Virus record (IMG/VR): IMGVR_UViG_3300025577_000022
Coordinates: 1-42,368 of that record
Origin: a virus
Strand: one strand, 5' to 3'
DNA length: 42,368 nt
Under the pieces are notes generated by a model. That model was given only the letters and a program-made list of their open reading frames with translations. It was not told where the DNA came from and made no database searches. A program made the translations under genes and the position numbers. The number at the start of each line of letters is the position of its first letter. Position 1 is the first letter of the stretch. Below, piece after piece: positions 1-42,368 of the stretch.

Positions 1-274
1 GCTAGAATTAAAACAAAAAAGAGAGCAACTTAATTTATTATTAAACGAACCTAATACATCAAACCAGCTTAGCCCTGATCAAATGGAAAAGCCCTCAAAG
101 GTTGATAATGTTGGAGAAGCGTTATCAAAAACTGGTGCGATGAATGCAGCTCCAGTTATTAATGTTGTTAATAATAACGGAGGGAACGTAACTAATAACT
201 CATCTCAATCCACGCAGAACACTATCGCCGAATCCACTGATAATGTTCTGGCTGGGTCTGCTATGTCTTTATAA
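1..274 (+). CDS. C-terminus of a plus-strand structural-type protein (partial)
   Basis: The reading frame is open from the window edge (codons begin at base 2) and stops at 272-274, so only the last ~90 residues are visible. The visible part is a Gln/Lys/Leu-rich helix, then a low-complexity Asn/Gly/Ser/Thr stretch and a short hydrophobic tail ending in SAMSL. Asn-rich tails of this kind are common at the ends of tail or baseplate proteins of marine T4-like phages, which is a family impression, not a domain match. The methionine at 83 is internal and is not evidence of a start. It is the only plus-strand gene in the left part of the window and converges on gp32. Confidence 0.6.
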   Translation, partial: LELKQKREQLNLLLNEPNTSNQLSPDQMEKPSKVDNVGEALSKTGAMNAAPVINVVNNNGGNVTNNSSQSTQNTIAESTDNVLAGSAMSL

Positions 275-312
275 AAATATCGCCACCTAGTAATTAAACC
301 AGATGGCGATAT
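271..312. terminator. Hairpin terminator between convergent genes
   Basis: ATATCGCCA (277-285) pairs perfectly with TGGCGATAT (304-312) around an 18-nt loop. On the minus strand the stem is followed by a T-run (complement of the A-run at 273-277), so it looks like an intrinsic terminator for gp32. It may also stop the plus-strand gene ending at 274. Confidence 0.6.
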
Positions 313-328
313 TGTAATTAGTTTTAAA

Positions 329-1231
329 TTAGCTTTTGGCCAATTGAGCAAAGTAACTAAGTGAATCGTCGTCATCATCGTCATCGCTAACGTCTGATGA
401 TACTTCTTCAGTAGTAACTTCTGGTTCTGATTGAACCTTTGGAGAAGTTGGAGCAGAAGGCTCAGTGAGAACCTGTACACCATTAACTTCTTCAGCACCA
501 AGAACTTCAATCAGCTTGCGCTTTAGATCGTCGTATGACTTATATGAAGATTCATCGGTGAATTCAGATAGACTGTATAGTCCATCATAAATTTCGCGAA
601 GGCGATCTTCATCGTTATCAAAGAGAGGAGTACAACCGTCAAATTCTGACTTATCATAGTTCCTCCATTGTTCGGTGCGGATCTTCAACTTAAAGTTAGC
701 GCCTTCCCAAAAATCAAATGGGTTAACTGCTTTCTCATCTTGAAATTGTGGCTGCATAACATCCATAATTTTATCAAAGATCTTCTTACCATACTTGTAA
801 AGGAAAGTCTTTCCTTCATTGTCTGGGTTAGCTGGATCAGATACCACCAAGATATTTGAGACATAATGTAGACGGCGTTTACGTGAACGAGCGACATCTT
901 TGTCAGCTTCATTACCTGTATTCCACAGTCGGCTATTAATCTCAGATACTGGATCATCTTTACCAATTGATGTGAGTGATTTCTCAATGTACCACCTGCC
1001 TGTTGGCCCTTGGAATCCATGATCCCAATAACGAACCCATGGCAAATCGTCTCCATCTTTTACTGGAAGAAAACGAATGATGGCATAACCGTTACCTGCT
1101 TTATCCACGGTAGGTTTCCACTCACGATCATCGCCGTAAGATTTAGTGGATTTACCTCCGACCTTTTCAGCTTCTGCGACTAGTTTCCCAATTGCGGCTG
1201 ACCGATTTGCTTTTAGTTTATCAAATGACAT
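329..1231 (-). CDS. 32: gp32-like single-stranded DNA-binding protein
   Basis: A 300-aa protein that coats ssDNA during replication, recombination and repair. The N-terminal basic segment (FDKLKANRSA) matches the cooperativity/LAST-type region. The core has the family signatures AGNGYAIIRFLPVKDG, WYIEKS, SNILVVSDP, NEGKTFLYKYGKKIFDK and PFDFWEGANFKLK. The C-terminus is a very acidic SDDDDDDDS tail, expected to contact partner proteins. T4 gp32 binds zinc through a His-Cys3 cluster. Here the corresponding stretch (around DPVSEINSRLWNTG) has no cysteines, so zinc binding appears lost, as in some marine relatives. A consensus early promoter lies 42 nt upstream inside the end of gp59, and the leader is CAA-rich with no Shine-Dalgarno. 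The gene is last in the 33-59-32 cluster. Confidence 0.95.
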   Translation of the reverse strand: MSFDKLKANRSAAIGKLVAEAEKVGGKSTKSYGDDREWKPTVDKAGNGYAIIRFLPVKDGDDLPWVRYWDHGFQGPTGRWYIEKSLTSIGKDDPVSEINSRLWNTGNEADKDVARSRKRRLHYVSNILVVSDPANPDNEGKTFLYKYGKKIFDKIMDVMQPQFQDEKAVNPFDFWEGANFKLKIRTEQWRNYDKSEFDGCTPLFDNDEDRLREIYDGLYSLSEFTDESSYKSYDDLKRKLIEVLGAEEVNGVQVLTEPSAPTSPKVQSEPEVTTEEVSSDVSDDDDDDDSLSYFAQLAKS

Positions 1232-1272
1232 ATTATTTTATTTGTATTGCGTTGTATTGTTTGTTTGTTTCG

Positions 1273-1308
1273 TTGTATTATTATACACTAATTTTCTACA
1301 GATGTAAA
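1273..1308 (-). promoter_or_regulatory. Sigma70-like promoter of gp32
   Basis: On the minus strand TTTACA (1303-1308), a 17-bp spacer and TATAAT (1280-1285). The predicted start at 1273 gives a 42-nt leader made almost only of A, C and T (ACGAAACAAACAAACAATAC...). It overlaps the 3' end of gp59, giving gp32 its own transcript. Confidence 0.85.
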
Positions 1309-1932
1309 CCATAAAGTTCTAGTTATTTCTGCATACTTATTAATGTCTATCATCGGTCTAAGAAAAGGAGTATATTTCCTAACCTTAAAAGTAAGTTCAG
1401 AAGATATTCCCAGAGGGTCCGTTAACTTAGACTGAAGATCTGATGTATAAGATGAAATGATATTAAGAATAGTTATAGTCTCAATTGATACATTACCACC
1501 TTGCACCATTTTATATATATAAGGAACATCAGTTAAGTCTTTCGGTAATATCATCTCATCAAAAGTTTTATATGGAGATTGCTCAATTAGAGTTTTCATC
1601 TCTTCTTTATAAGTGTATTCGACGTTTTGCATTTTGGCTTTCCACCTATCATATGCGACATCTGTAAAGTTGCCAATCCATTTTTCTCCACTTAAAAGGT
1701 TAGCTAATGAGTATAGAATAATATCGTTTCTATATGGATATTTCCTTGCCAACTTTTCAAATTGAAAGCGGTTTTTGTTTTGTTCAAAGGTTTCTCTTTT
1801 ACATCGAGGACCTTTAAAACTAAATTTAAATGCATCATAATCTCTTTCAGAATTAAAATGCAGCGACATTGCAGTCACTGTACTCCACGCATCCATCGGT
1901 GAAGTACTAGTATCTATACTTAAGTTAATCAT
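1288..1932 (-). CDS. 59: gp59-like helicase loader
   Basis: A 214-aa protein, close to the 217 aa of T4 gp59, which loads the gp41 replicative helicase onto gp32-coated ssDNA at forks. Recognisable features are the spaced pattern DAFKFSFKGPRCKRETFEQNKNRFQFEKLARKY near residue 35-65 (T4 has a similar KRRDKYFFQKLSEKY) and the following ANLLSGEKWIGN segment (T4: SNLVANQDAWIGD). Its position between gp33 and gp32 is the same cluster as in T4. The start overlaps the end of a 52-codon upstream ORF by 8 nt, suggesting translational coupling. Confidence 0.88.
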   Translation of the reverse strand: MINLSIDTSTSPMDAWSTVTAMSLHFNSERDYDAFKFSFKGPRCKRETFEQNKNRFQFEKLARKYPYRNDIILYSLANLLSGEKWIGNFTDVAYDRWKAKMQNVEYTYKEEMKTLIEQSPYKTFDEMILPKDLTDVPYIYKMVQGGNVSIETITILNIISSYTSDLQSKLTDPLGISSELTFKVRKYTPFLRPMIDINKYAEITRTLWFTSVEN

Positions 1933-2083
1933 TTAATGGTTCTTCTTTAATTACCGCCCATTTAAGTGGCTCACGGTTCCTTTGATATTGATCCATAGAC
2001 CATTTAATATTATTACTTTTAATACTAACGTATTCTATTAAATCCATATTGATATATTTTACTTCAATTGTGTAGTCTTTCAT
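1925..2083 (-). CDS. 52-aa microprotein between gp33 and gp59
   Basis: Reads MKDYTIEVKYINMDLIEY... and ends EEPLND. The ATG shares one base with the gp33 stop (TAATG) and its stop overlaps the gp59 start by 8 nt, so it is packed like a true gene. No recognisable family. The sequence alternates beta-like and charged segments and has two Trp residues. A translational-coupling role is possible but not shown. Confidence 0.6.
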   Translation of the reverse strand: MKDYTIEVKYINMDLIEYVSIKSNNIKWSMDQYQRNREPLKWAVIKEEPLND

Positions 2084-2334
2084 TATTCTAGTGTAGCTGT
2101 ATTAGATCGAGGTAAAACATTATTTTTCTGTGCTTCAACTTTTAGTTTAGTTTTTAATGGTCCTGAAATTAATTTAGCAACATCTTCTGGATCTAGCTCT
2201 AGTTCTAAACAGATCTGGCATACAGCCTGAGCATACTCAATCTTATCCTTTAATACTAACCGTTCTGTTTTTAAAATTAATTCTTCCTTTGTTATTGCTA
2301 ATCCTATTGTTTTTTTAATGTCGGTTTTTTTCAT
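2083..2334 (-). CDS. 33: gp33-like late-transcription coactivator
   Basis: 83 aa. In T4, gp33 bridges host RNA polymerase and the gp45 sliding clamp to activate late promoters together with gp55. Support here is position (immediately upstream of gp59 and gp32), small size, a helical IEYAQAVCQICLELELDPEDVAKLISGPLKTKLKVEA core and a short C-terminal tail where T4 gp33 carries its clamp-binding epitope. It overlaps the upstream gene by 4 nt. The presence of TATAAATA late motifs elsewhere in the window agrees with this system operating. T4 gp33 is 112 aa, so this is a short version. Confidence 0.75.
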   Translation of the reverse strand: MKKTDIKKTIGLAITKEELILKTERLVLKDKIEYAQAVCQICLELELDPEDVAKLISGPLKTKLKVEAQKNNVLPRSNTATLE

Positions 2335-3533
2335 TTAGTATCAAGTGTTCGTAGTATAATCATGTTTGCGTTTATTCTGCCATTCCCTTTACGGGGTTTT
2401 GTTTTAAGTGTTTCTAAGACCTTATCGATCTTTTTAGGAGTGGCTGATAATAATATCGGTAGAAATTCCATAGGCTTTCTAAGAGTTGTTATAATGCTTC
2501 GTTCTTCATCAAAACCTTTTAGAGAAGTTCCTTTTACTTCAAACCCAGCATTACCACTAGCATAATAAATTGACAGTTGGCGATTCTTAGTATTAAAGAA
2601 GTAAGCTCTCTGTGAAAATGGTAAGCTCGTTGGATCAACGCTTGTTAGTTGATATTCGCTTGATGCAGCAGCATACTTAAGTCTAGTAATTTGTTTATCA
2701 ACAGCCTTTGGTTTTTTAACTCGAGGTTTACGAGTCTTAACTTTGCTTCGTGAATAAATCTTAGTATCATCCAGCATTTTTTCAAAGTTCTTTATAATCC
2801 TATTTAGTTGAGGACGACGTAACCAAGAATAACCTTCAACAACATATTCATCGGTTTTGTTATACGCTTCGTTAAACTCATCGAGATGTTTATTAATCCA
2901 TTCAACAACATATTTAATTCCATTACCAGCAGCATTATTACTACGAAGTAATCTACCAATATCCATATTTGGAATTTTTGCAGGAGCAGTATCTGGTTTG
3001 ATACTAATGATATCATCTAAAAGCATCTCAAGAGGAACAATAATATCTTCATTTATTTTATTCTCTACACGCTTTAGAGGTGATATCGGTTTTACTTTAG
3101 GAATATCTACCTTTGCTTCTTCATCAAAGATTCGCTTTGGATCGTTCATCATTCGATTAATTTCATAAAGCGAATCATTTAACTCTGATTTAATCCAGCT
3201 CTTAATGTTTCTCTTATTAGGCATTCCCATATTCAACATACGAATGAGTTTACCAACCGTACCATTGACATAGGACGGCGGAGCCACTTTAATAATATCA
3301 ACTTGCTCTTTGGTAAAACCATTAGATGGCATCCAATCAAGAACCCACGGCTTCATTGTTTTAGAATCACAATAATAACCATAAAACCTTAACCCACGAT
3401 CGAGCCGTTTATTATATTCTTTAAGGTCAATTTCAGATGCATCGCCCCATTCGGGTTCGTCACCAGTATACTTTGTATCTAGTGCAATTATTCGGCCGCG
3501 TTTATTAAATAGTCGTTGTGATGTTTTTGCCAT
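2331..3533 (-). CDS. Conserved 400-aa protein upstream of gp33, function unknown
   Basis: Not recognised. The N-terminus has GRIIALDTKYTGDEPEWGDASEID, then a helical middle, a Lys/Arg-rich linker (TRKPRVKKPKAVDKQ, ~residues 270-285) and a C-terminal beta-rich part (YQLTSVDPTSLPFSQRAYFFNTKNRQLSIYYA). It is soluble, with no signal peptide or membrane segment. It leads the gp33-gp59-gp32 transcript from its own strong promoter with a 15-nt leader lacking a Shine-Dalgarno. Location suggests replication, recombination or late transcription, which is inference from position only. Confidence 0.8.
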   Translation of the reverse strand: MAKTSQRLFNKRGRIIALDTKYTGDEPEWGDASEIDLKEYNKRLDRGLRFYGYYCDSKTMKPWVLDWMPSNGFTKEQVDIIKVAPPSYVNGTVGKLIRMLNMGMPNKRNIKSWIKSELNDSLYEINRMMNDPKRIFDEEAKVDIPKVKPISPLKRVENKINEDIIVPLEMLLDDIISIKPDTAPAKIPNMDIGRLLRSNNAAGNGIKYVVEWINKHLDEFNEAYNKTDEYVVEGYSWLRRPQLNRIIKNFEKMLDDTKIYSRSKVKTRKPRVKKPKAVDKQITRLKYAAASSEYQLTSVDPTSLPFSQRAYFFNTKNRQLSIYYASGNAGFEVKGTSLKGFDEERSIITTLRKPMEFLPILLSATPKKIDKVLETLKTKPRKGNGRINANMIILRTLDTK

Positions 3534-3547
3534 AATGTGATTTTGTA

Positions 3548-3583
3548 TAATATAATTATAATCTAAAATGAAGTATATGTAAA
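3548..3583 (-). promoter_or_regulatory. Sigma70-like promoter of the gp33-gp59 operon
   Basis: TTTACA (3578-3583), 17-bp spacer, TATAAT (3555-3560) on the minus strand. Predicted start 3548 leaves a 15-nt leader, ATACAAAATCACATT, before the ATG at 3533. Confidence 0.85.
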
Positions 3584-3596
3584 GGATAAAATAACC

Positions 3597-3818
3597 CTAA
3601 AAGGATATATTAGTATTCTCTTCTTCAGTAACAAGATCTTCGATCCTTTTTAAGACTTCGGCTTTCTTATCTGAATAATTGTTGTGTATTTTTAAGGTAT
3701 TATCCAACGCATAAATCATTCGGATTTGAGTTCTTTTCAAATCTAAACATATAGCAATAGATGTAACCAAGCACACAAGAAAAACAAAGTTTATTAATAG
3801 TTGTAGTTTCATTTTCAT
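3597..3818 (-). CDS. Small single-pass membrane protein
   Basis: 73 aa with a hydrophobic segment near the N-terminus (residues ~5-24, LQLLINFVFLVCLVTSIAIC) followed by a charged helix and an acidic end, EEENTNISF. Likely anchored in the inner membrane with the C-terminal part on one side. Last gene of the transcript from promoter A. No family recognised. Confidence 0.65.
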   Translation of the reverse strand: MKMKLQLLINFVFLVCLVTSIAICLDLKRTQIRMIYALDNTLKIHNNYSDKKAEVLKRIEDLVTEEENTNISF

Positions 3819-3819
3819 A

Positions 3820-4167
3820 TTAGTCTAATCCGTTTTCGCTAAGCCATTCGAGGTCTGATTCAAATGTGACGTCATCATCAGTACCAAACTCTTTTCTTTT
3901 GTCATAAACAATATCGCCATCCCAGAGCTCTTCAATATAATCGCCAGGGCAATCTTTAATTGCTTCGGCAAGTTCAACATTACTCATATCTTCATATGAA
4001 ATTCCGTTGTTAGTTCTAACATCATCAAGGTTAATTTCAGTTCTCCATGTTGTGCAAAGGTGAGCGGTTTCTGTTCTTTCTACTATAACAGTAGTTTCAC
4101 GAGATTCCATTAGTTCTTTACACCCATCATATTCCTCCAATAAGGATTCACTTGTTTCGTTGTTCAT
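3820..4167 (-). CDS. Acidic hypothetical protein, 115 aa
   Basis: Strongly acidic, soluble, no motif recognised. The C-terminal half has repeated Asp/Glu runs (DGDIVYD, DDDVTFESDLEW). It sits 2 nt from its downstream neighbour and has an AACAAAACAAATAAATT leader without Shine-Dalgarno. Small acidic early proteins of T4-like phages often bind and inhibit host proteins, but nothing here identifies a target. Confidence 0.65.
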   Translation of the reverse strand: MNNETSESLLEEYDGCKELMESRETTVIVERTETAHLCTTWRTEINLDDVRTNNGISYEDMSNVELAEAIKDCPGDYIEELWDGDIVYDKRKEFGTDDDVTFESDLEWLSENGLD

Positions 4168-4170
4168 AAT

Positions 4171-4413
4171 TTATTTGTTTTGTTTTGTTTTATTATATGA
4201 GATATTAATCTCAAAGTTTCTTTCTACTAGAAATCTTACCACTTCGTTTAAAGGCATACATGCTAGCATATAAGCTTCTTCTGGGAGTGTATCCATCTGC
4301 GTGAATGGATCGATGCTTTCGTCATTACTGCATTCTGATAAAACATCTTGCAGCATATTCCAAAAGGCACCAATCTTTTCATTTTCAATTAGGTCTATAT
4401 CTGTTGGCATCAT
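4171..4413 (-). CDS. Acidic hypothetical protein, 80 aa
   Basis: Predicted mostly helical, with an acidic N-terminal two thirds and a basic NKTKQNK end. No domain recognised. It lies 4 nt from the next upstream gene and 4 nt before the next downstream gene in the early transcript from promoter A. Confidence 0.6.
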   Translation of the reverse strand: MMPTDIDLIENEKIGAFWNMLQDVLSECSNDESIDPFTQMDTLPEEAYMLACMPLNEVVRFLVERNFEINISYNKTKQNK

Positions 4414-4417
4414 AATA

Positions 4418-4816
4418 TTACTCGCCCTTTAATTCTTTTAGTTCTTTTTCAAGAGCTTCTATTCTTTTTGATTTCTCATTCCAATCCATTTCTTGCCACT
4501 CATCAGGATCTCCTCTATAAAAACCTCGCCATGAAATTCCATCAAGAGCTTCTTTATTATTTGTAAATATATTGGTTTCTAAATCAGGATCACTTTGATT
4601 TACAACGGCAAGATAAGTTTCAAAATAATCAGTATCTTTGCAGTCGCAGATAAGATCAGAGTCGGATATAAATTCATTTAAGTCTTCTTCATCCATTTCT
4701 AAGATATCGGGGCGTTCATAATCTTCAGCCATTTTTTTCAAATTAACTTTTAAAAGTTGCCCACGGAATTCTGTAAAGGATTCCCATTTTTCTATTATTA
4801 TTTCGTCTTTATTCAT
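4418..4816 (-). CDS. Acidic hypothetical protein, 132 aa
   Basis: Very acidic in the first 75 residues (EMDEEDLNEFISDSDLICDCKDTDYFE), then WRGFYRGDPDEWQEMDW and a C-terminal Lys/Glu coiled-coil-like helix (KSKRIEALEKELKELKGE). The coiled coil suggests oligomerisation. No family recognised. Early position behind promoter A. Confidence 0.62.
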   Translation of the reverse strand: MNKDEIIIEKWESFTEFRGQLLKVNLKKMAEDYERPDILEMDEEDLNEFISDSDLICDCKDTDYFETYLAVVNQSDPDLETNIFTNNKEALDGISWRGFYRGDPDEWQEMDWNEKSKRIEALEKELKELKGE

Positions 4817-4817
4817 A

Positions 4818-4907
4818 TTAAAATATTTCTGATATTGTTATTAATAATGTGTATATTACAATTATAATACTAAACGCGATTGTCGTATCAATTATCCATT
4901 CTTCCAT
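4818..4907 (-). CDS. 29-aa membrane microprotein
   Basis: MEEWIIDTTIAFSIIIVIYT... ending in SEIF. Nearly the whole peptide after residue 8 is one transmembrane helix. It fills the gap between the endolysin (stop at 4917) and the next gene (start 4816) exactly, with a 1-nt gap, which argues for a real gene. A toxin-like, holin-like or inhibitor peptide is possible; unproven. Confidence 0.45.
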   Translation of the reverse strand: MEEWIIDTTIAFSIIIVIYTLLITISEIF

Positions 4908-4916
4908 ATTAGTATA

Positions 4917-5576
4917 TTAGTTACTTACCCAAAGTGAAGTTTCCCAGTTTCTTCTTTTAGTTAATCCTTTGAGAGTTCTACCTCCGCCTTTATTATACTT
5001 AGGTAGCATCTTTTCTACGCTTTCATAATTTCCTGAGTTTAAGCGTCCAGGTTGATTTACTAGCATTCGCAGATTGCCTTGCCCTGCATTAAATGTGAAG
5101 GAAGTGAGGGCTGCCATTTGAGCTTTCGTTAAAGGTACCTTTACAATACGTTCTACATGGCTTCGTGCTTCCATAAGTTCATCCATTAGCATTTCCTCGG
5201 CTTCCATTTCAGATACGATTTTCTTAACTTTGGCATATTTACCAGTATGCCCATATCCAATGGTAGTTACTCCAGCAGCACATTTATAAGCTTTAGGTTT
5301 AAATCCTTCAAAGAACTTTACGCCCTCAACCATCTTATCCCAAGCTTCGTTTTCATTACGTTCGGCTTCATCTCTTTCAAAATCCTCGATGGTATATCGT
5401 TTGATTGTCGGTTTAACCAGAACTGCATAAACTCGTTTTGGCTTTACTAAGATCGGCTTGGAAATTTCAATTGGAGTAAAAATTTCGTTTGGCACTTGTG
5501 AAGCGGTATCTTCGGCGTTAAAGGTTGTAAAAATACTTCCTCCAACGATGGTGGTTAGCGTAATTAGCGTTTTCAT
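4917..5576 (-). CDS. GH24 endolysin (phage lysozyme) with signal peptide
   Basis: Muramidase cutting the glycan of peptidoglycan. I start it at 5576 rather than the longer frame because upstream codons run into promoter A. The 219-aa product begins MKTLITLTTIVGGSIFTTFNA, a short export signal, followed by a ~60-residue linker and the GH24 domain. The catalytic triad pattern E-8aa-C/D-5aa-T is intact as E90, C99 and T105 (FFEGF...YKCAAGVTTIGYGHT), with the usual later NAGQGNL and GLTKRRNWE motifs. Cys replaces Asp as in some other phage lysozymes. Export by a signal or signal-anchor would let it act without a classic holin pore. Leader ends in CCACCACCACC rather than a Shine-Dalgarno. Confidence 0.9.
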   Translation of the reverse strand: MKTLITLTTIVGGSIFTTFNAEDTASQVPNEIFTPIEISKPILVKPKRVYAVLVKPTIKRYTIEDFERDEAERNENEAWDKMVEGVKFFEGFKPKAYKCAAGVTTIGYGHTGKYAKVKKIVSEMEAEEMLMDELMEARSHVERIVKVPLTKAQMAALTSFTFNAGQGNLRMLVNQPGRLNSGNYESVEKMLPKYNKGGGRTLKGLTKRRNWETSLWVSN

Positions 5577-5620
5577 GATATAAGGTGGTGGTGGATTGAG
5601 TTGGTTGGTGTCCCTCTCTG

Positions 5621-5712
5621 TAGTTATATTATACCATAAAAATGCACATTTGTAAATAAAATAATTCACAAAATGCACATTTCGCTCTACAACCCCCGTA
5701 GAATATAGGGTT
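5621..5712 (-). promoter_or_regulatory. Early promoter module A
   Basis: Minus-strand TTTACA (5651-5656), 17-bp spacer, TATAAT (5628-5633); predicted start 5621. Two AAATGTGCATTT-type near-palindromes lie at 5640-5651 (between -35 and -10) and 5671-5682, exactly 31 bp apart. Upstream is the inverted repeat AACCC...GGGTT (5691-5712). The same arrangement recurs at 9697-9788 and 35439-35530. Drives the endolysin and downstream small genes. Confidence 0.85.
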
Positions 5713-5718
5713 TTCCCA

Positions 5719-5925
5719 CTAGCTAAATGGGTCTCTTTTCTTTCTTTTTCGATGCGGTTTGCACCGTTTGTGCATTTCTCGGCTAATAATGTATGATTTA
5801 ATAAACATAATTCCTAGTATAATCTGAGGAATTAGCATGAGTAGAATCTTTATATTATTACTCAAATCAAAAATGAGAGATGATATGAAAAGAAAAACTG
5901 ATATGAAAAGAAGGTTTAAAATCAT
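5719..5925 (-). CDS. Small two-pass membrane protein with basic tail
   Basis: 68 aa: hydrophobic helices at about residues 2-19 and 28-47, then a very basic C-terminal tail (MHKRCKPHRKRKKRDPFS). The tail is probably cytoplasmic by the positive-inside rule. Last gene of the long operon that starts at promoter B. No family recognised. Confidence 0.6.
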   Translation of the reverse strand: MILNLLFISVFLFISSLIFDLSNNIKILLMLIPQIILGIMFIKSYIISREMHKRCKPHRKRKKRDPFS

Positions 5926-5955
5926 GGCGTAAGGGCTTTATTTAATTATATTTAT

Positions 5956-6138
5956 TTAGGTTTGTAAACTAAATAAGAAATTTTTAAAATGTAATGAAAC
6001 CTCGTTTAAATCATATGATGATTTAAAGCCACTATTAAATTTTAATGTTATTGTATTATCATCTTCATATATAATTTCCTCTAATAATGATACATTAATA
6101 ATAACGTTATCGGTTATGTTGTAAAAGGGCCTTGCCAT
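5956..6138 (-). CDS. Hypothetical protein, 60 aa
   Basis: Short soluble protein, alternating hydrophobic beta-like segments (DNVIINVSLLEEIIYEDDNTITLKF). It follows tRNA-Tyr in the same direction. Nothing recognised. Confidence 0.5.
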   Translation of the reverse strand: MARPFYNITDNVIINVSLLEEIIYEDDNTITLKFNSGFKSSYDLNEVSLHFKNFLFSLQT

Positions 6139-6162
6139 TAATATAATTTATAATAAAAAAAA

Positions 6163-6247
6163 GGTGGGCAGGGCTGGATTCGAACCAGCGTACTCATACG
6201 AGAGCAGATTTACAGTCTGCCGCCTTTAACCACTCGGCCACCTACCC
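6163..6247 (-). tRNA. tRNA-Tyr (GTA)
   Basis: Full cloverleaf of class II with a long variable arm. The acceptor stem GGGTAGG pairs with CCTGCCC (one U-G), the anticodon loop is CTGTAAA giving GTA, and the T arm reads GGTTCGAATCC. The discriminator is A at 6165; the encoded 3' end is CC then T, so the terminal A must be added. A T8 run follows immediately on the minus strand, a possible transcript end. Confidence 0.93.
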
Positions 6248-6266
6248 AATAATTATTAACTTAAAA

Positions 6267-6341
6267 TGGCTCCCGAGGTAGGATTCGAACCTACGACCTA
6301 GTGATTAACAGTCACCCGCTCTACCGCTGAGCTACTCGGGA
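6267..6341 (-). tRNA. tRNA-Asn (GTT)
   Basis: Acceptor stem TCCCGAG/CTCGGGA, D arm AGCTCAGCGGTAGAGC, anticodon loop CTGTTAA giving GTT, T arm GTAGGTTCGAATCCTAC, discriminator G. CCA is encoded (6267-6269), unlike the other three tRNAs in the window. Confidence 0.95.
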
Positions 6342-6359
6342 ATTATACCTTTATTTGTT

Positions 6360-6590
6360 TCAGTGAATCCACTTATTACCACGCTTGCCTTTTACTAATT
6401 TAAGGTGTCTCGTACTTTCTTCAATATGAATCGATAATAGTAATATAACTGTAAACGTTAAATTACAAAATGCTAAGACAGCCAATAGAGAAAGAAATAG
6501 ATTAAGTGTATTCATATAAAGCATATATGCTATGGGTAGTAATAAACAAATTACACTTAATACCACAGCAGATCTTAATATGAGTTTCAT
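6360..6590 (-). CDS. Small two-pass membrane protein
   Basis: 76 aa with hydrophobic helices at ~7-27 and ~30-53 and a basic C-terminal end (KLVKGKRGNKWIH). Same plan as the membrane protein at 5719-5925 in this operon. No family recognised; membrane modification or superinfection exclusion are only generic possibilities. Confidence 0.6.
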   Translation of the reverse strand: MKLILRSAVVLSVICLLLPIAYMLYMNTLNLFLSLLAVLAFCNLTFTVILLLSIHIEESTRHLKLVKGKRGNKWIH

Positions 6591-6594
6591 AATA

Positions 6595-6795
6595 TTATTC
6601 AGTAATAATTTCGTATTTACCTTCTAAACTTAACAATGAATCACATGCTTCTGCAACATCTAGTAGTGTATACTCATAACAGAATTGAAGGATTCTGTCT
6701 TTAGCGTGGTTACGAAAGTAGAAGCTGTGGCCATCGACATAGGTGTGGCAGGCATCATACGCTTTTTTATTTTTAAACTTTAGTTGCATTTTCAT
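6595..6795 (-). CDS. Hypothetical protein, 66 aa
   Basis: Basic N-terminal half (KMQLKFKNKKAYDACHTYVDGHSFYFRNHAKDR), more acidic C-terminal half. Start chosen at 6795, which abuts the stop of the upstream gene and is preceded by an AACAAATAAAATATA leader. No motif recognised. Confidence 0.55.
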   Translation of the reverse strand: MKMQLKFKNKKAYDACHTYVDGHSFYFRNHAKDRILQFCYEYTLLDVAEACDSLLSLEGKYEIITE

Positions 6796-7136
6796 TATAT
6801 TTTATTTGTTGTGTATTGTTTTTTTGTGTTTTCAATTGCATGTTCCCAAATTACATCTGGGACTTTATTAGCTGGAAATTTTTGTTTGTTTATAATAACC
6901 GTATGTTGGCTTCTTCTTTTTTCTAAAACCTTCTTTGGCATAAAAGCAATCCTCTTTGAAAATTCTAGATTTTTTGTAACGTGCAGGCCAATGGATATAT
7001 TTTCGTATTTATCGTTTTCGTAAAAATCTGGAATAAGTTCTTTAATGCCAAGTGACAAAATTAGTTTATCAATGTTTTCTATTTGCTCAAGATATTTGGC
7101 TTTTAAATCTTTAGCTGCTTCAAGAGAGGTTTTCAT
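6795..7136 (-). CDS. Hypothetical protein, 113 aa
   Basis: N-terminal helix with coiled-coil character (LEAAKDLKAKYLEQIENIDKLI), then a beta/charged middle and a basic stretch (MPKKVLEKRRSQHTVIINKQKF). Preceded by the CAAACAAAATATA leader without Shine-Dalgarno. No family recognised. Confidence 0.6.
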   Translation of the reverse strand: MKTSLEAAKDLKAKYLEQIENIDKLILSLGIKELIPDFYENDKYENISIGLHVTKNLEFSKRIAFMPKKVLEKRRSQHTVIINKQKFPANKVPDVIWEHAIENTKKQYTTNKI

Positions 7137-7156
7137 TATATTTTGTTTGCTGTGTT

Positions 7157-7381
7157 TTATTTTTTGAATGAGGCAGCAAACTGATTGATAGCGCGGCGGA
7201 GTTTGGTTTCTTCATTTTTCATTAAGCTCTTAATATACACGTCAACTTCCTCCTTACATACAAGGAATTGCTCGGCAAAACCTCCACGAAGAGGCAATAC
7301 ACTGTTAATGTAATCCTGAAACTTATCATCATTGTTACCAATCGCGAGGCTTTTATCTATAAACTTTACTATCTTTATCAT
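7157..7381 (-). CDS. Hypothetical protein, 74 aa
   Basis: Soluble, with a basic C-terminal helix (KLRRAINQFAASFKK). The start lies 2 nt after the stop of the 49-aa membrane peptide upstream, with an AACAAATAAATATG-type start context. No domain recognised. Confidence 0.55.
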   Translation of the reverse strand: MIKIVKFIDKSLAIGNNDDKFQDYINSVLPLRGGFAEQFLVCKEEVDVYIKSLMKNEETKLRRAINQFAASFKK

Positions 7382-7383
7382 AT

Positions 7384-7533
7384 TTATTTGTTTTCTAATT
7401 TTTCTTCAAGGGTGTTTATTCGTTCATTTGAATTATTAATCTTAACCGCATTTGCTACTGATGTAATGAATATCACCAAAAAGGCAAAAGCAACTAAAAG
7501 TGTTTCGGCGTTTTTTACTTTTTCGTCTCTCAT
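7384..7533 (-). CDS. 49-aa membrane peptide with coiled-coil tail
   Basis: MRDEKVKNAETLLVAFAFLV... : one transmembrane helix (~residues 11-30) followed by a heptad-like acidic tail NERINTLEEKLENK. Its ATG overlaps the upstream stop (ATGA) and it ends 2 nt before the next start. Nothing beyond topology can be inferred. Confidence 0.5.
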   Translation of the reverse strand: MRDEKVKNAETLLVAFAFLVIFITSVANAVKINNSNERINTLEEKLENK

Positions 7534-7634
7534 TTATTTTCAAAGTTTGATATAATTTTAATAAGAACCATTCCAATAGCAATACCACTAATCAAAGGTA
7601 TTACCGTATTCCATTCAATTATTGTCGCTATCAT
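7530..7634 (-). CDS. 34-aa membrane microprotein
   Basis: MIATIIEWNTVIPLISGIAI... ending SNFENK. Nearly all hydrophobic, with one transmembrane helix. Linked by ATGA overlaps on both sides, so it forms a translationally coupled trio with the genes at 7631-7885 and 7384-7533. Confidence 0.5.
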   Translation of the reverse strand: MIATIIEWNTVIPLISGIAIGMVLIKIISNFENK

Positions 7635-7885
7635 AAGTTAAACATGTGGGTTTTGAGAATCTTATCAATTAAGATATCTTCTGAGTTTGCAAGTCTAACC
7701 TTATCTGTCACTTCAAAAGAATGAGTTGTGTGGCAGGTTTTCTCTTCATATACCCATCCATCTTCTTCATTAACAAAGTATGTTGGTTTCCAATCGGTCT
7801 GCTTATATAGATAATCCCGAGTAACTTCTTTCTGTTGCTCATTATCTAAATTTATATTTAGTTCCTGTGTTGCTTTAATTACCAT
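7631..7885 (-). CDS. Hypothetical protein, 84 aa
   Basis: Soluble, acidic, with an aromatic-rich middle (YLYKQTDWKPTYFVNEEDGWVYEE). No motif recognised. It opens the coupled microprotein trio. Confidence 0.58.
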   Translation of the reverse strand: MVIKATQELNINLDNEQQKEVTRDYLYKQTDWKPTYFVNEEDGWVYEEKTCHTTHSFEVTDKVRLANSEDILIDKILKTHMFNL

Positions 7886-7898
7886 AACGTGTTTCTAT

Positions 7899-8219
7899 TT
7901 AAAATTTAAATTCGTATCCGAAGACTGCTCCAATAGTATTATCTTCTTCTTCAAACGCCGGCATAACAAAAAAGTCATGATAAGTTGCTCTTACAAATGG
8001 AACAACAGGCGCAATTGAATATCCAGATACTATGCCAACTTCAATGCCACAGTTATATTTTTCCCATCGATGTCCGACATATGCGCTAATTTCTTTTTCG
8101 CTATTATAATATACTCCAGTAATAATATCATCGTGTGTATATCTTATATGTGGATGTACTTCATTATAGTCTTCTTTTAATCCTACATGTAATGATAGCG
8201 CAATTATTAAATCTAACAT
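7899..8219 (-). CDS. Putative small beta-barrel/exported protein, 106 aa
   Basis: Short hydrophobic N-terminus (LDLIIALSLHVG) then a series of alternating amphipathic strands rich in Tyr, Val and Gly (GVYYNSEKEISAYVGHRW, CGIEVGIVSGYSIAPVVPFVRATY) and ending FGYEFKF, an aromatic end typical of outer-membrane barrels. An outer-membrane or periplasmic location is inferred. An equally possible reading is a soluble beta-sandwich. No catalytic motif. Confidence 0.55.
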   Translation of the reverse strand: MLDLIIALSLHVGLKEDYNEVHPHIRYTHDDIITGVYYNSEKEISAYVGHRWEKYNCGIEVGIVSGYSIAPVVPFVRATYHDFFVMPAFEEEDNTIGAVFGYEFKF

Positions 8220-8220
8220 A

Positions 8221-8502
8221 TTAAATATAGTTAATTGTTGCTTTTAGATTTTTATAAGCATAAGTATGATCATCTTCAGTTGTAAACTTTTCAATTACAA
8301 ACTTACTAGCTTCTTCTAAAGAATTAATACCAAGTTCATTATCTTCGGAAATAGATAGTAACCATGACATAATCATTTTGGAAATAAGGTTGTTATTATC
8401 AACTTCTTTAATATATAAACCGCATACTTCTTCTGAATCACATGCTATTAGCACGCCTTCATTAAATAGGTTGCCAACTATTTTTTTCTTTTGTTTTTTC
8501 AT
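8221..8502 (-). CDS. Hypothetical protein, 93 aa
   Basis: Begins MKKQKKKIVGNLFNEGVLIACDSEEVCGLYIKEV, then a helical acidic part. No domain recognised. Spaced 1 nt from the downstream gene. Confidence 0.57.
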   Translation of the reverse strand: MKKQKKKIVGNLFNEGVLIACDSEEVCGLYIKEVDNNNLISKMIMSWLLSISEDNELGINSLEEASKFVIEKFTTEDDHTYAYKNLKATINYI

Positions 8503-8506
8503 ATGT

Positions 8507-8725
8507 TTAAAATAAATCGTCTTCTGTTACTGTTGTTTGTTCTCTGTTGCCAAGAGTTTTAGCGTGTTCTATAATATCATCTGTGGACGTGTTAAACCTA
8601 TAGCTTTTACAATTCCTACATATATTAACGTGGTATTGCAAAATGGAATCACAACCTTCGCAAATCTTAAATAGATCAGGTGATGACATTATACTCAAAG
8701 CAACCATTTTTCTTTCATCACTCAT
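8507..8725 (-). CDS. Zinc-ribbon protein, 72 aa
   Basis: Two CxxC knuckles, CEGC (~residues 18-21) and CRNC (~36-39), separated by 14 residues, form a treble-clef or rubredoxin-like zinc ribbon. The C-terminal tail is acidic (TVTEDDLF). Such small ribbons commonly bind nucleic acid or RNA polymerase. The start overlaps the next gene's stop by 8 nt. Confidence 0.65.
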   Translation of the reverse strand: MSDERKMVALSIMSSPDLFKICEGCDSILQYHVNICRNCKSYRFNTSTDDIIEHAKTLGNREQTTVTEDDLF

Positions 8726-8933
8726 ACATATTATTGATGTTTGCAGCGATTTTGCTTTCTGCTATTTGGTCTTGAATATTACTATAATGTTCTAAGATAA
8801 AGATATATCTTTCTTTTGATAACCCGACCATTTCACGAGCACGAGGATCAAACATATTAAATTTACCAGTTAATCTAATGCGTTCATAATTACGCCAATC
8901 AACAATATCACGATCTGAAAATCTATTATTCAT
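8718..8933 (-). CDS. Conserved small phage protein, 71 aa
   Basis: Reads MNNRFSDRDIVDWRNYERIR, then a helical region ending NNMYE. The first half is rich in Arg/Asp pairs. The pattern is one I associate with small proteins of marine T4-like phages, without a function. No membrane segment. Confidence 0.58.
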   Translation of the reverse strand: MNNRFSDRDIVDWRNYERIRLTGKFNMFDPRAREMVGLSKERYIFILEHYSNIQDQIAESKIAANINNMYE

Positions 8934-8952
8934 AATATAATAAAGTTTTTAA

Positions 8953-9162
8953 TTAACTGCACCAATAAGTTTCACTTGCTACGGATTGTGTAAATGGAGT
9001 TTCTTCATCTTCAAGAATCCAATATTCTGACATAATGTTTTGAATCCATTTCTTACCATCAGGAGCTTCATCACGCCCATGAATGTAACCTTGTTCTACC
9101 CAATAAGGAGCAGTGTTTCCATTCTTACCTTCGTCGGTATATTCAGTTTTTTTGTTTTTCAT
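8953..9162 (-). CDS. Hypothetical protein, 69 aa
   Basis: Start taken at 9162 (MKNKKTEYTDEGK) rather than the longer frame that would run into the upstream gene; this leaves a 17-nt gap. Contains YIHGRDEAPDGKKWIQNIMSEYW. Family not recognised. Confidence 0.55.
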   Translation of the reverse strand: MKNKKTEYTDEGKNGNTAPYWVEQGYIHGRDEAPDGKKWIQNIMSEYWILEDEETPFTQSVASETYWCS

Positions 9163-9178
9163 AATAAAATTATATAGT

Positions 9179-9403
9179 TTATCCAAATTGAATCCAGAGC
9201 TTAGTGGCAAAAGTCTTAAATTGGCCTGGCTGATTTTTATAATGTGGGTTAATCCAATCTTCACCGTTTCCGACATATTTCACTGGCATATCGCCATCTT
9301 CAGAATGACCAACGGCGGTGTTATTAATAACAAGTATTTCTTGAATCTTTTTCAGATGCTTATCAACGAGAATGTCCATATATGGTTTGTTTTCTTTTTT
9401 CAT
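9179..9403 (-). CDS. Hypothetical protein, 74 aa
   Basis: Basic N-terminus, then a helix (LVDKHLKKIQEILVI) and a Trp/Asn-rich C-terminal part (GNGEDWINPHYKNQPGQF). Second gene of the promoter B operon. Nothing recognised. Confidence 0.55.
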   Translation of the reverse strand: MKKENKPYMDILVDKHLKKIQEILVINNTAVGHSEDGDMPVKYVGNGEDWINPHYKNQPGQFKTFATKLWIQFG

Positions 9404-9421
9404 ATTATATTAGAGTTTTAA

Positions 9422-9616
9422 TTATGCAAAAAGGATATCATATATACCATGCCCAATAACCTTAATATAATTGTCTTTGCGATTTTTAAGGTAATTTAAT
9501 GCCTCGGGCTCAGTCGTTATAATTACATCATCGTCTTCAGCAAGTTCAATGATATCTTCAAGAGTATAAATTACCCATTTAGTTGCGGGCTCTGGTGTGG
9601 CGAATTCTGATTTCAT
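9422..9616 (-). CDS. First gene of the promoter B operon, 64 aa
   Basis: Acidic protein (LEDIIELAEDDDVIITTEPEALNYL). It is preceded by an 81-nt leader from promoter B containing a strong GC hairpin, and its ATG context is CACCACCACAACCAACTATATT with no Shine-Dalgarno. Being promoter-proximal it should be among the most highly expressed early proteins. Function unknown. Confidence 0.6.
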   Translation of the reverse strand: MKSEFATPEPATKWVIYTLEDIIELAEDDDVIITTEPEALNYLKNRKDNYIKVIGHGIYDILFA

Positions 9617-9697
9617 AATATAGTTGGTTGTGGTGGTGATCCCCGCCTTACGGGGATCTTAGGAACTCTTAGGTTTGTTTTGCCGTTCCCTTATTAT
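9617..9697 (-). promoter_or_regulatory. Leader of operon B with GC-rich hairpin
   Basis: Within the predicted leader, GATCCCCG and CGGGGATC (9638-9658) form an 8-bp perfect stem with a 5-nt loop. There is no U-run after it, so it is not a simple terminator. It could protect the mRNA 5' part or control translation. The rest of the leader is A/C-rich. Confidence 0.6.
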
Positions 9698-9788
9698 GAT
9701 TATATTATACCATAAAAATGCACATTTGTAAATAAAATAATTCACGAAATGTGCATTTTGCTCTACAACCCCCGTAGAATATAGGGTT
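9697..9788 (-). promoter_or_regulatory. Early promoter module B
   Basis: TTTACA (9727-9732), 17-bp spacer, TATAAT (9704-9709), predicted start 9697. The AAATGYRCATTT elements are at 9716-9727 and 9747-9758, 31 bp apart; the outer copy is in inverted orientation relative to module A. The AACCC...GGGTT repeat is at 9767-9788. Drives the long small-gene/tRNA operon down to 5719. Confidence 0.85.
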
Positions 9789-9834
9789 GAGGCTCATTAA
9801 AATATTGAGAAATACGCGTAAAATGCTTATCGTT

Positions 9835-10044
9835 TTACAGATATTTACATATTTCTTCAGAAACAGTTATTTTATATACGCCAATCTTTCTAAACTTTAA
9901 CCAGTTGTATGATGATTCACATTCTTTATTTCTATTATAAAAATCAACTGCGGATTCTACATTAGAAAAACGAGGTGTATTAGGAATCGTGTAAGCATCA
10001 TCGTTATGCCTACTAATAATTCCTTTTATTGCATAATGTTCCAT
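9835..10044 (-). CDS. Hypothetical protein, 69 aa
   Basis: MEHYAIKGIISRHNDDAYTI... with a central VESAVDFYNRNKECESSYNWL. Small mixed alpha/beta protein, basic overall. No family recognised. Last gene before the module B region. Confidence 0.55.
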   Translation of the reverse strand: MEHYAIKGIISRHNDDAYTIPNTPRFSNVESAVDFYNRNKECESSYNWLKFRKIGVYKITVSEEICKYL

Positions 10045-10053
10045 ATTAGTTCT

Positions 10054-10320
10054 TTAAGATTGCCAAAGGTTTTCTACAACATCAATTGTGATTTTTAAAT
10101 CCTCGATTAATTTTTCAACTTCCATAATTTTACTATTAGTTTCAGATGATTCTGTATGGTCTTCTTGAGTAAATTTGTCAAAGGTTAAGTTCGAAAAATG
10201 CTCACGTTTTGCAAGCAGTCCTCGCAAAGTTTTAAAATGTTTATCGGATACCTTATTTAATTCATTTAAAATATCAGCTTTTAATAATTCTTTTCGGTTG
10301 GTTGGTTCTTTTGATTTCAT
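10054..10320 (-). CDS. Hypothetical helical protein, 88 aa
   Basis: Start placed at 10320 (MKSKEPTNRKELL) because the longer frame would begin inside tRNA-Leu. Almost entirely helical and charged with coiled-coil character (EVEKLIEDLKITIDVVENL). No domain recognised. Confidence 0.55.
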   Translation of the reverse strand: MKSKEPTNRKELLKADILNELNKVSDKHFKTLRGLLAKREHFSNLTFDKFTQEDHTESSETNSKIMEVEKLIEDLKITIDVVENLWQS

Positions 10321-10340
10321 AAGTGTAATCATTTTTAAAG

Positions 10341-10426
10341 TACGGAAGGCGGGAATCGAACCCGCAAGGACGTTACCATCCACCTGAGCTTAAATCAGGC
10401 GTGTTTACCAATTTCACCACTCCCGC
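10341..10426 (-). tRNA. tRNA-Leu (TAA)
   Basis: Class II cloverleaf: acceptor GCGGGAG pairs with CTTCCGT (two G-U pairs), anticodon arm CCTGA-TTTAAGC-TCAGG giving TAA, long variable arm, T arm GCGGGTTCGATTCCCGC, discriminator A. CCA not encoded. UUA is a favoured codon in AT-rich phage genes, which may explain its retention. Confidence 0.93.
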
Positions 10427-10438
10427 ATGTTTAATTAT

Positions 10439-10606
10439 TTATTTACCAACATCTTTCCAAATCTTACCGTGAACATCCAAGTTACTACTCCATAACATTA
10501 GCTTTTGGTAAACAGGATAAAATGGTTTAACCAAGAAATTACAGTGTAAAGTATAACTAATAATATCACCGAGCCAGAATAAAATATAAGCTAATATAAT
10601 TTTCAT
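10439..10606 (-). CDS. 55-aa membrane microprotein
   Basis: MKIILAYILFWLGDIISYTL... with a hydrophobic N-terminal helix carrying WLGD and a C-terminal part YPVYQKLMLWSSNLD. The plan (WLGD helix, P-x-Y-Q-x-LM-x-WS) resembles a small protein seen in many marine phages, to my recollection. Starts at a TAATG overlap with the 43-aa basic peptide upstream. Confidence 0.6.
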   Translation of the reverse strand: MKIILAYILFWLGDIISYTLHCNFLVKPFYPVYQKLMLWSSNLDVHGKIWKDVGK

Positions 10607-10737
10607 TATTTACCCTGCCCTCTATAACGCTTCAAATAGTTTTTACTCTGTTTCAGTTTTGAAGCTTGCGTCTTAGCATGAATGCCTTTACGTTTAATTC
10701 TTTTCGTGCTTGGTCCGGTTTGTGTATTCTTTGCCAT
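10606..10737 (-). CDS. 43-aa very basic peptide
   Basis: MAKNTQTGPSTKRIKRKGIH... ending RYRGQGK. About a third Lys/Arg and lacking acidic residues, like a ribosomal-protein or RNA-binding peptide. Similar small basic peptides occur in marine T4-like phages by my recollection. Leader AACAAACAAACAAT without Shine-Dalgarno; coupled by TAATG to the membrane peptide. Confidence 0.62.
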   Translation of the reverse strand: MAKNTQTGPSTKRIKRKGIHAKTQASKLKQSKNYLKRYRGQGK

Positions 10738-10753
10738 ATTGTTTGTTTGTTAC

Positions 10754-10788
10754 ATTATTAATTATATATTAAAATGTTGATTTGTAAA
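10754..10788 (-). promoter_or_regulatory. Sigma70-like promoter (16-bp spacer)
   Basis: TTTACA (10783-10788) and TATAAT (10761-10766) with a 16-bp spacer on the minus strand; start near 10754. It lies between the deoxyribosyltransferase gene stop and the 43-aa peptide start and would also feed tRNA-Leu. Confidence 0.7.
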
Positions 10789-10795
10789 TAACAAA

Positions 10796-11371
10796 TTACC
10801 TTAATTCTTGTTTAAATAATCTCCATCGATCAGAGTCAGCTTTAACAGTTCCATCATTAATCTTGGTAATGATTTCCTTAACTTCATCAAATGAATTGTA
10901 AATGTATTTGTGAGGGAACATACCCATTACCCAGAACGGAGTCTTTTCTTTACCGCCTTCCATAATAATAAAGGTTGGCTTCTTACACCTAGCGGCCCAA
11001 CTAAGTTCTTCCATAGTTCCAAACGTTGGTACCTCTGCGTTAAGATAACAAATGATAAAGTCTGCAGCGTCAACCATTGAAAGATCAAAGTTACGAACCT
11101 TCTTCATATGTTTAGCAACAGTATCATACCCAGTGTCTTTACTCCAATAATCAAGATGTGTCTCGCCCTTTTTCATTAAGCTCTCCATCCATTCATGAGT
11201 TTTCTCATCTTCTTCAGGAGCATTAATAAATGGTTTCTTATAAGGATCAAAGATCGTTACGTTAATTTCATTTAGAAATTCTGAAAAATCCTCTCTCCAA
11301 TATCGTCCTTCTGCATATTGCATTGGACCAATCAGGTATGTTCTTGTCTTATTTAATACTGCCGTTTTCAT
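10796..11371 (-). CDS. Nucleoside 2-deoxyribosyltransferase-like protein
   Basis: 191 aa. N-terminal TYLIGPMQYAEGRYWREDF is the family's substrate-pocket strand (GPM...), FDPYKKP follows, then LSMVDAADFIICYLNAEVPTFGTMEELSWAARCKKPTFIIM, which matches the D-x-x-D / GT-x-x-E-L core with the likely catalytic Glu in TMEEL. Enzymes of this fold exchange or hydrolyse N-glycosidic bonds of nucleosides or nucleotides, so salvage of host nucleotides or altering the dNTP pool is plausible. The ATG overlaps the stop of the prepilin gene by 4 nt. Confidence 0.75.
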   Translation of the reverse strand: MKTAVLNKTRTYLIGPMQYAEGRYWREDFSEFLNEINVTIFDPYKKPFINAPEEDEKTHEWMESLMKKGETHLDYWSKDTGYDTVAKHMKKVRNFDLSMVDAADFIICYLNAEVPTFGTMEELSWAARCKKPTFIIMEGGKEKTPFWVMGMFPHKYIYNSFDEVKEIITKINDGTVKADSDRWRLFKQELR

Positions 11372-12027
11372 AATCCTATTTGATCTGGATGTTTAATGCG
11401 CGATGTAGTACCTTTCTTCCATATTACAAAGCCTCCAACGTTTCTATCATCATCGCTTCTTATTGGTTCTACGGTTCCTGGTGGTAATGATCCTCCGCTA
11501 ATAATAAAGCGCGGTGCCAGTACTCCTGGCTTTGGATCTGTTAATAGGCCTTGTGTATTGAACTCGTAATAGAAGCATGTGGACGTTTCTCCCGCCGGTT
11601 GTCCTGGGAGCCTTGCATCGACTGTTGGTATAATTAAGTCTGTTTGATTGCTTAAGCTTGGAATGAACCATGCTCTATTTGGTAGATACTTTCCCTTCTG
11701 TGCTATTTCCCAAAAGTCATCGTCTGTGTTCAATTGCTCATCTGGCCCTGCGTTTAGTACTTGTATAACCATATACCTTAGATAGCGCTCTCTATGAAGA
11801 GTGTTGGTTGGATCATTAGTACCATGAATAAGCAGCCGTGATCGCGATGGTCTTGTCAGTGCCGTTTCTTTTGCGGCCTGTGTATATTGCTGTGCTAACG
11901 TTACTCCTGTTGACACTCCTCTAGCCTTACTGAAGTTTGAAATGCCGAACGATCCAATTGTCATCAACGTTGCCATAATGCTAATGACGATGAGTAGCTC
12001 AATTAGAGTGTATCCTGGTTTATTCAT
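11368..12027 (-). CDS. Type IV prepilin / GspH-like pseudopilin
   Basis: 219 aa with a textbook class III signal: MNKPG|YTLIELLIVISIMATL, i.e. short leader, cleavage Gly5, aromatic at +1, Glu at +5 and a hydrophobic helix to ~residue 28. The head has the GspH/FimT-like helix extension (QQYTQAAKETALTRPSR), then a beta-rich part with YYEFNTQGLLTDP and GGFVIWKKG. In bacteria such proteins are cleaved and methylated by PilD and enter type IV pilus or type II secretion fibres. A prepilin is very unusual in a T4-like phage. The gene overlaps its neighbours by 1 and 4 nt, so it is fully integrated, although the local base composition looks more GC-rich than the surroundings. Alternative: a virion protein that borrowed a pilin N-terminus. 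Confidence 0.82.
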   Translation of the reverse strand: MNKPGYTLIELLIVISIMATLMTIGSFGISNFSKARGVSTGVTLAQQYTQAAKETALTRPSRSRLLIHGTNDPTNTLHRERYLRYMVIQVLNAGPDEQLNTDDDFWEIAQKGKYLPNRAWFIPSLSNQTDLIIPTVDARLPGQPAGETSTCFYYEFNTQGLLTDPKPGVLAPRFIISGGSLPPGTVEPIRSDDDRNVGGFVIWKKGTTSRIKHPDQIGL

Positions 12028-12266
12028 TAGTGCTTAAGTTCTACGTTTATCATACCCTCAACATCCTTTGCCCACATTGTAACCATTATAACGTTTACTG
12101 TTAGTAATAGTACGGCTGATGCTAGTAGTAGTGACGATAGTGTTATATGCTTGTTTGTTGTTTGTACTATATCTACAGCTGGGGTTACATTTACTCGCAC
12201 TGTCTCTTTTCTTAGTCGTATTTGTGGTGCTTTCCTTACTAGTGCTATTGTTGGTTTATCGTTCAT
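12027..12266 (-). CDS. Single-pass membrane protein coupled to the prepilin
   Basis: 79 aa: a basic 40-residue N-terminal region (RKAPQIRLRKETVRVNVTP), one transmembrane helix (~residues 43-64, LSSLLLASAVLLLTVNVIMV) and a short polar tail. Its stop and the prepilin ATG share one base (TAATG). The cytoplasmic-basic/one-helix plan resembles small assembly proteins of pilus systems (PilN/PilO size is larger). Function inferred only from coupling. Confidence 0.6.
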   Translation of the reverse strand: MNDKPTIALVRKAPQIRLRKETVRVNVTPAVDIVQTTNKHITLSSLLLASAVLLLTVNVIMVTMWAKDVEGMINVELKH

Positions 12267-12284
12267 CTTGTTTTACTAATTATA

Positions 12285-12560
12285 TCAATGTTCCTCTGGT
12301 TGCACTTTATCAAACTCTGCTGCCTGTTTCTTTGCCTCTTCAAATGTGGTTAGCTTATGCTGCTCTCTGGATTCTCTCATCTCACAAAGCCTATTAGTCT
12401 CATATAGCTTATCCGCGAATTCCTTAACCTCCCTCTCTGACATTCCTGCGAAATAACCTCGCGCAAACACCTGTGTTAGATTATCAGTATCTTTATAATA
12501 CTCTCTGACGCCATTGACCCAATCACGGGTTATATCTCGTAAGTTTATATTCATGTCCAT
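12285..12560 (-). CDS. Hypothetical protein, 91 aa
   Basis: Helical, charged; includes RDWVNGVREYYKDTDNLTQVFARGYFAGMSEREVKEFADKLYE. The second Met (12554) gives an ATGA overlap with the upstream stop and may be the true start. No domain recognised. Base composition like the prepilin pair. Confidence 0.58.
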   Translation of the reverse strand: MDMNINLRDITRDWVNGVREYYKDTDNLTQVFARGYFAGMSEREVKEFADKLYETNRLCEMRESREQHKLTTFEEAKKQAAEFDKVQPEEH

Positions 12561-13096
12561 AGTCTATGATGGTGCTTAATAATGGCTCTCATACAATCCT
12601 TATCCTTCTTAAGTTTTATAGCTTCAAGTCTGCCTACCTCTTTATAACACGCTGTTTGCTCAGGTGAAACGGTTATCTCATAATGTCCATCAACGGTTTC
12701 ACTCTTGCTGAATAGTGTCTCAAGTGGCTCTCGTGGTGGGTATGCAGCATCTATCTGCTCATCTATATCACTACGACCAGTCTTAATCCAGTTATAGGCC
12801 TTCATTAGCTCTTTGTCAACCTTCATCTGCTCATCAGCATAGGACTGACTTACAAACTTAAGCTTAACTTCTTCAGCCCAATCATAACCAATGTCGTGTA
12901 CCCAGTTAACTTTGCGTTCAACCTCTACATGATGCTCAAGGCACTTAAATAACATCCGCGGAATAAGTTCAACCTTATCACAATATGTATCAGGTATAAC
13001 ATTAGTCAACCACTCTTGCTTTGGGTGGAAGAAGCATTTGATCTTATACTGTAGGTCCCACCAGTAGTGGCTGTTGAATAGTAATTTTATTTTCAT
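12551..13096 (-). CDS. Conserved hypothetical protein, 181 aa
   Basis: Start set at 13096 (MKIKLLFNSHYWWDL), which overlaps the upstream stop as ATGA. Soluble, with KIKCFFHPKQEWL, LFKCLEHHVEVERKVNWV and a His-rich end (IIKHHHRLWT). No catalytic motif recognised. Looks like a phage-typical family of unknown role. Confidence 0.6.
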   Translation of the reverse strand: MKIKLLFNSHYWWDLQYKIKCFFHPKQEWLTNVIPDTYCDKVELIPRMLFKCLEHHVEVERKVNWVHDIGYDWAEEVKLKFVSQSYADEQMKVDKELMKAYNWIKTGRSDIDEQIDAAYPPREPLETLFSKSETVDGHYEITVSPEQTACYKEVGRLEAIKLKKDKDCMRAIIKHHHRLWT

Positions 13097-13566
13097 ACTT
13101 GTAATTTTTTCTTCCTTTGCTCCCACGCGTCCTTATCATACTCGTTAACAGGCTCATACTCGTGGCTTGCATCTTGAACGGCTTCGAAAGATAATGTTTT
13201 AACCCACGATCCGCGCTTGCACAACACACCGTAGTTACCTGTAAGCTCACAACAACTACGTGATTTTTGTAATGCTGCCTCAGTTATACATTCAATGATT
13301 TTTAAAACAACAGTGTCGCATTCGCCATAGGTCATATAGATTCTCAATTGACCGAACTTCTCTTTAATTTGAGCGACAACAATATCCTCATAACCAAATT
13401 TAATACACACCTGATTAATCATATGTAATGCTTCATCAATAACATCATACCAACCATCTCCGCACTCCATTCCCCATGCTAAACATGTAACTCTAGGATC
13501 ACCACCGTAATCCTTTAGAAGCCGAGGATATTTCTCAACGAGCTTTAGTTCTAATTCTTTTTTCAT
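13093..13566 (-). CDS. Conserved phage protein with Cys-pair region, 157 aa
   Basis: Contains VAQIKEKFGQLRIYM, a strand-helix signature I associate with a widespread phage protein family of unknown function, followed by SRSCCELTGNYGVLCKRGSWVKTL in which three cysteines (CC...C) could bind a metal. The WGMECGDGWYDVID motif near residue 32 is also typical. Overlaps the upstream gene by 32 nt. Confidence 0.62.
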   Translation of the reverse strand: MKKELELKLVEKYPRLLKDYGGDPRVTCLAWGMECGDGWYDVIDEALHMINQVCIKFGYEDIVVAQIKEKFGQLRIYMTYGECDTVVLKIIECITEAALQKSRSCCELTGNYGVLCKRGSWVKTLSFEAVQDASHEYEPVNEYDKDAWEQRKKKLQV

Positions 13567-14116
13567 TTCCCTTTGATTTAAATTCTTTACCAGCTAACCA
13601 CAAATACTTATCAACTTCTGCTAAAGAATATTCGTGTAAATGATTCTTTTGTATAAAATTATCCATCACTCTCATGAATGTTGGATAATCTCTTAGTTCT
13701 GGTTTCTTAAAGGTATCAAATGAGTCATTTTCATTAAAGGTAAACAGCGCTTTCTCAACAAATGAATCATATATTGAATATGTCTCTGGTTTATGGTGCG
13801 CGCAATATTTACTAGCGAAAGAATAAAAGTTTTTAGATTTACCGCTAATCTCACATTTTGCTATTCTATTAACTAAACTTAAATCACCAGTTAATAAATC
13901 TTCATCAACTTCTAATTCGTAAATATGTTTAGCAACGGAATAAGTATCAAAAATTTGAGTACTATATAAACTGTTTAGCGTGCATACTTTAATTAAGATA
14001 TGCTCAAAGAAAGTATTTGTATTAAAATATTCTTGGAATAAAACATCTAAAGTTTTATCAATCCCTTGAAGTTTTTCGTTCCCTTTCCAATTATATAAAT
14101 GTTGTTCAATCGTCAT
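13535..14116 (-). CDS. Conserved helical protein of unknown function, 193 aa
   Basis: I start it at 14116 (MTIEQHLYNWKGNEKLQ), which overlaps the upstream zinc protein by 11 nt; the longer frame would cover that gene. Signature segments: LIKVCTLNSLYSTQIFDTYSVAKHIYELEV, ISGKSKNFYSFASKYCAHHKPETYSIYDS and DYPTFMRVMDNFIQ. This all-alpha family occurs in bacterial genomes too, to my recollection with no settled function; the KNFYSFASKYCAHHKP segment suggests a conserved pocket. Not membrane-bound. Confidence 0.65.
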   Translation of the reverse strand: MTIEQHLYNWKGNEKLQGIDKTLDVLFQEYFNTNTFFEHILIKVCTLNSLYSTQIFDTYSVAKHIYELEVDEDLLTGDLSLVNRIAKCEISGKSKNFYSFASKYCAHHKPETYSIYDSFVEKALFTFNENDSFDTFKKPELRDYPTFMRVMDNFIQKNHLHEYSLAEVDKYLWLAGKEFKSKGNEKRIRTKAR

Positions 14117-14285
14117 TTTCTTTAGGGAGTGATCCTCCATGTAGTGGGCAGGCTGTACTATATATAAAAGTGTTTTCCATTCCCATATAGCCTTTCCCAT
14201 ATTCGTTATCCATTACAGGACAACTACACCCAAGCGCAATCGCTTCATCTGAACCTGGACTTGGTATTTTTTTATCTTCGCTCAT
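14106..14285 (-). CDS. Small Cys/His (zinc-type) protein, 59 aa
   Basis: MSEDKKIPSPGSDEAIALGC... with the ligands C-x-C (residues ~20 and 22) and C-P-L-H (~46-49) separated by MDNEYGKGYMG. The layout SPGSDEAI / CxCPVMDNEYGKGY / CPLHG is typical of a small zinc protein found in many phages and some bacteria; role unknown. It overlaps its downstream neighbour by 11 nt, implying coupling. Confidence 0.72.
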   Translation of the reverse strand: MSEDKKIPSPGSDEAIALGCSCPVMDNEYGKGYMGMENTFIYSTACPLHGGSLPKENDD

Positions 14286-14294
14286 ATTATTATT

Positions 14295-14492
14295 TTAACG
14301 ATTTATTTTGTCCAATACAACTCTGGCTTTTTGATGCAGACTTTCTCTCGAATTACTAAATGTTCCGTTCGTCTTTTTAGATGCTACCGCCAAGTGAATA
14401 AAATCTAATAGTAATGCATGCTCTTCCGCAAGTCTAAAACATTCTTTTTCCAATAGGGTATCACGTTGTGTTTCATTATAATTTTTTATCAT
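14295..14492 (-). CDS. Hypothetical helical protein from a leaderless transcript, 65 aa
   Basis: All-helical, mixed charge (ETQRDTLLEKECFRLAEEHALLLDFIHLA). The promoter 14492-14527 places the predicted transcription start on the A of this ATG, which supports the start choice and implies a leaderless mRNA. Family unknown. Confidence 0.65.
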   Translation of the reverse strand: MIKNYNETQRDTLLEKECFRLAEEHALLLDFIHLAVASKKTNGTFSNSRESLHQKARVVLDKINR

Positions 14493-14527
14493 GTATATAT
14501 TATATCACGTATAATAAGAAATGTAAA
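14492..14527 (-). promoter_or_regulatory. Sigma70-like promoter giving a leaderless mRNA
   Basis: TTTACA (14522-14527), 17-bp spacer, TATAAT (14499-14504). Six nt (ATATAC) separate the -10 box from ATG, so the usual start position (+7 from the box) is base 14492, the ATG itself. Confidence 0.85.
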
Positions 14528-14546
14528 TAAAATAATACAATTATTT

Positions 14547-14900
14547 TCAATAACGTCGATATGGTGATACACCACAACTTGGTCTTGTACTATTATAGAT
14601 ATGATGATTTCCTCTTACTCTATAAACATTGGGAGCGTGATAGAATCTGTGCCCAGTTGTATAAAAGGATGCTGGTCGATCGCATCTTCCATTATATCTA
14701 TTGGAACCATAATAACGATTATTATAGTAACTATTATTCTGCCCTGCATTATACGCTAATGCTCCAACAGCAACTGCTCCAACAGTAGCTACTACAGGAT
14801 CAACGGTTTGAATAGGGCGGCCATATCTATCGTATGATGTAACACAACTACATATAGTTATACAAATCAAAGGTAGTAGCGCGTATTTTATTGTTTTCAT
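14547..14900 (-). CDS. Lipoprotein-like, Tyr/Asn-rich surface protein
   Basis: 117 aa. Signal peptide MKTIKYALLPLICITICSC with a lipobox-like ICSC (Cys19), then a short hydrophobic Gly-zipper-like helix (ATVGAVAVGALAYNAG) and a low-complexity Tyr/Asn/Arg/Ser tail (YYNNRYYGSNRYNGR). Likely lipidated and located in the cell envelope. Glycine-zipper lipoproteins can alter host surface or block superinfection; inferred. Overlaps the upstream lipoprotein gene by 4 nt. Confidence 0.65.
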   Translation of the reverse strand: MKTIKYALLPLICITICSCVTSYDRYGRPIQTVDPVVATVGAVAVGALAYNAGQNNSYYNNRYYGSNRYNGRCDRPASFYTTGHRFYHAPNVYRVRGNHHIYNSTRPSCGVSPYRRY

Positions 14901-15169
14901 TTGTTTTGTACTGGTATTAATATTACTTTTTCTTTTTTAAGATTTGATACTAAAGTCGCTAATCCAAGTATGAATCCAAAGTCATACCATCCTCCATTAT
15001 TATACGGCTCATAAATTAAAATGTTATCATTAAACAAAGAGATTAACCAAGCAATAAAAACTATAAAACCTTGTAAGAATCCAATAAAGAAACCGGCAGG
15101 AGCGCTGTTATCAGATCCAGCTGAACAAGATGTAAAAAGTAGTGTTAGTATTGCTAAGTAAATTTTCAT
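14897..15169 (-). CDS. Lipoprotein-like membrane protein, 90 aa
   Basis: N-terminus MKIYLAILTLLFTSC with lipobox FTSC (Cys15), then FFIGFLQGFIVFIAWLISLF, a transmembrane helix, NGGWYDFGFILGL and a basic end. The GF(F/I)xG...SLF...YxNGGWYDFGFxxG pattern looks like a conserved small membrane family seen in phages and bacteria. Overlap of 4 nt on both sides suggests a coupled pair of envelope proteins. Confidence 0.6.
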   Translation of the reverse strand: MKIYLAILTLLFTSCSAGSDNSAPAGFFIGFLQGFIVFIAWLISLFNDNILIYEPYNNGGWYDFGFILGLATLVSNLKKEKVILIPVQNK

Positions 15170-15765
15170 AGTGTTGGTACATTCCTAGATAGATACTTAT
15201 AAAGTTCATGCGTTTTCTGAATATCATATTCCGCATTGTGAGCTTTTGATTCGTCCCAACCAACTCCAGCGCTTTCGCAAACAGTACCAAGTTGGAAATT
15301 AGGCAAAGCTCCTCGAACTCGTTGAACAAACCATGCAGCAGCTTGCATTACACAAATCGGGGGATTCCAAAAGAGAGAACCAAAGTAAGGATCATCCGCT
15401 TTTTTCCACCACTCCCTCATAAACTCAGAATCAAACTGCGCGTTATACGCAATGAAGTGCATCTTATCTTTTTTATTATATGCGTCTACGTGAGTTTTAC
15501 AAAGGTCTATAAACAGTTGACGAGCTTCCAAAGATCCAAGTTCTAATGAATTTAAATATTCAAGAGATGCTCCAGTTTTATCCAATGCGCCTTGTTCAAA
15601 AGTTTGTGTCTGAAAGGGCCTGAATGATAGAGTCATTTCATCCAAAATATGTTCACCTGTTGGGTCAGTAATAATTGTAGCCAATTGGAATATATCACAT
15701 TTATTGCGATCAAGACCTGTTGTTTCAAGATCGACAAAACATAGTTTATGGTTATATTTGCTCAT
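15166..15765 (-). CDS. DnaQ-like DEDDh 3'-5' exonuclease
   Basis: 199 aa. Exo I motif FVDLETTG (D12, E14), Exo II NAQFDSEFM around residue 110 and Exo III HNAEYD (H176, D181), the full DEDDh set. These enzymes trim DNA or RNA 3' ends with two metal ions; size fits a free-standing epsilon-like or RNase T-like exonuclease. T4 DexA is a related family member in role. It could act in nucleotide recycling, repair or RNA processing. Its ATG/stop overlap with the lipoprotein gene is operon packing. Confidence 0.85.
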   Translation of the reverse strand: MSKYNHKLCFVDLETTGLDRNKCDIFQLATIITDPTGEHILDEMTLSFRPFQTQTFEQGALDKTGASLEYLNSLELGSLEARQLFIDLCKTHVDAYNKKDKMHFIAYNAQFDSEFMREWWKKADDPYFGSLFWNPPICVMQAAAWFVQRVRGALPNFQLGTVCESAGVGWDESKAHNAEYDIQKTHELYKYLSRNVPTL

Positions 15766-15805
15766 TTAATTTTTAAGATTCATCATATAAAGGGCGATTG
15801 AGATA

Positions 15806-16312
15806 TTACACAGGAGCTAGTATATAATCCTTACCGTCAATATTAATGATATTTTTGCTTGGTATTGATGGCTGAGGAGCTTCTTCTTCAAATTCAATAA
15901 CAAGATCAAGTAATTCCTCTTTACTGTCAGCAAAGGTTTCTTCAGATGGTTTTACAAGATCTGAAAATTCATCTGGCATATAGGCCGCGAAAAAATCATT
16001 CATTGATTCAATTTTAATAATATCGCCCTGTTCATATCGAACCCATTCATCAAATTCATTTGCTCTATACTCAAGAATTTTTACAGGCTCTTCTGCTTCA
16101 TTAATAAAAGGTTGCCATTGGCCTGTCCTAGTATACCACAACTGCCCTGAATTAGGACGAGTTAAAACTGGTGCTTCTTCAATAAATTCAGAGTGTGAAT
16201 TATTATTATGTAAACGACCAGTTAGTCTAAAGCTAATGTAAATTAGCGCCATTGCACCTACTACCAAAAATGATAGGAGTGTTTCCATTGTCATATAGTT
16301 TTGTATATTCAT
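15806..16312 (-). CDS. Membrane-anchored acidic protein, 168 aa
   Basis: One N-terminal transmembrane helix (~residues 11-28, LLSFLVVGAMALIYISF) and a long acidic soluble domain with WYTRTGQWQPF, FDEWVRYEQGDIIKIESM and an acidic linker. The C-terminus INIDGKDYILAPV is a compact beta-type end. Transcribed from the promoter at 16371-16406 with a 59-nt leader. No family recognised. Confidence 0.62.
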   Translation of the reverse strand: MNIQNYMTMETLLSFLVVGAMALIYISFRLTGRLHNNNSHSEFIEEAPVLTRPNSGQLWYTRTGQWQPFINEAEEPVKILEYRANEFDEWVRYEQGDIIKIESMNDFFAAYMPDEFSDLVKPSEETFADSKEELLDLVIEFEEEAPQPSIPSKNIINIDGKDYILAPV

Positions 16313-16370
16313 ATTTAATCAATTTGTGTTTAGATACTGTAAAGAAAAATGTATTCCTTTTCCAACCATC

Positions 16371-16406
16371 TGTATCTATTCTATCACAAAAAAGGCTATT
16401 TGTAAA
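16371..16406 (-). promoter_or_regulatory. Sigma70-like promoter
   Basis: TTTACA (16401-16406), 17-bp spacer, TAGAAT (16378-16383), one mismatch in the -10 box. Start about 16371; leader 59 nt. Confidence 0.75.
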
Positions 16407-16427
16407 TAAAAAAATGAATATATTTTA

Positions 16428-16583
16428 CTATGAACTTGCGGCCCATATTAAGCCAATATTGGCGGTTCCATAACTCATCCATATTAAAGCCCATGGATAA
16501 TCGCCTTTTAGTATGTAAGATATTCCTACTATTACATACCCAAGCATACACATTCCAACAATACAATTTTCAAGATTAAGCAT
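16428..16583 (-). CDS. 51-aa two-helix membrane peptide
   Basis: MLNLENCIVGMCMLGYVIVG... with a second hydrophobic part WALIWMSYGTANIGLIWA. The start overlaps the end of the dNMP kinase gene by 8 nt. Small hydrophobic hairpin; nothing more can be said. Confidence 0.52.
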   Translation of the reverse strand: MLNLENCIVGMCMLGYVIVGISYILKGDYPWALIWMSYGTANIGLIWAASS

Positions 16584-17175
16584 CAGATTCTTCTCCTTCT
16601 ATATATGATAATATTTCAGGAAATACGTTTCTTAAAATAAACCTTTCTCTATATGCAGGATCTTTAATAGTTTGCCAAGTTGTATTAATATCGGCTTCTG
16701 CTTTTAACCACTTGTTGTTTTCCCTTTCATAATCATTGCAAGGCTGAACAATATTAGGCAGCCCATCAAAGCCAACTCCGCTAATAGCACGATCCAAAAA
16801 TAACGATAAACCATCATTATTCTTTAACCATTCAAACTCATTTTGATATCTTACATCAGTAATAATATAAACAATATCTTCGTTTGATAACTTATCGCTA
16901 ACTTTATTAATCCAATGCGAATCGTCGATGACTCTTCTAAAGTCAGTTCCCCACCAAACTAAGAATGGGCGAATTAATTTCTTTTCTTCTTTATCAGTTG
17001 TAAAGGCACTAATGCCTAGAGATGATTTAAGAAACTCGTCGGTTTCATATTTTAATTCATCAGCAAAAGCGAAGCGTTTTGCTTTAATGTTGCGCTCTTT
17101 TAGAAGTTCTATTAGAGCGTTACAAAAAGAATCTTTACCAACAGTAGCGTTACCTGAGATACCAATTATTTTCAT
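16576..17175 (-). CDS. 1: dNMP kinase (T4 gp1-like)
   Basis: 199 aa. The Walker A loop GNATVGKDS (residues 8-16) opens a P-loop kinase; WWGTDFRRVIDDSHWINKV matches the gp1-type LGTD...WVK segment and IVYIITDVRYQNEFEWL matches the D-x-R-x-x-x-E strand-helix typical of deoxynucleoside monophosphate kinases. Such enzymes phosphorylate dNMPs released from host DNA towards dNTPs. The predicted transcript start is within one base of the ATG, so the start is well supported and the mRNA nearly leaderless. Confidence 0.83.
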   Translation of the reverse strand: MKIIGISGNATVGKDSFCNALIELLKERNIKAKRFAFADELKYETDEFLKSSLGISAFTTDKEEKKLIRPFLVWWGTDFRRVIDDSHWINKVSDKLSNEDIVYIITDVRYQNEFEWLKNNDGLSLFLDRAISGVGFDGLPNIVQPCNDYERENNKWLKAEADINTTWQTIKDPAYRERFILRNVFPEILSYIEGEESDA

Positions 17176-17211
17176 TAGATTTATTATACCACAAATTTGG
17201 TATAAAGTAAA
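17175..17211 (-). promoter_or_regulatory. Sigma70-like promoter of the dNMP kinase gene
   Basis: TTTACT (17206-17211), 17-bp spacer, TATAAT (17183-17188). Seven nt separate the -10 box from the ATG, so the leader is 0-1 nt. Confidence 0.8.
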
Positions 17212-17229
17212 TCAAAAAATAACTAATAT

Positions 17230-17460
17230 TTAATCCTTTTTCAGGATATTAATAGTACCTACTAAAGATGCTCCTGCTGTAATAATAGCTTCTGCTTGGT
17301 CTGGAGCAAGGCGCCACCCTAATAAAGTAGCAACAGTAATAAGACCACGCCATGTACTTTCTTGTTTTAGCCTTACCATAACGTCATCATTAAAAAAACT
17401 ATGCTTACATACAACAACAGTTGTTGGCTCTTTTATTTCTTCTTTTGTTTCTTCACTCAT
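17230..17460 (-). CDS. Holin-like / small membrane protein, 76 aa
   Basis: Start set at 17460 (MSEETKEEIKEP) because it follows a strong Shine-Dalgarno, GGAGGATAAAAATATG, rare in this window. The C-terminal half WRGLITVATLLGWRLAPDQAEAIITAGASLVGTINIL resembles the membrane part of certain phage holins (a W-x-G-LITxxxGxLxxxQAxAI pattern). No strong match, so the call is tentative. A virion or membrane protein of other type is possible. Confidence 0.5.
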   Translation of the reverse strand: MSEETKEEIKEPTTVVVCKHSFFNDDVMVRLKQESTWRGLITVATLLGWRLAPDQAEAIITAGASLVGTINILKKD

Positions 17461-17512
17461 ATTTTTATCCTCCAAATTCGTGTCCAGCAACACGTTTCAT
17501 TTGTTTTTTAAA

Positions 17513-17611
17513 CTAAGCTTTTTGCTTATCTTGAGTAGATTTAGCAAGGCCTTTACCATAAGCCTTGCTTAATTTATTTTCAATAATATATTCTTTAAAC
17601 GATAAAATCAT
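17513..17611 (-). CDS. 32-aa peptide resembling a capsid-targeting sequence
   Basis: MILSFKEYIIENKLSKAYGK... The N-terminus resembles the T4 internal-protein capsid targeting sequence MKTYQEFIAEA, with an I-I-E site where a gp21-type protease could cut. The rest is Lys-rich. It overlaps the upstream gene by ATGA. It could be an internal capsid peptide or a decayed internal protein. Confidence 0.5.
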   Translation of the reverse strand: MILSFKEYIIENKLSKAYGKGLAKSTQDKQKA

Positions 17612-19038
17612 TTATCATTTTTTTGATTTAAAATCTTATTAGCAGCATTAACCAAAGAATCATTACGATATTTTATATGCGGCACGTTTTCATTTACAAT
17701 GATGTCTTCCATTAGAGAAAGCAATGAAAGAACATATCGACCTCCGCTCTTACGTTGATTAAACTTGAGTTTAGTTTCAGGAGTATCCTTTGCTTTTACT
17801 GTAATATAATCTTTACCCATTTTCTTAATTACTCCAAAGTTAGTTTTATCACCAACCTTCATACTTAGAGCAAGTTTAGTAATACGAGCAACTTCAGCAT
17901 TCTCTTCAAGCTCAACGCTCTCAACAATCTTTCCTTTAGTTAAATCAAGTATAGTGGCCGTTCCCATTTCTTCTGGGTTCTTTTTATATTCAGCGCTGAG
18001 TTTTTTAGCTTTATCAAGAGTTGGAGCCGTATGATAAACTTGTCCTTTATTATTAAATACAAAGAACTTATTTTTTGTTTTAGTTCCTTTAGCGACAGCA
18101 ACAAACTTATCAATTGATAAATCCAATTCTACAAGATCAACGCTCTCAATCATTTTAGTATCTGCTTCAAGATCATCAAAAATTTCACCGGCCATACGAA
18201 GATGCTTATACATTTCATCGTACTTTTTATTAAGTTCTCCATCTGAAGCATCGTCAAGTTCTTTATTTAAACGACCTCCAAGTTTAAAATGACCCATGAT
18301 ATCATTAAAAAGTTTAGTTCCTTTTTTAAAGTTAGCAGTCTTTATATGACGTAAGCCTTCATTCAATTCAGCGTCTTCGCCAACTTCAACCTCTTCATTC
18401 CTCTTAAAATCTTTATATGCTTTTTCTGCTTTAACATAAGCTTCTTTACGAAGTTTATCAATAAATTTTTGAACTTCTTTTAATTGTGCTGGATCAAGAT
18501 TAAGTTTTTCTCTTTTAGCAAGAGGTATAAAATCTTTCATGACAGAATCAAGATAACCATATGCAAATGGATAATTGATTTTACTTGCTTCTGATATATC
18601 TGTATCTTCATTAAGCTTTATACTCTTGATGTCTTTACTAAGTTGTGTCATTTGATCAGCAGTCAAGTGAACATAGTTATCTCTCACACTTCTTTTTCCA
18701 AGAGTTCCTGCACCGATTTGAAAGGCCGTGTTTCTGCCCTTTAAAGGAGAATCAAATCCCATATTCCATCGAGTAATAACAACACCCTTTTTATTATAAA
18801 CCTCGGTTGATTCGTTTAAAGTTTCTTCTGGTATATAGTCAGACTCTTCTTTTACAAGTTCTAAATCTTTTTCCTTTGCACCTGCAGCTCCAAGACGATA
18901 CTTTACATTTTTTCTATTAACTGGTGTAATATTATAAACGCCATTTCCTGTCATCGCAATCACCGTATGATCTTCTCCTTTGTGCGGCCCCGCCAATGCT
19001 TTTACAATTGACCCTACTTTAATTTTTCCGTTTTTCAT
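17608..19038 (-). CDS. Polyprotein-like virion protein with repeated L/I-x-E sites
   Basis: 476 aa from the ATG at 19038 (MKNGKIKVGSIVKALAGPHKG), 1 nt after the upstream stop. An N-terminal KOW-like beta segment (VGSIVKALAGPHKGEDHTVIAMTG) is followed by modules separated by sites matching the T4 prohead-protease rule (L/I)-x-E|(A/S/G): LNE|S at 76, ISE|A at 150, LNE|G at 227, IVE|S at 373, plus weaker LNE|D at 144 and MIE|S at 299. Modules are Lys/Glu-rich helices and small beta domains. I infer an internal capsid or head-scaffold-associated protein processed by a gp21-like protease. No known family name is claimed. Confidence 0.65.
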   Translation of the reverse strand: MKNGKIKVGSIVKALAGPHKGEDHTVIAMTGNGVYNITPVNRKNVKYRLGAAGAKEKDLELVKEESDYIPEETLNESTEVYNKKGVVITRWNMGFDSPLKGRNTAFQIGAGTLGKRSVRDNYVHLTADQMTQLSKDIKSIKLNEDTDISEASKINYPFAYGYLDSVMKDFIPLAKREKLNLDPAQLKEVQKFIDKLRKEAYVKAEKAYKDFKRNEEVEVGEDAELNEGLRHIKTANFKKGTKLFNDIMGHFKLGGRLNKELDDASDGELNKKYDEMYKHLRMAGEIFDDLEADTKMIESVDLVELDLSIDKFVAVAKGTKTKNKFFVFNNKGQVYHTAPTLDKAKKLSAEYKKNPEEMGTATILDLTKGKIVESVELEENAEVARITKLALSMKVGDKTNFGVIKKMGKDYITVKAKDTPETKLKFNQRKSGGRYVLSLLSLMEDIIVNENVPHIKYRNDSLVNAANKILNQKNDK

Positions 19039-19039
19039 A

Positions 19040-19492
19040 TTAGTTTCCTTGTCTTTTTGATAATTCTTTAGCAGCAAGTTTTAATGCCTGAGCGGATTTA
19101 AAGAATGCGGTTGCAAACTCTTTACCAGATTGATCTGCGATTTCCTTTGCGGTCTCTTCTTGATACTTTGCAAGAGTTGAAAGTAGATCTTCAATTACTT
19201 CAGCATCAGAAATACCGATATATTGATCCATTATACGTTGAACCGTTTTGGTTTTTGCTTTAACGCGCACTTGTTCTTGAATATCTTCTCTTTGAGTTTT
19301 TTGTTTTGCCAATCCTTTTAAAATTTCAGCAGCAATCTTTTTTGCTTCGGGATTTGTATTAGACTCCTTTGGAACTACACTAATAATATTACCAGTCTTT
19401 TGATCAACTTCAATATCATAAAAATCGTTCTCTTCAGATCCTAATGTTTTTTCAAATAGCATTTTAGCTGCCGCGTTAATTAAATGTTTCAT
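19040..19492 (-). CDS. Putative virion-associated protein, 150 aa
   Basis: MKHLINAAAKMLFEKTLGSEENDFYDIEVDQKTGNIISVV, then helical Lys/Ala/Gln-rich sequence (KIAAEILKGLAKQKTQREDIQEQ; LAKYQEETAKEIADQSGKEF). The N-terminal amphipathic helix is like the start of other internal head proteins. Coupled to the polyprotein-like gene, so a shared virion role is inferred. Confidence 0.55.
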   Translation of the reverse strand: MKHLINAAAKMLFEKTLGSEENDFYDIEVDQKTGNIISVVPKESNTNPEAKKIAAEILKGLAKQKTQREDIQEQVRVKAKTKTVQRIMDQYIGISDAEVIEDLLSTLAKYQEETAKEIADQSGKEFATAFFKSAQALKLAAKELSKRQGN

Positions 19493-19511
19493 ATACTCAT
19501 TTATTTATTTA

Positions 19512-19958
19512 TTAAACCCAATAAGAGTCATCTTTATAATCTGCAGGAATAGGAGACATAGCTTCAATCTCATCAGACTTAGTACGAATACCTTGAATTG
19601 TTGTCCATACTGCTTCCATCTCTGCTCTATCAGATTCTTGTTCAGTAGTAAGTGTTCCCCCGCTTTGAATAATCTTAGTGTAAGTTAAATCGGTTGCGAT
19701 ATGGTTCCGCTGTTTCCATTCTGGGCAGATGGCTACTATTCTACGACCCGCTTCACTCTTAACTGCACTTGGATCTATTGGATCATCTGGCGCTGGTGTG
19801 CCATCTACGTTATAGTTGTCGGCATACGTGCCATCGTCTTTACGAACGCATAGCGACCAGTCATTTTGGATGAGTTCTGGGCGAGAATCATCAACTGCGA
19901 ATCTTTCTCCTTGAGGATCTATGTATATTTTGGGAATCATGGTTACGGTAGTTTTCAT
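19512..19958 (-). CDS. Putative tail-fibre assembly/associated protein, 148 aa
   Basis: N-terminal beta part (KIYIDPQGERFAVDDSRPELIQNDWSLCVRKDDG) and a C-terminal helical pair with ETAM-like spacing (LTTEQESDRAEMEAVWTTIQGIRTKSDEIEAMSPIPADY). The C-terminal IRTKSDxIExMxPIPxDYxxDxYW layout resembles tail-fibre assembly chaperones. It sits directly downstream of the tail spike, as chaperones usually do. Identity is inferred from context and shape. Confidence 0.6.
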   Translation of the reverse strand: MKTTVTMIPKIYIDPQGERFAVDDSRPELIQNDWSLCVRKDDGTYADNYNVDGTPAPDDPIDPSAVKSEAGRRIVAICPEWKQRNHIATDLTYTKIIQSGGTLTTEQESDRAEMEAVWTTIQGIRTKSDEIEAMSPIPADYKDDSYWV

Positions 19959-19965
19959 TATGTTT

Positions 19966-21840
19966 CTATCTTAGTTCGTGCCAAGTCCCTAAAGTGCCAA
20001 ATATTATATTCGCAGCTTCGCTCCTGTAGTAGACCAGTGCAGGAGTGGTAGGTATTACAGCTTGAACGCTAATGATTTCGCTAATTGATGAAGCCACTGA
20101 ATTGTCTATTATCAGCCCATCAAAGCGTAGATCTAAAGCGCCAAATTGTGCGCTCGCAGTGCCTCTGATGGCTGCTACAATGGTTCGCCCAGTAAAGTTA
20201 TTATAATTGGTAAAGGGACTGCGAGCAGAAAGAACATCCACCCACCCCTGCCCGTATCCTAGTGGAGCGTTTCTAGCCTTACAGGCTAGTGTTACTGTGA
20301 CACCACTGACATTAGGCTGCTCTTCAAGAGTCTTGTTTGCAGCAGTCCATGTCTTGTTAGCGTGAGCGTCATTAACTTCGACAAGAGCGCCACTGACAAT
20401 GTTGGTTACGGTAAACGCCTTGTCGTTATTGCCAGAGGTTGATCCCGTCACCTCAATGACATCACCGACAGCCAGTCCTTCTAGTAGACCGACACCATTT
20501 AGTGCTATCGTGTTGGTTGAGTTGGTAAAGGTTGCTGTGCCTGTGACTGATGGTTCTACAAACTTACCATTGCTAATTATATTACCAGCACCGAACTTAG
20601 CATCATACCAAGCGGTTGAACCGTCCTCTTTTAAGTTTCCTGCCCACTGTATTTCTAGGTCGAGGTCATCGACATAAGATCCACTACCAGTTGTCTGGAA
20701 GTCTATGATGTCAGTATAAGAAGTGGCGAACTTATTATTTGCTACAATAGTCTCAAGTTTTTCTCCTACTGTTCCCGTGGTCATACGTATAGCACCACCA
20801 GAAAGACTTGAGTCATAAGCAACGAAGTTATTACCTATTATTGAATGATTATGGGTGAACAGGGACGCTATACAGCCAGAAAATATATTGTTTGTGATTG
20901 AGGAAGTAGCAGACGCGGTTATGTTTACTCCTAATCTCGGAGCCCCGCTGCCATTAATTGGCGTACCGTATTGGTTAGCATTAAACATGCAATTTGAAAT
21001 CAAACAAGTTTTACTATTTGTTTCTACGCAAGTTGCACAGCTACGGAAGAGACATGACTCAACTCGGGATCTTGCAATTTGAATTTTAACTGCGACGCCT
21101 GCCCAATATAAATCATCACCGATTGCAGTAGTATTCACCAAATCCCATTTCTGAAAAGTGCAGTCCTTGACAATCTGACCAGCTCCGTTCCCAATGTATA
21201 TGCCAATATCGTTATAGTGAGAAAAGTTAACGTTGTCGTAAGTAGCACCCATTGCCAATGATAAAATTAAGTCGTTAAGGTTAGCCGTAGCTGTTGCCTC
21301 ATCTCCGTCAGTTCCTCCATCAATATTGATGTTTCTGACTGTCACATGATCTGCGTTTGCATTGCAATACAACATATAGGTTGCCCCGGCTCCCGGAGTG
21401 GTATCGCCAGCCATTGCCGTTGTAGCTATTAGCGTTCCGTTCTGGAAGATGATTGGTCTGCTTATTAACAATGTGTCAGTTATACGATACAAACCACCAG
21501 CAAGGTCGACTACAGCGCATGCGCGGCGAGTGACGATAGTACCGGCTGTAGGACCAGGAAGTAGTAATTCAGCGGCGTCAATAGCGTCCTGTATTGCAGC
21601 ACGATCATCCGCAACACCGTCACCCACAGTACCGTAATCTGTTACGCTAAAAGTCTCACGTAGCTTGGTTTCTACGTCCCTGTCTACCGCTCCCGTGCCT
21701 GCTGCTGTGTAAGCCACTGATTTCGCCAGAGAACTAGTAAGGCCTTCCCATGCTTTACCGTTCCATTTCCATGTTCTGGAACTTGCGGGATCTGTATATA
21801 TTTCCCCAATAGTTGTTGGGGGTGGAAAATTAATAGCCAT
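19966..21840 (-). CDS. Tail spike with pectate-lyase-like beta-helix
   Basis: 624 aa. The N-terminus NFPPPTTIGEIYTDPASSRTWKWNGKAWEGL is the short virion-anchor peptide common on marine fibre proteins. SVTDYGTVGDGVADDRAAIQDAID opens the Pectate_lyase_3-type right-handed beta-helix, followed by turn-rich strands (VIFQNG, DHVTVRNINIDGG, CTFQKWDLVN, SNCMFNANQYG). The distal part (residues ~440-624) is Thr/Val-rich and may be the receptor-binding cap. Function: host surface polysaccharide binding or depolymerisation. A late motif TATAAATA lies 9 nt before the ATG. GC content is higher than neighbours. Confidence 0.85.
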   Translation of the reverse strand: MAINFPPPTTIGEIYTDPASSRTWKWNGKAWEGLTSSLAKSVAYTAAGTGAVDRDVETKLRETFSVTDYGTVGDGVADDRAAIQDAIDAAELLLPGPTAGTIVTRRACAVVDLAGGLYRITDTLLISRPIIFQNGTLIATTAMAGDTTPGAGATYMLYCNANADHVTVRNINIDGGTDGDEATATANLNDLILSLAMGATYDNVNFSHYNDIGIYIGNGAGQIVKDCTFQKWDLVNTTAIGDDLYWAGVAVKIQIARSRVESCLFRSCATCVETNSKTCLISNCMFNANQYGTPINGSGAPRLGVNITASATSSITNNIFSGCIASLFTHNHSIIGNNFVAYDSSLSGGAIRMTTGTVGEKLETIVANNKFATSYTDIIDFQTTGSGSYVDDLDLEIQWAGNLKEDGSTAWYDAKFGAGNIISNGKFVEPSVTGTATFTNSTNTIALNGVGLLEGLAVGDVIEVTGSTSGNNDKAFTVTNIVSGALVEVNDAHANKTWTAANKTLEEQPNVSGVTVTLACKARNAPLGYGQGWVDVLSARSPFTNYNNFTGRTIVAAIRGTASAQFGALDLRFDGLIIDNSVASSISEIISVQAVIPTTPALVYYRSEAANIIFGTLGTWHELR

Positions 21841-21849
21841 ATTAATAGT

Positions 21850-21857
21850 TATTTATA
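21850..21857 (-). promoter_or_regulatory. T4-type late promoter motif of tail spike
   Basis: TATAAATA on the minus strand, 9 nt before the tail-spike ATG, so the late transcript leader would be only a few nt. Confidence 0.7.
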
Positions 21858-21861
21858 AAAT

Positions 21862-22992
21862 TTAATTGTCAACACCTTCGCCATCTCGCAGACGAGTGAC
21901 ATAAGGAAATCTTGGAATTCCATCTGGAGTTAAGTTAAAATAAGTACAAGTCGCATATGATCCAATATAAGTTTCCTTTTCAACTAGCAGGTTTTTTAGA
22001 AACTCATGATTACCTTTAATGTTTGAATGAAATTGAGTTCCATCACTTTTCTCAAGAACCATAAATCCTGCCATATTTGTTTTATTGCCTTTGCCTTCTT
22101 CAATAGAAACAATCTTATATTCTGAATCAGTAAAGTCTTTGCGCTTTAAAAGAGAGTTACTTCGCTTACGATCATATTTTGAATTAAGGCGAACCATGCC
22201 TCCTTCATATCCAAGTTCAATAAAGTCTTTGTAATTGTTATTAAGGTCTTCTTCAGAATCGTGATAATAAGTTGGAACTAATATAATACCACTTAGTTTA
22301 TATTCATTACTAAGATTTACCATTTCTTTAAACCTATCAGAAAAGATAGTATCTTCTTCACAAAATCCGTCAACTGGAATAATATCATACCACCAGAACT
22401 GAAGTTTATCAGCAGAATCTTTTAGATCTTGTTCAGTTGGTTTTGTCTTTTTAGCTAATGAACTGATTGTATTAAAGTCTTCTTTATACTCATGATTATA
22501 TAGTTCGCCATCCAATACAAGATTTGGGTAAACTTTAAATATTGGTTCTAATGATTTTAAAATATGTGGAATAGTAACCCATGGTTTTCCATTACGAGAC
22601 TTTGCTCCATCCTTTGTAATAATAGCTCTCATACCATCGAGTTTTGGTTGAGTATAAACTGGATATTCAATTTTATCTTTTCGATCTTCCCACTTCTTTG
22701 CTAGCATTGCTTTAATAAAAAGAGTACTAACATCAACAGATTTTAAATCTGGAGTATAACCGCCATCAACTTTCTTTTTCCATTTAGCTTCTGCTTGGAA
22801 TTTAGATTGTTCAAGTAAGCCTCTCTCATTTGATCTACCAACATTCATTGCAGTTACAGAATACCATTTTGATGTTGTAATCTTACCGCCAATTTGACCA
22901 GAATGAGTTCGGAATTTTCCTTCTTCATATTCAACAGTCCATTCGCGAAGAGCTCCAGTTGTTGCTCTGGAATATAATGTATCTAACTTCAT
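21862..22992 (-). CDS. ATP-dependent DNA ligase with N-terminal WGR-like domain
   Basis: 376 aa. Residues 1-80 resemble a WGR-like domain (LYSRATTGALREWTVEYEEGKFRTHSGQIGGKITTSKW). The nucleotidyltransferase core has motif I TQPKLDGMR (adenylated K117), motif III-like LDGELYNHEYKEDFNTISSLAK, motif IV EGGMVRL and motif V LLKRKDFTDSEYKIV; an OB-type C-terminus follows. It seals nicks in replication and repair. The promoter places the start on the ATG itself, implying a leaderless message. Confidence 0.9.
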   Translation of the reverse strand: MKLDTLYSRATTGALREWTVEYEEGKFRTHSGQIGGKITTSKWYSVTAMNVGRSNERGLLEQSKFQAEAKWKKKVDGGYTPDLKSVDVSTLFIKAMLAKKWEDRKDKIEYPVYTQPKLDGMRAIITKDGAKSRNGKPWVTIPHILKSLEPIFKVYPNLVLDGELYNHEYKEDFNTISSLAKKTKPTEQDLKDSADKLQFWWYDIIPVDGFCEEDTIFSDRFKEMVNLSNEYKLSGIILVPTYYHDSEEDLNNNYKDFIELGYEGGMVRLNSKYDRKRSNSLLKRKDFTDSEYKIVSIEEGKGNKTNMAGFMVLEKSDGTQFHSNIKGNHEFLKNLLVEKETYIGSYATCTYFNLTPDGIPRFPYVTRLRDGEGVDN

Positions 22993-23027
22993 AGTATTAT
23001 TATATATTATTTATACATAGATGTAAA
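22992..23027 (-). promoter_or_regulatory. Sigma70-like promoter of DNA ligase
   Basis: TTTACA (23022-23027), 17-bp spacer, TATAAT (22999-23004); predicted start 22992 = ATG. The spacer also contains TATAAATA (23008-23015), so the gene may be read late as well. No clear promoter is seen here for the divergent plus-strand island. Confidence 0.83.
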
Positions 23028-23069
23028 TAAAATTAACTACCGTTATATATACTATATATTTAAAGTTAC

Positions 23070-23906
23070 ATGATTAAAAAAAATACTATAGAAAAAATTC
23101 CAGTGTTTTTTCACATACCTAAGAACGCAGGAACGTATGTATATAATAAAGCCTTTCATGTGATTAGATTATTAAACACAAAAGATCTAACAACATACAA
23201 CTTAGCAGTCAAAAGAGAAGGCAAAACTGTATACCGTATAGTTTGCTCTGCAAAAAAAGAGCTGAATGACAAATATAAAGACGCAGGTTGTTGGATTGAT
23301 AAAAGTGTTGACTATGAAGATCTAGATTTTAATGATTTAACTGTTTATTTTATAGTGGTATGCGATCTTAGTTTTGGTATATACAAAGAAGACATATACA
23401 AAAAACTAGACAAAAATACAAAATTTTATGAGTTCTTGGTTTTAAGAGATCCATATGAAAGGGTTTTGTCGCTATTTAGTTATTTAAAATCCTCACAATC
23501 CTCCCACGAATCCAAGCACGGTATTTTTGGCGACATGACATTTGTTGAATATTTAAACTCTCCTTATTTAGAGGGTTCTTGGCTTATTAGGACTTTACTA
23601 CATATACCTAATAAAATACCGATAACTAGTAACGATTTCGAAAAAACCTGCGAAATACTAGACGGGTTTTTAATTGATGATATCACAGGTGTAGATAAAC
23701 TTATTTCCAAAGTGTTATATACATGTTTAAACGTTAAGGATTGCAGCTTACCCCAACGATTACAAAATGTTATAAAACCTTTTTCAAATAAAACAAAGGA
23801 AAAGATTACGTATGATTTTAATTGTTTGAGCGAGGAAACTAAAGACAACTTCAACAACCAAACAAAGTGGGATCAATTATTATTTAACAAATATAAAAAA
23901 ATATAA
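23070..23906 (+). CDS. Sulfotransferase-like protein
   Basis: 278 aa. The 5'-phosphosulfate-binding loop FFHIPKNAGTYVYNK (residues ~13-27) matches the H-I-P-K-x-G-T signature of Golgi-type/bacterial carbohydrate sulfotransferases that use PAPS, and LVLRDPYERVLSLFSYL matches the 3'-phosphate-binding R-D-P-x-x-R-x-x-S motif. Likely adds sulfate to a sugar or peptide. First gene of a plus-strand island; 4 nt from the methyltransferase gene. Very AT-rich, no signal peptide, so cytoplasmic. Confidence 0.78.
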   Translation: MIKKNTIEKIPVFFHIPKNAGTYVYNKAFHVIRLLNTKDLTTYNLAVKREGKTVYRIVCSAKKELNDKYKDAGCWIDKSVDYEDLDFNDLTVYFIVVCDLSFGIYKEDIYKKLDKNTKFYEFLVLRDPYERVLSLFSYLKSSQSSHESKHGIFGDMTFVEYLNSPYLEGSWLIRTLLHIPNKIPITSNDFEKTCEILDGFLIDDITGVDKLISKVLYTCLNVKDCSLPQRLQNVIKPFSNKTKEKITYDFNCLSEETKDNFNNQTKWDQLLFNKYKKI

Positions 23907-23910
23907 AACA

Positions 23911-24633
23911 ATGTACATAACACCTAAAAAAAATATAGACATAAATGATTGTCGATTTTACCATACATTTAACTTTGATGGTAAAGACAAAATCAATGCG
24001 AAATGGGATCTTACAAACTGTATAGACGATTACCTTAGTAATTTTGATTTTAAAGGAAAGCGCGTAATTGATATTGGATCTGCTTCGGGTTACTTATCTT
24101 TTGAAATGGAGAAGAAAGGCGCTGATGTTGTTTCTTTCGATATGCCAGATGGTAGTTATTGGGATCACTTAATATATCCAGGCTATAATAAACCTAAATC
24201 AAAACCATCAGAAAGTCTTTTTAATAGTTATGAATATATTCATGAAAAACTTTCATCTAAAAACAAAATATTTAGAGCCAATATTTACGAACAGCTCCCT
24301 GATGAGATTGGTTATTTTGATGTGGCCGTTTTTGGAACCATGCTTTCTCATGTACGAGATCCAATTTTAACCTTAATGAATATACTTCTTAGAGTTAAGG
24401 ATCATGCTATCCTAATAAATCCATTTCAAAATGAGAAACCGACTATATACAAAAACCACAACGGAAAAACATGGTGGATGCTATGTCAAGAAGATATTGA
24501 AAAAATAATGTTTGATATTGGATTTCAAATGGAAAAAGTTACAATAGTCAAACCAATGTTTGATGGAACTCCAAGACTTTACAAATCTATTTTATTTAAG
24601 AGATGCTCATATCACATAAACACAAATTCATAA
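23911..24633 (+). CDS. SAM-dependent methyltransferase
   Basis: 240 aa. Rossmann motif I KRVIDIGSASGYLSFEMEKKGADVVSFDMPDG (G-x-S-x-G loop, then the acidic ribose-binding D in FDMPDG), and motif YFDVAVFGTMLSHVRDPILTLMNIL, the post-II/III region as in CmoB/UbiG-like class I enzymes. The HVRDP segment is typical of methyltransferases acting on sugars or tRNA. Placed between two sulfotransferase genes, so a glycan substrate is inferred. Confidence 0.82.
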   Translation: MYITPKKNIDINDCRFYHTFNFDGKDKINAKWDLTNCIDDYLSNFDFKGKRVIDIGSASGYLSFEMEKKGADVVSFDMPDGSYWDHLIYPGYNKPKSKPSESLFNSYEYIHEKLSSKNKIFRANIYEQLPDEIGYFDVAVFGTMLSHVRDPILTLMNILLRVKDHAILINPFQNEKPTIYKNHNGKTWWMLCQEDIEKIMFDIGFQMEKVTIVKPMFDGTPRLYKSILFKRCSYHINTNS

Positions 24634-25274
24634 CAATTGACATACCCAAGACAGGAACCAAAACTCTAAGGGAGACATTTTTACCTGTTATTCCTATTGA
24701 TGTTATTGGTAATCCTGGCGATTATCTTGATGATTTTTATCAGCATAGCACAGTGAATGCTTGTGAAAGAGGATTTAAAAAACGCGGTTGGGATTTTAAT
24801 CAATATACCACCTTTTCGACTCTAAGAAATCCTTGGGAAAGATATGTATCTTTCCTTATGTATAAAATAAACAAAGGCAATGAATATAAAAACGCCACGG
24901 AAGAAGAGCTTAAAAATTGGAAACCTCTAAAAAGACTTCAGGGTAAAGAATGTGGCAGAGTATTTGATAACTTCAATAGAAATGAAGTAGAGTTTTTAAA
25001 GTTTATCATAAAAACAAACCCAAGTCAAGACAATTATGTTTTAGATAGTAACGATGAGATCGCTATAGATTTTCTTGGCAACCTTGAAGATTATAATAAT
25101 CATTTTTATAAATTCTGTGATGCGGTTGGTATAACTTCAATCCCAAAACTTAAACACTCTAATAAAAGCTCATATAAAAAACCACATACTGAATATTACA
25201 CTCAAGAGTTAATAGACATGGTTGCAGAGAAAGAAAAATGGGTAATAGATAAATTCAATTATAAGTATAACTAA
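24603..25274 (+). CDS. Second sulfotransferase-like protein
   Basis: 223 aa. FITIDIPKTGTKTLRETF (residues ~8-25) is the 5'-PSB loop (I-P-K-T-G-T), and FSTLRNPWERYVSFLMYKIN is the 3'-PB motif (R-N-P-x-x-R-x-x-S). Same family as, but divergent from, the first island gene. The ATG overlaps the methyltransferase end by 31 nt, so the three are one operon. Converges with minus-strand genes at 25311. Confidence 0.8.
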   Translation: MLISHKHKFITIDIPKTGTKTLRETFLPVIPIDVIGNPGDYLDDFYQHSTVNACERGFKKRGWDFNQYTTFSTLRNPWERYVSFLMYKINKGNEYKNATEEELKNWKPLKRLQGKECGRVFDNFNRNEVEFLKFIIKTNPSQDNYVLDSNDEIAIDFLGNLEDYNNHFYKFCDAVGITSIPKLKHSNKSSYKKPHTEYYTQELIDMVAEKEKWVIDKFNYKYN

Positions 25275-25310
25275 TTAAAAATGTTAATTAATAATAAACA
25301 TAATGTAGTT

Positions 25311-25631
25311 CTACACTTTGACAGGCTCGTTTTTAATATCGGAAATATACCAATTGTCTTTCCATCGTAACCAACTAATAACGTTATCGGTATCTCCATC
25401 ACATTCGATTTCAATAATATCTCCAGTCTTTGGATTCTCAGAAAAAGATAATAGATATTGATTAACAATGACCTCTTTTAGTTTTTCCTTTATTGAATTA
25501 ATTTTTCTTTTACATTCCCAAAAGTCATATGATTCAAAACTAGAACAATCTCTAGGAAAATATGAAATAATCGAATAGGGATATTCCTCGCTCGTCATTA
25601 TAACGCTTAGTTTATCAATTGAGATTTCCAT
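25311..25631 (-). CDS. Hypothetical protein, 106 aa
   Basis: ATG taken at 25631, overlapping the upstream stop (TAATG); the frame extends 2 codons further. Mixed alpha/beta: DFWECKRKINSIKEKLKEVIV helix, then GDIIEIECDGDTDNVISWLRWKDNWYISDI. No domain recognised. Last gene of the lysis-region transcript. Confidence 0.6.
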   Translation of the reverse strand: MEISIDKLSVIMTSEEYPYSIISYFPRDCSSFESYDFWECKRKINSIKEKLKEVIVNQYLLSFSENPKTGDIIEIECDGDTDNVISWLRWKDNWYISDIKNEPVKV

Positions 25632-26209
25632 TACCAATCTGCGTTTTTTCCACGAGTGTCTATATGTACAAACCCTCGATAAGTTCCTATGCCGCCTTTA
25701 AACGTTTTGTTATCTCTTAGTACTCTAGCGGCTTTAGCAACTCGCCAAGAGCTTTTATTAAATACAACATCAACGGCTTGATTCGTCATATGGTATGATC
25801 CTATATTACCATGAACTGCTTTGTTATATTCGGGACTTCTATATGCTGAGACTATCTCTTTAACCGGTAATCCAACCTCATTACATAACTTATCAATAAC
25901 CTTAAGTGTTGGGCCAACCTTCTTCCATAACTTCTTTGGTGGTATAGAATTTCTAACTCTACCGCGCGTTTTAAAGTGTGGAGCAATTACCATTCTTGGA
26001 GTTATATTTTTTAAGTTTAATTTTAAAATATAATTCGCATATCTATAAACATCATTATTTAAAATAAACCATTCATCAGGAATTCCTTTTACTTTTTTAT
26101 TGTAATCTTCATGACGAATAAAAGCACTACCTACTGGTAAATTACTAATAAATAAACTTGAACTTGTTAAACCAAATAACTTTAAAAATTTACGTCTAGG
26201 TTTGTTCAT
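25631..26209 (-). CDS. Tat-exported M15-type murein peptidase
   Basis: 192 aa. N-terminus MNKPRRKFLKLFGLTSSSLF is a twin-arginine signal (R-R-x-F-L-K) followed by a hydrophobic stretch and GSAF. The C-terminal domain is M15A/DUF882-like: SAYRSPEYN, SYHMTNQAVDVVF (H140, D147) and GFVHIDTRG (H182), the three zinc ligands of D,D-/L,D-endopeptidases such as E. coli MepK, which is also Tat-exported. It would fold in the cytoplasm with zinc, cross by Tat and cut peptidoglycan cross-links. A Tat signal on a phage lytic enzyme is unusual. Confidence 0.83.
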   Translation of the reverse strand: MNKPRRKFLKLFGLTSSSLFISNLPVGSAFIRHEDYNKKVKGIPDEWFILNNDVYRYANYILKLNLKNITPRMVIAPHFKTRGRVRNSIPPKKLWKKVGPTLKVIDKLCNEVGLPVKEIVSAYRSPEYNKAVHGNIGSYHMTNQAVDVVFNKSSWRVAKAARVLRDNKTFKGGIGTYRGFVHIDTRGKNADW

Positions 26210-26213
26210 AACT

Positions 26214-26402
26214 TTATTTAGTACGCTCTATAATTTCTTTTTCTATACTACCAATAATCTTTTTATAAGTAGGAATTAAATAAAGAGCCTTTACTCCAAA
26301 CTTTTCATCTAATTCTTTCGCAGTCTTTTTATTACTTAATTCTTTTAATCGTTTTTTATGGTCTTCTAGATCTATCCTTAAATCTTTTAATGATGTTTTC
26401 AT
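26214..26402 (-). CDS. Small coiled-coil protein, 62 aa
   Basis: Strongly charged helix (LRIDLEDHKKRLKELSNKKTAKELDEKF) with a coiled-coil pattern, then ALYLIPTYKKIIGSIEKEI. First gene after the promoter at 26488-26523 with an 85-nt structured leader, followed 4 nt later by the Tat peptidase. Could be a regulator or inhibitor of lysis; inference only. Confidence 0.58.
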   Translation of the reverse strand: MKTSLKDLRIDLEDHKKRLKELSNKKTAKELDEKFGVKALYLIPTYKKIIGSIEKEIIERTK

Positions 26403-26488
26403 AATGATATATTTATTGTTATTTAAGATCCCTTCGGGAACCTTCGGGGTTTAGTTTTTAAACCTTTATGGTTTCTTTAATAACTCAT
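26403..26488 (-). promoter_or_regulatory. Structured leader with tandem CGAAG-type hairpins
   Basis: On the minus strand the leader starts ATGAGTTATTAA (a 3-codon leaderless minigene, MSY-stop) and then has AACC-ATAAA-GGTT, ACC-CCGAA-GGT and TCCC-GAA-GGGA hairpins in succession (between 26428 and 26474). No U-run follows the last one. A regulatory or stability role is inferred. Confidence 0.5.
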
Positions 26489-26523
26489 AGTTATATTATA
26501 CACTAAGAATAGAATTATGTAAA
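26488..26523 (-). promoter_or_regulatory. Sigma70-like promoter
   Basis: TTTACA (26518-26523), 17-bp spacer, TATAAT (26495-26500), predicted start 26488. It lies just downstream of the muramidase-like gene and drives the 62-aa protein and Tat peptidase. Confidence 0.85.
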
Positions 26524-26536
26524 TAAAAAAATGTAA

Positions 26537-27172
26537 TTATTTTAAATACTTAAAGTTTAAAATCTTTTTATCTTCCATTCTTTTCCAAATCGCGGCAACT
26601 CCAATTTGTTTAGAACGAGCTGTGCTGCTCCACTTTCCATCTGAGACATATTTCCCAGGCTTTTCAATAGAAGTCTTAGCATAAAGATATGGCGAAGGTG
26701 TAGATCTATGGTACCTCCAATAGCCAGTTCCATTATAACCTTCAACTGCCCAAAGAGTATCAAATAAGTATGCCCAACGTTTTTGACCCATCTTATCATA
26801 GCTTAATGCGTCCTGCGCACTTTCTACCCACGTAAATGGCGGAGCGCTGGTTTTAGGTCTACCTTTTGGTACCCAACGAGTTCTACCATATAATGGAGAC
26901 CCTTCATGTAAATGGTGTTTAAATGATCCACCACTTTCCATATTATGAAGGCTGGCAATAACATACCAAGGAACATCTGTTCTACTATCAACACACTTAT
27001 ATAGTTTTTGATTTAATAAAATGCGTCTAACAACTTTATCAACTTGTGGTATATATTGCTTCTTAACTTCTGCATTAAGAAAACGCTGTACACGCAAGTC
27101 CGCTCCCTGCTCGAAAGCAGGAAGGGACCCAGTTAGTAAAGTCAGTACAATTAAAGTAATGAAGAAACGCAT
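26537..27172 (-). CDS. Secreted muramidase-like lysis enzyme
   Basis: 211 aa from ATG 27172 (MRFFITLIVLTLLTGSLPAF), a Sec signal peptide. The mature domain has VPWYVIASLHNMESGGSFKHHLHEGSPL with the likely catalytic Glu79 in HNMESGG, then PPFTWVESAQDALSYDKMG, DTLWAVEGYNGTGYWRY and a C-terminal helix. This is a lysozyme-superfamily arrangement (E-S-G-G plus N-G-x-G-Y) that I recognise from phages and bacteria without a firm family number. It overlaps the holin-like gene by 22 nt. Confidence 0.75.
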   Translation of the reverse strand: MRFFITLIVLTLLTGSLPAFEQGADLRVQRFLNAEVKKQYIPQVDKVVRRILLNQKLYKCVDSRTDVPWYVIASLHNMESGGSFKHHLHEGSPLYGRTRWVPKGRPKTSAPPFTWVESAQDALSYDKMGQKRWAYLFDTLWAVEGYNGTGYWRYHRSTPSPYLYAKTSIEKPGKYVSDGKWSSTARSKQIGVAAIWKRMEDKKILNFKYLK

Positions 27173-27522
27173 AGTAGTGTAACAGCGTAAGATACGAATG
27201 TTGCAAACCAATAATGTAAAAGCTCAGGCGTTGCTGTTTTTAATTTCAGTAACTCTTTAACTTTTCCACTCTCGGCGAGAGCCGCCGCCTCATTGAAAAC
27301 GAGGAAACGAATAATCGGCGCAATAACGATAACTGCACTCGTAAGAACACCGGCATAAATGAGTTCAGCAAAAGGTGCATCGCTCAGGCCTGTGTACTTT
27401 AAAATCAGCATAACCAGTAGAATAATGGCGACGCCTTTACTCCATAGTAACTGAACAACCGATTTTGTTTTATTCCAAAATCCGGTTAATAACGGACTAA
27501 TTAATTTTAGTAATGTATTCAT
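27151..27522 (-). CDS. Holin-like multi-pass membrane protein
   Basis: 123 aa from ATG 27522 (MNTLLKLISPLLTG). Three hydrophobic helices: ~28-44 (KGVAIILLVMLILKYTG), ~55-75 (IYAGVLTSAVIVIAPIIRFLV) and ~105-122 (WFATFVSYAVTLLCVSSL), separated by a charged loop KVKELLKLKTATPE. Size, topology and overlap with a secreted muramidase gene fit a class I holin. Leader AAACAAACAAACAA without Shine-Dalgarno. Confidence 0.62.
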   Translation of the reverse strand: MNTLLKLISPLLTGFWNKTKSVVQLLWSKGVAIILLVMLILKYTGLSDAPFAELIYAGVLTSAVIVIAPIIRFLVFNEAAALAESGKVKELLKLKTATPELLHYWFATFVSYAVTLLCVSSLL

Positions 27523-27595
27523 ATTTGTTTGTTTGTTTAAATGAGCCACTCGGCCCTAATATCATCAACCATATTAAATGATTGAGATATAAAAA

Positions 27596-28249
27596 TTATC
27601 CAATAAGAGCTTTAGCGATTCTTCCTTGAGGAGACCACATACCAAGTCCGCCTAAGAACTTAACTAATATCCATCCGCCCAATCCCCAAACAATCCACTT
27701 ATACTTGGTTAGCTTATGATACTTGTCTTTATAGCCTTCAGCTTCTTTTAACTTTTTTTGTAAAGATTTGTTATGAGCAAGCATGGCAGCTTTATGTTGT
27801 TCTTGTGCTGCTATCTGAGCTTTTGCTTTAATAAGTTCTGCTTCTGTATTCTTAAGAGCAACTAACTGTTTCCTTAGTGCAATACCAGTTATGGTTAATT
27901 CTCTATCAAGTACAACAATATGCTGAACATATATCTGCCTTAAGTTTTCAATGTTTTCAGCAAATTCAGACTTCTTACGTCTCATTACTTCAACCAAAGA
28001 TTCAATCTCTTTAGCATGTATCTTTGCTTTCACTATTTCTGCCTGTGCGGTGGTGACGGCTTGTTGAGCAGTGAAGGAAAAACCAGTTGCAGCACCTAAG
28101 CTCTCTGTTGCTCCACCAATATCTATTGCTCCGCCTTTTCCAGGGTCGCCTTGTTCTGTTTGTTTAAAAAGAGCACAAGACGTCATTATCAGTGTTAATG
28201 AACTGACGATCATTAGTCTTAATAAGACTTTATATGAAGTTGTTTTCAT
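27596..28249 (-). CDS. Unimolecular-spanin-like lipoprotein
   Basis: 217 aa. Signal peptide with lipobox MTSC (Cys25) predicts an outer-membrane lipoprotein. A Gly-rich linker (GDPGKGGAIDIGG) is followed by a long coiled coil (~70-175, EIVKAKIHAKEIESLVEVMRRKK...LKEAEGYKDKYHKL) and a C-terminal transmembrane helix (WIVWGLGGWILVKFLGGLGMW, ~185-205). Lipid anchor at one end and TM at the other is the u-spanin plan (T1 gp11). Spanins fuse inner and outer membranes in the last lysis step. Adjacent to holin and muramidase candidates. A late motif precedes the ATG. A virion structural role is the alternative. Confidence 0.62.
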   Translation of the reverse strand: MKTTSYKVLLRLMIVSSLTLIMTSCALFKQTEQGDPGKGGAIDIGGATESLGAATGFSFTAQQAVTTAQAEIVKAKIHAKEIESLVEVMRRKKSEFAENIENLRQIYVQHIVVLDRELTITGIALRKQLVALKNTEAELIKAKAQIAAQEQHKAAMLAHNKSLQKKLKEAEGYKDKYHKLTKYKWIVWGLGGWILVKFLGGLGMWSPQGRIAKALIG

Positions 28250-28257
28250 AGTATTTT

Positions 28258-28265
28258 TATTTATA
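28258..28265 (-). promoter_or_regulatory. T4-type late promoter motif
   Basis: TATAAATA on the minus strand, 8 nt before the ATG of the spanin-like gene; agrees with a late lysis function. Confidence 0.65.
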
Positions 28266-28294
28266 TGTTTACGTTTTCTCTGAAGGGTGAATTA

Positions 28295-29431
28295 CTATGG
28301 ATATTCCATCTTTAATTGTTCAATTGAAATACTTTCTTTGGATTTGTTTTCATACCATCCTTTTCCAGTATATACATTAAGAACATCGTCAAAGTATTTT
28401 TTGTACCTTGGCCGTATATTATCTATACTAAAATTATTTGCCCATTTTCTACAATCGCCGCTTTTAATTTTGCCATCATTAACATTATGAACCGCTTCAA
28501 CAAAATCGCTCATTGTTCTACATCTATAACCAGTTACTCCATGTAAATTGTTTTCAGAAAAAGCTCCCCAATCTGTAGTTATTGTTGGAGTGCCACTAAA
28601 TAAGTTTTCAATTTGTACTCCACCAAATGGTTCATAATACATTGATGGTAAAAAAGAACCTTTTGCATTTGCCATTAATTCTTTTCTTTTATCAACTCCA
28701 GCATACCCAATATACTCAACGTCATCTGGTAGTTTATATCCTTTTTCTTTTTGGCCTGCTATTACTAATTTTACTCCAGCTCTTTTGCTTGCTTCAATTG
28801 CAATTTTTACACCCTTGCCATCATATACTCTACCAAGATAAAGAAAGTAATCTTCCTTTTTTTCTTTATATTCAAATTGTGTTTCATCAAAATAATTTGG
28901 TATGACAACATCATACCAATTAGGGTTACAATTTAAAACCATTTTATTACCGCCACAGGCGTGCATTATAGCATAAGACTCCCACACCTTCCATTTAGCG
29001 AAATGGCCTTCACCATAACCAATCCCAGGTTCTACAACAATAGCTTTCTTTTCTTTTTCAATTAAACCACAAACAGATCTAACTCCAGATCCCCAAAAAG
29101 CTAAAACAAAGTCATTCTTTTTTAATCTTTTATTTAATTCACGAAGAGTATTTTCATAGAAGGTTGTATAAGCATGATCATTATTATTAAACTTAAAAAA
29201 TTCTTTTCTCCAATCATGAGAGCCATATGCTTTTTGTAAATCATCATTGGTTGTAACAGTAATATGTTCATCACAACAAACATTACTATCTTCATGGCCA
29301 TAATGAAATACTTCAACACCGGGTTGCCCGGTAAACATTTTACCAAATTTTAATACTTTGGCGGTATATGCACAGGCCGTATATTCATCATTGGTAACCG
29401 TATGTGGTATACCCAATAAATGGAATCTCAT
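28295..29431 (-). CDS. GT4-type glycosyltransferase
   Basis: 378 aa, two Rossmann-like halves of the GT-B fold. The C-terminal half shows FLYLGRVYDGKGVKIAIEASKRA, LVIAGQKEKG, VEYIGYAG and the donor-binding EPFGGVQIENLFSGTPTITTDWGAFSE (E-x7-E), as in retaining GT4 enzymes. The N-terminal half has FWGSGVRSVCGLI and VVEPGIGYGEGHFAKWKVWESYAIMH. May glycosylate fibres, DNA bases or host surface glycans; the plus-strand sulfotransferase island makes a glycan pathway attractive. Confidence 0.82.
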   Translation of the reverse strand: MRFHLLGIPHTVTNDEYTACAYTAKVLKFGKMFTGQPGVEVFHYGHEDSNVCCDEHITVTTNDDLQKAYGSHDWRKEFFKFNNNDHAYTTFYENTLRELNKRLKKNDFVLAFWGSGVRSVCGLIEKEKKAIVVEPGIGYGEGHFAKWKVWESYAIMHACGGNKMVLNCNPNWYDVVIPNYFDETQFEYKEKKEDYFLYLGRVYDGKGVKIAIEASKRAGVKLVIAGQKEKGYKLPDDVEYIGYAGVDKRKELMANAKGSFLPSMYYEPFGGVQIENLFSGTPTITTDWGAFSENNLHGVTGYRCRTMSDFVEAVHNVNDGKIKSGDCRKWANNFSIDNIRPRYKKYFDDVLNVYTGKGWYENKSKESISIEQLKMEYP

Positions 29432-29433
29432 AA

Positions 29434-29706
29434 TTACTGAGATGTTCCGTTGTAAATATTATCAAGGAATGCTTGGAATTGATTAATTTTTTCAATTCGG
29501 TTTGGCCAATAAATGTAATCCTTACTGCTATCTTTTTCTAGATTTTCTAATAAAGGTTTAATTGCAGCAAACATTTTATCTAAACGCTCCTGTGCACTGC
29601 TGGCTTCAGTTGTTGCTTTTGTCACAATATCCAATTCTTCTTCGTTTACCGCAGTAAAACCAAAATCTTCAAATGTAGCAAAATTATTTACTATTTCTTC
29701 ACTCAT
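29434..29706 (-). CDS. Conserved small phage protein, 90 aa
   Basis: FEDFGFTAVNEEEL, then a helical DKMFAAIKPLLENLEKDSSKDYIYWPNRIEKINQFQAFLD. The YIYWPNRxEKIxxF motif is typical of a small acidic protein seen in many marine T4-like phages, role unknown (recollection, not a search). Overlaps the thioredoxin-like gene by 4 nt. Confidence 0.65.
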   Translation of the reverse strand: MSEEIVNNFATFEDFGFTAVNEEELDIVTKATTEASSAQERLDKMFAAIKPLLENLEKDSSKDYIYWPNRIEKINQFQAFLDNIYNGTSQ

Positions 29707-29984
29707 AATTCTTTTAGTATGTTTTGTATTGATGTTATATCTAGTATACCAACGTATACATTTTCCATTTCATATTTGTTTTTTGTTACTAAGATTGGTA
29801 AATGCTCAATATTGTTTCCTTTTTCTCTTAGTCTTCTAACTTCTTTAAAAACTAAGATAGGATCAACATCACAAGTTGTTAATGTATATTCATATTGAAA
29901 AGCTTTACAACCCTTTTGAATTTCATCTAAATAGTCGTCGCATCCTCCGCAACTCCAATCTAAATAAACATTTACCGTTTCCAT
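29703..29984 (-). CDS. Thioredoxin-fold protein with CxxC
   Basis: 93 aa. First strand VNVYLD, then the redox motif WSCGGC (C12, C15) and the helix following it; LPILVTK provides the cis-Pro strand. Small thioredoxin/glutaredoxin-like reductase, possibly serving ribonucleotide reductase or virion disulfides. No partner RNR gene in this window. Confidence 0.72.
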   Translation of the reverse strand: METVNVYLDWSCGGCDDYLDEIQKGCKAFQYEYTLTTCDVDPILVFKEVRRLREKGNNIEHLPILVTKNKYEMENVYVGILDITSIQNILKEL

Positions 29985-30103
29985 AACCGATATATTATAT
30001 ATCTGCTTAATTATAGTTCATAATATAAACATCCCATATACTGGAACTAAATTCGAACCGCTATCAGCAATTCAACATTGAATTGCAACACTCTTGAATA
30101 ACG
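29985..30103 (-). other. Intergenic stretch with a tRNA-like palindrome
   Basis: Contains GCAATTCAATGTTGAATTGC (a perfect inverted repeat) and GGTTCGAATTT, reminiscent of anticodon and T arms, but the acceptor and T stems do not pair. No gene is seen. Possibly a decayed tRNA, or chance. Confidence 0.3.
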
Positions 30104-31915
30104 TTATACAACAAACGCGATTTGTTTACTAGTGCCGTCAGGTAGTGTTAGGTATAAATCGCCGGTGGTATTTTCTACCCATAACTGGCACTTTCCTGCC
30201 TTATTAACGTCTGCTGCTGCACGTTGTTTTATGTATACAGTTCCCTGAACATCCAGACTTGGAGCAAAAGCTGTATCCGCTGCATCGGTTACGGTGCCCG
30301 TGCCTCCTAATATTACAGAGCGATCATGCCCAGTCTGAATTGTGTTTGTAGTTCCCCCAATTATGACCGCTCCAGTTGCGCTTTCGATTATGTTTGTATC
30401 GCCTCCAAGAACCGATGAATGCGCTGTTGCTGTTGATGCCGTTCCCGCTCCGGCTAATCCTACAACGCTGTTGATTGTTCCAACAGCACTCGTATATTTC
30501 GTGTTAAGAGTTGTGGCTGTAGACCCAAGTCCTTCAGATTCTTGCCCAATCACAATTTGACCGAAGCCTCCAATCGCAGAGCTATCGTTGCCAGTGACTT
30601 GATTTTCACGCCCTCCATAATTTACCGAGCGATTGCCGCTTACTACGTTTACAACTCCTCCAATAGAGCAAGCTTGATTGCCCGTGGCAACGTTGTTGTT
30701 GACTGGATTAGTAGGGTGCAAAGTTACAATCCTGCCTACACTAATATTGTTTAGCGTGGTCGCTCCGTTAGTTGTAACGGAATCAAGAGTCGGGTCTGCT
30801 GGTTGTAAAGCTGAGTCAAGTGCTGTTTTGTCGCCATCAACAAATGCTCCCTCAGCGGGTTTCACTTGCAGTCCAGAAAGGTCTTGGTCACCGCTAATAT
30901 AAAGTAACAAAGCTGTGCCAGTGTAATAATACTTCATAGTTATGACGTCACCGACTGTGAGGCTGTCAAAGTCAATAGGGTCTCCACTTATAACTATGTT
31001 AGGAGAGCCGACTGTCATGGAATAAGTAGCCGATCCGTCAGTCGAAAAAATTATCATCCCCGAATCTCCCTCTGCTGCATTTGTGATTGCAATAGAAGTT
31101 ACGCTTTCAGTCAATATCGTCTTTACGATCTCTCCCGCTGTATAGTCAAAAGAAAGAACGCCCGATGTTGTTTGTACACCTTGAATTTTCGTTTTTGATT
31201 GCCATGTGCCTACACCAGTTGCATCTGATGTGAGGACGTAATCATCGGTTGCTCCTGTTGGCAATTTGAATTCTGTCTTGATATTTAATTTGGAAACGTA
31301 TGCAGTATCCGCTGCATCGGTTACGATGCCCGTGCCTCCTAATATTACAGAGTGATCATGCCCAGTCTGAATTTTGTTCCCCTCTCCTCCCACAATAGCT
31401 GAATGGGTTGCGTTTTCAATTATTGAGGATTCCCCACCTAATGTAAGGCTGTGCTTTGCTACTGAGTCAGTAGCAAGTGAGGATGCAAGACCTACCACAT
31501 GATTAGCTCCCCCTACTGTGTTAGTGAACTTTGTGTTTAGGGTAATATTTGTTCCTCCAAATCCTTCTGACTCGTTTCCTCGGACAATTTGATTTGTCCC
31601 TCCAAAGGCTGAAGATTCGACTCCATTTGCTTGGTTTATTCTACCCCCAAAAGTTCCAGATCTATTTCCCGCTGCTACGTTACCTGTGCCTCCAATAGAC
31701 GCACTGCTACTACCAGAGGCGATATTGGTGTTTGCTGGATTAGTTGGATGCGCTGTGGCAATTTTGCCAACAGTAATATCGTTTAGCGTGGTTGCTCCGT
31801 TTGTTGTGACTGATTCGAGAGTCGGGTCAATAATTCCTAGGTTTGTCCTTGCTGCTGCATTGTCAGCACTCTTTAAAAGGTTGTCTATGTCTGTGGTTAC
31901 GGTTACATTTGCCAT
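30104..31915 (-). CDS. Fibre protein with duplicated YadA-head-like repeats
   Basis: 603 aa, no Cys. The N-terminus ends in ADNAAARTNLGI, then a region of short repeats with the S/A-x-x-GG-x-x-N-x-V/A-x-G pattern of YadA-type head domains (SASIGGTGNVAAGNRSGTFGG, HSAIVGGEGNKIQTG). The whole unit recurs at residues ~375-555 after a beta-rich spacer (KTILTESVTSIAITNAAEGDSG). The DNA is duplicated with constant offset of 1032 bp: 30273-30341 vs 31305-31373 and ~30705-30797 vs 31737-31829. Likely trimeric adhesin-like tail fibre. Higher GC than neighbours. Confidence 0.78.
   Translation of the reverse strand: MANVTVTTDIDNLLKSADNAAARTNLGIIDPTLESVTTNGATTLNDITVGKIATAHPTNPANTNIASGSSSASIGGTGNVAAGNRSGTFGGRINQANGVESSAFGGTNQIVRGNESEGFGGTNITLNTKFTNTVGGANHVVGLASSLATDSVAKHSLTLGGESSIIENATHSAIVGGEGNKIQTGHDHSVILGGTGIVTDAADTAYVSKLNIKTEFKLPTGATDDYVLTSDATGVGTWQSKTKIQGVQTTSGVLSFDYTAGEIVKTILTESVTSIAITNAAEGDSGMIIFSTDGSATYSMTVGSPNIVISGDPIDFDSLTVGDVITMKYYYTGTALLLYISGDQDLSGLQVKPAEGAFVDGDKTALDSALQPADPTLDSVTTNGATTLNNISVGRIVTLHPTNPVNNNVATGNQACSIGGVVNVVSGNRSVNYGGRENQVTGNDSSAIGGFGQIVIGQESEGLGSTATTLNTKYTSAVGTINSVVGLAGAGTASTATAHSSVLGGDTNIIESATGAVIIGGTTNTIQTGHDRSVILGGTGTVTDAADTAFAPSLDVQGTVYIKQRAAADVNKAGKCQLWVENTTGDLYLTLPDGTSKQIAFVV
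30273..30341. repeat. Intragenic direct repeat, copy 1
   Basis: 69 bp nearly identical to 31305-31373 (offset 1032 bp = 344 codons); the encoded end of each YadA-like unit. Confidence 0.85.
31305..31373. repeat. Intragenic direct repeat, copy 2
   Basis: Partner of 30273-30341; a few substitutions between copies (for example gatgcccgt for ggtgcccgt). Confidence 0.85.
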
Positions 31916-31928
31916 GATATTTTATTTG

Positions 31929-32108
31929 TTAAGGTTGTTTGTATATGGAAATTCCATCGGGTTGTAAATATTTAAAGCCAGTTGGCGAACGATATTCATC
32001 GTTTATTAATACTGGTGATACTGCTGGAAGATGATCTACAACCGATGTTACCACGGCTTTTACTGCAGATACAGATACAGCACTAGAAACTGTTGGTTTA
32101 TTAACCAT
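31929..32108 (-). CDS. 59-aa virion-type small protein
   Basis: MVNKPTVSSAVSVSAVKAVV... ending SIYKQP. The first half is Ser/Val/Ala-rich; the second, LINDEYRSPTGFKYLQPDG, is polar. It lies between the fibre gene and a beta-rich virion candidate in the same direction and fills the gap exactly. Possibly a structural accessory peptide. Confidence 0.55.
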   Translation of the reverse strand: MVNKPTVSSAVSVSAVKAVVTSVVDHLPAVSPVLINDEYRSPTGFKYLQPDGISIYKQP

Positions 32109-32113
32109 AATTA

Positions 32114-32416
32114 TTAATCTTTTATTACTATATTAACGGCAACTGCCGCCGTTGCTCCAGTTACTCTATATCGTATTAAGCATTTACCCAAAGAAAGCGT
32201 GTGAATTTCATCTTCAGTAATTTCTAAAATAGTACCATCACCTTTTTTCAATGTGATATAAACCGGAATTGTGTCTGTACCATTAAAAGAAGCTTCTACC
32301 GTTAAAGTGCCTCCACCAAAATCTCCATAAAAAGCAAAAGTTGACTCTGCTGATCTATATCCATAAACATCAGATTCAATATCTGCGCCTGTACCTGTAA
32401 CTGTTTGTGTTGCCAT
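32114..32416 (-). CDS. Beta-rich virion candidate, 100 aa
   Basis: MATQTVTGTGADIESDVYGYRSAESTF, FYGDFGGGTLTVEASFNG, then strand pairs and an end VAVNIVIKD. All-beta with Thr/Gly turns, like decoration or small fibre proteins. Two TATAAATA motifs precede it, consistent with late expression. Confidence 0.62.
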   Translation of the reverse strand: MATQTVTGTGADIESDVYGYRSAESTFAFYGDFGGGTLTVEASFNGTDTIPVYITLKKGDGTILEITEDEIHTLSLGKCLIRYRVTGATAAVAVNIVIKD

Positions 32417-32425
32417 ATTAATTAT

Positions 32426-32445
32426 TATTTATATATTTATTTATA
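32426..32445 (-). promoter_or_regulatory. Two T4-type late promoter motifs
   Basis: TATAAATA on the minus strand at 32426-32433 (9 nt before the ATG at 32416) and 32438-32445. Confidence 0.65.
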
Positions 32446-32790
32446 TACTGTAGCTAAGCCCTCATTTAATAGTAGATCATTTATATTAGTATAATCTCCG
32501 TTTTCGTTTTGAATGAATATTGTTGCTAACCAACGTCCATATTTTCCAGATTTATCTTTATAAGATTTAATAATAATTTCCTTATCATCAATTAAATCTC
32601 GCAAACGATCGCGCGCTATTAAACCATCTTGTCTTTCTTCACCACGAAGTTCAGGCGTGTCAATTCCATAAAATCGAATCTTCTGATTTCTCATCCATGT
32701 ATTAAACCCTAAGTCAATATCAACGGTAACAGAATCTCCGTCATACACATAAACAACGTGTGCCTTATAGTGGTAAATTTGATCAAGCAT
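32437..32790 (-). CDS. Staphylococcal-nuclease-like (SNase) nuclease
   Basis: 117 aa, about the single-domain size. VVYVYDGDSVTVDIDLGF, IRFYGIDTPELRG (catalytic Arg and Glu of the D-x-P-E loop), KSGKYGRWLATIF (second catalytic Arg) and NINDLLLNEGLATVYK are the thermonuclease signatures. Calcium-dependent DNA/RNA hydrolysis; no signal peptide, so cytoplasmic nucleotide scavenging is inferred. A large hairpin lies directly upstream. Confidence 0.85.
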   Translation of the reverse strand: MLDQIYHYKAHVVYVYDGDSVTVDIDLGFNTWMRNQKIRFYGIDTPELRGEERQDGLIARDRLRDLIDDKEIIIKSYKDKSGKYGRWLATIFIQNENGDYTNINDLLLNEGLATVYK

Positions 32791-32800
32791 ATTAAAGCAT

Positions 32801-32834
32801 GATAATGGGATAGTATATAATACTGCCCATTATC
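32801..32834. promoter_or_regulatory. Long nested hairpin upstream of the SNase gene
   Basis: GATAATGGG (32801-32809) pairs with CCCATTATC (32826-32834), and inside it AGTAT pairs with ATACT around a 3-nt loop, giving ~14 bp of stem with a small internal loop. It sits 11-44 nt upstream of the SNase ATG (32790). No U-run follows on either strand, so a leader element or protein-binding site is more likely than a terminator. Confidence 0.6.
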
Positions 32835-32843
32835 AAATAATAT

Positions 32844-33182
32844 TTATTCTACGATAGTTACAGAACCATCTTCGGCGGTTTCTGTAGCCGGCTTTAATGC
32901 AACTTTAGCCATAATCTCATCAAGGTCTTCTTGACGACGACCGGCTAATGCGGTACCAAAAAATGTAATCAGCTCTTCATTGAGTTCAAAAATTTCGGCG
33001 GCGTCAGTTCCAATCTCGGCTAAAACTGCCGCTGGATCTTCAGCAGACCAAACGAGGTCCCAACCGTGATGCCAAGATCTAATTAATTGATACGCCATCT
33101 GCGAAGTGGCGCGTTTAACTTGCCTTGCAGAACGTTCCCCATTTGATAAAACAGGACTTCTTTGATTTTCTAATATGCTCAT
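32844..33182 (-). CDS. Virion-type protein of unknown function, 112 aa
   Basis: Helical: ARQVKRATSQMAYQLIRSWHHGWDLVWSAEDPAAVLAEIGTDAAEIFELNEELITFF, then an acidic end. The QLIRSWxxGWDLxW...EILxALGTDAxElF pattern is a small phage protein type I know only as hypothetical. Higher GC than neighbours and two upstream late motifs suggest a virion gene. Confidence 0.6.
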   Translation of the reverse strand: MSILENQRSPVLSNGERSARQVKRATSQMAYQLIRSWHHGWDLVWSAEDPAAVLAEIGTDAAEIFELNEELITFFGTALAGRRQEDLDEIMAKVALKPATETAEDGSVTIVE

Positions 33183-33245
33183 TATGCTTATATATTATTG
33201 TTTATTATTAGTTTTATATCCGTCGTAACATAACGAATATAAAAC

Positions 33246-33267
33246 TATTTATATAAAACTATTTATA
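33246..33267 (-). promoter_or_regulatory. Two T4-type late promoter motifs
   Basis: TATAAATA on the minus strand at 33246-33253 and 33260-33267, about 60-80 nt before the ATG at 33182. Confidence 0.55.
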
Positions 33268-33691
33268 AACAATCTTCAAAGCATTGAATGGCTAATTGGG
33301 TTTCGAGTTTATATGCTTCTTTTTCCCAAGGCATATCATCATATTTAACTGTATCTTTAAATATGGTTTTTTTCCATTTAATTTTATTTAAAGAAACATC
33401 TTTAATTTCAAATTTAGCGTATTGTTTAAGATGTACCAATTCATGACAAAGAGAAGTCACAAAATCAAACAAACGCAATCTTTTATCAACCTCAATATTA
33501 AATTCCCGATGTTTGTCATCCATCGCTACACAATAGCCATAAGCTTTTGATGTTTTATAGCAATCAATAATATCAACAGTAATATCTAACGTTTTATAAC
33601 GAGGTAAATATTTCTTTAAAAACCAATCCACCGTCTTTTGAGCAATTTCTCTGCGATCTTTTGATGATCCATTTATTTCTATATGATTCAT
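33263..33691 (-). CDS. SprT-like zinc metalloprotease
   Basis: 142 aa. CHELVHLKQY gives the HExxH zinc site (H83, E84, H87) on a helix, with a likely third ligand in the downstream PWEKEAYKLE. Preceding strands (DITVDIIDCY, REFNIEVDKR) match the SprT/Spartan-type minimal metalloprotease. Spartan relatives cleave DNA-protein cross-links; a phage role in genome maintenance is inferred only from the family. Confidence 0.72.
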   Translation of the reverse strand: MNHIEINGSSKDRREIAQKTVDWFLKKYLPRYKTLDITVDIIDCYKTSKAYGYCVAMDDKHREFNIEVDKRLRLFDFVTSLCHELVHLKQYAKFEIKDVSLNKIKWKKTIFKDTVKYDDMPWEKEAYKLETQLAIQCFEDCL

Positions 33692-33694
33692 ACG

Positions 33695-33832
33695 TTAAGG
33701 TTTATCAATATAATCTTCGTCTTGAGCCTTTAACATATCATATGCTAAAGCGATAAAAAACCAAATTAAGCTGATAATCCATATAGAAACTAGGCAAGAA
33801 CCTAAAGTTATTAAAATTTGTAAAGTTGTCAT
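33695..33832 (-). CDS. 45-aa membrane microprotein
   Basis: MTTLQILITLGSCLVSIWII... with one long hydrophobic helix then MLKAQDEDYIDKP. Single transmembrane segment with an acidic tail. Sits between the SprT-like gene and the next gene without overlap. Confidence 0.5.
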   Translation of the reverse strand: MTTLQILITLGSCLVSIWIISLIWFFIALAYDMLKAQDEDYIDKP

Positions 33833-33870
33833 AGTGTTTTATTTAAAAGGTTTGCCCTGTGAATCATTGC

Positions 33871-33940
33871 TTACGCTATCACTCTTAGCCGGAGCCAGCC
33901 ACAGACTACAGTAACGTAGTAGCCTTTACGTTCGAAATTT
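33871..33940 (-). other. GC-rich gap after the 115-aa gene
   Basis: Unlike the AT-rich gaps elsewhere. The +1 frame stays open beyond the stop of the upstream gene to TAA at 33871-33873 and would encode AGKNFERKGYYVTVVCGWLR. It also contains ACTAC-agtaac-GTAGT. No ATG start; not annotated as a gene. Confidence 0.3.
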
Positions 33941-34288
33941 TTACCAGCTTGATGAATAGTATATTTTATTACCTTTTTTAAACTCTTTACGAGCTTTATC
34001 TATAAATTCTAAATCCTGTCTAAAATTATATTCATCTCGTGATGTATCGGATCCAAAAAAGAAACCTGCGGTGACTGGTAGTTCCTTTAGTAGAACAGCT
34101 TCTTCCAGCATATCAATCTCATCTTCAATAAGTTCAATTTCCACACAATTAAAACTTTCCTTACCACCTTTATGATTAACATAGATTGAAGCCATCCAGC
34201 CTTCAAGAGCATTATGCTTTCGCCAATATTGCAATTCAATTTCATTGCCGTCTTTATCCTTTGTGTATCCTGTTTGATCTAATCCCAT
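33941..34288 (-). CDS. Conserved phage protein with YWRKHNALEGW motif, 115 aa
   Basis: MGLDQTGYTKDKDGNEIELQYWRKHNALEGWM... SFNCVEIELIEDEIDMLEEAV ... TAGFFFGSDTS ... FIDKARKEFKKGNKIYYSSSW. The YWRKHNxLxGWM / FFFGSD / VYYSSWW-like end is a recognisable phage and bacterial family of unknown function. The natural C-terminus matches the family, so the stop looks genuine. Confidence 0.7.
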   Translation of the reverse strand: MGLDQTGYTKDKDGNEIELQYWRKHNALEGWMASIYVNHKGGKESFNCVEIELIEDEIDMLEEAVLLKELPVTAGFFFGSDTSRDEYNFRQDLEFIDKARKEFKKGNKIYYSSSW

Positions 34289-34294
34289 AATAAT

Positions 34295-34501
34295 TTAAAG
34301 TTCAATTTGTAATATACTATTTGCCTGATTCTTTTTAAAGGCATCCCACATTTCTTTATCATCCCAATCTTCTAAATCGATTTTCTCATGCGTGAGCTTT
34401 CGTGCTTTTAGAATCTTATACCGATGTTTCATTACTTCTTCGATATTGATTTTTTCCACATCAATTTTAAAGCTAACCAGCTCACTTATATCCATTGTCA
34501 T
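34295..34501 (-). CDS. Hypothetical protein, 68 aa
   Basis: Helical, with a basic middle (KHRYKILKARKLTHEKIDLEDWDD). Three nt from the upstream stop. No motif recognised. Confidence 0.55.
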   Translation of the reverse strand: MTMDISELVSFKIDVEKINIEEVMKHRYKILKARKLTHEKIDLEDWDDKEMWDAFKKNQANSILQIEL

Positions 34502-34504
34502 AAT

Positions 34505-34786
34505 TTAGTTTGTAATTTTTGATTTAATATCAAGAGTAATAAACTCAGGTTCGCGATAAAAAGGGACGATATCAATAATCTCGCAAAGATTCCAACTGCC
34601 TTCTTTATTATACTTAGCGTGAAATGCTTCTCTAATAGACTCATCGGCATAATAAAAAACATGCTCGTCTACTTCGGCAACAAAATCCATGCCACCTTTA
34701 TTCTTATATCGGCCATGGCCTTCGACACCTACATGGTCTTCACAACCATACCATTCTTTGTATTGCGTTTCAATTAGTACTTTCAT
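34505..34786 (-). CDS. Hypothetical protein, 93 aa
   Basis: Mixed alpha/beta with Tyr/Trp/His (YKEWYGCEDHVGVEGHGRYKNKGGMDFVAEVDE). No domain recognised. Leader AACTAATATATT without Shine-Dalgarno. Confidence 0.57.
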   Translation of the reverse strand: MKVLIETQYKEWYGCEDHVGVEGHGRYKNKGGMDFVAEVDEHVFYYADESIREAFHAKYNKEGSWNLCEIIDIVPFYREPEFITLDIKSKITN

Positions 34787-34806
34787 AATATATTAGTTTA
34801 GTTAAT

Positions 34807-35175
34807 TTAGAGAACATTTACACTTTCCAAATCATTAACGGTCGGCAGAGTCAGCCTATATTGAATTAGGTCTTCAATAATCTCATCAAGGATTTCGCGA
34901 TTATGTTGGCATTTCAATTGCTTATTTGTAATGATATGGCCTTCAACAATATCCATAACTTCTTCAGGAATTTCATAATGAACTTTATCACTTACATTCA
35001 AATTGTGACTTACGCGCTCAACGTCTGCAGCTTCGAAAAACACGTCTGCTTCGTATTCGTTGTCTTCGTGCCCAACCCATATCTTTACTTCGGCAATGAA
35101 GTACTCAGCTTTATAAATCATACCTGTCTCGATGTGGCGAACTGCGTCACCTTTATTAATGTCTTCGTTTTTCAT
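34807..35175 (-). CDS. Hypothetical protein, 122 aa
   Basis: First half beta-rich and like a small tudor/KOW-type barrel (GDAVRHIETGMIYKAEYFIAEVKIWVGHEDNEYEADVFFEAADVERV), second half helical. The barrel reading is only a shape guess. Second gene of the promoter C transcript. Confidence 0.58.
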   Translation of the reverse strand: MKNEDINKGDAVRHIETGMIYKAEYFIAEVKIWVGHEDNEYEADVFFEAADVERVSHNLNVSDKVHYEIPEEVMDIVEGHIITNKQLKCQHNREILDEIIEDLIQYRLTLPTVNDLESVNVL

Positions 35176-35203
35176 AATATAATAGTTTTAAAATTTTTAG
35201 TAA

Positions 35204-35401
35204 TTACCAAGCGGGATAAACGGCCATTGTCGAAAAGCTTTCTTCCATTTTTTCACGTTCCTTTTTCAAAATAAATTCGCGCTCCAGTTCATCTTCAATC
35301 AGCATTTCCGCTTTAAAGGCGGCCAAATCATCGAGAGTAAGACCGTGCTGTTCAGCAAATTTGAAGTCGGTTGCGGTAAATGTAATAGTTGGATTTATCA
35401 T
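35204..35401 (-). CDS. First gene of the promoter C transcript, 65 aa
   Basis: Helical, charged: LTLDDLAAFKAEMLIEDELEREFILKKEREKMEESF. Preceded by a 38-nt A/C-rich leader from promoter C. High early expression is inferred from the promoter. Function unknown. Confidence 0.6.
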   Translation of the reverse strand: MINPTITFTATDFKFAEQHGLTLDDLAAFKAEMLIEDELEREFILKKEREKMEESFSTMAVYPAW

Positions 35402-35438
35402 AATGTAGTGGCGGTTGGCTTGTTTCGTGCCTTCCTTG

Positions 35439-35530
35439 TAGATATATTATACCATAAAATAGCGCATTTGTAAATAAAATAATTCACAAAATGCACATTT
35501 TGTTCTGGAACCCCCGTAGAATATAGGGTT
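35439..35530 (-). promoter_or_regulatory. Early promoter module C
   Basis: TTTACA (35469-35474), 17-bp spacer, TATAAT (35446-35451), predicted start 35439. Outer AAATGTGCATTT at 35489-35500; the inner copy is degenerate (AAATGCGCTATTT). AACCC...GGGTT at 35509-35530. Same module as A and B. Confidence 0.83.
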
Positions 35531-35600
35531 TCAAACTCTCCAAAAACAGAGATTTTTAGGCTAAAATACGCATCTGTGCATATTTAGCAGAATATTATAC

Positions 35601-35846
35601 TTACCGACGACGGCATTTATGTATAATTGGCATCGTGCGCCATGCAAAAAGAGGTCTTCCATAATAGTCATATCCGACTAAGGTCCACTTAATATATATC
35701 GGACATCTACAAACTGGGTCATACCCAACTAGCTTTATATTTACATTTTGACCATTACTATTAAAAGTATTGTAATAACCATGTACTGTATCTGTTAATA
35801 TGAAACCGAAACATAGTATAGAAATTAGTATTAAAAATGATTTCAT
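35601..35846 (-). CDS. Exported small Cys-containing protein, 81 aa
   Basis: Signal peptide MKSFLILISILCFGFILTDTVHG, then two similar copies of a short unit: LVGYDPVCRCPIYIKW and LVGYDYYGRPLFAWR, ending in HKCRRR. Mature domain is Cys/Tyr-rich and basic, so probably periplasmic. Overlaps the upstream coiled-coil gene by 4 nt. Confidence 0.62.
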   Translation of the reverse strand: MKSFLILISILCFGFILTDTVHGYYNTFNSNGQNVNIKLVGYDPVCRCPIYIKWTLVGYDYYGRPLFAWRTMPIIHKCRRR

Positions 35847-36220
35847 TTGTCAGTAGTTTCTTTAACATTAAAGCTTTTAAGCATTGGAGATCCTAATGCT
35901 CCTTGTGGGAATGATGAAACTCTTGCTTCTAAGGTTGATATTCTATTTGAAAAATCCAATAGTTGGCTTTTAACATTTTGATCGCTTACCCAGATTTGAT
36001 CTTTCAGAGCTTTATTTCTTTCAGCGGAGGCTTCATTCTCAGATTTAACTTGTTGCTCAAGCTGAGCTAGTCTCATTGACTCTTGAACTTCTTTTGCGAT
36101 TCGTCCTTCCATAAAAGTATACATCGTAAGAGATGCTACTAATATACCAATCAAAAATGTAATAGTACCAAAACTAATATAATTAGCATTCTTTTTAGCG
36201 GTATCAGATGCTTCACTCAT
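35843..36220 (-). CDS. Membrane-anchored coiled-coil protein, 125 aa
   Basis: N-terminal transmembrane helix (~17-35, FGTITFLIGILVASLTMYTF), then coiled coil (RIAKEVQESMRLAQLEQQVKSENEASAERNKALKDQI...RISTLEARVSSF) and a polar end. Resembles an i-spanin in outline, but the late motif before it and the neighbouring exported protein leave function open; the better spanin candidate is at 27596-28249. Confidence 0.6.
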   Translation of the reverse strand: MSEASDTAKKNANYISFGTITFLIGILVASLTMYTFMEGRIAKEVQESMRLAQLEQQVKSENEASAERNKALKDQIWVSDQNVKSQLLDFSNRISTLEARVSSFPQGALGSPMLKSFNVKETTDK

Positions 36221-36225
36221 AAAAT

Positions 36226-36233
36226 TATTTATA
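36226..36233 (-). promoter_or_regulatory. T4-type late promoter motif
   Basis: TATAAATA on the minus strand, 5 nt before the ATG at 36220. Confidence 0.62.
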
Positions 36234-36250
36234 TAACTTTAATTTTTAAA

Positions 36251-36279
36251 CAAAAAAATGCGGTTATTACACCGCATTT
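36251..36279 (-). terminator. Intrinsic terminator
   Basis: On the minus strand AAATGCGGT-GTAATA-ACCGCATTT (36256-36279) is followed by a T-run. A 9-bp stem with six-base loop, directly after the stop of the zinc-ribbon/KKKST gene. Confidence 0.8.
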
Positions 36280-36302
36280 AAAATAAAGATTTACTAAAAC
36301 TA

Positions 36303-36635
36303 TTAAAAATTCATTTTAGGGGTTTTCTTTTTAACTACTTTATTTTCAGCCGCGGCTTTTTTAGTAGTAGATTTCTTTTTAGTAGATTTCTTTTTAGTAG
36401 ATTTCTTTTTAGTAGATTTCTTTTTTGCTTTAGGATCAACTCCTTTACAAAATTCGCATCCGCCGTTTAGCTCTTTACTAAGTTCTGCCGGATTTACCAA
36501 TAAATGCGCACCGCAAACAGAACATTCAAATACCTCTTGTTCAACATTTATATCAGCCCATCCTCTACCAAAGATCGCACGTGACATCCGTTTCCATAGG
36601 CCTTTAATACCTTTATTATTTTTTTCTTTTTTCAT
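36303..36635 (-). CDS. Zinc-ribbon protein with KKKST repeats, 110 aa
   Basis: Two CxxC pairs (CSVCG ~38-41, CEFC ~60-63) make a zinc ribbon, followed by a Lys/Thr/Ser tail KAKKKSTKKKSTKKKSTKKKST (four perfect 5-residue repeats) and KKTPKMNF. The tail is like histone H1/HU-tail repeats and would bind DNA or RNA. The repeated DNA is a 15-bp unit between about 36361 and 36425. A late motif precedes the ATG. Possibly a DNA-condensing or virion-packaged protein. Confidence 0.7.
   Translation of the reverse strand: MKKEKNNKGIKGLWKRMSRAIFGRGWADINVEQEVFECSVCGAHLLVNPAELSKELNGGCEFCKGVDPKAKKKSTKKKSTKKKSTKKKSTTKKAAAENKVVKKKTPKMNF
36361..36425. repeat. 15-bp tandem repeat encoding KKKST
   Basis: Four copies of tttttagtagatttc in tandem, prone to copy-number change; each encodes one KKKST unit on the minus strand. 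Confidence 0.85.
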
Positions 36636-36643
36636 ATCTATTT

Positions 36644-36651
36644 TATTTATA
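36644..36651 (-). promoter_or_regulatory. T4-type late promoter motif
   Basis: TATAAATA on the minus strand, 8 nt before the ATG at 36635. Confidence 0.65.
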
Positions 36652-36904
36652 ATTTGCTATTAATATATGTGTGATCCCAATCAACAAATTTAGATTTTAT
36701 TTCATGGTCAATTTCAACGTTATCAATCACGTGTTCTTGAATAATAGAAATTATTTTATTTAATGCTGATGCTGCTTCCATAGGCTCTAAAGCTGCGCCG
36801 TTTTCTAATCGAACTTGTTTCCATAATGGCGAAGCTGAACGAGCCGCAACACTGCTTCTATCTTGAGAACCCTTTCCTGCGTCTGAATGATTATAGTTTG
36901 TCAT
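36647..36904 (-). CDS. Hypothetical protein, 85 aa
   Basis: Polar N-terminus NYNHSDAGKGSQDRSSVAARSASPLWKQVRLENG, then a helical acidic part (EAASALNKIISIIQEHVIDNVEIDHEIKSKF). No motif recognised. Confidence 0.57.
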   Translation of the reverse strand: MTNYNHSDAGKGSQDRSSVAARSASPLWKQVRLENGAALEPMEAASALNKIISIIQEHVIDNVEIDHEIKSKFVDWDHTYINSKL

Positions 36905-36914
36905 TTCAAATTAT

Positions 36915-37151
36915 TTATTCAATTTCTTTTAACTTAATTTTTCTTCTATAGAATGGTTTTTCACTTGCATCTGCAGCAATAATCCATCCAGTTTTTAGTT
37001 TCGTAAATTGCCAATCTTTACCCAAACCAAATCGGCCAACCTTATAATAAACACCAAGGACTCCTCTTTCGGTAAGGCCTTCAACGATGGTTTCTTTATT
37101 ACCATCTTTAATTATCCATTTTCTTTTTTTAAATACTTTATTCTCGTTCAT
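36915..37151 (-). CDS. Hypothetical protein from a leaderless transcript, 78 aa
   Basis: Beta-rich and basic (RKWIIKDGNKETIVEGLTERGVLGVYYKVGRFGLGKDWQFTKLKTGW). The promoter start coincides with this ATG, which fixes the start. No family recognised. Confidence 0.65.
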   Translation of the reverse strand: MNENKVFKKRKWIIKDGNKETIVEGLTERGVLGVYYKVGRFGLGKDWQFTKLKTGWIIAADASEKPFYRRKIKLKEIE

Positions 37152-37186
37152 AGAATTATTATATCATAAATTTATACATATGTAAA
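37151..37186 (-). promoter_or_regulatory. Sigma70-like promoter giving a leaderless mRNA
   Basis: TTTACA (37181-37186), 17-bp spacer, TATAAT (37158-37163); six nt to ATG, so predicted start 37151 = ATG. Confidence 0.85.
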
Positions 37187-37198
37187 CAATAAAAATTA

Positions 37199-37807
37199 TT
37201 AATCGCACGATTGGCCATAAACTTCGGGTAAACATACATATGATGATACTACATATTTAGGACCAGAGATTGGTGTAGCTCCCATATGAGGAAACATAAA
37301 GAATGGCGGAAAGCATACAACGCTCCCAGCTTTTGGTTTAACGCTTAACGTTTTTCCATCTCCAAGATCAAATATAGTTTCGCCGCCTTCTTCTACATCA
37401 TTAAGATACCAAAACATAACGAGAGCACGTCTCATTGATTCAACACTTGCGCTATCAATATGCCAATCAAATTTACCTTTATTAGGTTCATATCGTTTAA
37501 CTCTTGGCGCTTCATAATCATTAAACCTTTCATAACAAGAGAATCTTTGTTTAAGGTTATCACATGTCTCATCAAAATACTTAAAGTTTGCATGTTGCAT
37601 ATATTGAATAAACTTAGAAGTAATATTCTCATTATATGCTGGATGGTCTATCATATTGATTTCAGAGAACCTCATAAAATCAGTATCACGACTTACTTTT
37701 AAATCGTCATCATCATTAATAGAATCATATGTACCGATAATATCTTTACATAACTTCTTTGGTAGAACGTTATCAAGAACAATAATATAATCTTCGATTG
37801 TTTTCAT
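37199..37807 (-). CDS. 2OG-Fe(II) oxygenase (prolyl-4-hydroxylase type)
   Basis: 202 aa. Double-stranded beta-helix iron ligands H116 and D118 (DWHIDSA) and H174 (FPHMGATPISGPKYVVSSY) with K184 as the likely 2-oxoglutarate anchor. The linking strands LVMFWYLNDVEEGGETIFDLGDGKTLSVKPKAGSVVCFPP are characteristic of the P4H-like family seen in many marine phages. Substrate unknown: protein proline, DNA base or glycan. Confidence 0.85.
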   Translation of the reverse strand: MKTIEDYIIVLDNVLPKKLCKDIIGTYDSINDDDDLKVSRDTDFMRFSEINMIDHPAYNENITSKFIQYMQHANFKYFDETCDNLKQRFSCYERFNDYEAPRVKRYEPNKGKFDWHIDSASVESMRRALVMFWYLNDVEEGGETIFDLGDGKTLSVKPKAGSVVCFPPFFMFPHMGATPISGPKYVVSSYVCLPEVYGQSCD

Positions 37808-37825
37808 AATAAAATAGTTTTAATA

Positions 37826-38008
37826 TTAACTAGGTTTACTTCCTATTGCAATTGTGGAAGAATATTGTTTACCTTTATATTTAAAGTTCATTTCATCATG
37901 ACCAAATATATTTTCGCTGATATTTAAAAACTCAACGTCATCTACATCAACCCATGTGTTTTTCTTTTTAACATATACCCAAGCCGACTTTACTTTTTCT
38001 TTACTCAT
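37826..38008 (-). CDS. Hypothetical protein, 60 aa
   Basis: Basic, beta-rich (SAWVYVKKKNTWVDVDDVEFLNI; FKYKGKQYSSTIAIGSKPS). Overlaps the upstream stop by one base. Nothing recognised. Confidence 0.52.
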   Translation of the reverse strand: MSKEKVKSAWVYVKKKNTWVDVDDVEFLNISENIFGHDEMNFKYKGKQYSSTIAIGSKPS

Positions 38009-38280
38009 TATTTTTTATGTTTTCCCCAAGATAGCTTTCCCAATATTCTGACAAAGATATAAAAAAACGTAGCACAAATTTCGAAGAATGCACTTCCATT
38101 TGATTGCCTTATCATATTTAATAAAAACTTAACATCAGATTCTTCTCTAGTAATGTCTTTAGATATATAATCCAAATCATGAATTTTACAACTGGCATTA
38201 AACTTAAAACTTAAAATCTTTCTAATAAATTTTGGTACCCACCAAGCTCCACAATAATATTTTTGTTTTTCAGGCTGCAT
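38008..38280 (-). CDS. Phospholipase A2-like small protein
   Basis: 90 aa. NASCKIHDLDYISKDITREESDVKFLLNM contains a C-x-x-H-D-x-x-Y catalytic signature (H34, D35, Y38) and a second acidic position (D49) as in the helical PLA2 core. The N-terminal CGAWWVPKFIR is basic and the C-terminal part is a hydrophobic helix (FFEICATFFYIFVRIL). Could hydrolyse host phospholipids during lysis or entry. The calcium loop of canonical PLA2 is not obvious. Confidence 0.55.
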   Translation of the reverse strand: MQPEKQKYYCGAWWVPKFIRKILSFKFNASCKIHDLDYISKDITREESDVKFLLNMIRQSNGSAFFEICATFFYIFVRILGKLSWGKHKK

Positions 38281-38302
38281 TATATATCTATTTATTAAAA
38301 GG

Positions 38303-38376
38303 TAGGGGCGGTAGGACTTGAACCTACGGCCAAAGAATTATGAGTTCTCTGCTCTAACCAACTGAGCTACACCCCC
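38303..38376 (-). tRNA. tRNA-Met (CAT)
   Basis: Acceptor GGGGGTG pairs with CGCCCCT (G-U ends), D arm AGCTCAGTTGGTTAGAGC, anticodon loop CTCATAA giving CAT, T arm GTAGGTTCAAGTCCTAC, discriminator A; CCA not fully encoded. The D arm and anticodon context look like elongator Met; a lysidine-modified Ile2 tRNA cannot be excluded. Confidence 0.9.
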
Positions 38377-38386
38377 TTTTTTTAAA

Positions 38387-38614
38387 TTATTCATTTACAA
38401 ATTCTTTTAGAATATAATTTTGCAACACCTTCTTTGTATAAGGACCTCCATTATAACAATAATCAAACACTAAATCTAAATAATGTTCATTGGTATCTTG
38501 CAATTCAAGAAGCAGTTCGCCATACAACTTTTCCTGAAGATCGCCTAATTCTTGAATTGACTTTGCATACTTGTCAATTGACTCCAATCGCTTATTTACT
38601 TCTGACTTATTCAT
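38387..38614 (-). CDS. Helical hypothetical protein, 75 aa
   Basis: NKRLESIDKYAKSIQELGDLQEKLYGELLLELQD is a coiled-coil-like helix; the end is YTKKVLQNYILKEFVNE. Starts 30 nt after a predicted transcription start that coincides with a 6-codon leaderless ORF. No family recognised. Confidence 0.57.
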   Translation of the reverse strand: MNKSEVNKRLESIDKYAKSIQELGDLQEKLYGELLLELQDTNEHYLDLVFDYCYNGGPYTKKVLQNYILKEFVNE

Positions 38615-38643
38615 AATTAAAAGTTAAACCACTTGGCTAACCA

Positions 38644-38679
38644 TAGATATATTATATACTATTTTTACGCAAATGTAAA
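38644..38679 (-). promoter_or_regulatory. Sigma70-like promoter with a leaderless minigene
   Basis: TTTACA (38674-38679), 17-bp spacer, TATAAT (38651-38656); predicted start 38644. The transcript would begin ATG GTT AGC CAA GTG GTT TAA, a 6-codon leaderless ORF, before the real gene at 38614. Confidence 0.82.
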
Positions 38680-38684
38680 TAATA

Positions 38685-39434
38685 TTATGTTGGTAAATTA
38701 TCAGAAAATTTACTTCTTAAATCCTGAACCGCAGGATCATCTGCATTATTTTCTAAAAATGAAACATATGAATAAGCTTGGTTATATCTAATAGCTTCAT
38801 CCCAAGCAACGCGTTCCTGAGCGGCGAAACCGTCAAAGCTACTATTTATTGAAGATACTAAGTTTTTCGCTGCAGTTATAATTGCTTTTGCGGCATTTAT
38901 GTTTGTTGTGGTTGTTTGCGAAGCCGTACCACCATTAGAGATAGCGCTAACTAAAGGCTCTTGCGCATTTATCTGAGATATCCAACCTGCTAAGTTTCCC
39001 ACGTCGTCCGCCCAAGTTTGTCTGCCTTTATAAAAAAAGGTGTCTTGTTCATCTGGTAGCGGTAAGTTACTTTCTGTAAATATCTTTATTTTTGTCTTAT
39101 CTCCGCCAGTTAAAACATTGGGTGTAATTTTATAACTACTAAAGTTGTCAGTACTAGGATTTTCTTTCCACCAATCATTATAATGAAGTTGTGCTGCAGC
39201 ATTCATATCATCAATGGTATCTCCTAAAAAACCAATCTCATTATGATAAGCGTCAATAGCATCAATCACCGTTGTGTTTGGTGGTTCTCCTCCAGATAAA
39301 CCATTTGTAAAAATACCGATTTTTGATGTGCTTACGCTTTTTAAATTATTAAGCGGGACGTTTAATGTCCTATACGGATATGCCGCATCATTTTCATTAT
39401 AAACGGATTCTACTAATTCATATAATGTTGCCAT
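38685..39434 (-). CDS. Virion-type protein of unknown function, 249 aa
   Basis: Soluble, Asn/Ala/Thr-rich: LYELVESVYNENDAAYPYRTLNVPLNNL, then AQLHYNDWWKENPSTDNFSSY, a poly-Thr linker (TASQTTTTNINAAKAI) and helical end. Late motif 9 nt upstream of the ATG. No fold recognised; a tail or neck accessory protein is inferred from late expression. Confidence 0.62.
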   Translation of the reverse strand: MATLYELVESVYNENDAAYPYRTLNVPLNNLKSVSTSKIGIFTNGLSGGEPPNTTVIDAIDAYHNEIGFLGDTIDDMNAAAQLHYNDWWKENPSTDNFSSYKITPNVLTGGDKTKIKIFTESNLPLPDEQDTFFYKGRQTWADDVGNLAGWISQINAQEPLVSAISNGGTASQTTTTNINAAKAIITAAKNLVSSINSSFDGFAAQERVAWDEAIRYNQAYSYVSFLENNADDPAVQDLRSKFSDNLPT

Positions 39435-39443
39435 AACTAAATA

Positions 39444-39451
39444 TATTTATA
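39444..39451 (-). promoter_or_regulatory. T4-type late promoter motif
   Basis: TATAAATA on the minus strand, 9 nt before the ATG at 39434. Confidence 0.65.
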
Positions 39452-39617
39452 TACCAAACAGTGACCAACCGTGTGTAGCAATAGCGTTTAATATAATAAA
39501 GACACATGTAATCATATTAAGTAATATCCATACACTTCTTACAATAGCAACGCGATCGGCTTTACGATTATCAGTATAAGCTTTCTGCCCAATTGATTTA
39601 CACCATAATTCCCACAT
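39447..39617 (-). CDS. 56-aa membrane microprotein
   Basis: MWELWCKSIGQKAYTDNRKA... with a basic Lys/Arg/Asp segment and one transmembrane helix (SVWILLNMITCVFIILNAIA), ending HGWSLFGI. The MWELWCKSIGQKA start is one I associate with small phage proteins. The late motif at 39623-39630 is 5 nt before the ATG. Confidence 0.6.
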   Translation of the reverse strand: MWELWCKSIGQKAYTDNRKADRVAIVRSVWILLNMITCVFIILNAIATHGWSLFGI

Positions 39618-39622
39618 AAACT

Positions 39623-39630
39623 TATTTATA
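39623..39630 (-). promoter_or_regulatory. T4-type late promoter motif
   Basis: TATAAATA on the minus strand, 5 nt before the ATG at 39617, inside the end of the UV endonuclease gene. Confidence 0.6.
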
Positions 39631-40555
39631 CTTCAGCTTCCAGAAATTTCTTATCATCTTTAATTTTACAGATAGCTTTATCTTTAGATTTTATTTCACA
39701 TTCCCAAGTAACATCTTTGTTTAATTGAACAACAGCTGGGACATGAGTAAAATAATCTGCGTGCTTATTAGATCCATCTATACCTTCGCTCCAATGGAAA
39801 ACTGGTGTATGTACTCCCCAAGTTCCTTTGAATAACTTAGCCCATTGATCTGAATATGGTATTGACGAAGGATTACATTGGTCATGAAGGTTATCATAAA
39901 CAAATGGAATAAAACCATTAAACGTATTATATAAGTTTTCGCATGACCAATACCCTTTGTCTTCGTTTTCTAATACTAAACGATTCTGAACTCCTTTGGA
40001 ACACCGCCAAAAGCCTTCACAAAATCTATCAAAATACTGAGTGGTAAATTCTTCTACGCCTGGCGATCTATTTAGATGTAAACACATTGGCGAACTATAA
40101 TCAGATTTGCAACCTAGCCAATCAAGAACTTGACTCTCATGATTTAATTGAAGTATACTTCGACGAATAGTATCTTCACTAAGACTTGCTAATACGTTAA
40201 ATTGAGAAGGATGGCAACTTAAAGTAATATCATATTGTCGAGCAAGATCTCCTGCTTTTCCTAACCCTGATATAATAGAATCAATATCTGGAAGATCTTC
40301 ATATGATAATTTTAAAGTCTCATCCGTGACAAGAGGAAATATACTGCTGCTTACACGAAGATGACCAATTCCATTTTCATGGCATGTCTGAATCGTTTTA
40401 GATAAGACTAAAACATTATGTGCAATACGAGCCGATAGCTCAACCATACTTACGGCTCTATCTTCAGTTAAAAACCTTTTACGAGTCATTGCTCGACTAT
40501 GCAGTTTTTCTTTTGAACGGAGGATCTCACTAATACATACTAAACCTAATCTCAT
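39626..40555 (-). CDS. uvsE: UV damage endonuclease (UVDE)
   Basis: 309 aa, full length for the TIM-barrel UVDE family. RLGLVCISEILRSKEKLHSRAMTRKRFL opens it; HLRVSSSIFPLVTDE, LSCHPSQFNVLASL, LHLNRSPGVEEF, LVLENEDKGYWSCENLY, FVYDNLHDQCNP and GVHTPVFHWSEG supply the metal-binding His/Glu/Asp residues of the barrel. It nicks 5' of UV photoproducts and abasic sites, starting repair. Leaderless predicted transcript. Common among marine phages exposed to sunlight. Confidence 0.9.
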   Translation of the reverse strand: MRLGLVCISEILRSKEKLHSRAMTRKRFLTEDRAVSMVELSARIAHNVLVLSKTIQTCHENGIGHLRVSSSIFPLVTDETLKLSYEDLPDIDSIISGLGKAGDLARQYDITLSCHPSQFNVLASLSEDTIRRSILQLNHESQVLDWLGCKSDYSSPMCLHLNRSPGVEEFTTQYFDRFCEGFWRCSKGVQNRLVLENEDKGYWSCENLYNTFNGFIPFVYDNLHDQCNPSSIPYSDQWAKLFKGTWGVHTPVFHWSEGIDGSNKHADYFTHVPAVVQLNKDVTWECEIKSKDKAICKIKDDKKFLEAEV

Positions 40556-40590
40556 ATAATTATTATATCACATAAACTAGCATTTGTAAA
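40555..40590 (-). promoter_or_regulatory. Sigma70-like promoter of UVDE, leaderless
   Basis: TTTACA (40585-40590), 17-bp spacer, TATAAT (40562-40567); AATTAT then ATG, so predicted start 40555 = ATG. Confidence 0.86.
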
Positions 40591-40612
40591 TAATAAAATA
40601 AGATATTATATA

Positions 40613-42368
40613 TTAGTTTAAATCAATGATTTCAATAGCATTAATTGCACAATTTTCTACATTATTAATAAATTCAATTGTTAATAATTCGTTATTAGTA
40701 GAGATATTAAAGGATTTTGTTATTCCTTTATATAATATACTGCCCGCCTCAGCAAATCTATCAAAATCAAGTAATTTGGTCACGCCATTAATTTTAACTT
40801 GAAACAAGCGTTGCCCTGCGCTTGTAATCCCATTGAATAATTCAGCAAAATATAATCTGACTTCATACTCACCATTTGATACTGGAAAATTATAGGTCAT
40901 TTCATCATATCGTTCAGTATGAATAACCTCTTCAGGCGTTGATGTTGGTACTGAAGAATCAAAAGTATAAGTCGGCGTACCACCGGGAGTGAATATGTTA
41001 TTAGAGGCAGCTGTTAGATATGTTGTATTAATTGTATTATCCGCTTCCCAATCCATATAATTATCAATGGATGTTGCTAATGGACCTCCACAATTAATTC
41101 TATAAATAACATATGTGGCGCCCGCAAAGATAAAGTTGTTAGCCAGCGCGTTTTCTATAGTCGCTAGATCCAATAGTTCGTCATCCCAAATAGGGTTCCC
41201 GTGTAATTTAACTCGGTTTTGATAAGCTTCTTTTTCAGGATCTCCTTTAACAAATTGGGAAATATCTAAAAGACTTCCTTCGGAAAAATTACAATCAGAC
41301 CAATCATTTACTCCTGATATAGTAAGCGTCTTTGGATCCAAAGGATAAAACCCAGTAAGGTTAGTACATCCTCTTAAGTTTAAAGTATGCTTTGTATTAT
41401 ATCCACTGCCTAAAGCTAAGCTAGTTATTCCAGTATTATCGGTAAGATTCATTCCAAACTCTGAAGTAAATCTGTCATATACTTTTGCGACACGAAAACC
41501 GTTGCTGAAGATCTCGCTGTCCGGGTTGTTGCCGGAGCGGAAGTTCGATTGATTCGGCGGGTCGCTGACCCAGCTGCCGCCGCGGACTCCTCGAGCCTCA
41601 GTAGCAGGATCATTTGTACCCTGCAATGTTGAAAACAAGGCACTTTCTATCCACTCATATACATTACCTCCTTGACCCATCGTTCCATAAGGACTAAGAC
41701 CACCAGCATTATTAACATCAGCAGGGCCTTGACCGCCAGGTTGGGCATAAACAGCTTCTCCTGTTATTGTACTACCAGCTGTTGGTGTTGGAAGAGTATC
41801 GCTTCCTGTTGCATAAGTGTAATAAACATCTGCTTGACTATCATAATAAGCTGCTTTATACCACTCATTTTCGCTTGGTAAGAAATACGTTGTATATTTA
41901 TGACGATAACGATTCTCACCACCTGCTGTCCATGAATCGGCCACAGCCCATAAAGATATATTGTCATTAACACCACCAGTATCAAATTTATAAGCGGGTT
42001 GAAACCCTTCTCTTATATTAAGCCAATTAATATAACGAGCCGCTTCATTCCACGATATTGTAGCTGGCTTATCAGTACCTCTATTATCTAGTGTTATTTG
42101 CCGAGTACTGTTTACAGGGGCAGCATTATAAGTGGCAATGTCGCCTTCACTAATTGTATACCTACCAATCTGATATACATATGATACATCGCCATAACCC
42201 ACATTTTGAGGTTCTTGAGGCGCATCCACGGCATTACCTGCATCTCTAATAGTTACAAATTCTGTCAGGGGTGTGGGCGGTGCAGCCGTAGGCGTATCTG
42301 CAGGATTTACATCTACTGTAATTTGCCGTAAATCTAATGTTCCAGTTAGTGCATTACAATTTGATATT
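40613..42368 (-). CDS. Large adhesin: FGE/C-lectin domain, LRR-like part, malectin domain (5' end cut)
   Basis: The frame is open to the window edge, so the N-terminus is missing (a GTG at 42229 is in frame but not a likely start). Order: an LRR-like remnant (ISNCNALTGTLDLRQITV), a Pro/Thr linker, an FGE-sulfatase-like C-lectin domain (VTIRDAGNA, ATISWNEAARYINWLN, YFLPSENEWYKAAYYD, SPYGTMGQGGNVYEW, RGVRGGSW, NGFRVAK), a second LRR-like part (LNLRGCTNLTGFYPLD) and a malectin-like domain (YRINCGGP, MTYNFPVSNGEYEVRLYFAE, NCAINAIEIIDLN). The FGE domain has no cysteine, so enzyme activity is unlikely; ligand binding is expected. Probable receptor-binding virion protein. Confidence 0.83.
   Translation of the reverse strand, partial: ISNCNALTGTLDLRQITVDVNPADTPTAAPPTPLTEFVTIRDAGNAVDAPQEPQNVGYGDVSYVYQIGRYTISEGDIATYNAAPVNSTRQITLDNRGTDKPATISWNEAARYINWLNIREGFQPAYKFDTGGVNDNISLWAVADSWTAGGENRYRHKYTTYFLPSENEWYKAAYYDSQADVYYTYATGSDTLPTPTAGSTITGEAVYAQPGGQGPADVNNAGGLSPYGTMGQGGNVYEWIESALFSTLQGTNDPATEARGVRGGSWVSDPPNQSNFRSGNNPDSEIFSNGFRVAKVYDRFTSEFGMNLTDNTGITSLALGSGYNTKHTLNLRGCTNLTGFYPLDPKTLTISGVNDWSDCNFSEGSLLDISQFVKGDPEKEAYQNRVKLHGNPIWDDELLDLATIENALANNFIFAGATYVIYRINCGGPLATSIDNYMDWEADNTINTTYLTAASNNIFTPGGTPTYTFDSSVPTSTPEEVIHTERYDEMTYNFPVSNGEYEVRLYFAELFNGITSAGQRLFQVKINGVTKLLDFDRFAEAGSILYKGITKSFNISTNNELLTIEFINNVENCAINAIEIIDLN
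41489..41590 (-). other. Candidate DGR variable region
   Basis: GC-rich island in an AT-rich gene, covering GGSW to GFRVA at the end of the FGE/C-lectin domain. Many codons are NNC differing only at the first two bases: GTC, AGC, GAC, AAC, TTC, GGC, AAC, AAC, GAC, AGC, ATC, TTC, AGC, AAC. This is what adenine mutagenesis of AAC codons in a template repeat produces. Ends in GGTTTTCGTGTCGC, like the conserved end of many such regions. Confidence 0.7.

What the first reader, a model, noticed from the sequence alone, without database searches (positions are those of the whole stretch)
41489..41590. Likely diversity-generating retroelement variable region in a phage adhesin
The end of the FGE/C-lectin domain, where DGR target proteins carry their variable residues, is a GC-rich island with codons of the form NNC (V GTC, S AGC, D GAC, N AAC, F TTC, G GGC, I ATC). 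All are reachable from AAC by changing adenines, the hallmark of DGR mutagenesis. The domain type (formylglycine-enzyme-like, no Cys) is the classic DGR target fold. No reverse transcriptase or template repeat lies in this window, so they would be upstream past the right edge or act in trans.
Basis: partly seen in the sequence, partly recalled or inferred. Interest (0 to 1): 0.92.

Follow-up and report, generated by a model that had tools for sequence, protein, structure and literature searches.

The report
DGR-type variable patch in phage adhesin
A short hypervariable patch in a phage's likely host-binding protein carries the fingerprint of an error-prone copying system (a diversity-generating retroelement) whose machinery was not found in a complete genome of the same phage species, while closely matching templates sit in Verrucomicrobia, so the phage may be using a bacterial diversity machine.

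Summary
Window 41487-41597 is the GC-richest 111 bp of the record (64%; record 34.7%), ends an FGE domain and is rich in NNC codons. It belongs to a family of DGR-type variable regions (VRs). Between the two cleanest related phage VRs, 24 of 32 positions that are adenine in a Verrucomicrobiaceae template differ, but only 1 of 68 others.

Record G005, 99.5-99.9% identical to window 1-40599, closes to a circle through our window and lacks RT, Avd and template. The closest template found (L279) lies beside Avd and RT genes in an Akkermansiaceae-family genome.

Best reading: tail-adhesin VRs of an AT-rich T4-like phage, written in trans from a GC-rich bacterial DGR template, probably the host's. 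Main rival: capture of finished VRs by recombination.

Limits: the exact template was not found; the host is unknown; one GC-rich VR is identical in four samples, so activity is at most episodic; the window's own VR is the least typical of six.

The parts
40613..42367 (-). Adhesin-like gene, 5' end beyond the right edge; 584 aa held: FGE domain, VR, linker, malectin domain
41483..42088 (-). FGE-sulfatase (C-lectin-type) domain, residues 94-295
   Evidence: Pfam PF03781, E 1.7e-15
41487..41584 (-). GC-rich variable region core, from CGCGGCGGC to GGTTTTCGTGTCGC
41585..41599 (-). 5' edge (GAG GCT CGA GGA GTC), template-like in other phages, only partly so here
41487..41500 (-). GGTTTTCGTGTCGC, the fixed 3' end shared by phage VRs and, with small changes, by bacterial templates
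40640..41110 (-). Malectin domain, residues 420-576; no DNA match for window 40600-41184 in G005
36357..36416 (.). 15-bp tandem repeat where the two ends of record G005 meet inside the window

Best explanation
41487-41596 is a DGR variable region in a tail adhesin of an AT-rich T4-like phage. Mutagenic retrohoming wrote it from a GC-rich bacterial-type template: template adenines became random bases, the other bases were copied, and the cDNA replaced the end of the FGE domain, with a fixed 3' limit at GGTTTTCGTGTCGC and a looser 5' limit. RT and template are not in the phage; they most likely belong to its host, a Planctomycetota/Verrucomicrobiota bacterium, most likely Verrucomicrobiales, and act on the infecting phage in trans, so that progeny carry new binding surfaces. 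Shown: the adenine pattern in the VR family, homology to bacterial templates, absence of the machinery from a complete genome of the species. Inferred: writing in trans on phage DNA, the host, and the effect on host binding.
For: Phage VRs L015 and L088 differ at 24/32 template-A and 1/68 other positions of template L262 (23/34 and 2/66 with L279); by codon position 13, 14 and 0, against 18, 17 and 25 over 98 codons upstream and 2, 1 and 1 over 60 downstream. In all 30 comparisons of six phage VRs with five bacterial templates, A sites differ more often than other sites (p 8e-11 to 0.02). Bacterial VR/TR pairs as controls: 22/35 and 0/88; 21/38 and 0/85. GC3 0.18-0.35 upstream, 0.76-0.92 in the VR, 0.21-0.29 downstream in six phage genes. 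L015 and L088 each share 35 of 37 third positions in the VR with an Akkermansiaceae MAG (L193), but 46 of 139 upstream. G005 closes to a circle through the window and has no RVT_1, bAvd or template match. Constant 3' limit, variable 5' limit. Contigs end at VRs: 4 of 20 mapped ends.
Against: No template with the exact frame was found, and no DGR-like RT locus in 14 genomes of the L193 genus. Host unknown. The GC-rich VR is identical in four samples, although one of those contigs differs at 21 sites nearby. The window VR departs from templates at many non-A sites (20/82 to 28/88). L015 against L088 is the cleanest of 15 phage pairs; in the others third positions differ at 1 to 18 sites, partly through indels. 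The window's protein outside the VR is closest to planctomycete as well as verrucomicrobial proteins and only 34% identical to L193. G005's counterpart of the window gene carries a different, AT-rich VR.
Confidence: 0.6

Rival explanations
1. VR capture: the phage takes up finished VR tracts from bacterial FGE genes, themselves DGR targets, by homologous recombination. Mutagenesis happens only in bacteria; the phage shuffles the products.
For: The VR is identical in four samples. FGE genes of these phages are mosaic: 73.8% and 89.6% identity on either side of the VR between otherwise 99.5-99.9% identical phages. Bacterial VRs with nearly the same silent sites exist (L193).
Against: The shared tract has the extent of the TR/VR repeat and always stops at GTGTCG(C); recombination should leave some bacterial sequence beyond that. 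Upstream third positions agree only at 23-39% with three bacterial target genes.
Confidence: 0.22
2. Phage-borne DGR: the phage, or a strain of it, carries RT and template in a variable locus, or did so until recently.
For: The window's own strain is not complete in the data, and the stretch past its right edge is unseen. L016-L018 show that FGE genes of this kind do occur in self-contained viral DGR cassettes.
Against: RVT_1 in 0 of 21 FGE-bearing records other than G013-G015, one of them a circularly closed genome of the same species. Five viral pattern scans brought no template with this frame, and RT relatives in viral contigs reach 37% identity at most.
Confidence: 0.13
3. Ordinary diversifying selection and mosaicism in an adhesin, with no DGR involved.
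For: AT-type VRs in the same phages vary locally with some third-position changes (the codon positions printed there are shifted by one).
Against: Selection would not single out sites that are adenine in a bacterial template (24/32 against 1/68), spare all 33 third positions, or raise GC3 from about 0.2 to 0.9 for one short tract.
Confidence: 0.05

Closest known systems
DGRs of Verrucomicrobiales (L279/L282 in G234; L262 in Verrucomicrobiaceae bacterium E54, same DNA as G120)
   Same: FGE target, template frame RGGNWNNNSNNL(Q/A)SSNRNNNSP..NENNNIGFRVA, A-only VR/TR differences
   Different: Template, VR and (in G234) Avd and RT lie together on a bacterial contig; the phage has the VR only
Viral-contig DGR cassettes L016-L018
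   Same: FGE protein 44-45% identical to the window's, template frame with ..P..E..IGFRVA
   Different: Self-contained: target, bAvd, RVT_1 and template within 6.5-11.9 kb records
Trans-diversified targets in Thiohalocapsa PB-PSB1 (PMC10907252, passages seen)
   Same: VRs without a cognate template beside them that match a distant template at all non-adenine sites
   Different: All parts lie in one bacterial genome; here the VR is in a phage and the template in bacteria, and no perfect match was found
Bordetella phage BPP-1 DGR (mtd); named in a passage of PMC12875486, details recalled
   Same: Phage tail receptor-binding protein with an A-templated VR in a C-lectin-type fold
   Different: BPP-1 carries its own RT, Avd and template

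Membership tests
DGR target protein with VR | C-lectin/FGE-type domain ending in the VR | tested here: met
   PF03781 over residues 94-295, VR at its end; a structure model failed (pLDDT 37), so the fold rests on sequence
DGR target protein with VR | VR differs from a template at template adenines | tested here: inconclusive
   Met for the family (24/32 against 1/68). For the window VR: 22/38 against 20/82 with the nearest foreign template; its own template is unknown
DGR target protein with VR | Site-specific variation between related genomes | tested here: met
   Window against L003-L005: flanks 86% and 96% identical, VR unalignable; L015 against L088. No reads were available
Complete phage DGR cassette | RT in the same genome | tested here: not met
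   RVT_1: window none; G005, a closed genome of the same species, none; positive controls rang. The window's own strain is incomplete
Complete phage DGR cassette | Template repeat in the same genome | tested here: not met
   Pattern with up to 3 mismatches: 3 of 23 records, all L016-L018 type
Complete phage DGR cassette | Avd accessory protein | tested here: not met
   PF22296: 3 of 24 records, the same three
Trans-acting DGR on a remote target | Perfect match to a remote template at all non-adenine sites | tested here: not met
   Best: L015 against L262, 10/88 non-A differences, and L279, 10/85, six of these at third positions; the exact template is not in the genomes searched
Trans-acting DGR on a remote target | Template-bearing bacterium is the host of the phage | not testable with these tools
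   No spacer or single-cell link available

The most novel reading that the evidence does not exclude
A T4-like phage without DGR machinery keeps DGR-compatible landing sites in several tail adhesins and lets the DGR of its bacterial host rewrite them during infection: a host diversity system used across genomes to vary the virus's own binding proteins.
Probability: 0.5. Interest if true: 0.9.

Novelty: new variant of a known kind. Interest (0 to 1): 0.73.

Why it matters
Action in trans has been argued within one bacterial genome (PMC10907252, passages). If a phage that lacks RT and template has its adhesins rewritten by the bacterium it infects, bacterial DGRs help set phage host range, phages without an RT cannot be taken to be free of DGR variation, and cross-genome retrohoming becomes directly testable. 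[quoted passage not shown] The listings of my searches and the passages I read showed no report of a bacterial DGR acting on a phage gene; only open-licence PMC papers were searched, so this is no proof of novelty.

Tried and rejected
RT, Avd or template in the record and its relatives: none except L016-L018. Of the 79 loci only those down to L024, where identity falls off, were taken into whole-record searches; L025-L079 (about 27-34% identical) were not searched for RT.

A template with this frame in viral contigs: pattern scans 15, 19 (read out in 20), 23, 27 and 79 gave VRs, unrelated DGRs, the L016-L018 templates and chance matches (L083, L091, L160, L162). L164, a further viral contig with the template 3'-end pattern, was not examined. 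RT relatives in viral contigs (18 loci) were judged from the table only.

The exact template in bacteria: 107 stretches in genome contigs (all looked at by motif), 1 of 260 family genomes, the L193 MAG itself, by exact pattern, 3 of 386 of the order, 0 of 384 of the class. In the genus, 3 of 14 genomes match RVT_1 (2 over the cut-off); the four loci hold no template or VR-end motif, and L301 looks by eye like a retroelement contaminant.

Relatives in the phages collection: none by blastn of the VR or tblastn of the protein. Solved structures: malectin matches only. Structure prediction failed (pLDDT 37), so no fold search was run. Habitat of the samples: no paper holds the six IMG ids tried; that several are North Sea pelagic samples is recalled, not checked.

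An acquired GC-rich cassette under ordinary selection was rejected on codon positions and adenine sites.

Full report
What is there. The window is one whole virus record of 42,368 bp, 34.7% GC. Its last gene, 40613-42367 on the minus strand, is open at the right edge and encodes an FGE (C-lectin-type) domain and a malectin domain. GC3 goes 0.18, 0.76, 0.22 from upstream through the VR to downstream.

What phage. gp32 is 53-54% identical to those of Prochlorococcus phage P-SSM2 and of phage C48C1, a Kyanoviridae record. Record G005 (IMGVR_UViG_3300025876_000006, 170,716 bp) is the same species: 99.5-99.9% identical over window 1-40599. Its ends share 61 bp of a 15-bp tandem repeat and the window runs across that junction: window 16426-36425 matches G005 20000-1, window 36365-40599 matches G005 170716-166482. 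The mapped ends and lengths of G002 and G004 imply that they cross it too. I take G005 as circularly closed, although the repeat at the junction calls for some care. Of 59 C48C1 genes that I chose, 42 match in G005, among them portal, large terminase, major head protein, DNA polymerase, clamp loader and most baseplate genes; 17 do not, among them two wedge and several fibre genes (the T4 gene numbers are my labels). In sample 3300025704 two contigs, G004 and G021, cover the same circle.

No machinery in the phage. RVT_1 matches 3 of 24 records with an FGE relative (two more records are chance pattern matches), bAvd 3 of 24, a template pattern 3 of 23. These are the same three, L016-L018, a self-contained DGR with target, Avd, RT and template.

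A family of VRs. Six phage VRs share one frame in AT-rich genes: window, L001, L015, L088, L008 and L161. G005 has three FGE genes: one fused to a baseplate-wedge domain (50365-54732), one with FGE, LRR_5 and a weak malectin match (147808-152517, holding the L088 VR), and the counterpart of the window's gene (163774-166470) with a different, AT-rich VR that has the same 3' end.

The adenine test. With a bacterial template as ruler (L262, Verrucomicrobiaceae bacterium E54), VRs L015 and L088 differ at 24 of 32 template-A positions and at 1 of 68 others (p 3e-15); with L279 as ruler, 23/34 and 2/66. Pairs with L161 give 23/32 and 6/68, and 26/32 and 7/68. By codon position L015 and L088 differ at 13, 14 and 0 sites of 33 codons, against 18, 17 and 25 in 98 codons upstream and 2, 1 and 1 in 60 downstream; this is the cleanest of 15 phage pairs, the others having 1 to 18 third-position differences, some through indels. 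Against five bacterial templates, A sites differ more often than other sites in all 30 comparisons with phage VRs. The window is the weakest: 22/38 and 20/82 with L279 (p 5e-4), 18/32 and 28/88 with L278 (p 0.02). It is one codon shorter than L015 and reads CCG CCG AAT CAA where others have an NNC run and TTG CAG, so it was probably written from a sister template or has drifted (inference).

Where the template lives. A scan of one genome each of 84,980 bacterial and archaeal species for the frame gave 107 stretches; at least six are A-rich templates: L175, L182, L226, L250, L253 and L262. A VR in a MAG titled Akkermansiaceae bacterium UBA985 (L193) agrees with L015 and with L088 at 35 of 37 third positions, but at 46 of 139 upstream; the window agrees at 28 of 36 and 40 of 129. 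Its contig also has ORFs that read by eye like thiC and a penicillin-binding protein, so it looks chromosomal. In the order of that MAG, 3 of 386 genomes hold a template near the inferred one. Two of them, G234 and G120, hold VR/TR pairs with 0/85 and 0/88 non-A differences; in G234 Avd and RT precede the template. Non-A differences of L015 are 10/85 and 10/88 with these two templates, 17/88 and 18/88 with planctomycete templates. Outside the VR, the window's protein is 44-56% identical to planctomycete and verrucomicrobial target proteins, top hits from both, and 34% to L193 (among loci fetched through the VR pattern only). So the source lineage is Planctomycetota/Verrucomicrobiota, with the VR frame favouring Verrucomicrobiales. 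PMC8857213 (passages) says that genus UBA985, now Candidatus Mariakkermansia, is a marine surface genus recovered from North Sea spring blooms with 50.2% GC; that the L193 MAG belongs to that genus I infer from its name.

Boundaries. The tract shared with bacterial templates stops at GTGTCG(C) in all six phage VRs, in four different downstream contexts; its 5' limit varies, reaching CGGCTGTTGAGTCGCGGGTG in L015 and L161 and less far in the others. Fixed 3' and looser 5' limits are known of DGR retrohoming (recalled).

Signs for and against ongoing activity. For: G002, 99.9% identical to the window over 10.8 kb, breaks off 66 bp from the window's VR; G004 and G021 both end at the same VR; G016 ends about 100 bp before the baseplate-type VR. 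That is 4 of 20 mapped ends within 150 bp of a VR, 0.14 expected, p 1e-5, or 3e-4 with the shared break counted once; the records were chosen for their FGE genes, which biases this. AT-type VRs vary locally: L351 and L341 differ at 5 of 120 VR sites, 0 of 184 upstream and 0 of 250 downstream. Against: the GC-rich VR is identical in four samples, although one contig differs at 21 sites nearby.

Judgement (my estimates). The family are DGR variable regions: 0.93. Template of Planctomycetota/Verrucomicrobiota type: 0.85. Not phage-borne: 0.8. Written in trans on phage DNA rather than captured ready-made: 0.65. The steps are not independent and I put the whole at 0.6.

Noticed in passing
L009-L014, L023, L024, L341-L351; G005 about 53877-53968: A second, AT-type VR in an FGE domain fused to a baseplate-wedge domain is locally hypervariable between near-identical phages, with some third-position changes; its template was not found.
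   Followed up: partly
window 40600-42368 against G005 163774-166482: Two otherwise 99.5-99.9% identical phages differ strongly in this one gene, including a malectin domain that has no match in G005.
   Followed up: partly
window 1270-40598, twelve copies (family D1): A 47-nt AT-rich element (ATTATTATA..TGTAAATAA) recurs; the copies I compared with the ORF list fall at gene starts (for example 40552-40598 and 37148-37194), perhaps promoters.
   Followed up: no
window 5611-5712, 9687-9788, 35429-35530: Three 102-nt copies 88-90% identical, with further similar stretches in G005.
   Followed up: no
window 39626-40555: A UvdE-like UV endonuclease gene lies next to the adhesin gene.
   Followed up: no
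L016-L018: Short viral contigs with a complete DGR (FGE target, Avd, RT, template) whose VR is 3 nt shorter than its template.
   Followed up: partly
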